Of a stretch of 55,910 nucleotides of DNA, positions 1-55,910 are shown in pieces. This DNA comes from a virus. Under the pieces are notes generated by a model. The model saw only the letters and a list, made by a program, of their open reading frames with translations, was not told the origin of the DNA and did not search any database. The DNA is taken from positions 1 to 55,910 of IMG/VR virus record IMGVR_UViG_3300049489_000776. One strand, 5' to 3'. The position numbers were made by a program, and so were the translations under genes. Each line of letters starts with the position of its first letter. Position 1 is the stretch's first letter.

Positions 1-675
1 GGTGGCGGTAGCGCCTTGGGCGGCGGTGGCGGCGGCGGCGGGGCTGGTCAAATTATTCAAGCCTCTTTTCCTATCGTTCCTGGCGAAACTTTAACAGCGG
101 TTATCGGCGCGGCGGGCGCAGCAGGGGCAGATGCCGTTTCCGCAGTTGCAGGCGGTGATGGTGGGAATGGTGGATTTAGTTCTTTAACATCCACTGCAGG
201 TTTTGTATTGACTGCTCTCGGAGGCCAAGGCGGTTTTCATGGAAACCATTCTTCAGGTTCGGGGGGAGCTGGAGGAAACGGCGGAGGGTACGCATTAAAG
301 GGTACTGGAGGCCCTGCCGGAGCTCCTGGAGTGTCTGGTACATATAGTGGCAACTCAGGTGCTGGAGGTGGCGGCGGTAATGGCGGAGCTAGTAATGCCT
401 CTGGTTCAGGTTCAAATAGTTTGGTGTACCCGGCTGGGGGTTTAAATAATACTGGTACTAATAATAATGGTGCTGGAGGTGGCGGAGGGGCAGGTCTCGG
501 AAGTGGCGGTAATGGCGGCGGCACAAGTACGCCGGGGTTAGTTGCGCAATCTGGAACATCCCCGGCTGCCAATACTGGTTCTGGAGGCGGTGGGGGTGCT
601 GGACACTCTACCGGTCCAGGTAATTCAGGCGCTGGCGGCATGGGCAGCTCTGGTTACATTTTGGTTGAGTTTTAA
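1..675 (+). CDS. Glycine-rich tail-appendage protein, C-terminal part (5' end outside window)
   Basis: The frame is open at base 1 and reads GGGSALGGGG from the first codon, so the true start lies off the left edge; the in-frame TTG at 16 is not convincing. The protein is dominated by Gly-Gly-Gly-Gly blocks separated by Ala/Ser/Asn loops, with a short beta-like stretch (SFPIVPGETLTAVIGAAG) typical of phage glycine-rich receptor-binding or tail-appendage domains. It ends in GYILVEF. The truncated gene at 55373-55910 stops exactly where such a glycine block should begin, so the two are probably one gene. It resembles the complete protein at 54693-55352. Role in host attachment is inferred from family type and position. 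Confidence 0.75.
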   Translation, partial: GGGSALGGGGGGGGAGQIIQASFPIVPGETLTAVIGAAGAAGADAVSAVAGGDGGNGGFSSLTSTAGFVLTALGGQGGFHGNHSSGSGGAGGNGGGYALKGTGGPAGAPGVSGTYSGNSGAGGGGGNGGASNASGSGSNSLVYPAGGLNNTGTNNNGAGGGGGAGLGSGGNGGGTSTPGLVAQSGTSPAANTGSGGGGGAGHSTGPGNSGAGGMGSSGYILVEF

Positions 676-1077
676 ATGCCAAAATTTGGAAAAAAATCCC
701 TAGAACGTCTCGAAGAGCTGCACCCTGATTTGCAGCTTTTAATGAACGAGTTAATTAAAGAAATGGATGTTACTATTTTGTGCGGTTATAGAGGTAAGGA
801 TGAACAAAACTCTGCTTTTATAAATGGAAAGTCTAGGTTGCAGTTTCCACGAAGTAAACACAATACCACACCTAGTCAGGCCGTGGATATAGCTCCAATT
901 AGTCCTAAGACGAAAGGAATTGATTGGAATGATATTGCACTATTCTTAGAGATGTGTTCTAAGGTTGAAAAATTAGCGGATACTTTAAATATTAAAATTA
1001 GATTGGGCAGAGACTTTAGTTTTAAGGATTATGTTCATTTTGAACTGTCTGATAAGCATAAAAAGGGTAAATTTTGA
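676..1077 (+). CDS. M15-family peptidase, probable endolysin (L-alanyl-D-glutamate type)
   Basis: A 133-residue protein with the M15 zinc-peptidase signature: SKH at 60-62, AVD at 69-71 and YVHFEL at 119-124. This gives the expected ligands His62, Asp71 and His121. The N-terminal half (LEELHPDLQLLMNELIKE) matches the usual start of phage L-alanyl-D-glutamate peptidases that cut peptidoglycan cross-bridges at lysis. No signal peptide is visible, so release would need a holin; candidates are at 5936-6196 and 6226-6423. The ATG follows the previous stop directly and the 3' end overlaps the next gene by four bases. Activity is inferred from motifs. Confidence 0.88.
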   Translation: MPKFGKKSLERLEELHPDLQLLMNELIKEMDVTILCGYRGKDEQNSAFINGKSRLQFPRSKHNTTPSQAVDIAPISPKTKGIDWNDIALFLEMCSKVEKLADTLNIKIRLGRDFSFKDYVHFELSDKHKKGKF

Positions 1078-1715
1078 GACATTATGTATATAGACACATA
1101 AGATTAGATAAAAACACTCCTTTTTATGTTGGAAAAGGCGGTTATAAAGCTCGTGCAAATGAATGTTCTCAACGAAATTATTATTGGACTAATATTTATA
1201 AGAAGTATGGTCGAAGGGTTGAGATTCTAAAATATTTTAACACAAACGAAGAGGCTTATGCTTTTGAGCAAAAGTTAATCACGTTATATAAAAAATTAGG
1301 ATACTGCGAAGCCAATTTCTCTGATGGTGGGGCTGGTAGGACTGGATTTAAACAGCCCGACTATATTAAAAAAATTATAAGCGAAAAAAACTCAGGAAGT
1401 AATAATGGAATGTGGCGGAAATGCGGTAATTTAAATCCTAGCTATGGAAGTGGGTTCAAAGTACGGTGTCTTAATAATCAGAAAGAATATATTAGTGCTG
1501 AAGCTGCTCAAAACGATTTAAAAATTACAAATGTTATAAAGGTCGCTACGGGATTTAGAGAACACAGCTATGGATATTATTTTGAGTTGGTGGATGATAG
1601 GTTGAGATTAGAGGCTAGAGAGCGTAGAAAGCAGAGATATTTGGCTAATAAAAGAAAAAAGAAAACGGTCTTAATAGAGTTACTAGAAATTTATAAGATA
1701 GAGGAACTTAAATAA
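1074..1715 (+). CDS. GIY-YIG homing endonuclease with NUMOD-type DNA-binding repeats
   Basis: A 213-residue protein starting at a TTG that overlaps the preceding stop. The N-terminus carries a divergent GIY-YIG core (HYVYRHIRL followed by FYVGKGGYKAR). Next come NUMOD3-like GxxNPxYG motifs (SGSNNGMW and GNLNPSYGSG near residues 108-127) and a NUMOD1-like segment (KVRCLNNQKEYISAEAAQNDL). The C-terminus is Arg/Lys rich. Such proteins are free-standing homing endonucleases that copy themselves between phage genomes. It has no intron around it and sits between the endolysin and small structural genes. A second GIY-YIG gene lies at 42289-42993. Confidence 0.85.
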   Translation: MRHYVYRHIRLDKNTPFYVGKGGYKARANECSQRNYYWTNIYKKYGRRVEILKYFNTNEEAYAFEQKLITLYKKLGYCEANFSDGGAGRTGFKQPDYIKKIISEKNSGSNNGMWRKCGNLNPSYGSGFKVRCLNNQKEYISAEAAQNDLKITNVIKVATGFREHSYGYYFELVDDRLRLEARERRKQRYLANKRKKKTVLIELLEIYKIEELK

Positions 1716-1855
1716 TGGATAAGTCAAAAGTGGCTAAAGTCATGCGCGAGTTTAAGAAGAAAAAGCTTAAATCTAGCAGCGGGTCTAAGGTTAAGAGCAG
1801 GGCTCAAGCCGTTGCGATTGGGTTGTCAGAAGCTAAAAAAGGTAACAAGGAGTAA
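1715..1855 (+). CDS. Small basic protein, DUF6496-like
   Basis: A 46-residue ORF whose ATG overlaps the previous TAA by one base. The translation starts MDKSKVAKVMREFKKKKLK and ends with a segment rich in Ser, Lys and Ala (SRAQAVAIGLSEAKK). This pattern (KVMxEFKxGxLKSSSG...VxxRxQAIAIxLSEA) matches what I recall of the small phage family DUF6496. Its function is unknown. The basic charge suggests nucleic-acid contact, but nothing proves it. The homing endonuclease immediately upstream probably inserted between this gene and the lysin. Confidence 0.72.
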   Translation: MDKSKVAKVMREFKKKKLKSSSGSKVKSRAQAVAIGLSEAKKGNKE

Positions 1856-1861
1856 CGGGAC

Positions 1862-2212
1862 GTGAGCGTTGCAAATGATAATATAATACCAGGCGACCCG
1901 GTTAGTCTGTCTTCCGACTGGACTAGCGAGCCCGTATATATTTATCAAATTGTAGCGCTTGCTATTCAATTGGTTTTTACTGGGAGCCCTGTCGGTAACT
2001 TTACCTTGCAGTGTTCGAACGATGAATACTCTTCAAATTTAGCCCCACAAAACTGGACCACACTAGACGGCAGTGCTCAATCAATTACAGAGGCAGGCAA
2101 TCATACTTGGAATATTCAAGATGCAGGTTATAGGTGGATTAGAGTAGTTTATACAAGAACTTCTGGAAGCGGGAATTTAACTGTAGCTCGTTATAACGGA
2201 AAAGGGGTCTAA
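1862..2212 (+). CDS. Small beta-sandwich virion protein, paralogue of the 54343-54690 product
   Basis: A 116-residue protein with GTG start. It is predicted mostly beta-strand, with the pattern FTGSPVGNFTLQCSND, NWTTL, a Gly-Asn-His turn, then YRWIRVVYTRTSGSGNLTV. The 115-residue product at 54343-54690 has the same order (SPVG.LTVEARNSSDGNWYTL, GSHQIRI, YEIRVKYTATSGTGTAT), so the two are paralogues at opposite ends of the appendage block. The fold looks like a small phage tail or decoration beta-sandwich. It is followed two bases later by the next gene. The exact role is unknown. Confidence 0.78.
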   Translation: MSVANDNIIPGDPVSLSSDWTSEPVYIYQIVALAIQLVFTGSPVGNFTLQCSNDEYSSNLAPQNWTTLDGSAQSITEAGNHTWNIQDAGYRWIRVVYTRTSGSGNLTVARYNGKGV

Positions 2213-2213
2213 T

Positions 2214-2435
2214 ATGGCTTCAACTTTTATTAATTTGCCTGCAGCGTCTACTTCAGCAGGAACTGTACAACTCTTTGATATACCTTTTGATACGATTACG
2301 GCTACTTATCCTTCTGCTACCGAAGAAGTTTACGCTTCAAGAGTTGGTGGAATTTCTGGAGCAGTGCAGCAAACGGTTACTGTAACTTATACTGATGCAA
2401 CGAAAGCTCTAATTCTTAACGTAGTGAGGACTTAG
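2214..2435 (+). CDS. Small structural protein of unknown function
   Basis: A 73-residue protein rich in Thr, Ala and Val with alternating beta-strand character (GTVQLFDIPFDTITATYP, QQTVTVTYTDATKALILNVV). It begins at an ATG two bases after the preceding gene and its TAG overlaps the GTG of the large tail fibre gene. It has no recognisable motif. Its place between a beta-sandwich virion protein and the fibre suggests a minor appendage component, which is inference from context only. Confidence 0.65.
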   Translation: MASTFINLPAASTSAGTVQLFDIPFDTITATYPSATEEVYASRVGGISGAVQQTVTVTYTDATKALILNVVRT

Positions 2436-5287
2436 TGCCTTTTAAGTTTAACCCGATTCAGGGCTCTTTAGACTTAGTTAACGCCGCAAGTTTAGGTGAT
2501 GTTGTAGGGCCTGCAAGCGCAACCGACAATGCTATTGCACGTTTTGATACCACTACTGGAAAATTAATTCAAAATTCTGGAATTTTAATAGATGATTTAA
2601 ATAATGTTACCGGAATAAATGAGCTAAATACTGCAGCTAAGGTTGAAGTAGGAGACCCTGGACTGGAAACCGCCGGAATAGATATTGCCGGTACGGTGTA
2701 TGCAACTAAACTAAGAGTGAATGACATTGGAGGGACTCAGCCAGCTCAGCAAGTTATTCATAGACACTCTACAACACTTCCAGCAGCTTTAATTGGGGCG
2801 CGGGCCAATTCAGATACAAGTGCTCATGCTAATGTGGCAAATAATCAAGTACTTTTTAGAATAGTGCCTGCCGGGTATGCTGGTACAAATTATAAAGCCT
2901 TTGGCTATATAGACTTTTTGGCCTCGACTGGCACAATTAGTGACACGTCCGCACCAAGTCGTATGGAGTTTTACACAGTGCCTAATGGCTCTTTGGCTCC
3001 AACTCTTGCAATGACTATAGGCTCTAATCAGGTTGTGGCTTTTGCAAATTCTCCTACCGGAGTAAATCATTTAAGTTTAAGTAATATTGGCACAAACACG
3101 CACGCCCAAATAGACACTCACATTGCTGATACCTCTATTCATACTCCTTTTTCTATTACTTCTGCGATAAACGGGCAGACTTTAAGATATGATTCGGGAA
3201 TTTCAAAATGGATTAACAATTCTACAATTAAAAACACGGGAACAGTCGCTATAGACTCTACTGCGGCCATAACTAATCAACCATATTCATTTTTAATTGA
3301 CCATGCTGCGACTAACTTGGTAGTTAATCCTAGTTGGGAAGTTAACATTACGGACGGCTGGTCAGCCACCGGAACCAGTACAAACACTAGAGACACTACA
3401 GAAAAGTGGATTGGTACCGCCTCCCTTAAAATTGTATCCTCTGTTATAGATTCTGGAGTTGTTAGCAGTGCTATTTCAGTAACTCCGAACACTCAATATG
3501 TTTATTCATGTTACGTTAAAGGTGCAGTTGGCGGGGAGCGTTTTTACATTTCTATAGACCCCAACGTAAGTGCAACTGTGGACAGTAATAATCAGGGAGT
3601 TTTAGCTGCGCTTACTATTTTAGACTCAGTTAACACTGACTGGTCAAGGCTAACTTTAGCATGGACTTCTGGAGCTAGTGATACTAGTGTTCAGTTGTAT
3701 TTACGGTCTGACACTGCAACGGCTCAAACTGTCTATGTAGACGCTGTTCAATTTGAGGCGAAGATATTACCTACAGATGCAAATGAAGTTGTTATTGCGT
3801 CTTCTTATTTAGATGGCAGCATGGGCGTTGGTTACACGTGGAACGGGGTTGCCCACAACTCGACTAGCACTCGAACGGCGGGTGCTAAATTTTTGGCTCC
3901 ACTTTCTTCTACAGCTAATAGGGGAAATCTTGTAGTAAGAACTGATGGTACCATTGCTAGATTTTTGGCTGATGCAAAGGAAATCCAATCTGCCGACATT
4001 GGTATAGCTCGCGTAGAGCCCAATTTCCCTTTTACGTTTACTGGAAACATGAAGACTAATGTAAATTCGAGTGGTATCTTAGCAGGTATTATGAATATTC
4101 GTAATACGGCAAATGGTACAGCACTTCACGTTGACTCTGCTGCAACGACTGCAGAAGGGTTTATCATAAGTGCTGCAAGTATTACTTCAGGCAGTTGTAT
4201 GTCGGTTTTTGCACCGAGCGATTTGACGGCGATGGCCGCTGCGAATGGCCGTTTTTTTACATTTAGCGGGAAAGCACAGAACGCTGACATGTACTCTTGG
4301 TATGTGGATAGAATGACAATTGGCCAACTTGGTTTCGCCTATGATAAGAATATAAACGTCTTTGGTGGCGGCTCTATGACTACTACGGCTCGCGCTTTAG
4401 CTGGTACAGTCTCTGTTACGGCTGCAAACGTTACGGTTACTGGCACGGGCACTGCTTTTTTAACAGATTTTAAGCGTGGACAGGCTATTAGAATAAACAA
4501 TGGCGGAGCGACAACAATAATTCATACCATAGCCTCAATAGCAAGTAACACTTCTTTAACATTAACTGCAGCGTGGAGTGGGGTTACAAATGCAGCCAGA
4601 ACTTATGACAGTTTCACTGCTCAATACCGTCCACCAACTATTCATCTTGAGGGCAGTTATGCAAATCACGGAGCTTCTGGTTCAACTTCTGGCGATTTTA
4701 TGTATGGAATATATGCTTCTGGTGGAAACGGCCAGCTTCATGTGTTTAAATCTGCTGCTCGCGGAGTTGCGGTTACACCTACGGCAGACCATGTAGGGAA
4801 TGGTTTAGTTACAGCAAGACAAGTATCTACAACTGACGGTTTAATTTTTGGCACAACTACTGAAACGACAATGATTTCAGGATACACAGTTCCTGCTTAT
4901 GAATTAACTCCTGGCGGCTCATTTAGAATTTCTTTTATAGGCACGATGGTTATAGACAATTCGGTAAGAACTTTAACTTGGAGAGTTAAACTTGGTGGGA
5001 CTACAATATTAACAAGCACTGCGGTTCAGGCCGGAGCTGCTGGAACTATAATCTTCAGAGGAGTTATTGATATTTATGCTCTAACAAATACGACTCAAAG
5101 ATGTAGTCTAAGTATTGTTGGAAAGGACCAAGCGGCGGTTACACCTGGACTTACATATTCTGTAAATAATTATTCTGGAGTCGGTGCCGTAGATATGAGA
5201 CTAGACCAAGCGCTCACTGTTACCGCACAAGTAGATGCAATAGGGCAAGTTATAAATGTGACTGGCTACACAACTGAAATATTATAG
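2435..5287 (+). CDS. Large tail-fibre / receptor-binding protein
   Basis: A 950-residue protein starting at GTG. The first 15 residues (MPFKFNPIQGSLDLV) are a recurrent N-terminal anchor of phage fibres. Residues about 25-60 carry the fibre repeat DNAIARFDTTTGKLIQNSG. A galactose-binding or CBM-like jelly-roll module is visible around residues 290-445, from NLVVNPSWEV through a YVDAVQFEA end. A beta-rich module with VTGTGTAFLTDFKRG follows near residue 665, and the C-terminus is Gly/Thr rich. No pectate-lyase or peptidase motif and no auto-cleaving chaperone domain is evident. It probably binds host surface glycans. Confidence 0.8.
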   Translation: MPFKFNPIQGSLDLVNAASLGDVVGPASATDNAIARFDTTTGKLIQNSGILIDDLNNVTGINELNTAAKVEVGDPGLETAGIDIAGTVYATKLRVNDIGGTQPAQQVIHRHSTTLPAALIGARANSDTSAHANVANNQVLFRIVPAGYAGTNYKAFGYIDFLASTGTISDTSAPSRMEFYTVPNGSLAPTLAMTIGSNQVVAFANSPTGVNHLSLSNIGTNTHAQIDTHIADTSIHTPFSITSAINGQTLRYDSGISKWINNSTIKNTGTVAIDSTAAITNQPYSFLIDHAATNLVVNPSWEVNITDGWSATGTSTNTRDTTEKWIGTASLKIVSSVIDSGVVSSAISVTPNTQYVYSCYVKGAVGGERFYISIDPNVSATVDSNNQGVLAALTILDSVNTDWSRLTLAWTSGASDTSVQLYLRSDTATAQTVYVDAVQFEAKILPTDANEVVIASSYLDGSMGVGYTWNGVAHNSTSTRTAGAKFLAPLSSTANRGNLVVRTDGTIARFLADAKEIQSADIGIARVEPNFPFTFTGNMKTNVNSSGILAGIMNIRNTANGTALHVDSAATTAEGFIISAASITSGSCMSVFAPSDLTAMAAANGRFFTFSGKAQNADMYSWYVDRMTIGQLGFAYDKNINVFGGGSMTTTARALAGTVSVTAANVTVTGTGTAFLTDFKRGQAIRINNGGATTIIHTIASIASNTSLTLTAAWSGVTNAARTYDSFTAQYRPPTIHLEGSYANHGASGSTSGDFMYGIYASGGNGQLHVFKSAARGVAVTPTADHVGNGLVTARQVSTTDGLIFGTTTETTMISGYTVPAYELTPGGSFRISFIGTMVIDNSVRTLTWRVKLGGTTILTSTAVQAGAAGTIIFRGVIDIYALTNTTQRCSLSIVGKDQAAVTPGLTYSVNNYSGVGAVDMRLDQALTVTAQVDAIGQVINVTGYTTEIL

Positions 5288-5296
5288 GGAGTATTT

Positions 5297-5662
5297 ATGA
5301 ATTTAGATGAATTACAGGAAAGATTAGAAGGTAAGATAAGTGAGGGTCGAACTAATCCAATAGGCTATGGCGGCGGCGACTTAACTGGCATACCCTTAAT
5401 TGAGGCCGATGTTATGCGCTCTCCTTGTAGGGCACTTAGATGGGCCGCAGATAATTCTAATTATAGTTTTCAAACGTTTGTCGATTTGTCAGATGTAGAA
5501 GGTTGGCAGGGTATTCGGGTTTTCAATAAGGACGGCACGTTGCATCGAGAACTTAAAGTAAAAATGGGAGGCGGGGCTGATTCAGACCCCATGCGTACCA
5601 TCTATTTGAACAATAAGACTATTATCATGGAATTAGTAACAATGGTAGCGGAGGAATTATGA
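5297..5662 (+). CDS. Hypothetical protein downstream of the tail fibre
   Basis: A 121-residue protein starting at ATG with GGAG eight bases upstream. It has a charged helical N-terminus (MNLDELQERLEGKISEGR), a Gly-rich turn, then mixed alpha/beta sequence including ALRWAADNSN and LSDVEGWQGIRVFNKDGTL. I do not recognise a family. The stop overlaps the next ATG. Position suggests a fibre-associated or lysis-region gene, but no evidence separates these. Confidence 0.65.
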   Translation: MNLDELQERLEGKISEGRTNPIGYGGGDLTGIPLIEADVMRSPCRALRWAADNSNYSFQTFVDLSDVEGWQGIRVFNKDGTLHRELKVKMGGGADSDPMRTIYLNNKTIIMELVTMVAEEL

Positions 5663-5943
5663 GTAAGTGCCCTTTGTGTTATAGCGAGCTTAAAGTTTTT
5701 GTATTATCTTTTGGTTCAATAATGAATTTATGCGAAACTTGTGATTTGGAGTTAACGTCTTCTGAGTTATTAGAATTAAAGGCAGCTACCTATGATTCTA
5801 TAATTAAGCACTTGCTGGATAGCTCTGATGAACGTAGAAGAGAGCAGATACGAACTAAAATAGCACTTAAAAATATTAAAAAATGGGCTAAAGAGAATTT
5901 AAGCGCGGCTCATGTTGCGGAGTTAGAAGAGTTTTATGGCTGA
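5659..5943 (+). CDS. Small zinc-ribbon protein
   Basis: A 94-residue protein with two Cys pairs, CPLC at residues 4-7 and CETC near 26-29, which together make a classic zinc ribbon. A charged helical tail follows. It overlaps the preceding gene by four bases and the following one by eight, so it is translationally coupled in the lysis cluster. Zinc binding is inferred from the cysteine spacing. There is no family match, and both DNA and protein partners are possible. Confidence 0.7.
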   Translation: MSKCPLCYSELKVFVLSFGSIMNLCETCDLELTSSELLELKAATYDSIIKHLLDSSDERRREQIRTKIALKNIKKWAKENLSAAHVAELEEFYG

Positions 5944-6196
5944 TGATAAAAAAAGTACAACTTATAGAATTTTTGAAAAATTAGAGCAGACTGAATCTCA
6001 TTTAGCTGACATTAAAGTGACACTTGCAAAGCAGCACATGTCTCTAGCAGACCATATCCGTAGAACGGCGCTGCTAGAAGAAGAAATGAAACCCGTAGTT
6101 AAACACGTGGAGCAAGTAAGGGGAGCAGGTATGCTTCTTGGATTACTGGCACTGCTAGCTACTATTGCCTCAGTTTATTTAGTCTTTAAACCCTAA
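5936..6196 (+). CDS. Coiled-coil protein with C-terminal membrane anchor (holin-like candidate)
   Basis: An 86-residue protein with a charged helical N-terminal two-thirds (YRIFEKLEQTESHLADIKV and onward) and one hydrophobic C-terminal segment (GMLLGLLALLATIASVYLVF). This topology is shared by XhlA-type holin accessory proteins and by phage membrane proteins of the lysis cassette. It starts inside the previous gene. Its TAA is part of the first copy of the intergenic CTAACAAA motif. Holin function is possible but unproven. Confidence 0.68.
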   Translation: MADDKKSTTYRIFEKLEQTESHLADIKVTLAKQHMSLADHIRRTALLEEEMKPVVKHVEQVRGAGMLLGLLALLATIASVYLVFKP

Positions 6197-6206
6197 CAAA
6201 CGAACT
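6193..6206 (+). promoter_or_regulatory. Rightward intergenic motif, copy 1
   Basis: The sequence CTAACAAACGAACT includes the stop codon of the preceding gene and is followed by TATATATAGG before the next ribosome site. It is one of six similar copies found only between rightward genes (others near 33462, 37624, 39839, 42990 and 54274). A late-promoter or RNA-processing role is inferred. Confidence 0.45.
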
Positions 6207-6225
6207 TATATATAGGAGTGCGTTT

Positions 6226-6423
6226 ATGAGCATATTAATTGAAGTTTTGAAGCAGATTTTGAAGGCCGTTTTGGTCTCTTTGGTAACTGAGAAGTTTATC
6301 AAGGAAGTTATCGTTTACGCACTTGAGAAGTTAGTAGCTAAAACTGACAATGAAGTTGATGATGAGCTTGTCTCTATGGTTAAGAAGGCGTTACAGCCCG
6401 CACAACCGGAGCAGCCTAAGTAG
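6226..6423 (+). CDS. Small amphipathic protein, possible holin
   Basis: A 65-residue protein with a hydrophobic, amphipathic N-terminal half (MSILIEVLKQILKAVLVSLV) and an acidic then helical tail ending in Pro/Gln. I recall similar short phage proteins ending TDNxxDDxLVxxVKxAL near lysis genes, but I cannot assign them a proven function. The start has GGAG seven bases upstream, and the upstream gap holds the rightward motif. A holin or membrane accessory role is the leading guess. Confidence 0.65.
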   Translation: MSILIEVLKQILKAVLVSLVTEKFIKEVIVYALEKLVAKTDNEVDDELVSMVKKALQPAQPEQPK

Positions 6424-6448
6424 TTAGGTAATTTTAGGAAGGCCAAAA

Positions 6449-6916
6449 GTGAAACGGTCGTTTATTCTCCACGATTTAAAGCCATTTTCTATTAATGCCA
6501 CTTATTATGGTCAAGGGTTCGTAAAAACTGCTAAGGCTCGTGAGTGGGCTATGGAAGTTTTCCACAGATTAAGTACAGAAGAAAACGAACTAAAATTTAA
6601 AGAGTTAAGGGAAGCGTTTGACCCTAAATTGCACGGGTTTGCGGTGACTATGACTGCTTATTACCCAACTGCTCAATTTTATACTAAGCAGGGGATTATT
6701 TCTAATAAAGTTTTCGATTTGAGTAATACCGAAAAAGGTTTGCTGGATTTACTCTACTTACCTAAACACGCTCTTAGTCCTGCTCCCCTCGGTTGTCAGA
6801 ATCTTCAGCTTGATGATAAATTTGTAATAGACTTAATTTCACGAAAAAGACCAACAAAAGACGCATGCCCAAGAATAGAAGTAATACTGGAAGTAATACC
6901 GTTACATTTAGAGTAA
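6449..6916 (+). CDS. RusA-like Holliday junction resolvase
   Basis: A 155-residue protein starting at GTG (AGGAAGG upstream). It fits the RusA pattern: an N-terminal strand with KPFSINATYYG, a helix, FDLSNTEKGLLDLLY corresponding to the DxDNxxKxxxDAL block, then LQLDDKFVIDLISRKR and PRIEVILEV corresponding to the DD and beta-strand end of the family. RusA-type enzymes cut four-way junctions during replication or packaging. It is the last rightward gene before the convergent junction with the leftward block, 14 bases away. The assignment rests on pattern recognition, not a search. Confidence 0.6.
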   Translation: MKRSFILHDLKPFSINATYYGQGFVKTAKAREWAMEVFHRLSTEENELKFKELREAFDPKLHGFAVTMTAYYPTAQFYTKQGIISNKVFDLSNTEKGLLDLLYLPKHALSPAPLGCQNLQLDDKFVIDLISRKRPTKDACPRIEVILEVIPLHLE

Positions 6917-6930
6917 ATCTTAGAATTGCT

Positions 6931-7182
6931 TTACCCATGCTTTAGCCGCTTCTTAAACATTGCTTCGACTCCACCAAACGTGCCACTACAATCTGGACAC
7001 ATAAAGTGCCAAACACCGTCGTAGCGCTCAGGTATTTCAATGCCTATTTCTCGCTTATAATAATTTCCATAACTGTGCTCTCTATGCTCTTCAGGCACAA
7101 CTTTGTCTAGCAGGCAAGAAGAGCAGTGGGGACAATATATAGGGGCGTCTGCCTCTGTGGGCATTGGGTCTAGTTTTCCCAT
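6931..7182 (-). CDS. Small zinc-finger protein
   Basis: An 83-residue protein with CPHCSSC near residues 18-24 and CPDC near 59-62, enough for one zinc site. The middle is Tyr- and Glu-rich and the C-terminus is basic (FKKRLKHG). It is the last gene of the leftward polymerase operon and overlaps its upstream neighbour by 13 bases. Function is unknown; DNA or RNA binding is possible. Confidence 0.68.
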   Translation of the reverse strand: MGKLDPMPTEADAPIYCPHCSSCLLDKVVPEEHREHSYGNYYKREIGIEIPERYDGVWHFMCPDCSGTFGGVEAMFKKRLKHG

Positions 7183-7511
7183 GGCGCGTCCATTAAAATT
7201 GCAACTAAACTTCCAGTTTCAGCGTTTTTAGCTAGTGCTATAGGCCCGTGCTTTTCTATAAGCTCAAGCCAAGATTTAACCGTGCCCTTAGTCTCAAGTG
7301 TGTCTATGACCTTAAAACGGGCTAAAGCTTTCTTAGTAAGTCTGTCAAGTAGGCGATTCATTCGGTTTGCTTCTTCTTGAGTCATTAACTCGCCGTCTCC
7401 AAGCACATGCACTTTAATCTTGTCATATAGCAGGCGATGTGCTTCTTTATAAGCCTCAATGTCTTCGTACTTTACAGGTAAGCCTGAGGCTCTGCAGATT
7501 TGTAATTTCAT
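7170..7511 (-). CDS. Hypothetical early protein
   Basis: A 113-residue, mostly helical protein. It opens with MKLQICRASGLPVKYEDIEA and has Arg/Lys-rich helices in the middle (NRMNRLLDRLTKKALARFKV). It overlaps both neighbours by a few bases, as is usual in this operon. No family is recognised. Position directly after a PD-(D/E)XK nuclease in the polymerase operon suggests a DNA-metabolism accessory, by context only. Confidence 0.68.
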   Translation of the reverse strand: MKLQICRASGLPVKYEDIEAYKEAHRLLYDKIKVHVLGDGELMTQEEANRMNRLLDRLTKKALARFKVIDTLETKGTVKSWLELIEKHGPIALAKNAETGSLVAILMDAPWEN

Positions 7512-7981
7512 AAAATGTCCTCCAAGGGTATGCGTATTTTGTTAAGTAGCTCTCTTTTAACCAAGAAGCCTCTAGTAATATGCGCTTGATTTCTAATATT
7601 TATAAGCCACGGGTCTGGGTATAACTCGTTCAACTTATCCACTAAAGAAGAGGTTTTATATACAAAAAATTCCATAGTTATAGGAAACCAATATACATAG
7701 TAATCTGTGCCCTTTTTTAGCGCTTGAAAGGCCCCACCAGGTTCTTCATTATAGCTAAATTTTTCAGCAAACAGATTCGGAGTCTTGGTTGGGTCGTAGG
7801 AATCTGTTTTTAATTCAATAGTCTTTCCATTCTTAAGTATCTTAAAGTCTGCAACGTAACCATCTAACTGTTCTACTTTATCTTTAAATAGTTCAAAGAA
7901 CTCATTTTCGGCTTTTTTACCAATCTTTAGACTTTTTTGGAAGTTGTGTACTTTCGCTGACATTTTCTGGCTCCTTTTCAA
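7508..7981 (-). CDS. PD-(D/E)XK nuclease-like protein
   Basis: A 157-residue protein. The stretch YVADFKILKNGKTIELKTDS carries the nuclease signature D-(x10)-E-x-K, preceded by a helix with a conserved-looking Glu (GKKAENEFFELF). Phage enzymes of this kind include Holliday resolvase-like and endonuclease I-like proteins. An internal ATG at 7963 (MSAKVHNF) could be the real start and would reduce the 65-base overlap with the upstream gene. The substrate is unknown. The operon also encodes the DNA polymerase, which supports a DNA-processing role. Confidence 0.62.
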   Translation of the reverse strand: MKRSQKMSAKVHNFQKSLKIGKKAENEFFELFKDKVEQLDGYVADFKILKNGKTIELKTDSYDPTKTPNLFAEKFSYNEEPGGAFQALKKGTDYYVYWFPITMEFFVYKTSSLVDKLNELYPDPWLINIRNQAHITRGFLVKRELLNKIRIPLEDIL

Positions 7982-8114
7982 GGGTTATTACATTGTACAT
8001 TTTTAAAATTCCTAAAGCTTTCTTAGCTACCTTATGACACTTACTATTAGTCATGAGGGGCAGCTCTTCGCGCATTATTCTGAAGAGTATATCTAGTGCT
8101 TTACTCTCAGTCAT
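7917..8114 (-). CDS. Small hypothetical protein overlapping the nuclease gene
   Basis: A 65-residue helical protein (MTESKALDILFRIMREELPL at the start, Lys-rich centre). Its ATG overlaps the upstream stop and its 3' end overlaps the nuclease gene by 47-65 bases depending on that gene's start. The long overlap makes the C-terminus less certain. No motif is seen. Confidence 0.55.
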   Translation of the reverse strand: MTESKALDILFRIMREELPLMTNSKCHKVAKKALGILKMYNVITLEKEPENVSESTQLPKKSKDW

Positions 8115-8416
8115 AGGATAGCCAATATATAGAATAAAATTGCGGTAAGTGCTTTAAAATTAGCAGCTCGCTCCGCCCGTTCCGTTTTTAAAATTAAATC
8201 AGACTGAGCAGATATAACTTGCTCTCTACTCTCGGCGGCTTCCGCTAGACCCTGAATCGTCTTCTGCTGTTCCTCCAGGTTGTGGGCTGCTTTCACTAGC
8301 AGTACTTTGCACTGTGTTACCTGACTTTCGCAGTCTGCGCTCCTCGATGTCGAGCCAAGCATTATAATCGTGCTTAAAATCATTGTAAGTATTGTCACTC
8401 TTACTTTTAAGTTCAT
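8111..8416 (-). CDS. Exported protein with C-terminal membrane segment (spanin-like topology)
   Basis: A 101-residue protein with an N-terminal signal-like segment (VTILTMILSTIIMLG), a cleavage-compatible region ending SRSADC, an acidic coiled-coil middle and a second hydrophobic segment at the very C-terminus (ALTAILFYILAIL). The order signal, coiled coil, terminal membrane helix resembles unimolecular spanins, but the lipobox is poor because Asp precedes Cys. The start has a perfect AGGAG seven bases upstream. The first 191 bases lie inside the upstream gene in another frame. A lysis role is plausible though the gene lies in the early operon. Confidence 0.6.
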   Translation of the reverse strand: MNLKVRVTILTMILSTIIMLGSTSRSADCESQVTQCKVLLVKAAHNLEEQQKTIQGLAEAAESREQVISAQSDLILKTERAERAANFKALTAILFYILAIL

Positions 8417-8534
8417 TTGCGGTCTCCTGTTTTTGTTTTAGGTCTTTGGTTAGTTTTTCTAACTTTTTACGGTCAAAAAAACGAGTTATAAAATCTATTA
8501 TCATTTTTACTATTTGGGCTATTGCTGTGTTCAC
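8226..8534 (-). CDS. Membrane-proximal coiled-coil protein overlapping the next gene
   Basis: A 102-residue protein starting at GTG with GGGGAG eight bases upstream. It has a hydrophobic/amphipathic N-terminal helix (AIAQIVKMIIDFITRFF), a charged coiled coil, and a Ser/Gly/Pro-rich tail (STASESSPQPGGTAEDDSG). The C-terminal 191 bases are shared out of frame with the downstream gene, the arrangement seen in overlapping Rz/Rz1 lysis pairs. The start overlaps the DNA polymerase stop. The i-spanin-like reading is inference. Confidence 0.58.
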   Translation of the reverse strand: MNTAIAQIVKMIIDFITRFFDRKKLEKLTKDLKQKQETANELKSKSDNTYNDFKHDYNAWLDIEERRLRKSGNTVQSTASESSPQPGGTAEDDSGSSGSRRE

Positions 8535-10738
8535 TTCGTCTCCCCATAAACCGTTGCTATTTGCGGTTCTGCTACAAGTGGTAGCGATATTTTATAAGTG
8601 TTCTCCATGCTTTCTTTTATAATGTAACATACTTTTGTAGAATCTGCAAGTTTGCAATGTACCACTACTTCATCATGAATTTGTAAAGCAATATAAGCGT
8701 CTATAGACTGCCTTTTAAACTCTCTCATGATTGCAATGCAAGCCCTGTTAACTATAGACGCGGCTAGGCTTTGAATCTTGAAGTTAATTGAGTTATTAAG
8801 CAGGTTTGAGTACTCTTTTCGGCACTCTTTCATGTAGTTATATTTCCCTGCATATTCGTGGTATTTTTTCCAGAGCCCTAAGGAATCGAGCAACCCGTCT
8901 CCATGTTTTTCGTATAACTCTTTGGCACGGGGCATGTGGCGAATACGACCAGTTTCACTTCGCACGTATCCTTGACTTTTTGCCTCTAACTTTGAATTAT
9001 CCATGAAATTTCTTAGTGCAGGGTAAGCAGATAGATAAGATTCTACTAAAGCATCTGCCGACTTCTGGTCAGTGTTAATTTCAAACTGCAGCTTGTAGCC
9101 AGTAAGGCCGTAAGGAATTCCTAGTGCGTAGGCCTTAGCATTTTGTCGAGCGGCCTTGTTCACCTTGCCCAGATAATTTTCAGCGGTTTTTAGGGGACTA
9201 ACTCCGGTCAACCCTTCAGTGTCAATTGCAATTGTACTATAGAAGTCTTTACCTTCCCTAAAAATAGACTTAAGACCTTCATCACCTGAACAGTGGCTAA
9301 ATACTTTAGGTTCCAAAGATTCATAATCTGCTCCAATTAGCACGGAGTCTGGTGCAGAGATGATTAAATCTCGTATCACATTATTGTACTTTAGTACTAC
9401 GTCTGAGGCCGCGCCAGTTTCTAACTTACGAGGCATTTGTTGCATGTCAGAGCCATACCTTCCTGAAACTGTTCGATGCTGCTGAAAGCTTGGATATAAT
9501 ACTCCACTTTCCTGCTCTTCTAAAAAACGGTCTATATACGTTCCTTTAATTTTCACCAACTTATTATAATCCTGAAGCAGAGGCACAAATTTAAAATGGT
9601 CTTTTACACTTTCAAGAAACGTATCATCAACTTGAGGCATTCCTGTGGGAGTTCGGCTTAAAGGCTCACACTTTAGAGTGTCGAAGAATATTTTCTTAAG
9701 GTGGTGCTTTGAGCTTAAATTAACTGCAGGCCTGCCACCATGAATTGCTAATTGCACGTCTTTAATTAGGTTAGCGTGAAGTTTTAAGTTATTTCTTAAA
9801 AACTGCTTAAGAGTACAGGCATCGGGCAGCGCATCTACATGCTTTGCTGCTAGACTAAATTTACCTGATTCAAGTCTTGGCAATCCTGCTCCTACTAACT
9901 CGCCCAAGGCTTGCACAAAAGGGCCAGTTGTGGTTACGGGATAATCTTTATTTAAAAACCATGTCTCAAATAGAGCAGTATGTGGAGCCAGTTCTTCTTG
10001 TATTTTATCTTCCAAGGCAATTAAATCAAAATCTAATTCAGTTTTGGTACGTTCCAAGAGGGGCATGTCAATAGGCACGCCTGCTAATTCCATAGGTATG
10101 GTCACTTCACGGTAAAGGGGCATAACTTCGTCATTTAGGAAAAAGTCTACAAGCCCCTGCTCTTCTAATTCGCCCATGTAATGTTGAAACACGCGCCAAG
10201 TTAGCACGCAATCTTTAATACAGTATTCGGCTAACAATTTAAGGTCGGCCTTAAAATACTGATGAACCGTGCCACCATTTTCTTTAATGGAAGCTTTCAT
10301 AGCAACTTGCTCGTCTGTAGAATCTTCTCCCCACAAGTTTGAAGCAATGTCTTTGAGACCAAAAGGGAAGTTTTCATCAGCGGTGTGCTTGGCCAGCATG
10401 GAGTCTGCATATAATTGGGGAACTAATTTAACGCCAAAATAATTTAGAGTGAATCGTAAGTCGAAGGATGCGTTGTGACATATAAGTTTGGTCTTATTGG
10501 AGAGCAGGGCCTCAAGCACTAATTGACAGTCGGATTTTGGAACCAGTTCAACCAACTGTTCACCATCCCAGGACAAGTGAGCAACGTACACAGATTCTGT
10601 ACCGTTTGAGAGGCCGAATCCTATAATCTGACCTTTTCTAGTATTTAGTGAAGTAGTCTCTATATCAAAGACTAATGTTTCCGAAGAGTATATTAGGTCT
10701 AGAGCCTGCTTCATGTCTAGAGATTTAGTTATTATCAC
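8531..10738 (-). CDS. polA-like: Family A DNA polymerase with 3'-5' exonuclease domain
   Basis: A 735-residue replicative polymerase. Exonuclease motifs are DIETT at 25-29, HNASFDLRFT and YCIKDC. Polymerase motif A is ADYESLEPKVFSH (the DYSQIELR position), the O-helix motif B is RQNAKAYALGIPYG and motif C is QIHDEVVVH. There is no 5'-3' exonuclease domain. The O-helix has Tyr-Ala-Leu-Gly where bacterial Pol I has Phe-Gly-Leu. It acts with the AEP primase (12803), SF3 helicase (23029) and SSB-like protein (10812). A strong terminator separates it from the SSB-like gene, so it is probably expressed by partial read-through. Confidence 0.95.
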   Translation of the reverse strand: MIITKSLDMKQALDLIYSSETLVFDIETTSLNTRKGQIIGFGLSNGTESVYVAHLSWDGEQLVELVPKSDCQLVLEALLSNKTKLICHNASFDLRFTLNYFGVKLVPQLYADSMLAKHTADENFPFGLKDIASNLWGEDSTDEQVAMKASIKENGGTVHQYFKADLKLLAEYCIKDCVLTWRVFQHYMGELEEQGLVDFFLNDEVMPLYREVTIPMELAGVPIDMPLLERTKTELDFDLIALEDKIQEELAPHTALFETWFLNKDYPVTTTGPFVQALGELVGAGLPRLESGKFSLAAKHVDALPDACTLKQFLRNNLKLHANLIKDVQLAIHGGRPAVNLSSKHHLKKIFFDTLKCEPLSRTPTGMPQVDDTFLESVKDHFKFVPLLQDYNKLVKIKGTYIDRFLEEQESGVLYPSFQQHRTVSGRYGSDMQQMPRKLETGAASDVVLKYNNVIRDLIISAPDSVLIGADYESLEPKVFSHCSGDEGLKSIFREGKDFYSTIAIDTEGLTGVSPLKTAENYLGKVNKAARQNAKAYALGIPYGLTGYKLQFEINTDQKSADALVESYLSAYPALRNFMDNSKLEAKSQGYVRSETGRIRHMPRAKELYEKHGDGLLDSLGLWKKYHEYAGKYNYMKECRKEYSNLLNNSINFKIQSLAASIVNRACIAIMREFKRQSIDAYIALQIHDEVVVHCKLADSTKVCYIIKESMENTYKISLPLVAEPQIATVYGETK

Positions 10739-10757
10739 ATAAACTCCGGGTTAAGTT

Positions 10758-10796
10758 AAAAAAAAGAGCGGGCACCAAAGGAGAAAGCACCCGCTC
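10758..10796 (-). terminator. Rho-independent terminator after the SSB-like gene
   Basis: On the minus strand a GAGCGGG...CCCGCTC stem (10766-10796) is followed directly by eight T residues (10758-10765). It lies between the SSB-like gene and the polymerase gene and should attenuate polymerase expression. Confidence 0.85.
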
Positions 10797-10811
10797 GCGA
10801 AGATTTATAAA

Positions 10812-11222
10812 CTAGTCTGCAATTCCTACGATGTAGGAATGGCTCATTTTGCCCTTCATCTTGCCTGCAGTGATTGGCTTCATTCCTAAGTACTGAATTT
10901 GTACGTAGGAACCAACTGCTACTTTAGCCATTTGAGAAGCTAAAGAGCCAGTGCTATTGAGCACGATTAAATTTCCAGACTCAGTGCGAACTTTATAATC
11001 TGACTTTGCGTCATCAAATGAGTTCGGAAGAGTTCCTTCGAAAATGCCTTCAGCGACTACGCCAGTAGTGCCTGCATCGGCTAATTCCTTTGGGCGGATA
11101 AAGGTGATACCACCTGCTTTACTGTCATCATTTTCCAGAGACTTACCATTCACAGACTTAAAAGTGCGTGTTCCTGCTGCTAAATCTGCTTGCTCTGCTA
11201 ATTGTTCGTTCTTTGCTCCCAT
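10812..11222 (-). CDS. Single-stranded DNA-binding-like protein
   Basis: A 136-residue protein with a flexible N-terminus and a beta-rich core: ITFIRPKELADAGTTGVVAE, DYKVRTESGNLIVLNSTGSL, GSYVQIQYLGMKPI and a Lys-rich end (GKMKGKMSHSYIV). I recall this layout from small OB-fold-type phage proteins beside replication genes. It has its own sigma70-like promoter (11269-11297), an ATG with AGGAG upstream, and a terminator just after it. This isolated, strongly expressed unit is what one expects for an abundant single-strand binding protein. The function is inferred. Confidence 0.6.
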   Translation of the reverse strand: MGAKNEQLAEQADLAAGTRTFKSVNGKSLENDDSKAGGITFIRPKELADAGTTGVVAEGIFEGTLPNSFDDAKSDYKVRTESGNLIVLNSTGSLASQMAKVAVGSYVQIQYLGMKPITAGKMKGKMSHSYIVGIAD

Positions 11223-11268
11223 TTTTGCTCCTAGGGTTTAGCTATCCATAATTGGTAGCTATGTTTTA

Positions 11269-11297
11269 ACTCTACTCTAATTTTTGGTACTTGTCAA
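11269..11297 (-). promoter_or_regulatory. Sigma70-type promoter for the SSB-like gene
   Basis: Minus-strand TTGACA (11292-11297), 17-base spacer, TAGAGT (11269-11274). It lies about 45 bases upstream of the SSB-like start codon. Confidence 0.75.
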
Positions 11298-11309
11298 GTC
11301 TTAAATCGC

Positions 11310-11570
11310 TTCTTAAAAATGGATGGGGTAGCCTGGCTCTACTCAGGCAAATAGGTGAAGGTTACAACTTCATAGCCTACAGGTACGCTCCCTTGCGGTT
11401 TCTTTTCGCCATACCCCAAAAACTAAAACAAATTTAAAAGTGAGCGGGTGGAGTTTACGCAATATCCACTATTGGGGCTTATTCTCCTGAAGCTGCGACG
11501 CAACAAAGGAATTATTATTCACCCTCGGTCCATTGTCTGGCAGTGCCTCTATCGTCTAGCACCTCCGCTC
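11310..11570 (-). ncRNA. Candidate structured non-coding RNA with its own promoter
   Basis: No convincing gene lies between 11223 and 11621. Minus-strand RNA starting near 11570 would fold well. A closing stem pairs 11560-11570 with 11442-11450 (GAGCG and GGUG with CACC and CGCUC). There is a CAAUA/UAUUG hairpin at 11460-11474. A second domain is closed by GGGGUA/UACCCC (11412-11417 with 11325-11330) and contains a UAGG..UGAAG hairpin (11351-11379) and a GCCUG/CAGGC hairpin (11331-11348). A promoter sits just upstream. I do not recognise it as tRNA, tmRNA, 6S or RNase P RNA. Short open frames inside it lack ribosome sites. A decayed gene is the alternative. Confidence 0.5.
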
Positions 11571-11576
11571 TTAATT

Positions 11577-11605
11577 ACTATCTCACTTTATGGTTGACTT
11601 GTCAA
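11577..11605 (-). promoter_or_regulatory. Sigma70-type promoter firing into the 11.3-11.57 kb non-coding region
   Basis: Minus-strand TTGACA (11600-11605), 17-base spacer, GATAGT (11577-11582) with an extended TGA just before it. The predicted start (about 11570) coincides with the first base of the closing stem of the candidate RNA. Confidence 0.7.
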
Positions 11606-11621
11606 GTCTTGAGTTTACCCT

Positions 11622-12014
11622 TTATTTAATGTCTGAAATTTTAGCGCCTGGGGCCAAGGGAGCCCCAAAAGACTCATGCAACTCTTGAGATAGGGCTAAA
11701 GCACGCCACGCTACAGAGCTTATTTCGGTTAATATTGCCTGCTTACCGAATGGGGTTAAGGGACTATCGGCTCTATTGGCAGCGGCCAGTAGGTCTTCTA
11801 AGTCTATAAGGTGTCTTAAAATGCAATCGCTGTGGTCCATTGATTTCCCCCTAGCATGGTGCAATTCTTGCCCCGGATTGTGCTTGTCATTGCCTATTTT
11901 TGAGATTCTTGAGACCCCTGCAAGTGCAGCCGGAAAGTATTTAAGCACGCCCCTAAAAATTGGGCAATCTTTGCGCTCTTGGGAGTCTATAGGTAGACTA
12001 AATTTAGATTTCAT
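11622..12014 (-). CDS. DUF5664-type (dATP/dGTP diphosphohydrolase N-terminal-like) protein
   Basis: A 130-residue protein from an ATG at 12014 preceded by AGGAGG. An upstream ATG at 12041 gives a longer version with no ribosome site. The core matches the family: FPAALAGVSRISKIGNDKHN, PGQELHHARGKSMDHSDCI, RHLIDLEDLL, then VAWRALALSQELHE. As I recall, the family is now described as the N-terminal region of phage dATP/dGTP pyrophosphohydrolases, and some members act in 2-aminoadenine phages. No PurZ-like gene is seen here, so modified bases cannot be inferred. It overlaps the exonuclease gene by 11 bases. Confidence 0.75.
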   Translation of the reverse strand: MKSKFSLPIDSQERKDCPIFRGVLKYFPAALAGVSRISKIGNDKHNPGQELHHARGKSMDHSDCILRHLIDLEDLLAAANRADSPLTPFGKQAILTEISSVAWRALALSQELHESFGAPLAPGAKISDIK

Positions 12015-12801
12015 CAATTTCCTCCTGAATACGTTTTTCAACCGTTACTGAAGCAGGCCATAAACCAGTCTCGCAGCATTTTTTATAAATGTCAAGTGCT
12101 TTAGTTATTTCTGAGCGCCCCTTCATAATAGTTTCTTGGCTCATTTTGTAAACTTGACAGTCTAGTTCTTGCTTGGATATTGGAATCATGTAAAAGTCAA
12201 AGGGGCGACCATAGTGCAGCTCTGCCACCCAAGAATAAAGCGCGGCTGAAAGTCCATAGCCAAACTGGGTCATGGTCATTTTGAAACTATCTCGTTCAAC
12301 ACTAAAGCTAGATGTTTTTAAATCTAAGCCATAGCCCTCATTAATGTTAATCGCGTCAAAACGTACTTTAACCCCTACTCCATTTAACATTGCACAAATT
12401 GAGTATTCTTTCTCTGTATTTTCCATGAGGCGCACTGCTATTGGATTAGCTTCGTAGGCACGCTTGTAAGCAAGACACTTGGCCTTTTGGGGTTTAGAAA
12501 TTATAAGTTTACCGGGATTGTCTAACTTAAACGCTTCAAATTCTTTTCCTTGTTTTCGCAACCCATCAAAGAAAGCATAATCTTCATTTATAGTTTCCGG
12601 CTCAAGGATAAGACTATGCAAAAATGAGCCTTCGGTAAAGGCAGGGTTTTCTACTTCTACTTTTGGATTTATTCGCTCTTCTTGAAATGCAGCCGGGCTG
12701 TGAAGTAATTTTTTAAGAGAGCTGCTAGACAAATAACTCTTATCACCATGATAATCGCGGTTGTTGCACTTATTGAGACCAATTTGTAACTTGTAACTCA
12801 T
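12004..12801 (-). CDS. PD-(D/E)XK exonuclease (RecE/DUF3799-like)
   Basis: A 265-residue protein from the ATG at 12801, one base after the primase stop; a longer version from 12852 would overlap the primase gene. The N-terminus (YLSSSSLKKLLHSPAAFQEE) and TEGSFLHSLILEPE are typical of phage PDDEXK exonucleases of the RecE/Cas4 type. The catalytic core is KVRFDAIN...GYGLDLKTSS (D...D-L-K), followed by FGYGLSAALYSW. It probably digests dsDNA ends for recombination or recycles host DNA. A RecT-type annealase is not recognised nearby. Confidence 0.8.
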   Translation of the reverse strand: MSYKLQIGLNKCNNRDYHGDKSYLSSSSLKKLLHSPAAFQEERINPKVEVENPAFTEGSFLHSLILEPETINEDYAFFDGLRKQGKEFEAFKLDNPGKLIISKPQKAKCLAYKRAYEANPIAVRLMENTEKEYSICAMLNGVGVKVRFDAININEGYGLDLKTSSFSVERDSFKMTMTQFGYGLSAALYSWVAELHYGRPFDFYMIPISKQELDCQVYKMSQETIMKGRSEITKALDIYKKCCETGLWPASVTVEKRIQEEIDEI

Positions 12802-12802
12802 T

Positions 12803-13621
12803 TTAAAATTCCAATCTAGCAGCGGCACACGCTTCTTCAAAAGTAAAGTCATTATTACTTGTTAAATTATCATAAGCTATAGATACAAACTTGGCTCGCT
12901 TCTCTTCAGGTAACTCAACTTCCTCAAATCGGTTAAAGAGCCAGAAAAAGAAAGCGTTGCGGCCCATGCCTGTTCTGTTCATAACTTCTTGCGGGTCATG
13001 AATTGCAGTCAGCACGTTTACGGTTACGAATTGCTTTTTCTCATCCTTAGTGTATTCTCTTTTAGTGTATTCTGGCAGGTCTGGAAGGCGGGCCATAAGT
13101 AACTCATTTGGAATTCGCCCATTCATGTATATTAAGTCTTGAGTTTTTTCAGTGTCTGGTCTGAGCCTGCCCGGAAGGCGAGAGAGACGACTAGGATTCT
13201 TGCACATTGGGTCTGCTTCTGGCACGAGTAGGAGCAGGCGTTTAGCCACGTTCATGTACTCTTCATAAGTTTCTAATGGGGTCTCAAGACTAATAATAAA
13301 ATGGTATGAAGAACCTCCTGAGTACACGATACTGGATACTGGTATTCTAGAGCGAACATAGGCAATTTGTTGGTCTAGAGGCATTTTGTCTAGCTCAATT
13401 AAGAAATTTCTATAGCACACCACATTACAATCAGCGCGACGCGGAGCATATTGAGAGTGCCAGTCTTTGGTTGGGTTTAGGTCTTGTAGCGGGTGCAGTT
13501 CATTAATGCAGAAATATAGGTCCTCTGGGTATGGGGTGCTTTTAACCTTGTATCCATACGGAGATTCGGTGAAGCAGGTCGCGCTATCCGAAGCAAATAG
13601 TAAGTTTAAAAAACTTCTCAT
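12803..13621 (-). CDS. Archaeo-eukaryotic-type (AEP) DNA primase
   Basis: A 272-residue protein with AEP motifs: motif I IELD (Glu76, Asp78), motif II SGGSSYHFII (His107) and motif III around EADP (Asp137), followed by a basic RLSRLPGR segment. Phage AEP primases make primers for the replisome and are often fused to SF3 helicases. Here the helicase is a separate gene 10 kb away (23029-24549). The ATG overlaps the upstream stop. The C-terminal 90 residues contain a helical segment (GRNAFFFWLFNRFEE) of unknown role. There is no zinc-binding domain. Confidence 0.82.
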   Translation of the reverse strand: MRSFLNLLFASDSATCFTESPYGYKVKSTPYPEDLYFCINELHPLQDLNPTKDWHSQYAPRRADCNVVCYRNFLIELDKMPLDQQIAYVRSRIPVSSIVYSGGSSYHFIISLETPLETYEEYMNVAKRLLLLVPEADPMCKNPSRLSRLPGRLRPDTEKTQDLIYMNGRIPNELLMARLPDLPEYTKREYTKDEKKQFVTVNVLTAIHDPQEVMNRTGMGRNAFFFWLFNRFEEVELPEEKRAKFVSIAYDNLTSNNDFTFEEACAAARLEF

Positions 13622-13818
13622 AAAATGCGCTCCTGTTTCATTGCGTCAATAAGGGCAGCAACTTCATTCTCATTCATAGTAACCTGATTACCGTCAACTA
13701 TTACTTTGGCCTTCATGTGAGCAGGTCCGTGGACTTCAAGGTGCTTTACTTGGTCAATAAAAGATACTTTATAAATGTCTACAAGCATGCGCTCAGTTAA
13801 GGCTACAAACTTTTTCAC
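13618..13818 (-). CDS. Small hypothetical early protein
   Basis: A 66-residue protein (MKKFVALTERMLVDIYKVSF at the start) with mixed alpha/beta sequence and a VIVDGNQVTMNENEVAALI segment. It overlaps the primase start and the upstream stop by four bases each, so it is coupled to them. No motif is recognised. Confidence 0.65.
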   Translation of the reverse strand: MKKFVALTERMLVDIYKVSFIDQVKHLEVHGPAHMKAKVIVDGNQVTMNENEVAALIDAMKQERIL

Positions 13819-14153
13819 TTTTTGCCTTTTTTGGTTTTGCGCACTACTAGTCCATTCTGCTCAGAAACTATTTCTATGGGCAGTTTTGAGTTGGCTAATT
13901 CCCGAAGTAAATAATTCTCTAAATGGTGCCCGGTTGCTGTTTCAAAAATATCTTCTTTTAAAAAGCTGTACCCTAAATCCCAGCCGTGGCCTTTTTTGGT
14001 AAAATGCTCTCTAATGCCTTTCATTACCTTCTTGGCTGCTTTCCTAAACTCTGGAATCGGTGCTTTGGCTTTCTTAAAAATTTCTAAAGGGATGATTATA
14101 GTGTCTTTAGAATTTTTTAACTTTCCCTTTAGTTTTGTTACTTTTTTTCTCAC
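13815..14153 (-). CDS. Basic hypothetical early protein
   Basis: A 112-residue protein with strongly basic ends (MRKKVTKLKGKLKNSK and VVRKTKKGKK) and a central region IPEFRKAAKKVMKGIREHFT. The high charge suggests nucleic-acid binding, but no fold is recognised. It overlaps the upstream gene by 47 bases in another frame, longer than usual here. Confidence 0.6.
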   Translation of the reverse strand: MRKKVTKLKGKLKNSKDTIIIPLEIFKKAKAPIPEFRKAAKKVMKGIREHFTKKGHGWDLGYSFLKEDIFETATGHHLENYLLRELANSKLPIEIVSEQNGLVVRKTKKGKK

Positions 14154-14319
14154 TTTTAGTTACTCCTTTTGAATGTAGCTCCATTGCTACTAGAACATTT
14201 ACTATAACATCTATTTCTACGTTTGACAAGTTTGAAACGGCGTTCAAAAAGTTTAAGGTTTCTACGTTTAACTCTAGGTCTACAGACTTCCATGATTTAG
14301 GTGCTTTAAGTTTACTCAT
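14107..14319 (-). CDS. Small hypothetical protein after the methyltransferase
   Basis: A 70-residue protein with a hydrophobic helical middle (VEIDVIVNVLVAMELHS) and a Lys-rich tail. It starts at an ATG overlapping the methyltransferase stop. No family is recognised. The 3' end overlaps the next gene by 47 bases. Confidence 0.6.
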   Translation of the reverse strand: MSKLKAPKSWKSVDLELNVETLNFLNAVSNLSNVEIDVIVNVLVAMELHSKGVTKSEKKSNKTKGKVKKF

Positions 14320-15110
14320 TTTAACCCCATTAATCTTTTAAAAGCTACTTCAACTTGGAGCGGAGCCACGGCATTACCAAGGGACTTATTTCGGTCCACG
14401 AGGTTGGGTAGCCCATCAACCATTCGACCCACTGAGGGTTCAGTTTTCCAAAAGTCTGACCTGTAGGCTTCATCATATCCGTGCATGGAGTTTCCCCGGA
14501 ATTCGCTACTTGCTCCGCAAGATTGCCTGGAGGGACAGTTGTCCTGCCCGAACTTGCTCTCCAAGCTTTCCTGTACTCTAGAGCCTCCTTCGACCGGGCT
14601 CCTATTGACGTTGCGGTTGGAGTGAGCCAATAAGAACCAGCGCTCCCTTTTATGCGGGGCTCCAAGGCTTGCGGCGCTAAGACACGTCCAGCGACAGTCA
14701 TACCCGATTTTGGTAAATTCCCGTATAACTGTAGATAGTCCTCTAGTTCTAATGGCTGGCACGTTTTCGAGGAAGACGAATTTTGGGTTGACTTCTTTGG
14801 TAAGTCTGATAATTTCTGAGAATAAACCACTTCGCTTTCCTTCCAAGCCTGCTCCAAGACCTGCAGTGCTGATGTCCTGGCAGGGAAATCCGCCGTAGAT
14901 AATCTCGACCCCACTAGGTAACACGGAGCCAGTAAGCGATGTAACGTCGTCCCAGATTGGAGCTCTAGGCAATTGCCCATCTGCAATTCTTGACAGCAGC
15001 ACCGATTGTGCAAACTTGTCTTTTTCACAATAGGCAATTGGTCGCACCCAGTTTGAGAGTCCGAGTGTGATGCCTCCGATTCCAGAAAACAAATCCACCC
15101 CATGTAGCAT
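14316..15110 (-). CDS. DNA cytosine-5 methyltransferase
   Basis: A 264-residue C5 methyltransferase with motif I DLFSGIGG (6-13), motif IV GGFPCQDIS with catalytic Cys77, motif VI LENVPA (Glu115), motif VIII KRERWF (154-159) and a C-terminal motif X-like KSLGNAV. The target-recognition region is short, so the site cannot be predicted. It probably protects phage DNA from host restriction. The whole gene is overlapped in a second frame by 14345-15103, which also looks conserved. It is preceded by GGAAGGAC. Confidence 0.93.
   Translation of the reverse strand: MLHGVDLFSGIGGITLGLSNWVRPIAYCEKDKFAQSVLLSRIADGQLPRAPIWDDVTSLTGSVLPSGVEIIYGGFPCQDISTAGLGAGLEGKRSGLFSEIIRLTKEVNPKFVFLENVPAIRTRGLSTVIREFTKIGYDCRWTCLSAASLGAPHKRERWFLLAHSNRNVNRSPVEGGSRVQESLESKFGQDNCPSRQSCGASSEFRGNSMHGYDEAYRSDFWKTEPSVGRMVDGLPNLVDRNKSLGNAVAPLQVEVAFKRLMGLK
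14345..15103 (-). CDS. Overprinted protein inside the methyltransferase gene (second reading frame)
   Basis: A 252-residue frame open on the same strand, starting seven bases inside the methyltransferase. Its translation has a mosaic I recall from phage and bacterial hypothetical proteins near C5 methyltransferases: ADFPARTS, SSSSKTCQ, LPKSGMTVAGRVL, SYWLTPTATSIG and a C-terminal KLNPQWVEWLMGYPTSW. These are in the order expected for that family and are not methyltransferase motifs. No independent ribosome site is obvious. It may be translated, or be a conserved shadow frame. The evidence is pattern recall, so confidence is moderate. Confidence 0.45.
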   Translation of the reverse strand: MGWICFLESEASHSDSQTGCDQLPIVKKTSLHNRCCCQELQMGNCLELQSGTTLHRLLAPCYLVGSRLSTADFPARTSALQVLEQAWKESEVVYSQKLSDLPKKSTQNSSSSKTCQPLELEDYLQLYGNLPKSGMTVAGRVLAPQALEPRIKGSAGSYWLTPTATSIGARSKEALEYRKAWRASSGRTTVPPGNLAEQVANSGETPCTDMMKPTGQTFGKLNPQWVEWLMGYPTSWTEISPLVMPWLRSKLK

Positions 15111-15121
15111 ATGTCCTTCCT

Positions 15122-15532
15122 TTAGTGATTAAACATTTCTGCGTCTAACTCAGTCTTAAGACTATCATAGAAGTTGCAAATTTGCAAGTTTGTGTTCATG
15201 TAGGTAATACCTTCCAAATGGACTCTCCCAAGAACTGCGTGGCCCATTTCATGAAAAATTAGGGCTCGCCTTTGACTGGGGCAGGCGTACTTCCAAGAGG
15301 CAGGATTGATTAAAATAGTTATAAAGCCCTCGGAGCCTTTTATAAACCGTCCGGCCTCATCTCCATATAATTCTGCAAATTCTACAGTAATGCGGTCTTG
15401 AGACGTTTGGGCCAAAGCATTAAACTCGGCTACGTAAGGAGCCAGTTCGGGGTTAATTTGACCTTTATCAGGCTGACCACATGCAGAGCTAAAAACGGCT
15501 AATACGCTAATTAATATTCTGACTATTAACAC
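15122..15532 (-). CDS. HEMGH zinc metalloprotease-like lipoprotein
   Basis: A 136-residue protein with an N-terminal lipoprotein signal (LISVLAVFSSAC, Cys18 as lipidation site) and a zinc-peptidase helix LIFHEMGHAV with His94, Glu95 and His98. The third ligand is not clear; a Glu or Asp in the C-terminal KTELDAEMFNH is possible. It would sit on the periplasmic face of a membrane. Similar small metalloprotease-like lipoproteins occur in phages, but their targets are unknown. It overlaps the upstream exported protein by 26 bases. Confidence 0.78.
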   Translation of the reverse strand: MLIVRILISVLAVFSSACGQPDKGQINPELAPYVAEFNALAQTSQDRITVEFAELYGDEAGRFIKGSEGFITILINPASWKYACPSQRRALIFHEMGHAVLGRVHLEGITYMNTNLQICNFYDSLKTELDAEMFNH

Positions 15533-15716
15533 AAAATTCCTTATCTACCTTAATAACTCGAGGAGTCAAGTATCCCTTTACTTCCGAGTATTCAGATATG
15601 TCTAAGGTTAGCACAGTCTCTGTAGATTGCAAGACTATTCCTTTAACTGCAGTCTCAACGCTCGTATACGCTCCATTTTGAGAAAGTGTTACCAAAATAA
15701 GACACCAGTATATCAT
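15507..15716 (-). CDS. Small exported protein
   Basis: A 69-residue protein from the ATG at 15716, which overlaps the upstream TGA as ATGA; an ATG at 15728 gives a longer form. It begins MIYWCLILVTLSQNGAYTS, a signal-like segment, followed by a beta-rich segment (VKGIVLQSTETVLTLDI). It lies between a tiny membrane protein and the HEMGH lipoprotein, suggesting an exported cluster. Function is unknown. Confidence 0.6.
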   Translation of the reverse strand: MIYWCLILVTLSQNGAYTSVETAVKGIVLQSTETVLTLDISEYSEVKGYLTPRVIKVDKEFCVNSQNIN

Positions 15717-15823
15717 AAAATGCCCCAAAGTTTAGCGAGAGCGGCTAGGAGAATAAAAAATTCTGTTATTACAAATATTAAAATTAGGCTAACTAAAATG
15801 CGATAAAAGAGACCGTTACTCAT
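15713..15823 (-). CDS. 36-residue single-span membrane peptide
   Basis: A short ORF starting at ATG with GGA seven bases upstream. It has one long hydrophobic segment (ILVSLILIFVITEFFILLAA) and ends KLWGIL. Four-base and eight-base overlaps with its neighbours support translation within the operon. Function is unknown. Confidence 0.6.
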   Translation of the reverse strand: MSNGLFYRILVSLILIFVITEFFILLAALAKLWGIL

Positions 15824-16040
15824 TTGCATTCCAAACTATGTATCCACCGAAGCAAGAGGCAAGCCAGGTGAGGGCTTTTTTAATCTCCGCATCCGTGTTT
15901 GGTTTTGAGTTCCCGAAGGCCGTTCCAATGTCGTTTCTCCAAGCTTGAGTATCTAAATTGCGATAAAAAACTTGAGCTACAAAGTCCGGTAACTGCTTCA
16001 TTACTACGTGTCCGGTTTCTGGACGGGTTAATTTGTTCAT
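15816..16040 (-). CDS. Small hypothetical protein
   Basis: A 74-residue protein from the ATG at 16040, chosen because GGGGGA lies six bases upstream; a longer start at 16079 would overlap the previous gene by 38 bases. The sequence is helical with a Trp/Phe-rich centre (LPDFVAQVFYRNLDTQAWRN) and a small C-terminal hydrophobic stretch. No family is recognised. Confidence 0.65.
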   Translation of the reverse strand: MNKLTRPETGHVVMKQLPDFVAQVFYRNLDTQAWRNDIGTAFGNSKPNTDAEIKKALTWLASCFGGYIVWNANE

Positions 16041-16041
16041 T

Positions 16042-16284
16042 CTAATCCCCCTTAGTTTGAAATGTGTTTTCTCGTACAACTAGGCCACATGACGCACAGG
16101 TTAGCGGAGCCCTTTTGATGCGCTCAAAATCCTCACAACCTTCGGGTAACCAGCCTGTTTCATCTCTGCGTCTCCAAGTGTGCCTAATGCACGTAACTGG
16201 GTTATAATTTTCAGAGGCAATATTGGCTCCATAAAGTAGCATGGCTGAGCCTGCGAACAATAGCCATAATGCAAAAAATAACAC
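16042..16284 (-). CDS. Membrane-anchored protein with Cys-rich domain
   Basis: An 80-residue protein with an N-terminal hydrophobic segment (MLFFALWLLFAGSAMLLYG) and a soluble part containing four cysteines (TCIRH, GCEDF, TCASC) that could bind one metal ion. The next gene starts one base before its stop. A sigma70-type promoter (16330-16358) lies just upstream, so it leads a transcription unit. Function is unknown. Confidence 0.65.
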   Translation of the reverse strand: MLFFALWLLFAGSAMLLYGANIASENYNPVTCIRHTWRRRDETGWLPEGCEDFERIKRAPLTCASCGLVVRENTFQTKGD

Positions 16285-16301
16285 GGAGCCTCCTAAAAAT
16301 C

Positions 16302-16580
16302 TTAAAACGTAAAACCATAAACTAACTTAATACTATCTTGTTTTATTACAAAAGTCAAGTCTTTAGTTGCTCTTAAGTTTAGCTCGTGTTTGGCCATAAG
16401 TACATATAAAGCAGGCGTGGCTACCGATGCAGGCTTTCCCACAGTCTTGGTAACTTGTTTTGAGGCCATTTTAACCTCAGACTTAAGAGCGGGACGCGAT
16501 TCGTAGAGTGCTTTGAGGGCAGTACTGCACTCGTACCCACCCAAGCACAGACTAAGAACTAAGATTTCGAGAGTGGCCAA
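16302..16580 (-). CDS. Small exported or secreted protein
   Basis: A 92-residue protein starting at TTG with GGAG seven bases upstream. The N-terminus (MATLEILVLSLCLGGYECST) is hydrophobic and signal-like. The rest is Lys/Ala-rich then beta-like (DLTFVIKQDSIKLVYGF). Its 3' end contains the promoter for the following genes. No family is recognised. Confidence 0.58.
   Translation of the reverse strand: MATLEILVLSLCLGGYECSTALKALYESRPALKSEVKMASKQVTKTVGKPASVATPALYVLMAKHELNLRATKDLTFVIKQDSIKLVYGFTF
16330..16358 (-). promoter_or_regulatory. Sigma70-type leftward promoter
   Basis: Minus-strand TTGACT (16353-16358), 17-base spacer, TAGTAT (16330-16335), within the end of the upstream gene and ahead of 16042-16284. 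Confidence 0.65.
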
Positions 16581-16708
16581 GGGATAACTCCAATGATGAA
16601 GCCAATTGTGAACATTATTAGGATGCCTGAGACGCCTTGGGGCAAGTATGGGCCTAAAAATGCTCCAACGACGAAGGCTAAGGAACCTCTTACAATAAAT
16701 TGTATCAC
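16559..16708 (-). CDS. 49-residue two-span membrane protein
   Basis: Starts at GTG with AAAGGAG eight bases upstream. It has two hydrophobic segments (GSLAFVVGAFLG and ILIMFTIGFIIGVI) separated by a Pro/Gly turn, a helical hairpin of holin-like size. It overlaps the next gene by 22 bases. Function is unknown. Confidence 0.65.
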   Translation of the reverse strand: MIQFIVRGSLAFVVGAFLGPYLPQGVSGILIMFTIGFIIGVIPWPLSKS

Positions 16709-16723
16709 TTTAATTCTCCTTTG

Positions 16724-17329
16724 TTAATTAACTTTTTTAAACTGCAATCCAAAACCAGTGCTCTTAAAACGGTATGAGGTAGGCTCTAAACCAAAAATGT
16801 CTTTAGGGTAGACTTTCCATCCAGCTAGAAATTCTCGATTTTTAGTTCTTAAGTAGAAGCAAGAGTATAAACCTTGCCACGCAAAAAACCAGTGAGGTTC
16901 TTTGGAAAAGTACTTGCTTACCAGTTTGTGGGACTCTGGTTTATATAAGTCCATGTAATTTACAAAAGAACCGATAAAGCGAACTTTGGCCGGGTTAATT
17001 TTAAAGGACAAGATAGGCACGAACCTAAGATTAGAAACTGGGTTCCTTGAAGCGCTCCAGTATGTAATCTGCTTAAATAAAGAGCTAAACTGTTTATAAT
17101 TTCGATTTGCAATTCCATCTATTTGATTGTCCCAAAGCCACATTATGGGCCAAGTGAAGTGATATATAGGACCATCGTAGGGTTTTCCAAGATTTTCGTC
17201 TGTTTTTATATACGCTCTGCAGAGTGCTGCTATCGGTATAAAAATCCAGCCTAGGATTATAAGCACGGTAAATAGAAGGGTCATGCCTAGGATTAAGGTA
17301 ACTTGAGTTATTAGTTTTAGGTAATTCAT
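16724..17329 (-). CDS. Membrane protein of unknown function (DUF7338-like)
   Basis: A 201-residue protein from the ATG at 17329, which overlaps the upstream TGA. It has an N-terminal hydrophobic double segment (LITQVTLILGMTLLFTVLII then GWIFIPIAALC). A Trp/Tyr-rich soluble part contains YWSASRNPVSNLRF and WFFAWQGLYSCFYL. The SARNPxxNLRF pattern resembles a phage membrane-protein family I recall as DUF7338; this is a weak recollection. It ends near a small two-span protein. Confidence 0.65.
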   Translation of the reverse strand: MNYLKLITQVTLILGMTLLFTVLIILGWIFIPIAALCRAYIKTDENLGKPYDGPIYHFTWPIMWLWDNQIDGIANRNYKQFSSLFKQITYWSASRNPVSNLRFVPILSFKINPAKVRFIGSFVNYMDLYKPESHKLVSKYFSKEPHWFFAWQGLYSCFYLRTKNREFLAGWKVYPKDIFGLEPTSYRFKSTGFGLQFKKVN

Positions 17330-17775
17330 TTCATTTTCTCCAGTGCTTCGCATAAGTCGCAAGTCGATAAGTTTTCTAGTTCGTGACAGCAGTAACAATC
17401 GTGCTTCATCGCCTTGCGAGCAATCTCCAGTTTCTCTTTAAGCTGTGAATTTTCAGTTATAAACTTAACTAATGTAGCCTCACAGTTTTCGTAAGCAAAC
17501 TTAAATTTATCTCTATCTAACCTCAACGCCTCATTCTCAGCTTTGAGTTTTTCATATAGCATATCCCATTCGTCGTTATGTCTAACCATCGGGACTCGCT
17601 CCTCACGCGCCACAGGCTCATCATTCACATTATCCGTAGGAATAACAGGTGCAGTCTTCACGTTATTCGTAGGAATAATTGGCTCATTATGGACAACCTC
17701 ATGACATTTACACGACTCACCATCATCGCAGCCGATTGCCCCACATTGCTCACATTGGTAGACACCGTTACTCAT
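17326..17775 (-). CDS. Cys-rich coiled-coil protein
   Basis: A 149-residue protein with an N-terminal Cys cluster (CEQCGAIGCDDGESCKCH), a low-complexity linker repeating IIPTNNV/VIPTDNV, a coiled coil (MLYEKLKAENEALRLDRDKF) and a C-terminal CYCC...CDLC cluster. It probably binds zinc at both ends. GAGGAG lies upstream of the start. The linker repeats (about 17600-17690) are near-direct 27-base DNA repeats. Function is unknown. Confidence 0.68.
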   Translation of the reverse strand: MSNGVYQCEQCGAIGCDDGESCKCHEVVHNEPIIPTNNVKTAPVIPTDNVNDEPVAREERVPMVRHNDEWDMLYEKLKAENEALRLDRDKFKFAYENCEATLVKFITENSQLKEKLEIARKAMKHDCYCCHELENLSTCDLCEALEKMK

Positions 17776-17799
17776 TCTATCTTCTCCTCACCTGTGCGG

Positions 17800-18195
17800 T
17801 TAGTTTGCTGGCTCATAAATTAACTCTTCTATTTCTACAACCTGAATGTCTGGCGGCAGTGATGAGTCAGACGGCTCATCTAAACTAATTGGGGAAAGAA
17901 ATGGCATTTTTCTTTTAACTATTATTGGTATTTTCTTTTCTAATCTCTTCGGATATATGCAAACTAAATCATCTTGCGAACGATATGGACAAGCATATAA
18001 TTCCTTAGTGAATGTAAAACCAACGATGTAGCTTTGAAACTCACTATCAATTGGTAAGTAACATTTATTTTCTGAGTATTTTTTTAGGTCAACGTAAACA
18101 TCGGCATCTTTGAAAACTAAAAAATGCTGCCACTTGTGGTCGCTAATTATTGCATTGAAAACTTCACGTTCAATCTCTAAACCTTTAATTTTCAC
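17800..18195 (-). CDS. Hypothetical early protein
   Basis: A 131-residue protein with mixed alpha/beta sequence (HKWQHFLVFKDADVYVDLKK, SEFQSYIVGFTFTKEL) and a Pro/Asp-rich acidic C-terminus. The start overlaps the previous stop by four bases. No family is recognised. Confidence 0.65.
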   Translation of the reverse strand: MKIKGLEIEREVFNAIISDHKWQHFLVFKDADVYVDLKKYSENKCYLPIDSEFQSYIVGFTFTKELYACPYRSQDDLVCIYPKRLEKKIPIIVKRKMPFLSPISLDEPSDSSLPPDIQVVEIEELIYEPAN

Positions 18196-18482
18196 TCAAC
18201 CACCAACTTCTTTCTAATCTGCTCAATAGCGTGTCTGGCTCGCTTGCCTTTATCTATTTCTATAAGCGCAGTAACGTCTGAGTTTGCTGCAACATATTCA
18301 CCTGTGTCTGTTCGATACGCTATTAAGTAGTTTTTTTCTTTAGCGTAAAACTCAAGTTCCTCCACAGCCAAAAGCAATTCTGGTAACAAGAACTCGGCAC
18401 CTTTTTTAAACGCCTCACTATGAAAGCGCTCACTCGCCGCCTTCTCAATCCTCTGCTCAATCGCTTGTTTAAGGGAGGTCAT
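18192..18482 (-). CDS. Hypothetical helical protein
   Basis: A 96-residue helical, charged protein (MTSLKQAIEQRIEKAASERF; RARHAIEQIRKKLVVE at the end). It has GGAGG-like bases close to the start and an overlap with the downstream gene. Function is unknown. Confidence 0.62.
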   Translation of the reverse strand: MTSLKQAIEQRIEKAASERFHSEAFKKGAEFLLPELLLAVEELEFYAKEKNYLIAYRTDTGEYVAANSDVTALIEIDKGKRARHAIEQIRKKLVVE

Positions 18483-18484
18483 GG

Positions 18485-18736
18485 CTACTGACCGACAAGT
18501 GAAGCTGGCTGATAACGCATTTCAAGTCTCAAAGAGCCGATGTTAAGGCTTTGCAAACCATATTTTTGCATAAGCTGTAAAGTCGCCTCTAGTTGTTCTG
18601 GCTTAATAGTGCTTTCGTATAGTCTGTGTTCAATTTCTGCTAATCGTTTTTCAAAATACAGCCTTGTTTGTTCGTCCATTTTACACCTCATATTGTTATT
18701 GTTTTCTGTATTCGCACACGCTATCTCGTCGCTCAT
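18485..18736 (-). CDS. Hypothetical helical protein
   Basis: An 83-residue protein. The ATG at 18736 is preferred because AAAGGAG lies seven bases upstream; an in-frame ATG at 18775 overlaps the upstream gene. An acidic Asn-rich N-terminus is followed by a helical region (YFEKRLAEIEHRLYEST). No family is recognised. Confidence 0.62.
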   Translation of the reverse strand: MSDEIACANTENNNNMRCKMDEQTRLYFEKRLAEIEHRLYESTIKPEQLEATLQLMQKYGLQSLNIGSLRLEMRYQPASLVGQ

Positions 18737-18761
18737 ATAGTCTCCTTTGTTTCTAAAAGTC

Positions 18762-19031
18762 TTATGGCTCCGCACTCTCTTTTATAGGAACAGGCACTTT
18801 TTCAATAACATCTGCAAACTCTCGCAATTCTTTGGCAGCTTTTTTTAATTTAGATAATAGGCTTTTATGGGTATAGAGGTGTTGATACATACCATGAATG
18901 TTTATTTCGTCGCCCTCTCTTGGTTCCTTGTTATCTGAATCATGGGTAGAATAATAGCCAAGCAGATTAGCCATTTCATTCTTTGTCATTTGAACTACAT
19001 AATGATTTTGACCTTTTGCCATAATTTTCAT
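18762..19031 (-). CDS. Hypothetical protein
   Basis: An 89-residue protein beginning MKIMAKGQNHYVVQMTKNEM, with AAAGGAG eight bases upstream. The C-terminal half is a Lys-rich helix (SLLSKLKKAAKELREFADVI). The N-terminal half may form a small sheet. Function is unknown. Confidence 0.62.
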   Translation of the reverse strand: MKIMAKGQNHYVVQMTKNEMANLLGYYSTHDSDNKEPREGDEINIHGMYQHLYTHKSLLSKLKKAAKELREFADVIEKVPVPIKESAEP

Positions 19032-19032
19032 C

Positions 19033-19266
19033 TTATTTCTCCTTTGTTTCTAAAAGTTTTCTTGCCTCGTCTAAATTCTCACAAGCGCGGCAAACATAAA
19101 TACCTGTATGATAATGTGCCACACATTCTTTTTGTAACGCACCCTCAAGCACATCAATAACAGCCACACAATTTGATAAGGCTTGGCGGAGTTCTTCTAT
19201 AAATAATAAATGGTCTGGGCAATGGTCAACATCAAGCAAGAGCAACTTTTTATACTTATCGGTCAC
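19033..19266 (-). CDS. Small Cys/His-containing protein
   Basis: A 77-residue protein starting at GTG. It carries scattered Cys/His (DHCPDH, ECVAHYHTG, CRACEN) that could bind one zinc ion, in a mainly helical background. It is separated by one base from the downstream start. No family is recognised. Confidence 0.6.
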   Translation of the reverse strand: MTDKYKKLLLLDVDHCPDHLLFIEELRQALSNCVAVIDVLEGALQKECVAHYHTGIYVCRACENLDEARKLLETKEK

Positions 19267-19272
19267 GTAAAC

Positions 19273-19554
19273 CTACCTTGGTAACCCAGAAACATATCTG
19301 GGGCTTGTAAGTAAATCATAATCTATATGATGCCAAAAGTCAAGGCTAGAATCGTGTATTTTTACTGTTTGCGCTTTTAAGTCTATTTTCCAAGGTCGTC
19401 CAGTATATCCTAGATTCCAATAGTGAAGCGTTACATCCCAAATGCCTTTAGAGCTCGGCTCCACACTAAGCACCTCAATGCACACGTCTTTCTGGTACTC
19501 GTGCATATAGAATTCACCAATTTGCAATTTGTAATTTGTAATATTTTGGTTCAT
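19273..19554 (-). CDS. Hypothetical beta-rich protein
   Basis: A 93-residue protein with a beta-rich pattern (KLQIGEFYMHEYQKDVCIEV, GIWDVTLHYWNLGY). Its ATG overlaps the subtilase stop as ATGA. It could be a partner of the protease, but that is only position. No family is recognised. Confidence 0.62.
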   Translation of the reverse strand: MNQNITNYKLQIGEFYMHEYQKDVCIEVLSVEPSSKGIWDVTLHYWNLGYTGRPWKIDLKAQTVKIHDSSLDFWHHIDYDLLTSPRYVSGLPR

Positions 19555-20243
19555 TTTTGGTTTCCTTCTTTAATTAACTTTAAAGCCTGCCTAATTACTA
19601 GCCCGCTAAAAATAGCAGCGCTTTGACTTGACCCAGTTAGGGTAACTCCGCCGCCGTCTTTATCTGTCCCATCTATTACTATGTCTACAAAGCGTCCATA
19701 ATTAGATTTTGAACTCTTAAGATTGCCTATCATGTATATTCTGGGGTCAGCGCATGCTGGGTATATAATGCACCCTTCTTTATTAAGGTCTAGGGACTTA
19801 TTACCGGCAGCGGCCACAATTACGATTTTCTTATCCAATATGGCTTTTATTAAACGGCGCTCTTCTGAAGTTCCGGTGTCTATCCCTGCAGAGCTAATGT
19901 TTATAAGTGCCGGTCTATTCTTTTCTAAGTAGCTTAATGCCCCAAGATACGCTTCATAATCAAATTCAGGTTTTCCGTTTTTGCTACTAAAAACCTTAAG
20001 TACTTTAATGCAGTAATCTCCAGACCCTGCATTTTGCATTATTAAACTTACTACATTAGAGCCATGTAGCAGTGGGGCAATGTCTGAAGTACTTCCAGAT
20101 TTAGTAAAGTCTAGCAGTCCAAACTTGCACAGCGGAGCGTTTACTTTAGCTTGATTAAGACCTGTGTCAATAACTGCAACTTCAATCGTGGCTTTTGCGG
20201 AAAAGCTAAAAACGGTTAAAAGTAAACTTATAAAGTATTTCAT
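19551..20243 (-). CDS. Secreted subtilisin-like serine protease (S8)
   Basis: A 230-residue protein with a Sec signal peptide (YFISLLLTVFSFSAKA) and a compact subtilase catalytic triad: Asp26 in AVIDTG, His60 in HGSNVV and Ser206 in LTGSSQSAA, with the oxyanion Asn148 in AAAGN. It has no recognisable pro-domain, so it may be active on folding or be chaperoned. It should work outside the cytoplasm. A secreted subtilase is unusual in a phage early operon. The target could be a host envelope protein. The start overlaps the upstream gene by four bases. Confidence 0.9.
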   Translation of the reverse strand: MKYFISLLLTVFSFSAKATIEVAVIDTGLNQAKVNAPLCKFGLLDFTKSGSTSDIAPLLHGSNVVSLIMQNAGSGDYCIKVLKVFSSKNGKPEFDYEAYLGALSYLEKNRPALINISSAGIDTGTSEERRLIKAILDKKIVIVAAAGNKSLDLNKEGCIIYPACADPRIYMIGNLKSSKSNYGRFVDIVIDGTDKDGGGVTLTGSSQSAAIFSGLVIRQALKLIKEGNQK

Positions 20244-20455
20244 TTAGACATCCTAACACGATTTAACTTTTCTTGCAAGTCTTGCATTGCTTTATTTTCA
20301 AACAGAGAGTGCATGGCTCTAATCGCGTCTCCTTTAGATTCACAAATAGTTTCCCACCACACGGCTCCAGTGTTCGTGTCAGTAACTTTTAGGCCAAAGA
20401 GGCCGTCAGCCCCTTCTTCAATATCTATTACTATGTTACTATAACAGTGGCTCAT
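20240..20455 (-). CDS. Small hypothetical protein upstream of the subtilase
   Basis: A 71-residue protein from the ATG at 20455 with AAAGGAG seven bases upstream; a longer frame from 20506 would overlap the upstream gene. The sequence has a beta-rich first half (IVIDIEEGADGLFGLKVTDT, TGAVWWETI) and a helical end. It overlaps the subtilase start by four bases and could be a chaperone or inhibitor, by position only. Confidence 0.62.
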   Translation of the reverse strand: MSHCYSNIVIDIEEGADGLFGLKVTDTNTGAVWWETICESKGDAIRAMHSLFENKAMQDLQEKLNRVRMSK

Positions 20456-20456
20456 C

Positions 20457-20735
20457 CTACGCTCCTTTAAATAATTTTTGAGTCCCGTTATCTGAAACAG
20501 TGGCATAGACCTTGCCCCACAACTTAGGATTACCCATGCGGACAGCGTATTCTAAAGCCGCGTCTTGGTTCATAAGTAAGCACGCTGCTAATTTTTGGAG
20601 AGCTTCTAAGGAATCCATAGACTCTTCTTTAATACAGTTCTCAAGATTTTTTAAAACTTTAAGGCGAGTTTCGGTTAAAGTTTCTTTCAACTGGTCTAAT
20701 TGTGATGGCTTAGTATGTTTCATGTTTATTCCCAT
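20457..20735 (-). CDS. Hypothetical helical protein
   Basis: A 92-residue helical protein. The start may be the ATG at 20735 or at 20723 (MKHTKPSQLDQL). It contains LEALQKLAACLLMNQDAALE. It overlaps the preceding lipoprotein gene by up to 26 bases. Function is unknown. Confidence 0.6.
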   Translation of the reverse strand: MGINMKHTKPSQLDQLKETLTETRLKVLKNLENCIKEESMDSLEALQKLAACLLMNQDAALEYAVRMGNPKLWGKVYATVSDNGTQKLFKGA

Positions 20736-21129
20736 GTTTGCATTTTTTAGTGTGTTTGTGTTTTTTCTTTTTCTTCCCGTTGCTAGTATTAGTCTCCTGG
20801 TTTATATTGACATTATTGTTCGTAGTCATATCTTGGTCAATTTGCACGTTCGTGTTTGTGTTATTATTTGAGATATTATTAGTACTTGTAGCGGTACATG
20901 TTACAGGAGCACTTACAACCACAGTTACAGGTTGGCTTGAAACTTGAGCTGGAAAAGTAAAATTAGTCCCGTCTGGGCACGTTACTTGAGCAGTTCCATC
21001 TACGCTTTCCGTGACTGTACAATTTTGAACCACGACTTCCGGTTCTGGTTTTTTAGCAAAGTCAATATCAGCACAGCCCACAGTTCCTAGTATTGCTAAT
21101 AACGTTATCAATTTTATTAAACATTTCAT
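20710..21129 (-). CDS. Lipoprotein with Asn/Thr-rich linker and Lys/His-rich tail
   Basis: A 139-residue protein with signal peptide and a plausible lipobox (LLAILGTVGC, Cys19). A short Cys-containing domain (CTVTESVDGTAQVTCPDG) follows, then a long low-complexity Asn/Thr stretch (about residues 82-115), and a basic His-rich tail with a KKKKKHKHTKKCKHG cluster. The linker and charged end suggest a tethered surface protein binding metal, nucleic acid or polyanions. A role in superinfection exclusion is possible but unproven. Confidence 0.7.
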   Translation of the reverse strand: MKCLIKLITLLAILGTVGCADIDFAKKPEPEVVVQNCTVTESVDGTAQVTCPDGTNFTFPAQVSSQPVTVVVSAPVTCTATSTNNISNNNTNTNVQIDQDMTTNNNVNINQETNTSNGKKKKKHKHTKKCKHGNKHETY

Positions 21130-21335
21130 TTTAAATCTCCTTCTTTGGTTTCTAGTTTGGCGGTTTCTAGTTCTATAGCTCTGATTTGGGCGACCACGGA
21201 CGCTTTTAGGATGTAAGGACCCTTTTCAGCATCTGGGTACTTTACATAAAAGCCCGATTCTAGGCCTTTTGCGCGTCTTAAATCTTGCATGTTTAACTCT
21301 CGGTTTACTATTCTTGCAGGCATGTAGCGACTCAT
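21126..21335 (-). CDS. Small hypothetical protein
   Basis: A 69-residue protein (MSRYMPARIVNRELNMQDLR) containing a GFYVKYPDAEKGPYILKA segment and a helical acidic tail. It is coupled by four-base overlaps to both neighbours. No family is recognised. Confidence 0.62.
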   Translation of the reverse strand: MSRYMPARIVNRELNMQDLRRAKGLESGFYVKYPDAEKGPYILKASVVAQIRAIELETAKLETKEGDLK

Positions 21336-22291
21336 TTTTTGGCTCCTTTGTTTGTTTTAGCTTCATATTGTTTTAAAGATTTTATAAAGCGGCCATAGGC
21401 ATTTATTTGAGCAGGGGTGTACTTTTCTTTTGTGCCTATTTTTCGAAAATTTTGTAGCCAGTATTTAAGAGTGCCTGTGTGACAACCTATTCTGAGGTGA
21501 CCTGCAAAGTAGCAGGCTAGATGCTTTTCAAATTGAAATTCTAGTTTTAGGCTACTTTTAATTTCTACTTTTTGCTCACTTTCCATTATATAGGCTCCGC
21601 TTAAATCGGCTCCGCTTAAATCGGCTCTGCTTAAATAGGCTCCGCTTAAATCGGCTTCGCTTAAATTGGCTCTGCTTAAATCGGCTTCGCTTAAATCGGC
21701 TCCGCTTAAATCGGCTCCGCTTAAATCGGCTCCGCTTAAATTGGCTCTGCTTAAATCGGCTCCGCTTAAATCGGCTCCGCTTAAATTGGCTTCGCCTAAA
21801 TTGGCTCTGCTTAAATAGGCTCCGCTTAAATCGGCTCCGCTTAAATTGGCTCTGCTTAAATAGGCTCTGCTTAAATCGGCTTCGCTTAAATCGGCTCCGC
21901 TTAAATCGGCTCCGCTTAAATCGGCTTCGCTTAAATCGGCTCCGCTTAAATCGGCTCCGCTTAAATTGGCTTCGCCTAAATTGGCTCTGCTTAAATTGGC
22001 TTCGCCTAAATTGGCTCTGCTTAAATAGGCTCCGCTTAAATCGGCTCCGCTTAAATTGGCTTCGCCTAAATTGGCTTCGCCTAAATTGGCTCTGCTTAAA
22101 TTGGCTCTGCTTAAATAGGCTCCGCTTAAATCGGCTTCGCTTAAATCGGCTCCGCTTAAATCGGCTCCGCTTAAATTGGCTTCGCCTAAATTGGCTCTGC
22201 TTAAATAGGCTCTGCTTAAATAGGCACGCACTCCAGTTTGTTCATTGTTTAACCAGAGTTGGTGTCGTTTTAAAACTTCTTGTAAGTTCAC
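21332..22291 (-). CDS. Large pentapeptide-repeat protein
   Basis: A 319-residue protein. The N-terminus (LQEVLKRHQLWLNNEQTG) is a common lead-in for phage pentapeptide proteins. About 42 consecutive A(D/N)LSx repeats follow, forming a long right-handed quadrilateral beta-helix. The last 85 residues are non-repetitive and helical (HLACYFAGHLRIG, YWLQNFRKIGTKEKYTPAQI). Pentapeptide proteins can mimic DNA and act on gyrase, or serve as scaffolds; here neither is proven. It has its own promoter (22324-22352). Confidence 0.9.
   Translation of the reverse strand: MNLQEVLKRHQLWLNNEQTGVRAYLSRAYLSRANLGEANLSGADLSGADLSEADLSGAYLSRANLSRANLGEANLGEANLSGADLSGAYLSRANLGEANLSRANLGEANLSGADLSGADLSEADLSGADLSGADLSEADLSRAYLSRANLSGADLSGAYLSRANLGEANLSGADLSGADLSRANLSGADLSGADLSGADLSEADLSRANLSEADLSGAYLSRADLSGADLSGAYIMESEQKVEIKSSLKLEFQFEKHLACYFAGHLRIGCHTGTLKYWLQNFRKIGTKEKYTPAQINAYGRFIKSLKQYEAKTNKGAKK
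21596..22228 (-). repeat. 15-base tandem repeat encoding pentapeptides
   Basis: About 42 tandem 15-base units of the form TTAAATCGGCTCCGC (plus-strand sense) with a few alternating variants. Blocks of four to six variant units recur in the same order, which indicates recent expansion by unequal crossing or slippage. Confidence 0.95.
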
Positions 22292-22323
22292 TTTTGGTCT
22301 CCTTTATCATCTAACTTTCTTAA

Positions 22324-22352
22324 ATCATATTAGCTTATCGGTTTCAAGTCAA
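22324..22352 (-). promoter_or_regulatory. Sigma70-type promoter for the pentapeptide gene
   Basis: Minus-strand TTGACT (22347-22352), 17-base spacer, TATGAT (22324-22329). The spacer contains ACCGATAAG, a word seen upstream of several leftward genes. Confidence 0.75.
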
Positions 22353-22417
22353 GATACTTTAGCACTATTTAAAAAAAAATTAACGTTTCATTCATTTAGA
22401 ATCTTAAGTGCTTGATT

Positions 22418-22633
22418 TTATTCAGCTTTCTTGGGAACGGAGTTTCCCACTTTAGTGATATAACTAAACTCAGGATAGAGCTCAGCATCCAGGTCAATCA
22501 AGACTTGGGCATCTTGTAACGCGCCTGTAGCCAGCTTTTTAAACTCGCCTTCAGCAATTGCTCTTCGGTTCTTAATAGATGCTATGAATTGAGTTGCGGT
22601 TTGTATTCTTTGGGCTCTTTTATCTTGGCTCAC
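22418..22633 (-). CDS. Small hypothetical helical protein
   Basis: A 71-residue protein (MSQDKRAQRIQTATQFIASI) of charged helical type followed by a short LDAELYPEFSYITKVGN region. It overlaps the next upstream gene by four bases and is followed by the promoter region of the pentapeptide gene. No family is recognised. Confidence 0.62.
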   Translation of the reverse strand: MSQDKRAQRIQTATQFIASIKNRRAIAEGEFKKLATGALQDAQVLIDLDAELYPEFSYITKVGNSVPKKAE

Positions 22634-22827
22634 TTTTGTTCTCCTTCATTAGTTTTTTCATTTTTTTCTAAAATTTGAATTTGGTCTAGTGCGTCTTGGG
22701 CAAATAGTCCTTCAGTACTTAAGCAGCCTCCGGGTCTAGTACTATTATTAGCCGTTCTTAGGATATTTAATAGGGCTAACTTTGCCACATAAAACTTGTC
22801 GTTAAAATTTGCGTTGTTACTTTTCAT
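22630..22827 (-). CDS. Small hypothetical protein
   Basis: A 65-residue helical protein (FYVAKLALLNILRTANNS) with a charged Glu/Lys C-terminus. It is coupled by four-base overlaps on both sides. Function is unknown. Confidence 0.6.
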   Translation of the reverse strand: MKSNNANFNDKFYVAKLALLNILRTANNSTRPGGCLSTEGLFAQDALDQIQILEKNEKTNEGEQK

Positions 22828-23045
22828 TTTTGGTCTCCTGTTTTTAGGACTAATTTGTATTCCGACTCTTCTTCAGACACTCTAAGATAGTTGGCCAACA
22901 TTAATTGATGAGCTTCTTCTATGGCCTCTTGTCTTAAATCATCTTCATCGTATAAGTGGTCTTTGTATCTTTCTAGTAGCATAAGGTACATCTTTACTGC
23001 TATTTCTAACCTCTTGTCTTGCTCTTTTTCAGTTTTCATGAACAT
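22824..23045 (-). CDS. Small hypothetical protein after the helicase
   Basis: A 73-residue charged helical protein (LEIAVKMYLMLLERYKDHLY). GGAGG lies about eight bases before the ATG, which is inside the end of the helicase gene. No family is recognised. Confidence 0.6.
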   Translation of the reverse strand: MFMKTEKEQDKRLEIAVKMYLMLLERYKDHLYDEDDLRQEAIEEAHQLMLANYLRVSEEESEYKLVLKTGDQK

Positions 23046-24549
23046 TTTTACCTCCGTTAATTAGTTTATAATTTATGTCTGTTTTTTTATTATCAATTCC
23101 TAAATAATAAGTACTACCATCAATAATTTCTTGCTTAATTCCTTTGGTAGCTAGTAAGCGGCTAAAGTCCTCTTCTAAGAAAGAGGCATTTTGCCTTATC
23201 CCATATTTTCCCAGATACCCAGCTAGAGCCTCATGTACATCTATTTTTAGTAGCTTAGCTTTTGGGCTAAAGTCTAGGAACAAGTCTACAAAGCGCATCA
23301 TGATTTCAGATTCTTTAGCAGCGCAGACAGCTTTTATTTTATGCACCATGCTTTTGGGAACTCTTAGGTTTACGTTATTAGGGCAGTGGGCTATATAGGC
23401 CTCTTTACATTGTAATAAGAAAGCAGGCACTTCCTTCTCTAAGTTGTATTCAAAATCAGGGTCTCCAAATTCATCTTGAAAAGTTGCAACTTCACATAGA
23501 AGCAGTCTTGAGCGTTCTGAGTTGTCGTTGTAGTTAATTTTTGGAAAGAAATTTGATGCTACAAGTAATTTACTATAAACTTGGGCAGAAAATTCAGTTT
23601 GATTTTTTTTATTTATAAGCACAGTATCTCTCCCAAGAAGCGATTTAATCTTTTCAGATTTGAGGATGTAAGTATTCTTGCAATCCATATAAACGGCCAT
23701 TCGCTTTCCAAAGGCCTGGCCAAAGAAAAAAGTTTCATCATAAGTTCCCTTAGATATGCTTAAAACATAATCGCGACCTAAAAATGCGCTTAAGGCATTT
23801 ATGGCCGAAGATTTGCCGTCTGAGCCTTCTCCCTTCAGCCACAAAGCTTGTCTTCCGGTATTGCGAGGTTCAAAAATAGACCAGACGTAGGCTTTAAATA
23901 TTTCGGGGTAGTCCATACGAGATAGGAATGAGTCCCAGTTTGGAGTGTCTCCATGTTTTAGGATGGCTGGGTCTAGTACTCTAAAGGCTGGCTCAAGAGG
24001 GCTCCAAGAAATAGCAGCCGGAGGGGTATGTAGCAAGTTACTGGAGTCCATTATGAAGCAGTTGTATAAACTGTCAACAAAAGTCTTGTGGGTAAACTTG
24101 GTCTGATAAGTCGTTGCGTGTTGACCTTCTTCGAATTCCAATTTTACCGCTTTGTCAGCCTTAGGACTGGCAACGATTAGTGACCTAAACTTGTCCATTT
24201 CGCAATCTCCACATAGAGTAACTTGATTTAGCTCATTGGCTGCGTATAGCTTATCGGAACCCGCCTTAGCTTCCCTGAGAAGACCTAAAAACGGTTTTAG
24301 GACTTCGTAGGACTGCGTTACAAAAACCTGAGCATTGGCCTTTGGCTTCTTAAGTTGGGCCTTAGTAATACCCGTCTCTTTCATAGTCCCCATAATTTCG
24401 GTTGCTTTACTTTCAGGATTGCCTAATTTAATGAGCTTTTCAAGTATCGTAGCCGGAGCTACTGGAGATTGTCTAAAAGAGTTGTAGTAGCAGGCCTCAT
24501 CGGTCAGCCATTTGTACTGCTTTAAAAAATCGCTTAAACTTTGGGACAT
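23029..24549 (-). CDS. SF3 / D5-like replicative helicase
   Basis: A 506-residue protein from the ATG at 24549, chosen because AGGAGG lies upstream and the promoter at 24574-24603 excludes the longer in-frame start at 24603. It has Walker A GEGSDGKSS (240-248), a Walker B region near AVYMDC (285-290), the SF3 sensor LLVASNFFPK (Asn333) and an arginine-finger-like RSRLLL. The N-terminal 200 residues lack primase motifs. It should pair with the separate AEP primase at 12803. Similar D5-type helicases drive phage and viral replication. Confidence 0.9.
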   Translation of the reverse strand: MSQSLSDFLKQYKWLTDEACYYNSFRQSPVAPATILEKLIKLGNPESKATEIMGTMKETGITKAQLKKPKANAQVFVTQSYEVLKPFLGLLREAKAGSDKLYAANELNQVTLCGDCEMDKFRSLIVASPKADKAVKLEFEEGQHATTYQTKFTHKTFVDSLYNCFIMDSSNLLHTPPAAISWSPLEPAFRVLDPAILKHGDTPNWDSFLSRMDYPEIFKAYVWSIFEPRNTGRQALWLKGEGSDGKSSAINALSAFLGRDYVLSISKGTYDETFFFGQAFGKRMAVYMDCKNTYILKSEKIKSLLGRDTVLINKKNQTEFSAQVYSKLLVASNFFPKINYNDNSERSRLLLCEVATFQDEFGDPDFEYNLEKEVPAFLLQCKEAYIAHCPNNVNLRVPKSMVHKIKAVCAAKESEIMMRFVDLFLDFSPKAKLLKIDVHEALAGYLGKYGIRQNASFLEEDFSRLLATKGIKQEIIDGSTYYLGIDNKKTDINYKLINGGKNVHEN

Positions 24550-24573
24550 TTTTGGCCTCCTTTTGGTGGTTTT

Positions 24574-24603
24574 ATAATAGCACGGTCCTTCAGCATCGGT
24601 CAA
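24574..24603 (-). promoter_or_regulatory. Sigma70-type promoter for the helicase operon
   Basis: Minus-strand TTGACC (24598-24603), 18-base spacer, TATTAT (24574-24579), 25 bases before the helicase ATG. The -35 continues as TTGACCGAT, part of a recurring upstream word. Confidence 0.7.
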
Positions 24604-24673
24604 GTTTAAAATGACTTTTAAGGTCGAGTCAATAAAATCAACTATTTAAGCAACATAAAATCAAAGTCATATT

Positions 24674-24818
24674 CACTAGCAGCATATCTCACTCACAGTT
24701 ACTATATATATAAAAATACTTTCCCCTTAAAATAACACTACTACTGTAATAGTATTAAGGGGTTAACCTGTAATCAACTACTTAGGTCGTTTACTGCGTG
24801 AGAGATTACTCCCTAGTG
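24674..24818. other. Nested inverted-repeat region in a 300-base gap
   Basis: No gene is seen between 24604 and 24905. Within it, arms pair in nested order: CACTAG (24674-24679) with CTAGTG (24813-24818), TCTCAC (24687-24692) with GTGAGA (24798-24803), and CCCCTTAA (24723-24730) with TTAAGGGG (24755-24762). A run of TATATATA lies inside. It could be a structured RNA, a cruciform or an origin-type element. Confidence 0.45.
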
Positions 24819-24905
24819 AACTTAACTTTGTTTTTAAGTGACTTAAGTACTTGAAATCATTAGACCGAGGTTGAAAGTCATTTTTAGTCATTTTTCTCAT
24901 CTCCT

Positions 24906-25226
24906 TTATATTCGATTTGGCAAAATCAGTGTTTCTATATCTGCCTCAACTAAAAACTCATTAGTCAGGGTGGCTGCTACTTTTGCGTCAACGGGGACAA
25001 TCATGTACACCGACTTGCCCTTAAAACGCTCTACAAAGACTTCAGCTGCTTTCTTAGTAGCTACCCTAGGCTCCTGCCATAGGTCTTCGCAAAAAAGCAT
25101 GTACAGGTCATCCTGGACTGCCTGGAGCGTTCTGTGGTACAACTCTGCTCTTGGACTTATAAAAGTCAAATTATCAACACTGACCCTTGGTTTTATGCCT
25201 GGTGATTTTCTAAAAGGACCTCCCAT
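24906..25226 (-). CDS. Hypothetical early protein
   Basis: A 106-residue protein. It begins MGGPFRKSPGIKPRVSVDNL and contains a conserved-looking helical part (ELYHRTLQAVQDDLYMLFCE) and a strand-rich end (SVYMIVPVDAKVAATLTNEF). No family is recognised. It is four bases from its upstream neighbour and is followed by the structured gap. Confidence 0.66.
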   Translation of the reverse strand: MGGPFRKSPGIKPRVSVDNLTFISPRAELYHRTLQAVQDDLYMLFCEDLWQEPRVATKKAAEVFVERFKGKSVYMIVPVDAKVAATLTNEFLVEADIETLILPNRI

Positions 25227-25230
25227 AAAA

Positions 25231-25509
25231 CTAATCCTGCCTTTCTGGTTCGCTGTTTGGTATCCACAAATGTATGTACTCTTCCTGACCGTCTTCAGCC
25301 GTGCTTAGGTCTGGCTCTTGAGTCGGCTCCACTACTGGACACTCTTGGGATGGCTTATTAAGAACGTACGTCCAAGTCATGTCTACGTTCTCTACCCAGC
25401 GTCCAGGAGGTCTTGGCAGCGCTGGCTCAGGTTCAGGCCGCTGACTATAAGTATCTATAATCTCATCTAGAGTTTTAGGCTGCCGTTGCCCGTTTTTAGG
25501 TCCTGTCAT
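25231..25509 (-). CDS. Pro-rich hypothetical protein
   Basis: A 92-residue protein rich in Pro and Glu (RPEPEPALPRPPGRW) with a short Trp-containing segment and an acidic end. It looks largely disordered. Its ATG overlaps the upstream stop as ATGA. Function is unknown. Confidence 0.62.
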   Translation of the reverse strand: MTGPKNGQRQPKTLDEIIDTYSQRPEPEPALPRPPGRWVENVDMTWTYVLNKPSQECPVVEPTQEPDLSTAEDGQEEYIHLWIPNSEPERQD

Positions 25510-25685
25510 GGCACATTCTCCTTAGTTATTAAATTTATAAATTCCAAGTAAGCCTCAGAGCTGAGCTGCTTCACAACTTTGAAGACTCGGGCTGCTTCGT
25601 CTACCCTTCCTTCCCGCTTACCTCTTTGGTATCCTAAAAAGTAACTATAAACTCCTATTAACACAACTGATATAAATAGTGCCAC
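25506..25685 (-). CDS. 59-residue membrane-anchored peptide
   Basis: Starts at GTG with AAAGGAG eight bases upstream. It has an N-terminal membrane segment (LFISVVLIGVYSYFLG), a very basic RGKREGR turn (positive-inside) and a helical soluble tail. The four-base overlap with the downstream gene supports translation. Confidence 0.65.
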   Translation of the reverse strand: MALFISVVLIGVYSYFLGYQRGKREGRVDEAARVFKVVKQLSSEAYLEFINLITKENVP

Positions 25686-25687
25686 GG

Positions 25688-25876
25688 CTAATCTCCTTTA
25701 AATTTCATTAATAAGTATTTTTTATTAAGTTCAATTAAAACTGCCTCGACCCAGCAAGCTGCTATTCCTACTCTACTGCCTTTGGCTCTCTCTATCTGCA
25801 TAGCAAGACTCCACACGTTCTCTAGGTCCAACTGCTTTATGTAAAACTCAATACTTGCGTTTCTACCTTTTTGCAT
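25688..25876 (-). CDS. Small hypothetical protein
   Basis: A 62-residue helical protein (QLDLENVWSLAMQIERAKG; ACWVEAVLIELNKKYLLM). It lies one base downstream of the HEMGH protease-like gene and two bases upstream of a membrane peptide, in the same operon. No family is recognised. Confidence 0.62.
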   Translation of the reverse strand: MQKGRNASIEFYIKQLDLENVWSLAMQIERAKGSRVGIAACWVEAVLIELNKKYLLMKFKGD

Positions 25877-25877
25877 T

Positions 25878-26327
25878 TTAAGCCGCCTTTTGGTTTTTTA
25901 AAAGTTCAAGAGCTGCTGATTTTTTAGAATAAGTGCTTAAAGCATGTGCAGCATAATTATAATCCATTTCAATTCCATACTGGCGAGATAGTCTTATTGC
26001 GTTTTTCCAAGCCCTAAGCTCCATGCCTGCCCCAAGCGCATCAGATTTAATCATGCGCTCAACGCTGTTTCCAAAGTCCATGTAATGACCCATTTCGTGT
26101 AGTAATATAGTATTATAGTGAAGCTCGGTTCTTGGCACATCTGTAAAAAACATGTAACGAACTTCATAAGTAAGTGGATTATAATTAATTCCACAAGCGT
26201 CAGGGTGAAAGCCATGAGAGTATAAAGGAACTGTTATAATCTTTATCCTCCTAAACCTCCAAAGCAGTCTAATAACTGGTGCTGAGATGTGCTTTACCTC
26301 TTTAATATTATGAATAAAATAGTCCAC
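25878..26327 (-). CDS. HEMGH zinc metalloprotease-like protein
   Basis: A 149-residue protein from the GTG at 26327, chosen because AAAGGAGG lies six bases upstream; an in-frame TTG at 26345 would place that ribosome site inside the gene. The zinc-peptidase helix is LLHEMGHYMDFG (His77, Glu78, His81), and Asp84 or a later His may complete the site. There is no signal peptide, so it is probably cytoplasmic, unlike the HEMGH lipoprotein at 15122. The substrate is unknown. Confidence 0.75.
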   Translation of the reverse strand: MDYFIHNIKEVKHISAPVIRLLWRFRRIKIITVPLYSHGFHPDACGINYNPLTYEVRYMFFTDVPRTELHYNTILLHEMGHYMDFGNSVERMIKSDALGAGMELRAWKNAIRLSRQYGIEMDYNYAAHALSTYSKKSAALELLKNQKAA

Positions 26328-26345
26328 TCTGACCTCCTTTTTCAA

Positions 26346-26993
26346 TTCTTATATTGCTCTATCGGTAAACTTATTAAAACACTTTAGCAAATATTTGCAG
26401 ATTCTACAAGATTTATTTTTGCCAAAAAAGTCTCAAATTTAGGATTTTCTAAAACCAATTTAAGTTTTCAAATCCAAAAATGGTTTTCGTTTTTGGTTTT
26501 CCAGAACCGATTTAAGTTTCCAAAAAGTGGCACGCTTGGCACGTATCAGATTGAGAAATCCTAAAGTGAGACATGGCACGAATCTTGCTTGCACATGCAA
26601 TTTCCATGCCAACTCAAAATGAGACATGGCCTAAAAATTGCAATAATGCAAAATCGGTGCCAAAATTGCCACTCGTGACCTCTAGGTCTCGCTGGTTAGC
26701 ATACTTAAGTATCGGTCAAAGGCTTTAAAAACTTTAAGCCTAAATTAAAAATAATTAAAATAATTTTAAGCTCAAGGCCTGCTAACCACTAACCTTGCTT
26801 AAGGCTTGCCGTGCTTGGCTTGCCCGTTTGACCTGCTACTGAGTCCTTGCCCAAGTTTAGGTCTAAGTCTTAGGCCCGGTTTAAGGTCTAAGTCTTAAGA
26901 CCGTGCTTAACCTTGCCTCAATAGGTTAACCTTAAGGGTTAAGCCTTGAGACCGTGCTAAGCATGGCCTGATAAGTTAATCTAAAATCTGCTC
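26346..26993. promoter_or_regulatory. 650-base non-coding region with palindromes and repeats
   Basis: No gene is supported here. It contains the 12-base palindromes GCAAATATTTGC (near 26388) and ATACTTAAGTAT (near 26701). It also has a direct repeat of AACC(A/G)ATTTAAGTTT (near 26454 and 26506), the words TGGCACGAATCTTGC and CCTAAATTTGAGAC (minus) that recur in the gene at 30783, and a cluster of CTTAAG-centred quasi-palindromes with repeated AGACCGTGCT (26870-26960). An origin or master regulatory region is plausible. It also serves as leader for the leftward gene at 25878. Confidence 0.5.
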
Positions 26994-27464
26994 CTAAGGC
27001 TTAACTCCAATTTTGTCTAAGTATCTTAAGCACGCTGCAAGTCGAGGCCCCACAATAGGTTTTGAGCCCAAGTTATACCTGCAAGGCCAAGTCTTAGGTT
27101 CGCGTGACTCGTAGCGCCGTCTAAAATCGGCCAAGATTAAGGCTCCTGAATTAAGGTTGTATTTATAATCGTGCTTTAATCTTAGCGCGTCAAGTTTCCA
27201 AGTCTTAGCGGTCTGCCTATTAACTTGAGCCAAGCCAGTATCATGAGTTTTTGTGTTATAGGCTTGCAAGTCAAGGCGTGACTCATGAGTTACTATTGCT
27301 AAGTACAGACCCGGACTAAGACCATGCCTTAAGGCCGCTGCTTTAATTTCGTGTTTTATAACTTGAATTGAAACGACTTTAGGCCTGCTTAAGGCCGTGC
27401 TTTGAGTTGAAATAGGTATAAGAGGACCTGCTATAAGCAAGGCCCCTAAGGTTTTAAGTTTCAA
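26994..27464 (-). CDS. Lytic transglycosylase (SLT family), exported
   Basis: A 156-residue protein with a signal-like N-terminus (LGALLIAGPLIPISTQSTA) and an SLT domain: AIVTHESRLDLQAYN with catalytic Glu61, then DTGLAQVNRQTAK and a GALILADFRRRYE helix. It cuts glycan strands of peptidoglycan. It lies in the leftward early block rather than with virion genes, so it might act early, for example in exclusion or wall remodelling. The distance from the endolysin argues for a separate role. The start follows the upstream stop directly. Confidence 0.85.
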   Translation of the reverse strand: MKLKTLGALLIAGPLIPISTQSTALSRPKVVSIQVIKHEIKAAALRHGLSPGLYLAIVTHESRLDLQAYNTKTHDTGLAQVNRQTAKTWKLDALRLKHDYKYNLNSGALILADFRRRYESREPKTWPCRYNLGSKPIVGPRLAACLRYLDKIGVKP

Positions 27465-27896
27465 TTAATGCCCCATAACTTGAGCCATTGCAGTCTTGGC
27501 GAATAAGTGTCCATTAAGTCGTGTATTATTAAGCGTTGTGTTTAAGTCAACCTGCTTATATAAGCAAAAATCTTTAAGGTCTGCACCTAGGTTTAAAGCC
27601 TTAGCATGACTAATATCAAAGGTCAACTTCAAAACTATAAGCCCGTTTTTGGCTCTAGGCCAACGCTGCTTATAACCTACAGGAGCATAACTTGGCGTCC
27701 CGCGAATATTGGTCTTATCAAAAACTACATTTTTTATTTGAGCCATGCAATGTTGTAGCGGACATGATTTTTTTTTAATTAAATTAAATTGTTTAGCGTC
27801 TGTTGAAACATATACCTCAAAAATAAAAGAGTCTAAATCTGCCCCAAAGCATGGGTTTTTTTTAATGAATCCGGTCATGTTTTTTATATAGTTCAT
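27465..27896 (-). CDS. Hypothetical protein upstream of the transglycosylase
   Basis: A 143-residue protein with mixed beta sequence (SFIFEVYVSTDAKQFNLIKK, GLIVLKLTFDISHAKALN) and several Cys residues (KKSCPLQHCMAQ). No signal peptide is clear. The stop is adjacent to the transglycosylase ATG, so they share an mRNA. No family is recognised. Confidence 0.65.
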   Translation of the reverse strand: MNYIKNMTGFIKKNPCFGADLDSFIFEVYVSTDAKQFNLIKKKSCPLQHCMAQIKNVVFDKTNIRGTPSYAPVGYKQRWPRAKNGLIVLKLTFDISHAKALNLGADLKDFCLYKQVDLNTTLNNTRLNGHLFAKTAMAQVMGH

Positions 27897-27926
27897 TTTT
27901 AAGTCTCCTTATTAATTGTTTAAAAT

Positions 27927-28760
27927 TTAAGCCGATTTTAGGACTCTGCAAGATTGCACCACAAAGCCCGACGTGTCAGACTTGGCCTTGCCTTTTGCAG
28001 TGAGTCCTACAATAATTCCAGAGCCATTGTTACCGTCTAAAAATCTTAAGTCGTGCAAGTCGCCGTCAATAACTTTAATGCCGTGATAGACTTCAGGCCG
28101 TGACTTAAAAACCATTGCAACATTAAGACCTGCGTCAAGCGCTGCCTGCCATTGCACTGCATTGCATTCTGAGGCACTAAATGTTATGTTATAATTTTTA
28201 TAAGTTTGAGACTTAAGTCCATACTGTAAATTTTTTGTATAATCGTAAAACTGAACGTCTGGAAACATTTCAAAAATGTTTAGACCTTGCACGCGGTGCG
28301 CAATCCAATTAATGTCAGTCGTGCCGTTAAGTCTTATAACTAACTGTTTACCGCGCTTAACTTTAGCTCTAAGCTTAGACACTTCGGCCATTGCATGCTT
28401 AACAAAGTCCGAAGTAAACTGTATATAATATAAAGCTTTTCTAAGTCTAGCTCGAGCAACGGAATCAAAGCGTCCCCGCCCCGCTGTATTTAAGCAAGCT
28501 TGCATGCAGCCCGGACTTGCATTAGGGCATAATGAACCACGTCTATTTAAAGCACTATAACCCATTGACGCTGGACTCATGTATAAGATATAAGACTCAT
28601 ACTTAGTAAACCTATTGTTTTTGGCTAATTTAGCACTTGAGGCCGCTGCAGTAAATAATTTAATTTTACTTAAAGCCGTTTTTAGTTTCTCAACTTGAAC
28701 GGAGTCCAATGTTTTTGCATCCTTAAGTCCTTCTATTTGCTGGTCAAGTGATTTGAACAT
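27927..28760 (-). CDS. GP88-family phage protein
   Basis: A 277-residue protein. The signature CPNASPGCMQACLNTAGRGR after MSPASMGYSALN matches the GP88 family of actinophages and other phages. Downstream are VIRLNGTTDINW, FYDYTKN, NITFSASECN and VAMVFKSRPE, also typical. Its function is unknown; the conserved Cys residues (SPGC, QACL, ECN) suggest a metal or iron-sulfur site. It is led by its own promoter (28793-28821) and a strong ribosome site. Confidence 0.82.
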   Translation of the reverse strand: MFKSLDQQIEGLKDAKTLDSVQVEKLKTALSKIKLFTAAASSAKLAKNNRFTKYESYILYMSPASMGYSALNRRGSLCPNASPGCMQACLNTAGRGRFDSVARARLRKALYYIQFTSDFVKHAMAEVSKLRAKVKRGKQLVIRLNGTTDINWIAHRVQGLNIFEMFPDVQFYDYTKNLQYGLKSQTYKNYNITFSASECNAVQWQAALDAGLNVAMVFKSRPEVYHGIKVIDGDLHDLRFLDGNNGSGIIVGLTAKGKAKSDTSGFVVQSCRVLKSA

Positions 28761-28792
28761 TTTTAATCTCCTAGTTAAGTGTTTATAAGAAT

Positions 28793-28821
28793 ACTATAAC
28801 ATGCAAATAAAAATCGTGCAA
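28793..28821 (-). promoter_or_regulatory. Sigma70-type promoter for the GP88 gene
   Basis: Minus-strand TTGCAC (28816-28821), 17-base spacer, TATAGT (28793-28798), about 35 bases ahead of the start codon. Confidence 0.6.
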
Positions 28822-28879
28822 GTGTTTTTTAAAATAAACTTAAGACCGCCCCGTTTTGAGGCAGTCTTAAAATGAGACG

Positions 28880-29707
28880 CTAGGCTGCCAATTGAATGGC
28901 TAAGTCGAATGCTGCTTGATTCATGTTCAGTTGAGACGTAACACTTGCTAAGCGCTTTGTTTTGGTCGTAACCTGTTTAACGTCTATAACTTGGCCTTGA
29001 GCGTCCACAATATTTTTATTATAAGTGTATACAATGCCGCCCCGGAGCAAGCTCTCTTGTATACGATTAAAAACTGTATAAGCATCTTGAGCAGTATCAG
29101 CATTGCGTATAACACGATTCGCAGACTCATAGTCAATTGCTACGATATTCTTAACATTGCTTAATCTTAGGTCAACTAAGCTTGTAACTAGTTCATTCAA
29201 AGCAGTTTCAGTATAGCTTTGGCCTGCAAGACGCTCAACTACACTGGTTAACTCCTGAATATTAGAGCCCATGTATTGGATGCCAGTCTCTAAATTGGTT
29301 ATAAGATTGCCTGAATGCACAACTCTGAACGATTTAAGCACGCTGCCTGCTATAATACCATTTAAGCACGCAATCCTAAGCACGCCATAAAATAGTCTAA
29401 GAGCTGCACTACCGTCGTGAGAATTTAAGAGACACAATTGAGGCCGACTTTGGTTAGCTTGACTTAGGCCTTGAATACTCTGAAAGTCTGGATGCTCAAG
29501 TCTAACTATATGTTTTTGATAACCTTGTCTTAACTCATCTCTAGTCTTGGCTATCTGAGTATTTACAGGAGTCCAGCCTTGAGACTTAAAGGTTTCAAGT
29601 ACCTTGGCCGTGCTGATAAAGCCGTAACTCGGCTTAACTAAACTTGATGCTTGAGTCTGCTCAATTGGGTTTAGAGTCTGAGTCGGGTTTAAGATTAATG
29701 CATTCAT
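28880..29707 (-). CDS. DUF932-family protein
   Basis: A 275-residue protein with the DUF932 core: LRQGYQKHIVRLEHPDF, PQLCLLNSHDGSAALRLFYG, LRIACLNGIIAG and FRVVHSGNL. The family is widespread in phages and plasmids and its function is unresolved; links to replication and anti-restriction have been suggested. It lies next to the GP88 gene. An intergenic word TTGACCGATAAG lies about 45 bases upstream of its ATG. Confidence 0.85.
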   Translation of the reverse strand: MNALILNPTQTLNPIEQTQASSLVKPSYGFISTAKVLETFKSQGWTPVNTQIAKTRDELRQGYQKHIVRLEHPDFQSIQGLSQANQSRPQLCLLNSHDGSAALRLFYGVLRIACLNGIIAGSVLKSFRVVHSGNLITNLETGIQYMGSNIQELTSVVERLAGQSYTETALNELVTSLVDLRLSNVKNIVAIDYESANRVIRNADTAQDAYTVFNRIQESLLRGGIVYTYNKNIVDAQGQVIDVKQVTTKTKRLASVTSQLNMNQAAFDLAIQLAA

Positions 29708-29764
29708 TTTATATACTCCTTGTTTATTGTTTATAGTATCTTATCGGTCAAATAAAAATTAACT

Positions 29765-30028
29765 TTAGTCTATTTTAAAATATTTATCGGCGTCTCGAAT
29801 CGGCTCAGCGTCCTCACGCTCCGCAAGCCATTCCATGTATAGCTTATTCAAGTCCTGCTTATCATATAGCAAGTCGCCGTCCTTATCAGTGTAAAACTCT
29901 TGAGCGTGCACTTCACCACAGCATAGTAGTGGCGGGTCAAGCTGATTATCGTCACCACAATATGGGCAAGCTATGGTCTTATTTAAAGTGCTTAAAAATA
30001 ATTCATATAGTCTTTTATCGTGTTTCAC
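29765..30028 (-). CDS. Zinc-finger protein
   Basis: An 87-residue protein starting at GTG, which overlaps the upstream stop by one base. It has a zinc-finger CPYC...CCGEVH (residues about 21-41) and acidic C-terminal helices (YMEWLAEREDAEPIRDADKY). DNA or RNA binding is possible. Function is unknown. Confidence 0.68.
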   Translation of the reverse strand: MKHDKRLYELFLSTLNKTIACPYCGDDNQLDPPLLCCGEVHAQEFYTDKDGDLLYDKQDLNKLYMEWLAEREDAEPIRDADKYFKID

Positions 30029-30159
30029 TATTTTGCTCCTTGTAATTGGTTAACTACTGTTTCAATTGTGCCGTTGTTAAGTCCGTTCAAGGCAACTGCT
30101 ACTTGCACCGCTATCAATATTGCAATAATACTAAACCCGGTTACTATAACTTGTTTCAT
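30028..30159 (-). CDS. 43-residue single-span membrane peptide
   Basis: Starts at ATG with AAGGAG upstream. It has one hydrophobic segment (VIVTGFSIIAILIAVQVAVA) and a short Asn/Gln-rich tail (LNGLNNGTIETVVNQL). The one-base overlap with the downstream gene supports expression. Function is unknown. Confidence 0.62.
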   Translation of the reverse strand: MKQVIVTGFSIIAILIAVQVAVALNGLNNGTIETVVNQLQGAK

Positions 30160-30192
30160 TTTTAAGACTCCTTGTTAATTGTTTATAATCTT

Positions 30193-30221
30193 AAGTTACA
30201 CCTTAAATAAACATTAGTCAA
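30193..30221 (-). promoter_or_regulatory. Possible leftward promoter
   Basis: Minus-strand TTGACT (30216-30221), 17-base spacer, TAACTT (30193-30198). The -10 is weak. It precedes the 43-residue peptide gene. Confidence 0.4.
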
Positions 30222-30229
30222 CTAATAAT

Positions 30230-30577
30230 TTAAGGCGTCTCATATTTAGACGTATCAAGTGTCGCGTGCTTATCAGTTTTTAAGTTGAGCCATACAGTAG
30301 CAACCACGAACAAGTTACCCTTAGGTCTGCATACTATGACTAAGTCTTTAGTAGAATCGTAGGCCGTTCTATAGACTAACTTAAGCACTTGGCCATTGTC
30401 ATATTCAAGTTCAATGCAGCGTGCGTTATTAGTGTTTAATGACCTTGGCAGGACAATATTGCCCAAGCGGTCTGAAGTTGAGGCATGATGCGCGTGATTG
30501 CTATAAGTTAGCATAACAGTGCCTATTGATGGGTTGAAATTTTTTGGAAAGCCTAAGGTTACGTGGTATAGACTCAT
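30230..30577 (-). CDS. First leftward gene, hypothetical
   Basis: A 115-residue protein (MSLYHVTLGFPKNFNPSIGT) of mainly beta character (VMLTYSNHAHHAS, GQVLKLVYRTAYDSTKDLVI). It is the promoter-proximal gene of the leftward block, next to the divergent control region, so it may be expressed very early. No family is recognised. Confidence 0.68.
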   Translation of the reverse strand: MSLYHVTLGFPKNFNPSIGTVMLTYSNHAHHASTSDRLGNIVLPRSLNTNNARCIELEYDNGQVLKLVYRTAYDSTKDLVIVCRPKGNLFVVATVWLNLKTDKHATLDTSKYETP

Positions 30578-30629
30578 TTTATTTACTCCTTGTTTACTGC
30601 TAATTAACTTATCGTCTATTTATAAATTA

Positions 30630-30658
30630 ACTTTAGACCTTAAATGAGAATTGGTCAA
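30630..30658 (-). promoter_or_regulatory. Leftward promoter of the divergent pair
   Basis: Minus-strand TTGACC (30653-30658), 17-base spacer, TAAAGT (30630-30635). It drives 30230-30577. A rightward promoter lies 50 bases away. Confidence 0.6.
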
Positions 30659-30707
30659 TTTATTTTTCAAATTAATTTTGTCTATATATTAATAAGCTTG
30701 CTTAAAC

Positions 30708-30737
30708 TTGACAACCTGCAAAAAGTGTGCCATTATG
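30708..30737 (+). promoter_or_regulatory. Rightward promoter of the divergent pair
   Basis: Plus-strand TTGACA (30708-30713), 18-base spacer, CATTAT (30732-30737). It reads into the basic repetitive gene at 30783, about 40 bases downstream. Confidence 0.65.
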
Positions 30738-30782
30738 AGACTAACACTCTAACCCAGCTATACAAGCTATAGGATACTACAC

Positions 30783-31997
30783 ATGCGCCGCAAGAATCAT
30801 GCCAAGTACTCACAAAAATCCACCCAAGCCACCAAAAAACTACACAAAAATCCCAAAATGAAACAAAAGCGCTTGCAAAGTCCTAAATTTGAGACTTCTC
30901 AGGATGCTTATCAAGTCAAACAAGGCAAACATGGCAAGCATCCTGCGCGGTCTGGGCTCTGTCCCTGCAAAAACGAGACCAGTCCTAAACTTGAGACTTT
31001 AAAGCCTGCCTGCAAAGTCAAGACCAGTCCTAAATTTGAGACAAAGCCACCTTGCAAGATTCGTGCCAAGCCTCAAACACAACACAATAAACTTGGCAAG
31101 CATCCTAGCAAGTCTAAGCCTTGGCATGATTCTTGCAAGGTCGGTCTTAAATCTAAACCTGGCACAGTTCTTGCAAAGGAGCCAAAACGGGACGCAACTT
31201 GGCATGATTCTCCGCGTACAAAAATTGTCACTTCCCAAGATGAGGCGTCTCAATTTGGAGCACAAAAATCACTGCCCAGCTCTGAGAATCGGTCCCCTGC
31301 CACGCCACAAGGCTCAAGGCTTCAATTGGCACGTGGGGTCAAGGCCTTGGGCAAGGGTCCTAAGAAGTCTAAGGATAGACTTGGCACGAATCTTGCAAGG
31401 CGGCCTTCTAAGGTTAAACCTGCTAAGCAGCCTAAGACAGCTAAGGTTAAGCAGGTCCTAAGCGCTGCCATGTTAGCTGGCCACAAAAAATCTAGTGATA
31501 CGCAGCGGGCTGCTCACTTGATTAAGAAATCTAAAGCTACTCCAAAGTTAGGCTCAAAGGCATTTAAAGACTTGCAAGGGGAGTGGTACGCTAAACTTAA
31601 GCAAGCAGGATTCGAAGATTTAGAGTCACTAAAATCGGCAGACGGGTTAGACGGTCTATTAAGTACACGTGGAGCTCAACCGCAAGCTAAGTTTGCCGAT
31701 GCGGCGCTTAGTGGGCGTGACTTATACTATCGTAGATTGACCAACTTTATAACTCATAACCCTAATTGGAGCGCCTCAAAGCTATACAACCTTGTGGCCC
31801 TGCTATATATTGAGGGAGTCTCTTATCGTAAAATCCTGCCTCAGGTTTATAAGCAGCTTAAGATTAAGTCCAATGTCTGGCGCATTCATAAGATAGTTAA
31901 GTTACTAGAGCAGCGTGCCTTAACTTGGAATAGAAGCCACCACGAGGGAATTGACTTTGTCTCAGATTTAGAACTTAATAAGAAGCTTCTAAAGTAG
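30783..31997 (+). CDS. Repetitive, highly basic protein with C-terminal helical domain
   Basis: A 404-residue protein. The first 260 residues are Lys/Pro/Ser-rich low complexity with recurring SPKFET, GKHPSKS and WHDS motifs. The last 140 residues form an ordered domain (EWYAKLKQAGFEDLESLKSA, DLYYRRLTNFITHNPNW, YRKILPQVYKQLKIKSNVWR) that looks like a helix-turn-helix. As the first gene of the rightward operon it is a good candidate DNA-binding regulator, but no family is recognised. The repeats derive from DNA words, listed separately. Confidence 0.65.
   Translation: MRRKNHAKYSQKSTQATKKLHKNPKMKQKRLQSPKFETSQDAYQVKQGKHGKHPARSGLCPCKNETSPKLETLKPACKVKTSPKFETKPPCKIRAKPQTQHNKLGKHPSKSKPWHDSCKVGLKSKPGTVLAKEPKRDATWHDSPRTKIVTSQDEASQFGAQKSLPSSENRSPATPQGSRLQLARGVKALGKGPKKSKDRLGTNLARRPSKVKPAKQPKTAKVKQVLSAAMLAGHKKSSDTQRAAHLIKKSKATPKLGSKAFKDLQGEWYAKLKQAGFEDLESLKSADGLDGLLSTRGAQPQAKFADAALSGRDLYYRRLTNFITHNPNWSASKLYNLVALLYIEGVSYRKILPQVYKQLKIKSNVWRIHKIVKLLEQRALTWNRSHHEGIDFVSDLELNKKLLK
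30880..31402 (+). repeat. Repeat words inside the basic gene
   Basis: The word TCCTAAATTTGAGAC (or one-base variants) occurs near 30885, 30983 and 31026. The word CTTGGCANGA(A/T)TCTTGCAAG or its complement occurs near 31060, 31121, 31158 and 31379. Both also occur in the non-coding region 26346-26993. Confidence 0.65.
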
Positions 31998-32061
31998 CTT
32001 GACAAAGTTGCCGATAACATGATAAGCTTAGTTAAATAACCTTAACCAGGGGAGTGAGTCT

Positions 32062-32262
32062 ATGAAACAATTTAAGATAGGTGACAAAGTGAGAATTGAA
32101 CTTTGGAATGGAACCTATGAGGGTACAGTCACGCAAGTATTTGAGCGCTGCTTAAGTATTAATCACTATGACTCAGCAGGTCGCTCTATCACAGCAGATT
32201 TTAAAGTCGTGACAAAGTTACCAGACGTGACTGACATAGGGTATGCAACATGGCTTCAATAA
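32062..32262 (+). CDS. Small SH3-like hypothetical protein
   Basis: A 66-residue protein with a small-barrel pattern (KIGDKVRIELWNGTYEGTVT). Its ATG has GGGGAG about ten bases upstream. A possible promoter TTGACA lies at 31999-32004. It overlaps the next tiny gene by 13 bases. Function is unknown. Confidence 0.66.
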   Translation: MKQFKIGDKVRIELWNGTYEGTVTQVFERCLSINHYDSAGRSITADFKVVTKLPDVTDIGYATWLQ

Positions 32263-32369
32263 TTAATAGCAGTTTTTACTATGGCATTGTGTTTGGTCAA
32301 TTTTTGACTATTATAGTTGTCTACGGAGCTGCTGCTCTGTTTGATTACTTAGAGGCCAAGTTTAAGTGA
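32250..32369 (+). CDS. 39-residue single-span membrane peptide
   Basis: An ORF from the ATG at 32250 to a TGA at 32369. It has one membrane segment (YGIVFGQFLTIIVVYGAAAL) and a short charged tail (YLEAKFK). It overlaps both neighbours by four or more bases, as expected for a coupled operon. Function is unknown. Confidence 0.6.
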   Translation: MASIINSSFYYGIVFGQFLTIIVVYGAAALFDYLEAKFK

Positions 32370-32536
32370 GGCGTCTTATAATTTATAATGCTAAGAATGA
32401 TTCTATCTGGCAAGTTACAGGCCTGCAAGGTACTTACGTGACACTAAGTGCACCGGGTGAATATGAGGTTAGCTTAACTTTAGAGCAGTTCTGTAATTGT
32501 AAGTGGTTAATTATTTTAGGAGGACTAGATGATTGA
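32366..32536 (+). CDS. Tandem small paralogue 1
   Basis: A 56-residue protein starting at GTG within the previous stop. The core IYNAKNDSIWQVTGLQGTYV, then a variable loop and a LEQFCNCKWLIIL end, matches the layout of the next two genes, so the three look like diverged tandem duplicates. Function is unknown. Confidence 0.6.
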   Translation: MRRLIIYNAKNDSIWQVTGLQGTYVTLSAPGEYEVSLTLEQFCNCKWLIILGGLDD

Positions 32537-32702
32537 GTTAAATCAGACCTACTGCATGCCAAGACATAAGACATACTGGCAGGTAATTAAAATAGACCAG
32601 TTTGTTTACTTAAAAGGAAAACATACAACCTTAGAATGCAGGCAAGGAACCTTAGAGTGGTTACTTGAGCGAGGCATTTTGAAACTGGTGGAGCGTGCTT
32701 GA
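32529..32702 (+). CDS. Tandem small paralogue 2
   Basis: A 57-residue protein (TYCMPRHKTYWQVIKIDQFV; LEWLLERGILKLV at the end) overlapping its neighbours by eight bases on each side. The x-Y-W-Q-V core and closing hydrophobic helix/strand parallel paralogue 1. Function is unknown. Confidence 0.6.
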   Translation: MIELNQTYCMPRHKTYWQVIKIDQFVYLKGKHTTLECRQGTLEWLLERGILKLVERA

Positions 32703-32898
32703 TACGTTATACTATAACCCACACTTAGATTTAATCTATTTAATAACACATTGCCAAAACGGGTATGTATCAATATTGACTGAGCAAGATAATGTAGATG
32801 AGATACCAGGAACTGCTGAAATAGGTCAGTTAGTAAAAATGAAAACTATTGATAGCTGCTTATTAAGAGGCGTGCTAATATTCATAGGAGATTTATAA
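32695..32898 (+). CDS. Tandem small paralogue 3
   Basis: A 67-residue protein starting at GTG. The core YYNPHLDLIYLITHCQNGYV and end CLLRGVLIFIGDL follow the same plan as the two genes before it. It is followed one base later by a membrane protein. Confidence 0.62.
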   Translation: MLDTLYYNPHLDLIYLITHCQNGYVSILTEQDNVDEIPGTAEIGQLVKMKTIDSCLLRGVLIFIGDL

Positions 32899-33141
32899 GT
32901 GAACATTTTAAAAGCGCTAATACTAACCTTGGCCCCTGCTCTGCTTGGCCTATCAAGCACGTACCTAGAAATTTACCAGTATGACTTAAGTACGCTCTTA
33001 AGAATTATTGGCCTGCAATTATACTATGTAGAGTTTAGATGGTTAGCAATTAGTCTAGTTCTTAATATGTGGCTTCTTTGGAAACTTGATAAGCAAGCTA
33101 AAAACGGTGCGAAGCCGCAGGCTGAGCTAAAGGAATCCTAA
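32899..33141 (+). CDS. Two-span membrane protein
   Basis: An 80-residue protein starting at GTG with GGAG upstream. It has hydrophobic segments LILTLAPALLGLS and FRWLAISLVLNMWLLW and a basic then mixed tail. The last dozen residues (AKNGAKPQAELK) are encoded by DNA nearly identical to the tail of 33877-34146, a local duplication. A holin-like size and shape is noted, but it sits in the early-late region. Confidence 0.66.
   Translation: MNILKALILTLAPALLGLSSTYLEIYQYDLSTLLRIIGLQLYYVEFRWLAISLVLNMWLLWKLDKQAKNGAKPQAELKES
33098..33132 (+). repeat. Duplicated C-terminal tag sequence
   Basis: The stretch encoding AKNGAKPQAELK here recurs with two or so changes at about 34077-34111, encoding AKNAAKPQAELK in a different protein. 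Both copies lie at or near the C-terminus. Confidence 0.75.
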
Positions 33142-33143
33142 AA

Positions 33144-33407
33144 GTGAAGCTATACTTTTATAAAACTGAGCACGACTGTTATCCTGAAGATTCTATAAAG
33201 CCTCAACTGGCTCTATGGTGGTTATACTTTAATGGCAGTTCTAAGAAGCAGCTTGAGAGACGAAACAAGTATAGACTAAAATCGGGCTTTGCTAAAGTCC
33301 TGGACGAAGGGTGCTACTTCACAGCCGAGTTATGGATTGGCCAATTTAAACTTGGCTTTAATTTAGAAGTGCGTCCATCAAAGTACGAACCTGGAGCGCG
33401 GCCTTAA
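33144..33407 (+). CDS. Hypothetical protein
   Basis: An 87-residue protein starting at GTG. It is Trp/Tyr/Lys-rich and has a possible small barrel (YFTAELWIGQFKLGFNLEVR). It ends before a 107-base gap holding the second copy of the rightward motif. No family is recognised. Confidence 0.65.
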   Translation: MKLYFYKTEHDCYPEDSIKPQLALWWLYFNGSSKKQLERRNKYRLKSGFAKVLDEGCYFTAELWIGQFKLGFNLEVRPSKYEPGARP

Positions 33408-33461
33408 GTCTAGTGCCTAGCACCCATAAACTGCCAAGTCTATAGCCAGCCTATCTAAATC

Positions 33462-33475
33462 CTAACAAAGCAACT
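33462..33475 (+). promoter_or_regulatory. Rightward intergenic motif, copy 2
   Basis: CTAACAAAGCAACT followed by TAATATAAAG, 40 bases before the packaging-region gene at 33515. This copy is not part of a stop codon, so the motif is not explained by stop-codon context alone. Confidence 0.5.
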
Positions 33476-33514
33476 CTATTGTAATATAAAGCAATGTATT
33501 AAATAAGGGTTACT

Positions 33515-33859
33515 ATGTCAGAGCCACGTCCTCAAAAACGCATCTTCCCAGTGCAGTCACCAGAAGGTGTACCTGCAAAACAAGTCACAGACGTTTCTAT
33601 TATTCTTGCACCAACTGTAAACACGCTTACTTCAGACGCCCTATCAATAATTCAAACCGAAATAGCTCGCTATAAGCATAAATCAAACGCTGGCAAGTTA
33701 GACCAGGCCGACCATAGAATTATTCAAGGTTATCTAAAATCGCTAGCCGAACTAGACCGAGTGCAGCGCGGACGGGACGATGATATGGACTTAGCTAATG
33801 CAACCGATGAAGAGTTACTAAAAATGGTCGAATCTCTTAGAACAAAACAAAAACCCTAA
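33515..33859 (+). CDS. Possible terminase small subunit
   Basis: A 114-residue protein with a basic N-terminus, a helical middle (ALSIIQTEIARYKHKSNAGK, HRIIQGYLKSLAELDRVQRG) and an acidic end. It leads the packaging and head block, nine short genes before the large terminase. This type of protein is common there and may be the small terminase, but no helix-turn-helix is certain. Confidence 0.68.
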   Translation: MSEPRPQKRIFPVQSPEGVPAKQVTDVSIILAPTVNTLTSDALSIIQTEIARYKHKSNAGKLDQADHRIIQGYLKSLAELDRVQRGRDDDMDLANATDEELLKMVESLRTKQKP

Positions 33860-33876
33860 AACCCAGGAGCAATATT

Positions 33877-34146
33877 GTGGATGATAAATTAACCTATGAG
33901 CAAATACAAATAACTTACCGAGACCTGTGCGCCGAATTAGGCCACTTGTCGCTAGTGCAAGAAAATACTACAAGCCGCTTACAAAGTATTAGGACGGCTA
34001 TTCAAGAGTTAGACAAGAAAGCTGCTGCGCTTAAAGAAGAGGAAGTTAAGCAGGCTTCCGCTGGACAAGCAGCAGATGCTAAAAACGCTGCGAAGCCGCA
34101 GGCTGAGCTGAAGTCAGTAGAAGTAACTGAAGAAGTTTCCAAATGA
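33877..34146 (+). CDS. Coiled-coil protein
   Basis: An 89-residue protein starting at GTG, helical and charged (RLQSIRTAIQELDKKAAALK), with the duplicated AKNAAKPQAELK tail. It overlaps the next ATG as a four-base coupling. A scaffold or assembly factor is possible. No family is recognised. Confidence 0.65.
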   Translation: MDDKLTYEQIQITYRDLCAELGHLSLVQENTTSRLQSIRTAIQELDKKAAALKEEEVKQASAGQAADAKNAAKPQAELKSVEVTEEVSK

Positions 34147-34481
34147 ACGGACAAGACACTTCAGCAGCACACTCGGCGCTGCAATATATCATCTCTAAAG
34201 CCATGCTTGAAGGCAAGACTGGAAAAACTACTTTAGAAATTCCCATGACGGATATGTATAATGAATTTGAAGGGCCTCGCTTCACAAATGAGGCAACTGC
34301 TCTAGTTTTAAAACTCGAAATAGTAACTTCGTGGAACATGGGCTCACCAGAAGGTGACCTGGACATAGACGATGAAGGGGACATCGGCCTCGACGAATTT
34401 ATAACCGGCTCCGAAGATGAACTTGAAGATGATGAGTCTGAAGAAGACTCTGGAAAAGGAACTAAAAATGGACTCAATTAG
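34143..34481 (+). CDS. Acidic C-terminal hypothetical protein
   Basis: A 112-residue protein with an N-terminal helical/beta domain (ALQYIISKAMLEGKTGKTTL) and a very acidic tail (SEDELEDDESEEDSG). It overlaps the next gene by 14 bases. The acidic tail might bind a basic partner. Function is unknown. Confidence 0.66.
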   Translation: MNGQDTSAAHSALQYIISKAMLEGKTGKTTLEIPMTDMYNEFEGPRFTNEATALVLKLEIVTSWNMGSPEGDLDIDDEGDIGLDEFITGSEDELEDDESEEDSGKGTKNGLN

Positions 34482-35025
34482 AAGTACTCCCAAAAACGTT
34501 TCAGTAAAGATACGTCCCGCTCTGGAAGCAGACGTTGCTTTTATTTTCTCCACCTGGCTCCGCTCTTACAGAGATTCAATCTTTGCTGCCAATATTAGCA
34601 CGACCGTGTTTTATGCAGAGCACCACAAAGTAGTAGAAAAGTTACTTAAGTCGTGCGAGGTTTACGTTGCATGCGCTGCAGATGATATATCAGAGTTATA
34701 CGGCTACATCTGTGCTCAAAAAATTGATGGTATTTTAGTGGTGCACTATGCTTACGTGAAGCACTCGTTCCGCAGACTAGGAATAGGTGCTCAGCTATTA
34801 GGAATGATTGATTATGACCCGACTAAGGCCTCAATTTACACACACTTGACTAAAACTGCACGCACTCTGGCAACTAAATATGGATTCATACATAGCCCGT
34901 ACATTGCCTTAACAGGAGAGTACCAAAAGGCAACTGCTACTCGCCTGCGCAAAGCTGATAAAGAAAACCTATACGGCGATGAGGCCAAGGAGCGTACCGA
35001 TGAATACTACGGAAAAATTAAGTAA
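34468..35025 (+). CDS. GNAT-family acetyltransferase
   Basis: A 185-residue protein from the ATG at 34468 with AAGGA upstream; an earlier in-frame ATG at 34417 would overlap the previous gene further. The GNAT fold is shown by VKIRPALEADVAFIFSTWL, the central VVHYAYVKHSFRRLGIGAQL (the R-x-x-G-x-G acetyl-CoA loop) and the ALATKYGF-like end. The target (host or virion protein) is unknown. A second GNAT gene lies at 48550. Confidence 0.8.
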   Translation: MDSIRSTPKNVSVKIRPALEADVAFIFSTWLRSYRDSIFAANISTTVFYAEHHKVVEKLLKSCEVYVACAADDISELYGYICAQKIDGILVVHYAYVKHSFRRLGIGAQLLGMIDYDPTKASIYTHLTKTARTLATKYGFIHSPYIALTGEYQKATATRLRKADKENLYGDEAKERTDEYYGKIK

Positions 35026-35221
35026 GCCAGAGTTAGAGCTAGATGAAGTAGACGCCGCTCAAATGCTTGAGCAGCACCGCAAAATGAAGCAGACCCTAAA
35101 ACGGTTATCAAAAAATCAGTTAATTCAATTACTGCTAGAACAAGTTAACCAAACCATCGAGCAGCAGAATGTAAATCGCATTCTCCTTGAAGGTCAAAAG
35201 GAGTCTCAAAATGTTAAGTAA
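35000..35221 (+). CDS. Small helical protein
   Basis: A 73-residue protein from the ATG at 35000 with AAGGAG seven bases upstream. It is helical and Gln-rich (QLIQLLLEQVNQTIEQQNV) with a coiled-coil tendency. It overlaps both neighbours. Function is unknown. Confidence 0.65.
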   Translation: MNTTEKLSKPELELDEVDAAQMLEQHRKMKQTLKRLSKNQLIQLLLEQVNQTIEQQNVNRILLEGQKESQNVK

Positions 35222-35951
35222 ACTTACAGCCCTGCTTTTACTAGCAGCCCCAAGCTACGCTGCAGAGAGTAATCAAGGAGTTATTGCACTAACCTCTGAT
35301 AATACTGTCGTCTTCAGGGGCGTGGTTAATGGAAGTTCCGTAGCCACTGCTCAGGTAAAATTAGCCGAACAAATTAATAAGCGCGGTAAAAAGCCCTACC
35401 CTTTATATCTAGTACTAGACACTCCAGGCGGAGGAATCAGTGCAGGAGAAGATTTTATTCAATTTGCTAAACGGGTACGCAATCTGCAGACCATTACAAT
35501 TTTTGCAGCGTCTATGGGCAGCGCAATTGTTGAGGCGCTCCCAGGTAAGCGTTATGTAACCGAAAATGGAGTGCTAATGTTTCACCGCGCCAAAGGTTCC
35601 TTCGACGGCCAGTTTGAAGACGGCGAAGTTGAGAGTGAACTTGCTTTAATTAAAACCGTGGTTCGTTTCATGGAACAACGAAATGCAGACAGGCTTGGGC
35701 TGACTTTAGCAGATTATAAATCTAAAGTAATTAATGAACTGTGGGCACACTCTAAGGACGCAGTAGTTCAAGGCATGGTCGATGAAGTCGTGACTCTAGA
35801 CTGCTCCATGGAGCTAATCGAATCCCGCGTGCATGTTATAAACGAAGGCCTATTTGGTGGCACGGACTTAATGTTTAGCGGCTGCCCACTTATACGTTCG
35901 CCAATTCCTCAAGTTAAAATTGAACCAATAATAGAAGGGCTACCAGAATGA
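35211..35951 (+). CDS. ClpP-like serine protease with signal peptide
   Basis: A 246-residue protein from the ATG at 35211 (AAGGAG upstream). A Sec signal (KLTALLLLAAPSYA, cleavage after Ala17) precedes a ClpP/SppA-type domain: LVLDTPGGGISAG, FAASMGSA with catalytic Ser101 and LMFHRAKG with His125. A later Asp completes the triad. Phage ClpP-like enzymes usually mature capsids in the cytoplasm; a signal peptide is unusual and places this one outside. It is encoded six bases before a small gene preceding the terminase. Confidence 0.82.
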   Translation: MLSKLTALLLLAAPSYAAESNQGVIALTSDNTVVFRGVVNGSSVATAQVKLAEQINKRGKKPYPLYLVLDTPGGGISAGEDFIQFAKRVRNLQTITIFAASMGSAIVEALPGKRYVTENGVLMFHRAKGSFDGQFEDGEVESELALIKTVVRFMEQRNADRLGLTLADYKSKVINELWAHSKDAVVQGMVDEVVTLDCSMELIESRVHVINEGLFGGTDLMFSGCPLIRSPIPQVKIEPIIEGLPE

Positions 35952-36193
35952 AAATCACAAGAATTAAATTTTACCAAGCAGTTTCAATTTACAACGGAAC
36001 TAAGTTTACTCTAATCACGCACCTTAACATGGAGAATCCAGAAGTGAGTGGGATTAGGGGTATTGAGATTCTTGATAATGTTGGAGTTAAGGTTCTTACC
36101 TCAGGAGATTCTACAATTATAACCCTGAACAATATCGCCTTCATGAGCGGGCCAGAGCCTAAGGACGCGCCTAAAGTACTTAAGAAGGTCTAA
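35948..36193 (+). CDS. Small beta-rich protein
   Basis: An 81-residue protein with beta character (RIKFYQAVSIYNGTKFTLI, GVKVLTSGDSTIITLNNI) and a Pro/Lys-rich end. It overlaps the protease stop by four bases. It may be a virion or packaging accessory. No family is recognised. Confidence 0.65.
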   Translation: MKITRIKFYQAVSIYNGTKFTLITHLNMENPEVSGIRGIEILDNVGVKVLTSGDSTIITLNNIAFMSGPEPKDAPKVLKKV

Positions 36194-36196
36194 TGC

Positions 36197-37627
36197 TTGA
36201 GTGCAATTTTAAAGGAACTAAAGAAGCGTGCACTTAAAAAAGAATTTAAAATCGAAGAGCACTGCTTTGATAAACAGATTGAATTCATTAGAGACCCTGC
36301 AAAGTTTAAGGACGCAGTATGCTCGCGTCGAGCGGGCAAAACTGAAGCTTGCGCTGCTGATTTATTCAACACCGCATTATTGCACCATAATGTTAACTGC
36401 CTATACATTACTTTAAGTCGCACCACGGCCAAGCGCATTATTTGGAAGTCTTTACTTAAGTTAAAGAAGGAATATGTAGAAGATGCTAAGATAGACGCTG
36501 TAGAGTTGTCTATCACATTTAAAAATGGTAGCACGATATACTGCAGCGGTGCTAAGGATGAAAGCGAGATTGAGAAGTTTAGAGGTATGGCTCTTAAAAA
36601 AGTTTACATAGATGAGTGCCAGTCTTTTAGACCCTACATTCAGCAATTAGTTGATGACATCATAATTCCCGCCCTCTATGACCACGATGGGTCGCTTATC
36701 TTAATTGGAACTCCTGGGCCAGTCAAGGCTGGCTACTTTTATGATGCGACTCATGGAGCTGGCTTCAGCCATCATAAGTGGACTATGCTTGATAACCCGT
36801 GGATTAAAATCAAGTCGGGTAAAGAACCTGCAGAGATTTTAAAACAGGAGAGGGAGCGCCGAGGTATCACTGAAACAGACCCAACTTATCTCCGAGAATC
36901 TCTAGGAAGGTGGGCTCAGGATTTAAACTCGCTGGTTTTTAGCTTTGACCCGAATAAGAATTTATATAACACACTCCCCAAAGGGCGTATGGAGTATATC
37001 TTTGGAATAGACATAGGATACAATGATGCAGACGCGATAGCCGTGCTTGGCTACTCCTATGAAGACAAATGCTGCTATTTAGTAGAGGAATTTTTGGCTC
37101 GCAAGCAAAATATTACCGAGTTGGTGACAGCCGTTAACAGATTACGCGACAAATACGCTCCAGTACGCATGGTAATGGACGCAGGCGCACTTGGAAAGAA
37201 GATTCAAGCCGAGATACAGCAGCGCCATGCTATACCACTTGAGGCCGCCGATAAGAATCGCAAGTTTGAATACATAGAATTATTAAACGATGACTTGAGG
37301 ACTGCTAAACTTAAGGCTCTGCCTAACTCTGCCTTCCAAGAGGACTCTCTTCTCACTGCTTGGGACAGGTCTACGCCTGGAAAACTCAAAATCTCAGACG
37401 TATACCACTCAGATATATGTGACGCGGTGCTTTACGCCTGGCGCGAGTGTAAACACTACTTGGCTGAGGCCGCTGTTCCTAAATTAGACAAGAATTCTGA
37501 AGCATACATGGTCGCTTTTGAGGAAAAATTGGCCACAGACTTACTTGAAAGTCAAAAACCAGACGAAGGTTATGGGTCAAAAGAGGACATGGCCTGGGTC
37601 TTTGGTGACACGGACGACGACTTCTAA
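36197..37627 (+). CDS. terL: Terminase large subunit
   Basis: A 476-residue packaging motor starting at TTG. The ATPase domain has Walker A SRRAGKT (43-49), Walker B VYIDEC (Asp139, Glu140) and a coupling ILIGTPGP motif. The RNase H-like nuclease has GIDIGYNDADA (Asp272), VMDAGALG (Asp328) and HSDICDAVLYAW. Its TAA is part of the third rightward motif. It cuts and drives DNA into the prohead through the portal encoded downstream. Confidence 0.95.
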   Translation: MSAILKELKKRALKKEFKIEEHCFDKQIEFIRDPAKFKDAVCSRRAGKTEACAADLFNTALLHHNVNCLYITLSRTTAKRIIWKSLLKLKKEYVEDAKIDAVELSITFKNGSTIYCSGAKDESEIEKFRGMALKKVYIDECQSFRPYIQQLVDDIIIPALYDHDGSLILIGTPGPVKAGYFYDATHGAGFSHHKWTMLDNPWIKIKSGKEPAEILKQERERRGITETDPTYLRESLGRWAQDLNSLVFSFDPNKNLYNTLPKGRMEYIFGIDIGYNDADAIAVLGYSYEDKCCYLVEEFLARKQNITELVTAVNRLRDKYAPVRMVMDAGALGKKIQAEIQQRHAIPLEAADKNRKFEYIELLNDDLRTAKLKALPNSAFQEDSLLTAWDRSTPGKLKISDVYHSDICDAVLYAWRECKHYLAEAAVPKLDKNSEAYMVAFEEKLATDLLESQKPDEGYGSKEDMAWVFGDTDDDF

Positions 37628-37637
37628 CAAATTAACT
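37624..37637 (+). promoter_or_regulatory. Rightward intergenic motif, copy 3
   Basis: CTAACAAATTAACT, incorporating the terminase TAA, in the gap before the gene at 37696. Confidence 0.45.
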
Positions 37638-37695
37638 CTTAGGAAGCCAGAGTTATAAGCAGTTACAGGTTAACTTTAAACCGGGAGAGCCATAA

Positions 37696-37938
37696 ATGTT
37701 CAAAAGTGTAGACGAACTTAAAGCCTTTATTACGTGGGCTAAGAATAATCATGTAAAGCGAGTCAAAGTCGGGGAGATTGAAGTTGAAGTCTCTGACATT
37801 GCATTCATACCGGAGTTTAACTCTCCTAATATAAGCCACACGCAAGCTAACCCAGAACTAATCGCTTCAATACCTGCTAATAAAGAGCAAGAAGCTATAA
37901 AAGAAGACGAAGACCTATTTTGGAGCGTCTCTAATTAA
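37696..37938 (+). CDS. Small protein between terminase and portal
   Basis: An 80-residue protein starting MFKSVDELKAFITWAKNNHV. I recall similar short proteins beside portal genes in podovirus-like phages, of unknown function. It has a helical start, a VGEIEVEVSDI strand pair and a disordered end. It is eight bases from the portal start. Confidence 0.7.
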   Translation: MFKSVDELKAFITWAKNNHVKRVKVGEIEVEVSDIAFIPEFNSPNISHTQANPELIASIPANKEQEAIKEDEDLFWSVSN

Positions 37939-37946
37939 GGATACGA

Positions 37947-39842
37947 ATGAGTAAAGCAAACTGGTACTGGTGGAAGTCGGAAGATGGGCGTGCTTATGAG
38001 TCTATTTTTCCATATATTAAGCATTTAAATAATGAACAGGGCTATAGACAGGCTGATAATTTTAAAAATATGCGCCTTTATGGTTCCCAAGAGCTCTATG
38101 GAATGCGTTCTTATGCTGGTTCTAGGGGTGAAAACAGTAATCCAGTCCAGAATAGAATCACTCTAAATATAGTTCAAAGCATGGTTGATACTGTAGTGTC
38201 TAAAATTTCTAAAAATAAACCTAAACCAACCTTTTTAACTGAGGGCGGCGATTGGAGTCAGCAGAGTAGAGCTAAAAAATTGACCCAATTTTTAGAAGGC
38301 CAGTTTCAATCCACCGAATTTTATGAAAAAGCAGCCCGTGCATTCTTGGACTCTTGCATTTTTGGAACCGGAGCTCTTAAAATCTTTACGCAAGATGGAA
38401 AGATTAAAGTAGAGCGCGTCTTCATTGATGAGATTATTTTAGACGACAAGGAGTCTCTATATGGAGAGCCCCGTCAAATGCACCAGCACAAAATGATTCA
38501 CAAGGACGTGCTTAAAGACATGTTTCCAAAGTTTAAAGAAGCTATTGAATTAGCAGGCAAGCCCCCAATACAGTCTTATGGCACACCAAATGACCAAAGC
38601 ACGGATATGGTTATGGTAGTTGAGTCGTGGCACTTGCAGTCTGGGCCAGATGCGGGAGACGGTAAACATGTTATCTCTATTGAAAATGAAGATTTATTTT
38701 CTGAAGAGTATACCAAGGACTATTTTCCATTTGTGTTCTGGAGATGGGGTATACGCCCACTTGGATTTTTTGGTCAAGGTTTAAGTGAGCAGTTGACGGG
38801 CCTACAACTTGAAATTAATAAAATTCTTAAGACTATTCAAATTTCTATGCATCTTGTGTCAGTGCCTAAAGTTTTTGTAGAGGCTAGTTCTAAGATTGTA
38901 AGCTCGCAACTGGATAATAAAATAGGCGCTATCATTAAGTATGCAGGCACGCCGCCGACTCCAGGTCAGCTAGGGGTAATACCTCCTGAGTTATTTGCAC
39001 ATCTAGACAGACTTTACTCTCGTGCATATGAAATTGCCGGGGTTAGTCAGTTATCAGCCACTGCTCAGAAGCCATCAGGCCTTAATTCGGGTAAAGCTCT
39101 TAGAGAGTACAACGATTTAGAAACTGAACGCTTCATGTCCGTTGCACAAAGATACGAAAAAGTGTTTCTAGACGCTGGTCGTATTATGATTAGTTTAGCC
39201 AAAGACTTAGATGCCGAGTTAGACACTCATTATGAAGTTAAAGTTAAGGGCAAAAAGTTTCTTAAGACAATAAAGTGGAAAGAAGTTGACATGGAGGAAG
39301 ACCAGTATGTTATGTCTCTCTTCCCAACGTCTGCGCTATCTAGCACGCCCGCAGGCCGCCTTCAAGATATACAAGAATTGATTCAAGCAGGATTCGTATC
39401 TCGTGAAGATGCTATGAAGTTATTAGACTTCCCAGATTTACAAGGTTTCTACAATTATGAAACCGCTCCTGGTGAAGACATAGACATGGTTATTGAGAAA
39501 ATTGTAGAAGACAGCGACTACATGACTCCAGAGCCTTATCAGAATTTAGAATACGGCATTCAGAAAATGCAGAAGGCTTATCTTCTCTTTAGGTCTCAGA
39601 ACCTGCCAGAATCTAAGCTCGAACTTATTAGACGTTGGATTGAAGACGCTAATGCTCTAATTGAACGAGCATCTGTAAATGAACAGCGAATCGCCATGGA
39701 GGCACAAGCACAAACGCAGGCTAGTGCAGCTAGTCAAGCAGCGCTTAATGCGCCGCAAGATGGAAGTCTTGAAGCTCCGCCTGAAAATCCTGATGAGGCA
39801 GTTATGAGTCCAGACGCCGCTGCAGGGTTACCAGTAGTCTAA
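37947..39842 (+). CDS. Portal protein
   Basis: A 631-residue portal. Telling segments are RITLNIVQSMVDTVVSKISK (stem-wing), KAARAFLDSCIFGTGALKIF, a FVFWRWGIRPLGFFG crown region and LNSGKALREYNDLETERFMS near residue 390. The acidic, Ala/Pro-rich tail is disordered. Size and order after terminase support the call. It forms the dodecamer at the unique vertex for packaging and ejection. The stop belongs to the fourth motif copy. Confidence 0.9.
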   Translation: MSKANWYWWKSEDGRAYESIFPYIKHLNNEQGYRQADNFKNMRLYGSQELYGMRSYAGSRGENSNPVQNRITLNIVQSMVDTVVSKISKNKPKPTFLTEGGDWSQQSRAKKLTQFLEGQFQSTEFYEKAARAFLDSCIFGTGALKIFTQDGKIKVERVFIDEIILDDKESLYGEPRQMHQHKMIHKDVLKDMFPKFKEAIELAGKPPIQSYGTPNDQSTDMVMVVESWHLQSGPDAGDGKHVISIENEDLFSEEYTKDYFPFVFWRWGIRPLGFFGQGLSEQLTGLQLEINKILKTIQISMHLVSVPKVFVEASSKIVSSQLDNKIGAIIKYAGTPPTPGQLGVIPPELFAHLDRLYSRAYEIAGVSQLSATAQKPSGLNSGKALREYNDLETERFMSVAQRYEKVFLDAGRIMISLAKDLDAELDTHYEVKVKGKKFLKTIKWKEVDMEEDQYVMSLFPTSALSSTPAGRLQDIQELIQAGFVSREDAMKLLDFPDLQGFYNYETAPGEDIDMVIEKIVEDSDYMTPEPYQNLEYGIQKMQKAYLLFRSQNLPESKLELIRRWIEDANALIERASVNEQRIAMEAQAQTQASAASQAALNAPQDGSLEAPPENPDEAVMSPDAAAGLPVV

Positions 39843-39884
39843 CAAAGTAACTAGAGTATTAGAGTGGCCCGCTCTAATACTTCA
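39839..39884 (+). promoter_or_regulatory. Rightward motif copy 4 with adjacent hairpin
   Basis: CTAACAAAGTAACT (39839-39852) includes the portal stop. It is followed by a ten-base-pair hairpin, AGTATTAGAG with CTCTAATACT (loop of seven bases). There is no T-run after it, so RNA processing or partial termination is as likely as a classic terminator. Confidence 0.5.
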
Positions 39885-39927
39885 TAAACTTGGGCGTGGA
39901 TAACCACAAGCGTAAAGGAAACTAAAA

Positions 39928-40845
39928 ATGTCAGATGAACAAGTAGTAGAGGCCGCACCAGTTGAAGAAACACAAGCTCCAGTTGAAGGGGCTCCAGAGA
40001 CTGAAAACTTAGAAGCCGCAACGGAGGCAACTCCAGAAGTAGCTCCAGAAGTTCCTCAAACTGAAGAAGATAAACGGTTTGCTGCTAAATTTGCAGCTTT
40101 GACAAGAAAAGAAAAAGCGATTAGAGAGTCTGAAAAAAGACTAAACTCTAGAATGAAAGAACTCGAGGCGAAGTTAGCTGCCCAAGTTCCAGAAGCTCCA
40201 AAGCCAGTTGAAGAACCTTTAGAGCGTAGACTACGAAAAAATCCTTTTGAAACTTTAAAGGGACAAGGCTTAGACTACGAAACGCTAACTAAAATTGCAC
40301 TCAATGATGGAAAATTGACTCCAGAATTGCAAATGCAAATAATGAGAGAAGAGATTGAGTCTAAATACTCATCTCAATTGGAAGAAGTGAATAAAAAATT
40401 AGCAGCTCGCGAACAACGAGAAGAGCAAGAGAAGCAGGCTGCTACTATTAATGGTTTTAAGGCACAGATTGCAAATCAAGTTAAAGCTGAAGCAGGCGAG
40501 TATGAGCTCGTAGCTGCTGAAGGAGAAGACGGGATTGAAGCAATTTATGCTGTGATAGATGGGCATTATCAGGAAACTGGTGAAGTGCTGGACATCAAAG
40601 AGGCAGTAGAGGCCGTCGAAGAAGAGCTTCTAGAGCAAGCGAAGAAGAGAATTGGTTTAGCGAAAATCAAGAAGCTTATGGGAGCTTCTGAAATCAAAAC
40701 CCAAGAAGTAAAGCCACAGTCTACCAAAAAGCCCGCACCTACACTGTCGAATAATGCCGCGCAAGTACAGTCAGGAACAGGACGTTTTTTAAGTGATGAT
40801 GAGTCAAAGTTGGAAGCTGCAAAGCTTATCAAGTTTAACGCATAG
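39928..40845 (+). CDS. Capsid scaffolding protein
   Basis: A 305-residue, strongly helical, Glu/Lys/Ala-rich protein. It has an acidic disordered N-terminus (Glu/Val/Pro/Ala repeats), a coiled coil (KFAALTRKEKAIRESEKRLN), and a Ser/Lys-rich C-terminus. Position between portal and major capsid is diagnostic. It guides prohead assembly. No protease domain is present, so scaffold removal may need another factor. Confidence 0.88.
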   Translation: MSDEQVVEAAPVEETQAPVEGAPETENLEAATEATPEVAPEVPQTEEDKRFAAKFAALTRKEKAIRESEKRLNSRMKELEAKLAAQVPEAPKPVEEPLERRLRKNPFETLKGQGLDYETLTKIALNDGKLTPELQMQIMREEIESKYSSQLEEVNKKLAAREQREEQEKQAATINGFKAQIANQVKAEAGEYELVAAEGEDGIEAIYAVIDGHYQETGEVLDIKEAVEAVEEELLEQAKKRIGLAKIKKLMGASEIKTQEVKPQSTKKPAPTLSNNAAQVQSGTGRFLSDDESKLEAAKLIKFNA

Positions 40846-40942
40846 AGTAATATCCCCGAACTGCTATACGAATAGAGCATGCCTATCTAGCACGGGTACA
40901 GGTGTGAATTTTTAACTTAACTTAACTTATAGGAGACACACA

Positions 40943-42157
40943 ATGTCTTTAGATTTAACAAGCTTCGCATCAGCTCTAAAGGTGCACTATACAAATGACC
41001 GTATTGAAAACATGGTTTACAAAAATAATCCATTCCTTGCAATGGTTTCAAAAATGGAAAGCTTTGGTGGTAAGAACTTGCCAATTCCAATCATCACTGG
41101 AAACCCACAAGGTCGCTCTTCTAGCTTTGCAACTGCTCAAGCTAATAAAACTAACTCAACTATTAAGGACTTCGTTTTGACTCGAAATCACGATTACGCT
41201 TTAGCGTCTATCGACAACGAAACTCTTGAAGCTTCTCAAGGTAACGCAAACGCGTTCATGGAAGCTGCTACTACTGAGATTGATGGCGCTTTAAACAGTG
41301 CTACTCGCTCTTTAGCAACTGCTCTTTATCGCAGCGGTTCAGGTTCAATCGGTCAAGCAAACGCTTCAGTCACTGGTACTTCACTTCAGTTAAAAGCTGC
41401 TGATGACGTTACTAACTATGAACCAGGAATGGAACTAGTATTCTCCACTGCAGATGGTGGCGGTTCTGTAAAATCTGGTAAAGTTACTGTCATAGCTGTA
41501 AACAGAGACTCTGGTCTTTTAACAGTTGACGCGCTTACTGCTATTGATGGTGGTACTGGTGTTGCTGCAAACGACTATATTTTTGTAGAAGGTGATTACG
41601 ACTCAAAAATTAAAGGTCTTCTTGCATGGCTTCCAAGCACTGCTCCAACTTCAAGTCCATTCTTTAGCGTTGACCGCTCTTCAGACGTTACTCGCCTTGG
41701 CGGTATCCGTTATGACGGTTCAGCAATTCCTATAGAAGAAGCTATCGTTGGTGCAATTCATAGAGCAGCTCGTGAAGGCGGAAGCCCTGACGTTTGTTTC
41801 ATGAACTATGCTAAGTGGGACGAACTCGCAAAAGCCCTTGGTACTAAAGTACAATACATCGAAGAAGCCGTTAAAACTGGCCAAGCGTATGTAAACTTCC
41901 GTGGTATTCAAGTTAACGGTCCTAAAGGTCCAGTTAAAATCGTACCTGACCAAAACTGCCCAACTGACCGCGCTTTCTTGCTTCAAATGGACACTTTTAA
42001 GCTTTACTCTTTGGGTAAATGTCCTCGCATCTTAGATACTGACGGGCTTAAAATGCTTCGTGAGTCTACTGCAGATGCGGTTGAAGTACGCGTAGGTTAT
42101 TATGCGCAATTAGGTTGTCGTGCTCCTGGCTTCAATGTTAACATACGGCTCGACTAA
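40943..42157 (+). CDS. Major capsid protein (HK97-fold type)
   Basis: A 404-residue protein. It contains RIENMVYKNNPFLAMVSKM at the N-terminus, a SSSFATAQANKTNSTIKDF strand, the E-loop-like region, SGSGSIGQANASVTG and C-terminal VRVGYYAQLGCRAPGFNVNI. The absence of a long cleavable delta domain suggests a scaffold-dependent capsid. It has GGAG before the ATG and, upstream, a TTTTAACTTAACTTAACTTA stretch. A Rho-independent terminator follows it. Confidence 0.9.
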   Translation: MSLDLTSFASALKVHYTNDRIENMVYKNNPFLAMVSKMESFGGKNLPIPIITGNPQGRSSSFATAQANKTNSTIKDFVLTRNHDYALASIDNETLEASQGNANAFMEAATTEIDGALNSATRSLATALYRSGSGSIGQANASVTGTSLQLKAADDVTNYEPGMELVFSTADGGGSVKSGKVTVIAVNRDSGLLTVDALTAIDGGTGVAANDYIFVEGDYDSKIKGLLAWLPSTAPTSSPFFSVDRSSDVTRLGGIRYDGSAIPIEEAIVGAIHRAAREGGSPDVCFMNYAKWDELAKALGTKVQYIEEAVKTGQAYVNFRGIQVNGPKGPVKIVPDQNCPTDRAFLLQMDTFKLYSLGKCPRILDTDGLKMLRESTADAVEVRVGYYAQLGCRAPGFNVNIRLD

Positions 42158-42188
42158 AATCCAATAATATCATATACTTAGAAACTTT

Positions 42189-42220
42189 AAGCCCTGGAGC
42201 AATCTGGGGCTTTTTATTTT
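42189..42220 (+). terminator. Rho-independent terminator after the capsid gene
   Basis: An AGCCCT...GGGGCT stem with a ten-base loop is followed by TTTTTATTTT. It isolates the high-level capsid message from the homing endonuclease inserted after it. Confidence 0.85.
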
Positions 42221-42228
42221 CCTATAAC

Positions 42229-42257
42229 TTGACATTAGGCTAATGATATGCTATTAT
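42229..42257 (+). promoter_or_regulatory. Sigma70-type promoter for the homing endonuclease
   Basis: Plus-strand TTGACA (42229-42234), 17-base spacer, TATTAT (42252-42257), 31 bases before the endonuclease ATG. It is one of the few strong host-type promoters inside the late block, fitting a mobile gene that brings its own promoter. Confidence 0.85.
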
Positions 42258-42288
42258 ATTCTTATAACTATAAACAAAGGAATAAAAT

Positions 42289-42993
42289 ATGTATATTGTA
42301 TATAAAGCCACACACAGTCCTACTGGAAAAATTTATGTAGGTCAAACTGGTCAACTACTTCAGCAGCGTATAGGCCAGCACTGGGGCACTCCATTAAGTA
42401 AGCAAAAACCGTTTCAAATATTTTTACACAATACTAAAATGGATGAATGGGTATGGGAAGTCTTACATACTGTAGCCACGAAAGAAGAGGCGAATAATTG
42501 TGAAATGTATTACATTAATACTTTAAAACTTTATGAGCATGGCCTTAACACTAAGGGAGGCTTAAAAGACCTAGCACATCGAGAAGCTGCATCAGCCCGT
42601 ATGAAAGCATATAGAGCAGAAAATCCAGAACCTTGGCACAAGGGACGAACCGGAGTTTATTCAGAAGAAACCCTTGAACTAATGCGGCAAGCTAAGCTTA
42701 AGAACCCGACTAGAAGAGTATTTTCGGATGAAGCTAAATTGGCATCTTGTCTCAGGGCTACTAATGCTAAGCGAATTATTGAAATACGAAGTCTGCTCTC
42801 TTTTAACTCTATATCAGAAGCTTCTAAGTATTTTGGAATAAGAAGAGAAAGCGTTAGGGATGTTGTCAATGGAAAGAGGACCCACACTAAGGGCTTGATT
42901 TTCTTAGAAGAGGGCGGGAAGAGGCACATGGAATTTGTAGAGCATGCAAGAGAGGTCTTGGCTTTTCAAGCCACCAAAAAGGCCAAATCCTAA
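42289..42993 (+). CDS. GIY-YIG homing endonuclease
   Basis: A 234-residue protein with a good GIY-YIG core: MYIVYKATHSPTGKIYVGQT, then QQRIGQHW, TKEEANNCEMYYI and LNTKGG. The middle has NUMOD3-like elements (HKGRTGVYSEETLELM) and the C-terminus a NUMOD1-like helix-turn-helix (SISEASKYFGIRRESVRDVV). It is a free-standing mobile gene between the capsid and connector genes, framed by a terminator and its own promoter. It is related in type, not closely, to the gene at 1074. Confidence 0.93.
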   Translation: MYIVYKATHSPTGKIYVGQTGQLLQQRIGQHWGTPLSKQKPFQIFLHNTKMDEWVWEVLHTVATKEEANNCEMYYINTLKLYEHGLNTKGGLKDLAHREAASARMKAYRAENPEPWHKGRTGVYSEETLELMRQAKLKNPTRRVFSDEAKLASCLRATNAKRIIEIRSLLSFNSISEASKYFGIRRESVRDVVNGKRTHTKGLIFLEEGGKRHMEFVEHAREVLAFQATKKAKS

Positions 42994-43003
42994 CATAGTA
43001 ACT
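42990..43003 (+). promoter_or_regulatory. Rightward intergenic motif, copy 5
   Basis: CTAACATAGTAACT including the endonuclease stop codon, with GATATAG downstream, ahead of 43043. Confidence 0.45.
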
Positions 43004-43042
43004 TAAGAGATATAGTCTTATATCGTGCCTTAAGGAGCCTTC

Positions 43043-43303
43043 ATGTTAATGAAAGATAAGAAGAAGCATTTAATTACTTCAGTTATTTCAAAGCTTAGTC
43101 CACCAATTCAAGAAAGTCCTCAAGAAGAGTCTGATGAACAGTCTGGCATGGACGCAGCGGCTGAAGAGGTCTTGGCTGCAGTTGAAGCTCGCGACCCACA
43201 ATCTTTAAAAGAAGCACTAAAATCAATGATACAAATGTGCATGGACGAATCTGAAGCAGAAGACGTGGCATATTCAGAATCTTCAAGCCACGAAATGGAG
43301 TAG
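43043..43303 (+). CDS. Small acidic protein after the capsid
   Basis: An 86-residue acidic protein (MLMKDKKKHLITSVISKLSP, then Glu/Ser-rich). Comparable small proteins opening with a KDKKK motif occur downstream of capsid genes in podovirus-like phages, from memory. It has AAGGAG nine bases upstream. Function is unknown, possibly capsid-associated. Confidence 0.72.
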   Translation: MLMKDKKKHLITSVISKLSPPIQESPQEESDEQSGMDAAAEEVLAAVEARDPQSLKEALKSMIQMCMDESEAEDVAYSESSSHEME

Positions 43304-43306
43304 TCC

Positions 43307-43993
43307 GTGACTATTACTTTAGCCCAGCTACGTACTCAGGCCAGACAACGCTCAGACATGGAATCTTCTCAATTCGTGTCTGATTCTGAACTTAATTCTT
43401 ATATAAATAATTCAGTTTCTGAACTTTATGATATACTTTCAGATGCCTACGGTTCTGAGTATTTTGTTACTTCAACCGCCGAGCTGCCCATAATTGCCGG
43501 CACTGGTAGCTATGCACTGCCCTCAGACTTTTATCAGCTAAAAGGGGTCGATATAAAATTACAAAATCAAGACTATATAAATATAAAGCGATTCAACTTT
43601 AATGAGCGCAACAAGTATTCTAATTTTAATATATGGGAAGTTTCAAGTCTTACCAACGTGCGCTACCGAATTGTGGGCAATAATTTAGTATTCAGCCCTA
43701 CACCAGACCAAGCGGCATATTATAGAATATGGTATACTCCGCTCCCAACCGTGCTATCAGCAGATGGAGACACTCTAAATGATTTTAACGCATACTCAGA
43801 ATATGTAATTGTAGATGCCGCAATTAAAATGCTTCAAAAGGAAGAGTCAGATGTTTCCGTACTCTTTGCACAGAAGCAGGCTCTTGAAAAGCGCATTCGC
43901 GAGAAGGCTCAATCCAGAGACGCAAACTCAAGTGAGACTATTACAGATGTTTATGCAGAAGCTGATGATTATTTTTTTAGACGGGGCGTTTAA
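43307..43993 (+). CDS. Head-to-tail adaptor protein
   Basis: A 228-residue protein starting at GTG. It has an N-terminal helix typical of gp4/gp6-type adaptors (SDSELNSYINNSVSELYDIL), a beta insertion (GTGSYALPSDFYQLKGVDIK, VRYRIVGNNLVFSPTP) and a C-terminal helix (AQKQALEKRIREKAQSRDAN). It should bind under the portal and join it to the tail. The following TTG start is adjacent to its stop. Confidence 0.85.
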   Translation: MTITLAQLRTQARQRSDMESSQFVSDSELNSYINNSVSELYDILSDAYGSEYFVTSTAELPIIAGTGSYALPSDFYQLKGVDIKLQNQDYINIKRFNFNERNKYSNFNIWEVSSLTNVRYRIVGNNLVFSPTPDQAAYYRIWYTPLPTVLSADGDTLNDFNAYSEYVIVDAAIKMLQKEESDVSVLFAQKQALEKRIREKAQSRDANSSETITDVYAEADDYFFRRGV

Positions 43994-44308
43994 TTGGCTA
44001 TTCGGGATTTAAAAGTTTTAGGTGCTGAAGGGGACGATTTAAATCGAATTCAGCAGTATATCTCAAACGCGCTACAGCCAATCTTAGGATGCCCACTTGT
44101 AGACGGTAACTTGGTTACTGGGGTAAATCTTAAAAATGGACTCACGGTTATAGAACACAAATTAGGAAGAAAATTAAGAGGATGGTTTATAGTAGACCAA
44201 AATGCGATTGCCTCTATTTATAGGGAGCCTGGCACAGAAAATTTAGGCTCTAAAACTCTAACTCTGCACTCTAGCGCGGCTTGCACCGTGTCTATTTGGT
44301 GCTTTTAG
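43994..44308 (+). CDS. Small virion protein
   Basis: A 104-residue protein starting at TTG directly after the adaptor stop. It has a C-terminal beta pattern with LKNGLTVIEHKLGRKLRGWF and IYREPGTENLGSKTLTLHSS. I recall a similar KLGRKxxGWxVxDxxG pattern in small phage virion proteins. It is probably a tail or decoration component. The start has no strong ribosome site, so coupling is likely. Confidence 0.72.
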   Translation: MAIRDLKVLGAEGDDLNRIQQYISNALQPILGCPLVDGNLVTGVNLKNGLTVIEHKLGRKLRGWFIVDQNAIASIYREPGTENLGSKTLTLHSSAACTVSIWCF

Positions 44309-44314
44309 GAATTT

Positions 44315-44974
44315 ATGCCAACTGCAAATATGAATTTAACTTTGCCAACTCCTACAGTTACTCTGGGACCGGCTTACGCTACTCAGAATAATACTGCATT
44401 TGAAACTATTGACGCTCATGACCATACTTCTGGCAAAGGTCTTAAGGTACCTACTGCAGGACTAAACATAAACGCTCATTTAAATTTTAATACTAATTAT
44501 AAAGCCTATAATCTATACTCTGCACAACTTGTAAATCAAGCCGTGGCCTTAAGCGGGGCGGGTAATGCACTCTCCTTAAGTACGACTTCTGGTGATTTGT
44601 ATTACACAAATGGAGCGGGTAACTCAGTTCAGATTACCTCCGGCGGGGCAGTTATTGTAGCTCCTGGCACATTTACCGCATGGGAACCTGTCGCAGTTAA
44701 CACTAACTTGACCATAGGCCCTGCTGATACTTTTGTGATTTTAGAAGTTGACACGACTGCGGCACGAACCATAAATCTTCCACTAGCAGCAAATGTTGCA
44801 AACGGTCGTATTTATATTATTAAAGATATAACCGGAACGGCAAACACTAATCCGATTACGGTTCAAAGACAAGGTGCAGATACCTATGATGGCGCAACGT
44901 CTAAAATTATAGACTCTAATTACGGTTCTCAAATGGTCTTTGGAGACGGTTCTTCAAAGTGGTCTGAAATTTAA
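44315..44974 (+). CDS. Tail appendage protein with DAHDHTSGKG motif
   Basis: A 219-residue protein with an N-terminal segment (ETIDAHDHTSGKGLKVPTAG) shared by many podovirus tail fibre adaptors. Then come NINAHLNFNTNYKAYNLYSA and a beta-rich C-terminal region (INLPLAANVANGRIYIIKDI) like those in fibre ends. It is probably a minor tail or fibre-anchor protein. AGGA precedes the ATG. Confidence 0.78.
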   Translation: MPTANMNLTLPTPTVTLGPAYATQNNTAFETIDAHDHTSGKGLKVPTAGLNINAHLNFNTNYKAYNLYSAQLVNQAVALSGAGNALSLSTTSGDLYYTNGAGNSVQITSGGAVIVAPGTFTAWEPVAVNTNLTIGPADTFVILEVDTTAARTINLPLAANVANGRIYIIKDITGTANTNPITVQRQGADTYDGATSKIIDSNYGSQMVFGDGSSKWSEI

Positions 44975-44984
44975 GGGAGGCCTT

Positions 44985-47900
44985 GTGGCTTTAGCTAAGC
45001 AAATACTTGCCCTTCCAATTGACAAGGGGCTTGATACAAAATTAGACCCTAAGCAGGAAGAAATCGGCTACCTCCGAACTGCTCAAAATATAGTATACGA
45101 GACTGTTAAAATGCTTCGGAAGCGAAACGGATACATTCAGGTAGACGCTTACGATGAGGATAATGTAGTTATTGAAAATCCGATAAGAACTACGAAGCTT
45201 AAGAATGAGCTACTATTATTTACAGACACTAACTTGTACTCATACTCTGAAACGCGAGAGCGGTTTATTAATAAAGGGTCTATTTCAAGCGTGTCCCCTT
45301 CTGAACGAACAGTTATTAAAAATGCAAACAATCAGAGCCAAGTTGATGGGTTGACTCTTCAAGGTTTTAATATATTTACTTGGACAGATTCTAGTGGTGG
45401 AGTGCGATACTCCGTTCAAGATGTTGTTAATAATAGTTTTCTAGTTTCAAACGCACTAGTAGAGGCCGGTGCCGAGCGACCAGTTTTAGCCCATATCGAA
45501 GGGGACGTTTACATTATTTATGGCAATGGTGCTAATGTTAAGTATAAGTCGTTTTCGGTTTTACAACCAAGCACGCTAAGTACAGCGACTGTGGCCGCTT
45601 CTGATAGGCACTTGACACTTGGTCTTATTGATGCAGAGCAGGCGGGAAACTCTATCATTGTTGCATACAATTCTAATAATGGTGGCAATGATTTGACCGT
45701 GTTTTTTATTAATAGTGTGGGCGTGCCTTCATCTTTGTATGGGGTAACAGCGGCGGCAGCCACTCACGCGCTTGACGTCATGGTTGATGCGGCTTCTAGG
45801 GTTGTTCTTACATTTTCAAACGGAGCTAACTTAAGTTATATTATATTTCCAGTAACTTTAGCCGCGTCTCTTATTCCCAAGACATTAATAGAAACTATTG
45901 CAAATGTTACAACCTGCTGCGCTACCGAAACATCTACAGGTGTTTATACTGTTCATTATGAGGTTAGCGTTGCTGGCACAGGCATGAACTATATTAAAAC
46001 AGTTACTACGGACTCGGTGGCTACAGTGGGTACGCCCTCCGTATTCAAACGTAGTGTCGGTCTTGGAGCACGCTCCTTTGTTCGTAATGGAGTGCTTTAT
46101 ATTCCGACCGTGCTAGACTCAGAAATTCAATCTAGTTATTTTGTATTTAATTCTACAGGAAGCCTTGTTACCAAATTTGCAAATCAGACGGCGGGAGGCG
46201 TAGTTACTTATGGAGTGCTTCAGCCCGTCTTAGAGGCTATAGGTGATTCCTACATGGTTCCCCTAATTATTCACAATAGGGTTCAATCTGAAGGCAATTC
46301 GTTCTTTAGTACTGATGGCATTGCAGCGGGACTATTAAATTTTGAGCCTGAATTTAAATTTTCAAATGCACAGTTAGCCGAATGCTTGCACATTTGCTCA
46401 GGAGTACTTAAACTTTATGATGGGGCTTCTGTAACTGAGCACGGGTTTCACGTTTTTCCCGAAGAGTTGGAACAAGCCAGTCCTATTACGGTTTCAGTAG
46501 AAACGCTAACTGAGGGTGTGCTTGCGGTTAAAGATGTTCAGAAGTTGACTTACGTCGGCACGCCTGCGTCGGGTTCTATGACTCTAACTATAGGAGCCGA
46601 GACGACTGGTGCCATTCAATGGAATGATTCAAATGCAAATATTAAAGCCGCAATTGAGGCACTTACTGCAATAGTTACTGTAACTGTTACGGGCGATTTT
46701 AGTGCTGGACATACTATAACTTTTGATGACCCGATTCAAGATATTTCTCAAATTATTGTGGCCACTAATAGTATACTTACGGGCGGAGCGATTCCCGTTA
46801 CAGTAACGCCGTCCACAGTTACTCAAGGGGTTGCTGCAGTTAAGGAAGTTCAGAAACTAACTTTCTCAGCCGTGCCTACCGTTGGTAGCTTTAAACTAGA
46901 CATAGATACTGAAGTTACAACGGCCATAAACTTTTCACAAGCGGCAAATGACGTTAAATTAGCCATTGAAGCACTTGCGTCTATTACTACAGTAACTGTT
47001 ACGGGCGATTTTAGCACCGGGTTTACGATAACCTTTGATGCACCCGTAGAAGATATTGTAACTGCAATTGTACTTGAAAATTCTCTAGACTCTGCACTTA
47101 ATCCAGGCCTCATGACCGATGGCACCTATGGCTACGCTGCAGTTTACAGGTGGACTGATAACACTGGACGCGACCATAGAAGTACTCCAACTCTCATTCC
47201 GCTCTCGGTCGTGCTAAATGCAGGTACGGATACTCAAGCGACTAATATTAAAGTGCCTACTCTTAGGGTCACTGACAAAACTAATGTAGTTATAGAATTG
47301 TATAGGACTGAGGCTAATGGTGTAACTTATTATAAAACTACGGACGACTTGTCTCCAATATTTAATGACCCGACCGTGGACTCTATCACTATTACAGATA
47401 CGCGTGCTGATTCAGACCTAATTTCAAATCAAATTTTATACACTACAGGCGGCGTGCTAGAAAATATCCCAGCTCCCGCCTCTTTTCAAATTGCAACATA
47501 TACAAATGACAGGCTTGTAGTTGCTTCTGAAAAGTCAAATCGCATTTTTTTTAGCAAGCAGGTAACTGAAGGCAGTCCTGTAGAGTTTACGGATGCTATT
47601 TACAGAGACGTTGACCCAGTTGGTGGCTACGTGTCTACGCTGGCTCCGCTAAACGAAAAATTAATTATATTCACTAGAGATGCGTGCTTTTTTGTTTCTG
47701 GAGACGGACCTAATAATGCAGGGCTTCAAGATACTATGAACAAAGCCGAAGTTATAAGTTCCGACATTGGCTGTATTGCACCAGACTCGACCGTTTTAAC
47801 TCCGCTAGGCCTGCTCTTCAAATCGCGCAAAGGTATTTGGAAGTTAGGCCCAGGCCTAGGTCTTGAATATGTCGGAGCACGGGTCGAAGGTTACAATTCT

Positions 47901-48548
47901 GAAATAATAACTTCTGCTCAAGTTGTCGGAGAATTGAACCAAATTAGGTTTACTCTCGATACTGACTTGGCTCTGGTCTATAATTACCAATTAGACAAGT
48001 GGGCAACTTTTGACAATCATGGGGCACGGTCTGCAATCGTAATTGGAAACGATTATTATTACTTAAGAGAAGATGGTGTTTTATATAAAGAAGATAGAAG
48101 CACTTTTGCGGATGCAGGGTCTCCTATTAAAATGAAAATTGAAACTGGTTGGATGAGCTTTTCGGAGCTTCAGGGTATTCAGCGTGCTTATCACGCAATG
48201 ATACTCGCCACTTTTAAGTCGGCTCATAAAATTCGCGTCAAGGTAGCCTATGACTTTGAGGATGCTTATACGCAAGAAGTACTTATAGATACTTCTACGT
48301 TTGTGGATGCTCCTGTGTACGGGGAAGACGCTACTTATGGGGACTCAAGTCCCTATGGAGGCAGCGGAGCTCTTGAGCAAATGAGAGTAGATTTTAAGCG
48401 CCAAAAGTGTCAATCTGTAAAGTTATTAATTGAAGATGCTCAAAGTACAACTGGGGAAGGTTTATCGCTATCTGGCATTACACTACGTGTAGGAGGCAAA
48501 ACAGGAACGAACAAAATTGCCGCTGACCGTAAGTTTGGTACATCTTAG
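44985..48548 (+). CDS. Very large tail hub / nozzle protein
   Basis: A 1187-residue protein from the GTG at 44985 with GGGAGG upstream. The opening LAKQILALPIDKGLDTKLDP and AQNIVYETVKMLRKRNGYI match tail-nozzle proteins of the P22 gp10 / tail tubular B type. Strand-rich blades follow (for example RLVVASEKSNRIFFSKQVTE). Residues about 510-710 hold two copies of an Ig-like module inserted in the blade region. It should form the tail tip around which fibres attach. The 3' end overlaps nothing; the next ATG lies just downstream. Confidence 0.85.
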   Translation: MALAKQILALPIDKGLDTKLDPKQEEIGYLRTAQNIVYETVKMLRKRNGYIQVDAYDEDNVVIENPIRTTKLKNELLLFTDTNLYSYSETRERFINKGSISSVSPSERTVIKNANNQSQVDGLTLQGFNIFTWTDSSGGVRYSVQDVVNNSFLVSNALVEAGAERPVLAHIEGDVYIIYGNGANVKYKSFSVLQPSTLSTATVAASDRHLTLGLIDAEQAGNSIIVAYNSNNGGNDLTVFFINSVGVPSSLYGVTAAAATHALDVMVDAASRVVLTFSNGANLSYIIFPVTLAASLIPKTLIETIANVTTCCATETSTGVYTVHYEVSVAGTGMNYIKTVTTDSVATVGTPSVFKRSVGLGARSFVRNGVLYIPTVLDSEIQSSYFVFNSTGSLVTKFANQTAGGVVTYGVLQPVLEAIGDSYMVPLIIHNRVQSEGNSFFSTDGIAAGLLNFEPEFKFSNAQLAECLHICSGVLKLYDGASVTEHGFHVFPEELEQASPITVSVETLTEGVLAVKDVQKLTYVGTPASGSMTLTIGAETTGAIQWNDSNANIKAAIEALTAIVTVTVTGDFSAGHTITFDDPIQDISQIIVATNSILTGGAIPVTVTPSTVTQGVAAVKEVQKLTFSAVPTVGSFKLDIDTEVTTAINFSQAANDVKLAIEALASITTVTVTGDFSTGFTITFDAPVEDIVTAIVLENSLDSALNPGLMTDGTYGYAAVYRWTDNTGRDHRSTPTLIPLSVVLNAGTDTQATNIKVPTLRVTDKTNVVIELYRTEANGVTYYKTTDDLSPIFNDPTVDSITITDTRADSDLISNQILYTTGGVLENIPAPASFQIATYTNDRLVVASEKSNRIFFSKQVTEGSPVEFTDAIYRDVDPVGGYVSTLAPLNEKLIIFTRDACFFVSGDGPNNAGLQDTMNKAEVISSDIGCIAPDSTVLTPLGLLFKSRKGIWKLGPGLGLEYVGARVEGYNSEIITSAQVVGELNQIRFTLDTDLALVYNYQLDKWATFDNHGARSAIVIGNDYYYLREDGVLYKEDRSTFADAGSPIKMKIETGWMSFSELQGIQRAYHAMILATFKSAHKIRVKVAYDFEDAYTQEVLIDTSTFVDAPVYGEDATYGDSSPYGGSGALEQMRVDFKRQKCQSVKLLIEDAQSTTGEGLSLSGITLRVGGKTGTNKIAADRKFGTS
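46505..47105 (+). repeat. Tandem duplicated module inside the tail nozzle gene
   Basis: Two units of about 90-100 codons begin AVKDVQKLTYVG and AVKEVQKLTFSA, and both contain VTVTGDFS(A/T)G followed by TITFD. DNA is also partly conserved (ACTGTTACGGGCGATTTTAG in both), so the duplication is fairly recent. Confidence 0.85.
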
Positions 48549-48549
48549 T

Positions 48550-48945
48550 ATGCTCAAAGTACTTAACTCTTTATTGGAAGAAAGCGCTAACGTGCTAACT
48601 ATAGTAGATAATATGAAAAAACCACTATACCAGCAATATGTAGAGGAACGCGAGCAAGCTCATTTCATTGAGTGTGAGCATGGCTTTGCAATTTATAAAA
48701 TATACCCAGACCACGTTTACTTACAAGACATTTATGTTGAGCCCGAGTTTAGGCAGTCTGGCATCGGAGTTCGGCTTATGGATAGCATTATTTTAATTGC
48801 TAGAAAAATGGGCATGACCAAACTTGTAGGCTCAGTCGTTCCAAGTACACCTTTGGGAAATCAGACCTTGGGCATTTTGTTAAAACTAAACTTTAAATTA
48901 TTAAAATCAAGCGATGATATTATTTATCTTGTCAAGGAGATATAA
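48550..48945 (+). CDS. GNAT-family acetyltransferase
   Basis: A 131-residue protein from the ATG at 48550, two bases after the nozzle stop. It carries DHVYLQDIYVEPEFRQSGIG, with the acetyl-CoA loop R-Q-S-G-I-G, and the GNAT helix VRLMDSIILIARKMG, plus an LGNQTLGILLKLNFKL end. A GNAT gene between nozzle and ejection proteins has parallels in podovirus-like phages. The substrate is unknown. Confidence 0.82.
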   Translation: MLKVLNSLLEESANVLTIVDNMKKPLYQQYVEEREQAHFIECEHGFAIYKIYPDHVYLQDIYVEPEFRQSGIGVRLMDSIILIARKMGMTKLVGSVVPSTPLGNQTLGILLKLNFKLLKSSDDIIYLVKEI

Positions 48946-50274
48946 ATGGGAAAAGCTATTAAGAGCGTTACTGGTATTTTTAAAGCAAAGAGTGCAAAGT
49001 TGCAAGGACCTACTCGCAGTTTGTATGACATTTCTGAAGAGACTAAAGGGGCGCGTGCTAATTATGCAGGGTTAACAGACCAAACTAAGGCTACAAGTCA
49101 AGCAGGTGCAGCAAGTGCCGACGTGTTGAAGCAAATGGGTCAAGCGGCGCTTGGTCGCGGACCTTCTTTGGCCGAAGCCCAATTAAAATCTGCTCAAGAC
49201 CGAAATTTAGCTCAGCAATTAGCAGCTACTCAGTCTAGTCCTGCAGGGTCTTCAGCTCTTGGGCAACGTGCTATGTTACAAAACATGGGTAGAGCTGGTC
49301 AAGATATGGCCCAACAAGCGGTTCAGGCTCGCCTTGGAGAAAGAAACGATTTCATGAATCAGGCCGGTGCTGCGAATGCTGCTTATCAGGGCGCTATAGG
49401 GCAGCAATTAGATGCAGACTTGATGAATAAAAGAAGCATGCAAGGTTTTGATACTCAAAGAACAAACGTAATTAATCAGGAAAGAACTGCTAAAGCAGCT
49501 TCTCAAAATGCTTTAACTGGAGCACTTATAGGTGGAGGCGCTTCAATTTTAGGAGCGCAGTTGGGAAAAGCCGAAGGTGGTTATGTTCAAAAACCAAAAA
49601 ACTACGCTGATGGTGGATTTATTTCCTCTATGGAAAAGACTTTGGCTGGCCTAGGTTCTAAGATTAAAGATACTTCTGGAAAGCAATATGACATTAAAGA
49701 CCAAAAATTTCTAAAAACGAGTTCAAATTCTCATAAAGACGGTGGGTTTATTGACGCAATGGAGAAAAAGTTATCCGGTTGGGGCTCTAAGATTAAAGAC
49801 ACTTCTGGTAAGGGACATCAGCGCCCTATAGAAGAGCAAAAGTTCTTAAAAACTCCAGATAATTCTGGCTACAAAGTCCGGGACAAAGAAGAAAAGCATG
49901 CTGAAGGTGGGAATGTTGGGACATCTAAGGCAGTGGACAAAAAGGAAGATGAGAAAACTATTAAACAGAAAATTGGCAGCGGGCTTAAGGATGCGGCTAA
50001 AGGAATTGCAGCAGCTTATAATAATACTCCAGCTTATGTTCCACTCGAAAGAACTACTTTTGAATCTGGTGGAGACGTTGAGGGTCCAGGTACAGCTACT
50101 TCAGATTCAATTCCAGCATGGCTCTCTGATGGAGAATTTGTAATTAAGGCCTCTGAAGTTAAAAAACCTGGCATACTAGCGCACCTAGAAGCTATAAACT
50201 CTGGTAAAGTTACTAAAAAACATTTAAAATCTTTAGCAGAAGCGTTACAAGAACGAAATAAGAAGGGGAAATAA
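48946..50274 (+). CDS. Internal / tail-associated virion protein with duplicated Gly-rich segment
   Basis: A 442-residue protein. The N-terminal half is helical and Ala/Gln-rich (AEAQLKSAQDRNLAQQLAAT), followed by a glycine hydrophobic stretch (GALIGGGASILGAQLG). Two near-repeats of DGGFI..MEKxL(A/S)G.GSKIKDTSGK (around residues 222 and 266) come next. The C-terminus has GPGTATSDSIPAWLSDGEFV, a common phage virion motif. It is likely an ejection or tail-completion protein. Confidence 0.8.
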   Translation: MGKAIKSVTGIFKAKSAKLQGPTRSLYDISEETKGARANYAGLTDQTKATSQAGAASADVLKQMGQAALGRGPSLAEAQLKSAQDRNLAQQLAATQSSPAGSSALGQRAMLQNMGRAGQDMAQQAVQARLGERNDFMNQAGAANAAYQGAIGQQLDADLMNKRSMQGFDTQRTNVINQERTAKAASQNALTGALIGGGASILGAQLGKAEGGYVQKPKNYADGGFISSMEKTLAGLGSKIKDTSGKQYDIKDQKFLKTSSNSHKDGGFIDAMEKKLSGWGSKIKDTSGKGHQRPIEEQKFLKTPDNSGYKVRDKEEKHAEGGNVGTSKAVDKKEDEKTIKQKIGSGLKDAAKGIAAAYNNTPAYVPLERTTFESGGDVEGPGTATSDSIPAWLSDGEFVIKASEVKKPGILAHLEAINSGKVTKKHLKSLAEALQERNKKGK

Positions 50275-50275
50275 C

Positions 50276-51766
50276 ATGGCCGACTATCCAGGAATTGCTC
50301 CAGAAGACATGGGGCAAGGTGCTATTGATTTAGGCATTGACCAAGAACAACCTCAAATTGAAGACCCTCTTATAACTATGCAAAACGTAGGTGAAATCGC
50401 TCCTGACTTAAGGAATTTTACCCCTGAGACAGTGGATAGTTTAGTTAATCGTGCTCGCATTACTCCAGAGCAGGGTGCAGAACTTAAATCTCGTATTGCT
50501 CCTTCCTTGCCAGAAGTTGCTCCAAACGTTGCACGTCAACAAAGTCAACAAATGTTAGACACTGCTGAAGGTGCTGCGATGAAAGGCACTGGAATTAATC
50601 CTAGCTTCGCACTTCAAGGTAACGTGCCATCAAGTACCTCTGGCCTACCAAGTACGCTAAGGGCTCCGCAAAAATCTCCAGAACAAATGCAAGCAGAGGC
50701 AGACGCTCAAGCATTGGCCGCTCAAAGAGATGCTGCTGCACAGGCTGGAGCCCAAGAGATTGTGGCGGCTGAAAAAGTTAAGAAACAAATACAAGTTGAA
50801 AAGGATAAAGAGGCTAGAATATCTGCAGTTGATAATCAAGTTAAAGAAGATACCAAAGACTCTCCGTTTTGGCGAGGTCTTGGAGACGCCATTGCTATTA
50901 TGATGGGCGCATATAGTCAAGGTCTTACTGGAGGAAAAGAAAATCCAGGACTTAAGGCTATTGAAAATAGAATAGCTCACGAAGTTGAGAAAAGAAAATA
51001 TAATGCTGAGCAGGAAGCTGCTTTACGCAAGTTGGCCACAGATGCTTTTGATATGAAAATAAAACAGGCTAAAATGCTTACTGACAATGCAGTGGCTCAA
51101 GCGTCATTAGATAAAATGGCTGCTGAGACTCAGAAGTTCAGACAAGAAGCAGGGCAAGCTCAAAATGTAGTTACTATTGCACAGAAGAGAGAAATTTCTG
51201 AGGGCGAAGTTGGTAATTTGGCACTGCAGGGAAAAGAAGGTAAGGAATTGGCGGAAAAATATGTTCCACACCCATTTAGGTCTGGCGCTTATTTAAGGGC
51301 GACTTCGAGTCCAGAGTCAATCGGAAAATTGCGCTCTTATGCTGCTGACGTGGCTAATATTCCCCCACAAATTGACCAGATAATTGCATTTGCCAGAAGT
51401 CCAGAGTTTACAAAACTAAGTCCCGAGGATAGGGGCGTTATGAGAGGACAGTTAGTCTCCCTAATAGGTAAACTAAGACTTCCTTTTACTGGCCCAGGTC
51501 CGCTACTGGAAGCAGAGTATAAAAGACTTGAGTCTACTATAGGAAATCCTAATCAATGGTTAACCCTGAATGGTTGGGAAACTAAAAAACTTGACAATGT
51601 TAAGAGTATTATTAAATCCGATATTAAGAATAATTATAAATCTTATGGAAACGTTACTGTAACTGATGATTACCAGGACGCCGCTGATAAAGATGTTCAA
51701 GCTCTAATGAATAGAGGCTTAAATAGAGACCAGGCTGAAGAAGTTATATCAAGAAGACGTAAATAA
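50276..51766 (+). CDS. Internal virion (ejection) protein
   Basis: A 496-residue protein with an acidic Pro-rich N-terminus, a long Gln/Ala/Lys helix (EQMQAEADAQALAAQRDAAA, then QIQVEKDKEARISAV) and a C-terminal ordered region (RLPFTGPGPLLEAEYKRLES, NPNQWLTLNGWE). It contains a glycine-rich membrane-like stretch (GLGDAIAIMMGAYSQGLTGG). Order and composition match podoviral ejection proteins that enter the host envelope. Function is inferred from context. Confidence 0.78.
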   Translation: MADYPGIAPEDMGQGAIDLGIDQEQPQIEDPLITMQNVGEIAPDLRNFTPETVDSLVNRARITPEQGAELKSRIAPSLPEVAPNVARQQSQQMLDTAEGAAMKGTGINPSFALQGNVPSSTSGLPSTLRAPQKSPEQMQAEADAQALAAQRDAAAQAGAQEIVAAEKVKKQIQVEKDKEARISAVDNQVKEDTKDSPFWRGLGDAIAIMMGAYSQGLTGGKENPGLKAIENRIAHEVEKRKYNAEQEAALRKLATDAFDMKIKQAKMLTDNAVAQASLDKMAAETQKFRQEAGQAQNVVTIAQKREISEGEVGNLALQGKEGKELAEKYVPHPFRSGAYLRATSSPESIGKLRSYAADVANIPPQIDQIIAFARSPEFTKLSPEDRGVMRGQLVSLIGKLRLPFTGPGPLLEAEYKRLESTIGNPNQWLTLNGWETKKLDNVKSIIKSDIKNNYKSYGNVTVTDDYQDAADKDVQALMNRGLNRDQAEEVISRRRK

Positions 51767-51779
51767 TTAGGAGCAATTT

Positions 51780-54143
51780 GTGGGCAAAGAAGAGTTAGTA
51801 AAAAATTCAATTGCACGAGTCCAAAGTAAACAAGCTGAGCCAGAGACCACCGCTCCAATTGTAGAGCAACCAATTTTGGACAATTCAACACCTCCACCAG
51901 ATGCTTACACTCCAATGAGTGAGCAGGAGCTAGACCAAGTTGCTCACGATGTTAATACATATGGAGACAAGTGGACTGAAACTGCAGGTATTACTGCTCT
52001 TGGAGAGTTAACTGCAGGAGCCGTTCCAAGGTTGCTTCAAAATATAGGAGCCTACGAACCTGGTGAAATTGCAAAAATGCAAGAAAATAATCCATACGCG
52101 GAGCCGGTTGGTGAAGCAGTTGGCCTTGGTCTTGGTCTTCTAACCGGAGGCGAAGGTCTTGTAGCTAAAGGAATGCAGAAATCTGCAGTTGGTTTGGCCG
52201 AATCTGGAGGCAGAGTTGCTGAGCGTGTAGTTTCAGACTTGATTAAAAAATCTGCTAATAAAACTCTAAATAAAGAAATTATTAGAAAATCAGTTGAGCA
52301 CGCTGCTCGTGGAGCCGCCGAAGGCACTATATTAAACGTTGCAGATTTGGCAAATGAAGATGCAATTGGAAAGGCTGAATTTAACGCAGAAAATTTAATG
52401 GGGGCTGCAGGTACGGGTGCTTTATTCGGAGGTCTAACTTCTGCAGCGTTTCCAGTTATTGGTGCTGGAGGGCGTGCTATAGGTCGTGGAAGTAAAGAGA
52501 TATTTGACAAATCTTTATCAAAGATTACAGACCCTGTTAAGGACACTCTTAAACTATTTGGGTATGCTCCAAAGGACATTGCTGAAATAGCAACAAGCGA
52601 TGCAAAGAAAGAATTTAGAGAAGGGCTTATACCTTGGCTTTCTAGTAGACTTGATGCCAAGACGATAAAAAGTGATGAGGATATTTTAACTGCACTTACA
52701 GGGGTGAATCAAGAAGCTCGTAAAGGTGCTGATTCTATTCTTACTGAACTTGGACAGGATGTTGCAGGTCAACCAGGGCTTGTTCAAAAGGGCAAGGAAG
52801 TTTTTGAAACCGTTATCTCAAATGTTAATCGAACTTTAGAAGAAAAGTCTAAATACGGCTTTTCAGAAGAGGCTATAAATAAATTAGTAAAATTTAGAAA
52901 CTCTGTTCAAGCACGACTCGAAAGTGGTAAAGCGTTTGAACCTGCAGAGTACCGTTCCTTTAGACAAAGTTTAGATGAAATGTCTAAATGGGGAAAGAGT
53001 GGAGCAGAACACCCAGTAATGGTTCAAGTAGCTCGTGAAAATAGACAAGTCTTCTCTAACGCAATGCATGATTTGGCTGCTACTATTAATCCCGAAAAAG
53101 CTGATAAACTTAAAAAATATTTTGAGGACATGCATTACAGTATAGACATGATAGATAACTTAGGCAATAAGATAGGCAAATCAGATGACAAATTGCCGTT
53201 TAAACTTGGTGAAATCTTTAGAGCTTCAGGCATGGTGCATTTATTAGGCACGGCTGGTGGGATTTTAGCTGCAGGCGAGGCCGTTTTAAGCTCAGACTTA
53301 AAAAAGCGTCTTGTAATAATGCAGGCTATGCGTAAAGCAGGTCAAAAGACTGAGGCCATGACTAAGTCCTCAATTGAAAAGTTTTTAAGCAATTCTAAGT
53401 TGCCTCGAAAGATAGAAACAGCATCCGCTCTCATGGCGGCGCACATTGCACGGCCTGAAGGTTCTAAGTCTGCTCCAAAGAGTAGGCAAGAAGCGTATGA
53501 AAATACTGCTAAAAATTTGAACGAGCTGATGACTAATCCAGAAAAATTAATGGACAAAACGGCAAAAGCAACTGCTAGCATTAGTCGTGAGGCTCCAAAA
53601 ACAGCCTCAGTAGCAAGTCAACGAATAATTAATGCTACTCAATTTTTGGCTTCTAAACTTCCTAAATCTCCTTCACTAGCAGTGCTTCCTGGAGTAAAGC
53701 CTCGCCCATACACGCCCTCAAGTATGGAGCTTGCTAAATTTGAACGCTATATACAAATTGTAGAAATGCCTCTCAGCATTTTAAATGAACTCGAGCACGG
53801 AACACTTACAAAAGACCATGTTGAAGCTATGCAAGCGGTGTACCCAGAAATGTATAATTACTTTAGAAATAGTTTAATTAACAAACTACAATCTGTGGAT
53901 AACGTAGACATGCCATACTCTAAGAGAGTTCAGGCAGGGCTATTATTAGACATAGTTTCAGACTCTTCAATGCTGCCCCATAATATATCGGCCTTGCAGC
54001 AAAACTTCAAAGTTAATGAGCAACCTGAAGGCGGAGCTGCTCCGGTAGTCAGCCCTACTCAAACAGGTGCTGCTCAAATAGACAAAGCTGACCGCTCTGC
54101 TTCAGATACGCAAGCTTTTATGCAGCGCAGGTCCGAGGGTTAG
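51780..54143 (+). CDS. Large internal virion (ejection) protein
   Basis: A 787-residue protein starting at GTG with AGGAG upstream. The N-terminus is disordered and followed by Gly/Ala amphipathic helices (AVGLGLGLLTGGEGLVAKGM, LMGAAGTGALFGGLTSAAF), which suggests membrane insertion during ejection. The remainder is long helical segments (KLKKYFEDMHYSIDMIDNLG) with a central LLGTAGGILAAGEAVL. No lysozyme motif is visible. A short antisense gene overlaps its stop. Confidence 0.8.
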   Translation: MGKEELVKNSIARVQSKQAEPETTAPIVEQPILDNSTPPPDAYTPMSEQELDQVAHDVNTYGDKWTETAGITALGELTAGAVPRLLQNIGAYEPGEIAKMQENNPYAEPVGEAVGLGLGLLTGGEGLVAKGMQKSAVGLAESGGRVAERVVSDLIKKSANKTLNKEIIRKSVEHAARGAAEGTILNVADLANEDAIGKAEFNAENLMGAAGTGALFGGLTSAAFPVIGAGGRAIGRGSKEIFDKSLSKITDPVKDTLKLFGYAPKDIAEIATSDAKKEFREGLIPWLSSRLDAKTIKSDEDILTALTGVNQEARKGADSILTELGQDVAGQPGLVQKGKEVFETVISNVNRTLEEKSKYGFSEEAINKLVKFRNSVQARLESGKAFEPAEYRSFRQSLDEMSKWGKSGAEHPVMVQVARENRQVFSNAMHDLAATINPEKADKLKKYFEDMHYSIDMIDNLGNKIGKSDDKLPFKLGEIFRASGMVHLLGTAGGILAAGEAVLSSDLKKRLVIMQAMRKAGQKTEAMTKSSIEKFLSNSKLPRKIETASALMAAHIARPEGSKSAPKSRQEAYENTAKNLNELMTNPEKLMDKTAKATASISREAPKTASVASQRIINATQFLASKLPKSPSLAVLPGVKPRPYTPSSMELAKFERYIQIVEMPLSILNELEHGTLTKDHVEAMQAVYPEMYNYFRNSLINKLQSVDNVDMPYSKRVQAGLLLDIVSDSSMLPHNISALQQNFKVNEQPEGGAAPVVSPTQTGAAQIDKADRSASDTQAFMQRRSEG

Positions 54144-54229
54144 TCTGTAATCCACCAATAAAGTTTAAAAGCCCACTCTATAATTAGTGGGGTCAGTATT
54201 ACAAGTGCCATGATAGTCCAAAAGTCCAT
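54140..54229 (-). CDS. Antisense 29-residue membrane peptide, possibly leaderless
   Basis: A minus-strand ORF between rightward genes, ATG at 54229 to TAA at 54140. The translation is one hydrophobic helix (IMALVILTPLIIEWAF) flanked by Trp-rich ends. A promoter just upstream (54235-54263) predicts an mRNA that starts at about the ATG, so translation would be leaderless. The sequence could be a toxin or membrane modulator, or a chance frame. Confidence 0.4.
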   Translation of the reverse strand: MDFWTIMALVILTPLIIEWAFKLYWWITD

Positions 54230-54234
54230 GCCTA

Positions 54235-54263
54235 AGTCTACCTTAAAGCGGCCTAGAAGTCAA
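54235..54263 (-). promoter_or_regulatory. Antisense sigma70-type promoter
   Basis: Minus-strand TTGACT (54258-54263), 17-base spacer, TAGACT (54235-54240), oriented against the late operon. Confidence 0.5.
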
Positions 54264-54273
54264 GTCCTAATAA

Positions 54274-54287
54274 CTAACAAAGTAACC
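54274..54287 (+). promoter_or_regulatory. Rightward intergenic motif, copy 6
   Basis: CTAACAAAGTAACC, not part of a stop codon, with TAATAGGTAT downstream, 55 bases before the appendage gene at 54343. Confidence 0.5.
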
Positions 54288-54342
54288 ATAATAGGTATCT
54301 AGAGAGCATATCCGCCCTCGAACCTTACAAGGGAGGCCAATC

Positions 54343-54690
54343 TTGGCACGTAAAAATACACACAATTATAAAATGCTCAATGCAGTAGATATTTCAACTA
54401 CTCAAACATCAGCACCTACTTCCGTTATAAACATGGACAAGGCAGGTATTTACTTCGAGTGGAGTGGTACAAGTCCTGTAGGCGTACTTACCGTCGAGGC
54501 TAGAAATAGTTCAGACGGCAACTGGTATACACTAGACTTTGGCTCGGCTATGAATATTTCTGGAAATACCGGTAGCCACCAGATTCGTATAACTGAATTA
54601 CTTTCTTATGAAATTAGAGTAAAGTACACAGCGACTTCTGGAACTGGTACTGCTACAGCTACTATAGTAATGAAGCAAGTTGGAGGATAG
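54343..54690 (+). CDS. Beta-sandwich appendage protein, paralogue of 1862-2212
   Basis: A 115-residue protein starting at TTG with GGGAGG seven bases upstream. Beta-strand pattern: IYFEWSGTSPVGVLTVEARN, GNWYTLDFGSAMNI, GSHQIRITELLSYEIRVKYT. It shares order and spacing with the product at 1862. It lies two bases before a glycine-rich protein, so the pair forms a module that also exists, in reversed gene order, across the window junction. Confidence 0.78.
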   Translation: MARKNTHNYKMLNAVDISTTQTSAPTSVINMDKAGIYFEWSGTSPVGVLTVEARNSSDGNWYTLDFGSAMNISGNTGSHQIRITELLSYEIRVKYTATSGTGTATATIVMKQVGG

Positions 54691-54692
54691 TC

Positions 54693-55352
54693 GTGGCTGT
54701 TTTCACATATCCGGCCACATTTATTTTACCTACTCAGCAAAAATTCATATCGGGTGTGAGTCAGACTTACACTACTCCTGAAGGTTGTAAGTATATTGTG
54801 GTTAAAATGGTCGGAGGGGGCGGAAGCGGCTCTGGTGGCGGCCTCAATGGGACTGCCGGAAGTGGAAGTGCTGGAAATGCAACTATATTTGGGTCACTAA
54901 CTGCTGGTGCCGGTGGTGGAGGCAGTGCAGGTGGTGGTCCAGTTGGTTCCGGTGGAACAAATACTTTTTCAGGTACAGGATTTGAAATTTCGGGTGGAGC
55001 CGGTGGCGGTGCTTCTGCATTCGGTACATCTACTAGATATGCGGGTGGAGTTGGAGGAAGTTCAATTTTCGGTGGTGGTGGTGGTGGAAACTATAATGCT
55101 GCTGGAAAAGCTGGAGCTGCAAACTCAGGTGCCGGTGGTGCCGGAGGTGGGAATGAAGCTTCCGGTACTGGAATCTCTGGATGCGGTGGCGGTGCTGGCG
55201 GTTATATAGAGGCGGTAATAAATTCTCCGAGCGCTACTTATACTTATACTGTGGGGGCGGCTCAAACGACCGTAGGCTCAGCAGGTACCTCCGGATATGC
55301 TGGTGGTAATGGTGCAGCGGGTTTAATTATTATTACGGAATATTACACTTAA
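54693..55352 (+). CDS. Glycine-rich tail-appendage protein
   Basis: A 219-residue protein starting at GTG. The N-terminal beta region (PEGCKYIVVKMVGGGGSGSG) leads into Gly/Ala/Ser repeats and a C-terminal beta end (YTYTVGAAQTTVGSAG, GLIIITEYYT). This VxGGGG start and GLIxITE end are diagnostic of the glycine-rich fold found in phage adhesins. It resembles the split protein formed by 55373-55910 and 1-675. Confidence 0.82.
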   Translation: MAVFTYPATFILPTQQKFISGVSQTYTTPEGCKYIVVKMVGGGGSGSGGGLNGTAGSGSAGNATIFGSLTAGAGGGGSAGGGPVGSGGTNTFSGTGFEISGGAGGGASAFGTSTRYAGGVGGSSIFGGGGGGNYNAAGKAGAANSGAGGAGGGNEASGTGISGCGGGAGGYIEAVINSPSATYTYTVGAAQTTVGSAGTSGYAGGNGAAGLIIITEYYT

Positions 55353-55372
55353 TTACTTTGGAGTGATTTAAA

Positions 55373-55910
55373 ATGAGTTTTATTGGAAAAAATCCTAAAG
55401 TTAATTGGCTAAATTTAGAGCCTCAATCTGCTGACCCTGCGTCTCCAAATGAAGGGGACGTATTCAGGTCAGACGGTACTCCTAGGGCCGCCGGAATATG
55501 GACCTATCAAAGTGCGGCGTGGATTCAAGTTGGTGGTCAAACTAATTCATGGACTTATCGTTCGGTTACAACTACAGACACCGCCCTAACTTCAGACGCT
55601 ATTCTTTATTTAAGTGGAGCCTCGTTCACACAAGGCTTGTACACAGCAGTTGGAAATCAGGGAAAAATTTTAACACTTGTGCATGCAGGAACTTCTTGGA
55701 CTCAAGTTTACACTATAGACCCTAATGGAGCACAAACTATAAACGGAGTAGCTACTTTAAATTTAAACCGTAATGGTGAGTATGTAACTATTCAAAGTGA
55801 TAATTCTAATTGGAATATTATAGAACGCTCTAAGTTATCTGTTCAATTTTTAGCAAATTCTACTTTTACGGTTCCAAATGGAGCCAACAAAGCGGAGGCT
55901 CTCCTTATTG
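55373..55910 (+). CDS. Tail-appendage protein, N-terminal part (3' end outside window)
   Basis: The open frame starts at ATG with GGAG upstream and runs off the right edge after 179 codons. It opens with MSFIGKNPKVNWLNLEPQSA and WTYQSAAWIQVGG, an anchor typical of phage appendage proteins. It continues through beta-strand repeats and ends FTVPNGANKAEALLI plus a lone G. That is the strand that precedes a glycine block in this family. The block is found at base 1 of the window, so this is probably the N-terminus of that protein. Confidence 0.78.
   Translation, partial: MSFIGKNPKVNWLNLEPQSADPASPNEGDVFRSDGTPRAAGIWTYQSAAWIQVGGQTNSWTYRSVTTTDTALTSDAILYLSGASFTQGLYTAVGNQGKILTLVHAGTSWTQVYTIDPNGAQTINGVATLNLNRNGEYVTIQSDNSNWNIIERSKLSVQFLANSTFTVPNGANKAEALLI

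Follow-up and report, generated by a model that had tools for sequence, protein, structure and literature searches.

The window, that is the whole stretch of DNA analysed here, is a virus contig of 55,910 bases, and all positions given for it refer to its full length. On its minus strand lies a C5 DNA methyltransferase gene (alpha frame), in which a second open frame on the same strand (beta frame) is wholly nested at an offset of +1 and covers 252 of the 264 codons (Table 1). A preliminary description of this DNA had reported the methyltransferase gene to be open in a second frame; this open reading frame was confirmed, and the five motifs quoted from it are all present in the beta translation in the order given there. 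One AAGGAAGG precedes both starts, 4 nt before alpha and 11 nt before beta, and may serve both of them, and a scan for promoters and terminators returned signals at background level. The methyltransferase gene is adjoined by a small protein (15122–15532, minus strand) that has a lipoprotein-like start and a zinc-metalloprotease-like motif, HEMGHAVLGR, and no Pfam match. Elsewhere, the window encodes a pentapeptide-repeat protein of 319 aa (21332–22291, minus strand; PF00805, E = 1.5e-78) and a 950-aa protein with a carbohydrate-binding domain (2435–5287, plus strand; PF02018, E = 6e-8).

Table 1. Features of the methyltransferase locus in the 55,910-base window
Feature	Position	Strand	Evidence
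Alpha frame, C5 DNA methyltransferase, 264 aa, motifs I–VIII and X	14316..15110	−	ORF, Pfam, PHROG, AlphaFold2, Foldseek
Beta frame (+1), proposed target-recognition and motif IX subunit, 252 aa	14345..15103	−	ORF, phrog_1008, stop and codon-pair tests, profile match to the in-frame TRD/IX part of ShiLan gp70
Shine-Dalgarno-like AAGGAAGG	15115..15122	−	Sequence; function inferred
Alpha start codon ATG	15108..15110	−	Sequence, aligned start region of homologues
Beta ATG start, 7 nt past the alpha start	15101..15103	−	Aligned homologue starts
Alpha motif IV GGFPCQD (catalytic Cys), read as ADFPARTS by beta in +1	14874..14894	−	Translations; invariant in alignment
Alpha motif VIII region HKRERWF, where the confidently predicted catalytic core ends	14634..14654	−	Translation, alignment, AlphaFold2
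Alpha residues 170–235, where TRD and motif IX would be expected; largely unconserved and predicted to be disordered (filler under beta)	14406..14603	−	pLDDT, pair alignments, motif IX profile
Beta PTPxAxD-type module (WLTPTATS...NLAEQV), proposed target recognition	14507..14629	−	Near-invariant residues; in-frame module of ShiLan gp70
Beta motif-IX-like LNPQWVEWLMGYPTSW	14396..14443	−	Best canonical motif IX PSSM site in window beta
Alpha motif X region, residues 237–261, KSLGNAVAP	14328..14402	−	AlphaFold2 helices, hhalign

We fetched 80 viral loci by the methyltransferase sequence only, so that the sample has no bias towards the hidden frame. Every one of the 80 (GC 0.41–0.63) has an open +1 frame of 228–342 codons, and the +2 frame of the same loci contains 4–31 stops. 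As the null model, synonymous codons were shuffled within each gene, which keeps both the protein sequence and the codon usage fixed. Under this model 7.6 stops are expected in the +1 frame of the window gene but none is observed, and its longest +1 ORF has 254 codons, compared with 129 at the 95th percentile of the shuffled genes. Among 116 non-redundant genes, 164 stops are found in the +1 frame whereas 803 are expected, and the +2 control shows 1807 stops against 1686 expected. Moreover, 66 divergent genes picked by methyltransferase similarity alone have no +1 stop at all over window residues 26–243; for residues 71–224 about 229 are expected. These numbers agree with the earlier claim that chance would not keep such a frame open.

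The codon-pair test points in the same direction: an NTA codon never stands before A or G (279 expected) and an NTG codon never before A (208 expected), although the homologues are related and neither these nor the stop counts are independent events. In the methyltransferase frame, Met is followed by a codon starting with A in 0 of 178 cases (45 expected), a constraint that acts on the methyltransferase protein itself. In 24 ordinary monomeric C5 methyltransferases that have their own motif IX, used as a control, +1 stops (428 observed, 417 expected) and Met before A (38 of 132, 41 expected) are close to expectation. Typical homologue pairs differ at about half of their third positions. Third-position divergence is 0.50 in the methyltransferase and 0.62 in neighbouring genes at 60–70% identity (few control pairs), and 0.11 and 0.31, respectively, at 80–90% identity (few pairs in both the control and the methyltransferase bins). 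Selection on the second frame beyond that imposed by the first is seen in the avoidance of stops and codon pairs, and third-position divergence is lower than that of the neighbours. The identity of the hidden frame under synonymous shuffling is also high, yet that of the +2 control is raised too; because relatives share codons, which raises the control, this identity is not used as proof.

The start of beta is conserved as well. An ATG lies at one fixed aligned place, 4–7 nt past the methyltransferase start, in 52 of the 67 genes (ATGTTAAATGG, ATGAATGG, GTGAATGG), and 6 further genes have GTG or TTG there. Most genes in which this ATG is lost or weakened have an upstream in-frame ATG or GTG that gives MWxYL or MAWIYL, the latter being the usual form. 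With several of these upstream starts the first residues of beta precede the methyltransferase start, so the methyltransferase cannot impose them. Because +1 stops are depleted, the risky codon pairs are avoided, the controls show no depletion and the start is conserved, a second protein is almost certainly encoded here. We regard it as practically certain that the overprinted second gene at this locus is real, and translation of beta is probable, to judge from selection on its frame.

The alpha product alone does not have the parts of a complete C5 methyltransferase. It matches PF00145 (E = 2.6e-39) only over residues 4–176, and phrog_363 with E = 8.9e-61; its core motifs I–VIII, with PCQ, ENV and RER, consist of invariant or nearly invariant residues. 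AlphaFold2 models motif X, with confident helices at 237–261, and most of the core at pLDDT values above 90, and Foldseek matches the core to M.HhaI and M.HaeIII. Homology to the solved methyltransferases stops near residue 171, and blocks with pLDDT of 41–53 make up most of the stretch from about 170 to 235. After this variable region comes motif X (LGNAV), which hhalign aligns to the canonical motif X, and the canonical motif IX PSSM scores on alpha at the level of shuffled sequences. In an alignment test of the target-recognition (TRD) region, with 2145 pairs from 66 genes scored against shuffled sequences, 46% of the pairs exceed the shuffled level in the hidden frame, compared with 11% in the known frame and 10% in the +2 control. 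A monomeric C5 methyltransferase has a TRD and motif IX in frame; alpha has neither. Alpha makes the catalytic half of the enzyme, and the TRD and motif IX information is lost from it.

Beta matches phrog_1008 (E = 1.3e-15), and the same holds for each of the 39 proteins in a diverse beta alignment. Beta has no model match in Pfam or NCBIfam and none in the PADLOC defence library. The names of the entries phrog_1008, phrog_26627, phrog_27243 and phrog_31772 are "DNA methyltransferase" or unknown, nothing in the entries examined mentions an overlap with a methyltransferase in another frame, and the PHROG family that is named "DNA methyltransferase" shows no catalytic domain here. In the PTPxAxD-type module of beta, T161 and P162 are near-invariant. 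Beta also has a motif-IX-like site, LNPxWVEWLMGYP (LNPQWVEWLMGYP), and the canonical motif IX PSSM scores best at LNPxWVEWLMG in 81 of the 111 beta proteins, with the resemblance over 13 residues being weak in absolute terms (median PSSM score −4.7, against 48.7 for canonical motifs). A profile-profile search of beta against canonical methyltransferases with hhalign was not significant. AlphaFold2 gives beta alone no confident fold (pLDDT 62, pTM 0.25; the N-terminal half is mostly low), and a Foldseek search with this model found nothing.

The place of beta in the enzyme becomes clearer from relatives in which the same parts are arranged differently. Gp70 of Mycobacterium phage ShiLan has, in one frame, motifs I–VIII (residues 6–174), a segment matching the beta profile (236–351; domain E = 3e-11), which includes PTPxAxD modules and LAPAFSEWMMGWPAGW, and motif X (358–383). 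Gp4 of Gordonia phage JKSyngboy is likewise a single chain, with a shorter match to the beta profile (domain E = 6.7e-6) and an IX-like site. In Mycobacterium phages Avle17 (gp79/gp78, 23-nt overlap) and Vorrps (gp6/gp5, 209-nt overlap) the enzyme is split into two genes overlapping at +1, the first with motifs I–VIII and the second with TRD, IX and X. The gene layout of Vorrps recurs in Mori gp6/gp5, and a locus in an archaeal MAG (L255) is similarly split. The nested form is found in the Paenibacillus phages Sitara and Rani (P. larvae), where it is annotated as "internal gene". The single-chain forms of ShiLan and JKSyngboy and the split forms of Avle17 and Vorrps indicate that beta takes the position held by the TRD and motif IX in a C5 methyltransferase. 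It is therefore probable, as judged from the sequences, that beta supplies the TRD and motif IX as a second subunit of the same enzyme. ShiLan also retains a +1 ORF (1648–2106 of L310, 153 codons) that still matches the hidden-frame profile (74–204, E = 1.6e-19) and may be either a relic or a second product.

The hidden frame is found in many bacteria as well as in phages. The preliminary description had placed such a protein family at C5 methyltransferase loci, and the matches bear this out. At least 350 relatives were confirmed with the hidden-frame profile in bacterial and archaeal genomes. Among the best 80 of these loci, 78 overlap a C5 methyltransferase at +1 by an automatic check. L249 was recognized on inspection as the 79th that overlaps one, and L242 keeps just a short C-terminal remnant. 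The best 80 loci span Proteobacteria, Bacteroidota, Bacillota, Nitrospirota, Actinomycetota, Verrucomicrobia and one Euryarchaeota MAG. In class samples, the profile matches in 17 of 385 and 23 of 391 genomes, some of these matches being partial shadows with stops. In most of the records examined, annotation covers the methyltransferase frame alone. The possibility of a standalone hidden-frame family was rejected on the 78 of the best 80 loci that overlap at +1.

Several loci depart from the common arrangement. L265 and L268 are the only class-wide matches without a match to the C5 profile. L268 (1–1329; from a genome of the class of L220/G007) has an ORF with a zinc-finger/HNH-looking N-terminus and a beta-type tail, WQTPTSS...LNPEFVCWLMGFPKEW, with no C5 frame. 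On the minus strand of L265, at about 1501–1713, a beta-type tail, LNPLFVEALMGWPTGW, follows an adenine-type methyltransferase, and another frame holds a C5 motif IX–X remnant broken by a stop. In the hidden frame of L249 (2029–3111; Roseburia MAG), several PTPxA-type modules stand in tandem between motif VIII and an LNPYWVEWLMG site. In a prophage of E. coli PCP07014 (L307, about position 1862), the methyltransferase is flagged as a pseudogene, and its TGA and a TAG in the hidden frame lie within a few bases of each other, which is consistent with joint loss of both frames. In a prophage of E. coli ECCTRSRTH03 (L374, 2493–3662), RefSeq records two "incomplete" methyltransferase pseudogene pieces; a single ORF of 404 codons (2448–3659) runs through both pieces, with the +1 frame open for 343 codons and several PTPxA modules, and this locus looks like an intact nested pair wrongly called a pseudogene.

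We considered three other explanations of the locus. Beta could be an independent overprinted phage protein, for example an anti-restriction or regulatory one, that has no role in methylation. It would then be understandable that beta matches no known fold, that its N-terminal half over motifs I–VIII has no counterpart in single-chain methyltransferases and that the beta tail occurs without an intact C5 frame at L265 and L268. However, ShiLan gp70 and JKSyngboy gp4 hold the beta segment between motifs VIII and X of one chain, Avle17 and Vorrps have it joined to motif X, alpha has no TRD or motif IX of its own, and the +1 overlap with a C5 methyltransferase recurs in 78 of the best 80 bacterial loci, all of which makes an independent protein unlikely. 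Programmed frameshifting, by which the ribosome would leave alpha for the +1 frame after motif VIII and return before motif X to make one chain, is in our estimate very unlikely: the frames are indeed +1 and the single-chain relatives resemble the expected final product, but each molecule would require two shifts, beta possesses a conserved start close to the beginning of the gene and its frame stays open across the whole upstream part, for which frameshifting has no need, and the second gene has its own start in the split relatives. Least probable of all is that the +1 frame is an untranslated shadow whose openness and motifs follow from conserved methyltransferase residues and codon bias, for although ADFPARTS under GGFPCQD and some other motifs are partly dictated by the methyltransferase and other C5 methyltransferases show partial shadow similarity with several stops, stops vanish against shuffles that fix protein and codon usage, canonical methyltransferases lack the depletion, codons beginning with A are avoided after Met in the known frame itself, the beta start codon is conserved and the TRD region is better conserved in the hidden than in the known frame. 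A shadow produced by codon bias is ruled out by the synonymous shuffles together with the canonical control. The preliminary description had left the choice between two translated frames and a shadow; the codon-pair and control tests speak against the shadow, and selection argues for two coding frames.

Two-polypeptide C5 methyltransferases have precedent. The small subunit of M.EcoHK31I, the closest case, is encoded inside the large-subunit gene in another frame, and M.EaeI is a two-polypeptide C5 methyltransferase as well. The window resembles this M.EcoHK31I gene arrangement in that beta is nested in the alpha gene in another frame. The large subunit of M.EcoHK31I carries motifs I–VIII and X together with the predicted TRD and the small subunit carries motif IX, M.AquI consists of two polypeptides split between motifs VIII and IX, and artificially split C5 methyltransferases complement too (PMC3404938). 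By motif layout, the window is like M.EcoHK31I in having a catalytic chain with I–VIII and X and motif IX on a second chain. The window differs from M.EcoHK31I in that the beta frame takes up 252 of the 264 codons and begins 7 nt past the alpha start, and in that target recognition, placed in the large subunit there, seems to reside on beta. The Avle17 and Vorrps pairs share the split layout of M.AquI, with a +1 overlap, whereas in the window motif X is on alpha and beta is entirely nested. ShiLan gp70 and JKSyngboy gp4 share motifs I–VIII, an IX-like site and motif X with the window, and ShiLan also the PTPxAxD modules, but they are in one frame and need no second protein. In the phage methylase gene gp65, the second protein in another frame is a homing endonuclease from a mobile insertion, which, unlike beta, does not overlap the methylase's own coding sequence. 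No paper on the present overprint was found in the literature searched. What looks new in the sources searched is how widely it is spread, how nearly complete the overlap is, the modular make-up of the recognition part and the missing annotation.

Taken together, the nested alpha and beta frames very likely form one methyltransferase, on the evidence of sequence comparison. One stretch of DNA would then encode a two-polypeptide C5 DNA methyltransferase. Alpha would provide motifs I–VIII, with AdoMet binding and the catalytic Cys, and motif X, with filler replacing the TRD and motif IX. Beta would be initiated 7 nt downstream from the same ribosome-binding site and read in +1 through nearly the whole gene, and its C-terminal half would give PTPxAxD target recognition and a putative motif IX. 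The two chains may pair into an active methyltransferase of phage DNA; we infer the translation of beta, its pairing with alpha and its role in DNA recognition. More tentatively, C5 methyltransferases whose target-recognition half is overprinted at +1 could form a large class that is widespread in phages and prophages. One to several tandem PTPxAxD modules would then be exchangeable recognition units, changes in specificity would arise in the hidden frame with the visible one merely tolerating filler, and the N-terminal half of beta over the catalytic core would be a further new domain.

If the two-polypeptide reading is true, many "DNA cytosine methyltransferase" genes that are annotated as complete encode half an enzyme, and annotation misses the other half, by which the DNA target is selected. 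This could explain cloned phage methylases that are inactive or unpredictable, genes mislabelled as pseudogenes and a PHROG family that is named "DNA methyltransferase" but shows no catalytic domain here. The locus would also be an example of a same-strand overprint in prokaryotes that is long, conserved across many genomes and well controlled, and a testable case for how an enzyme's single-chain, split and nested forms relate to each other.
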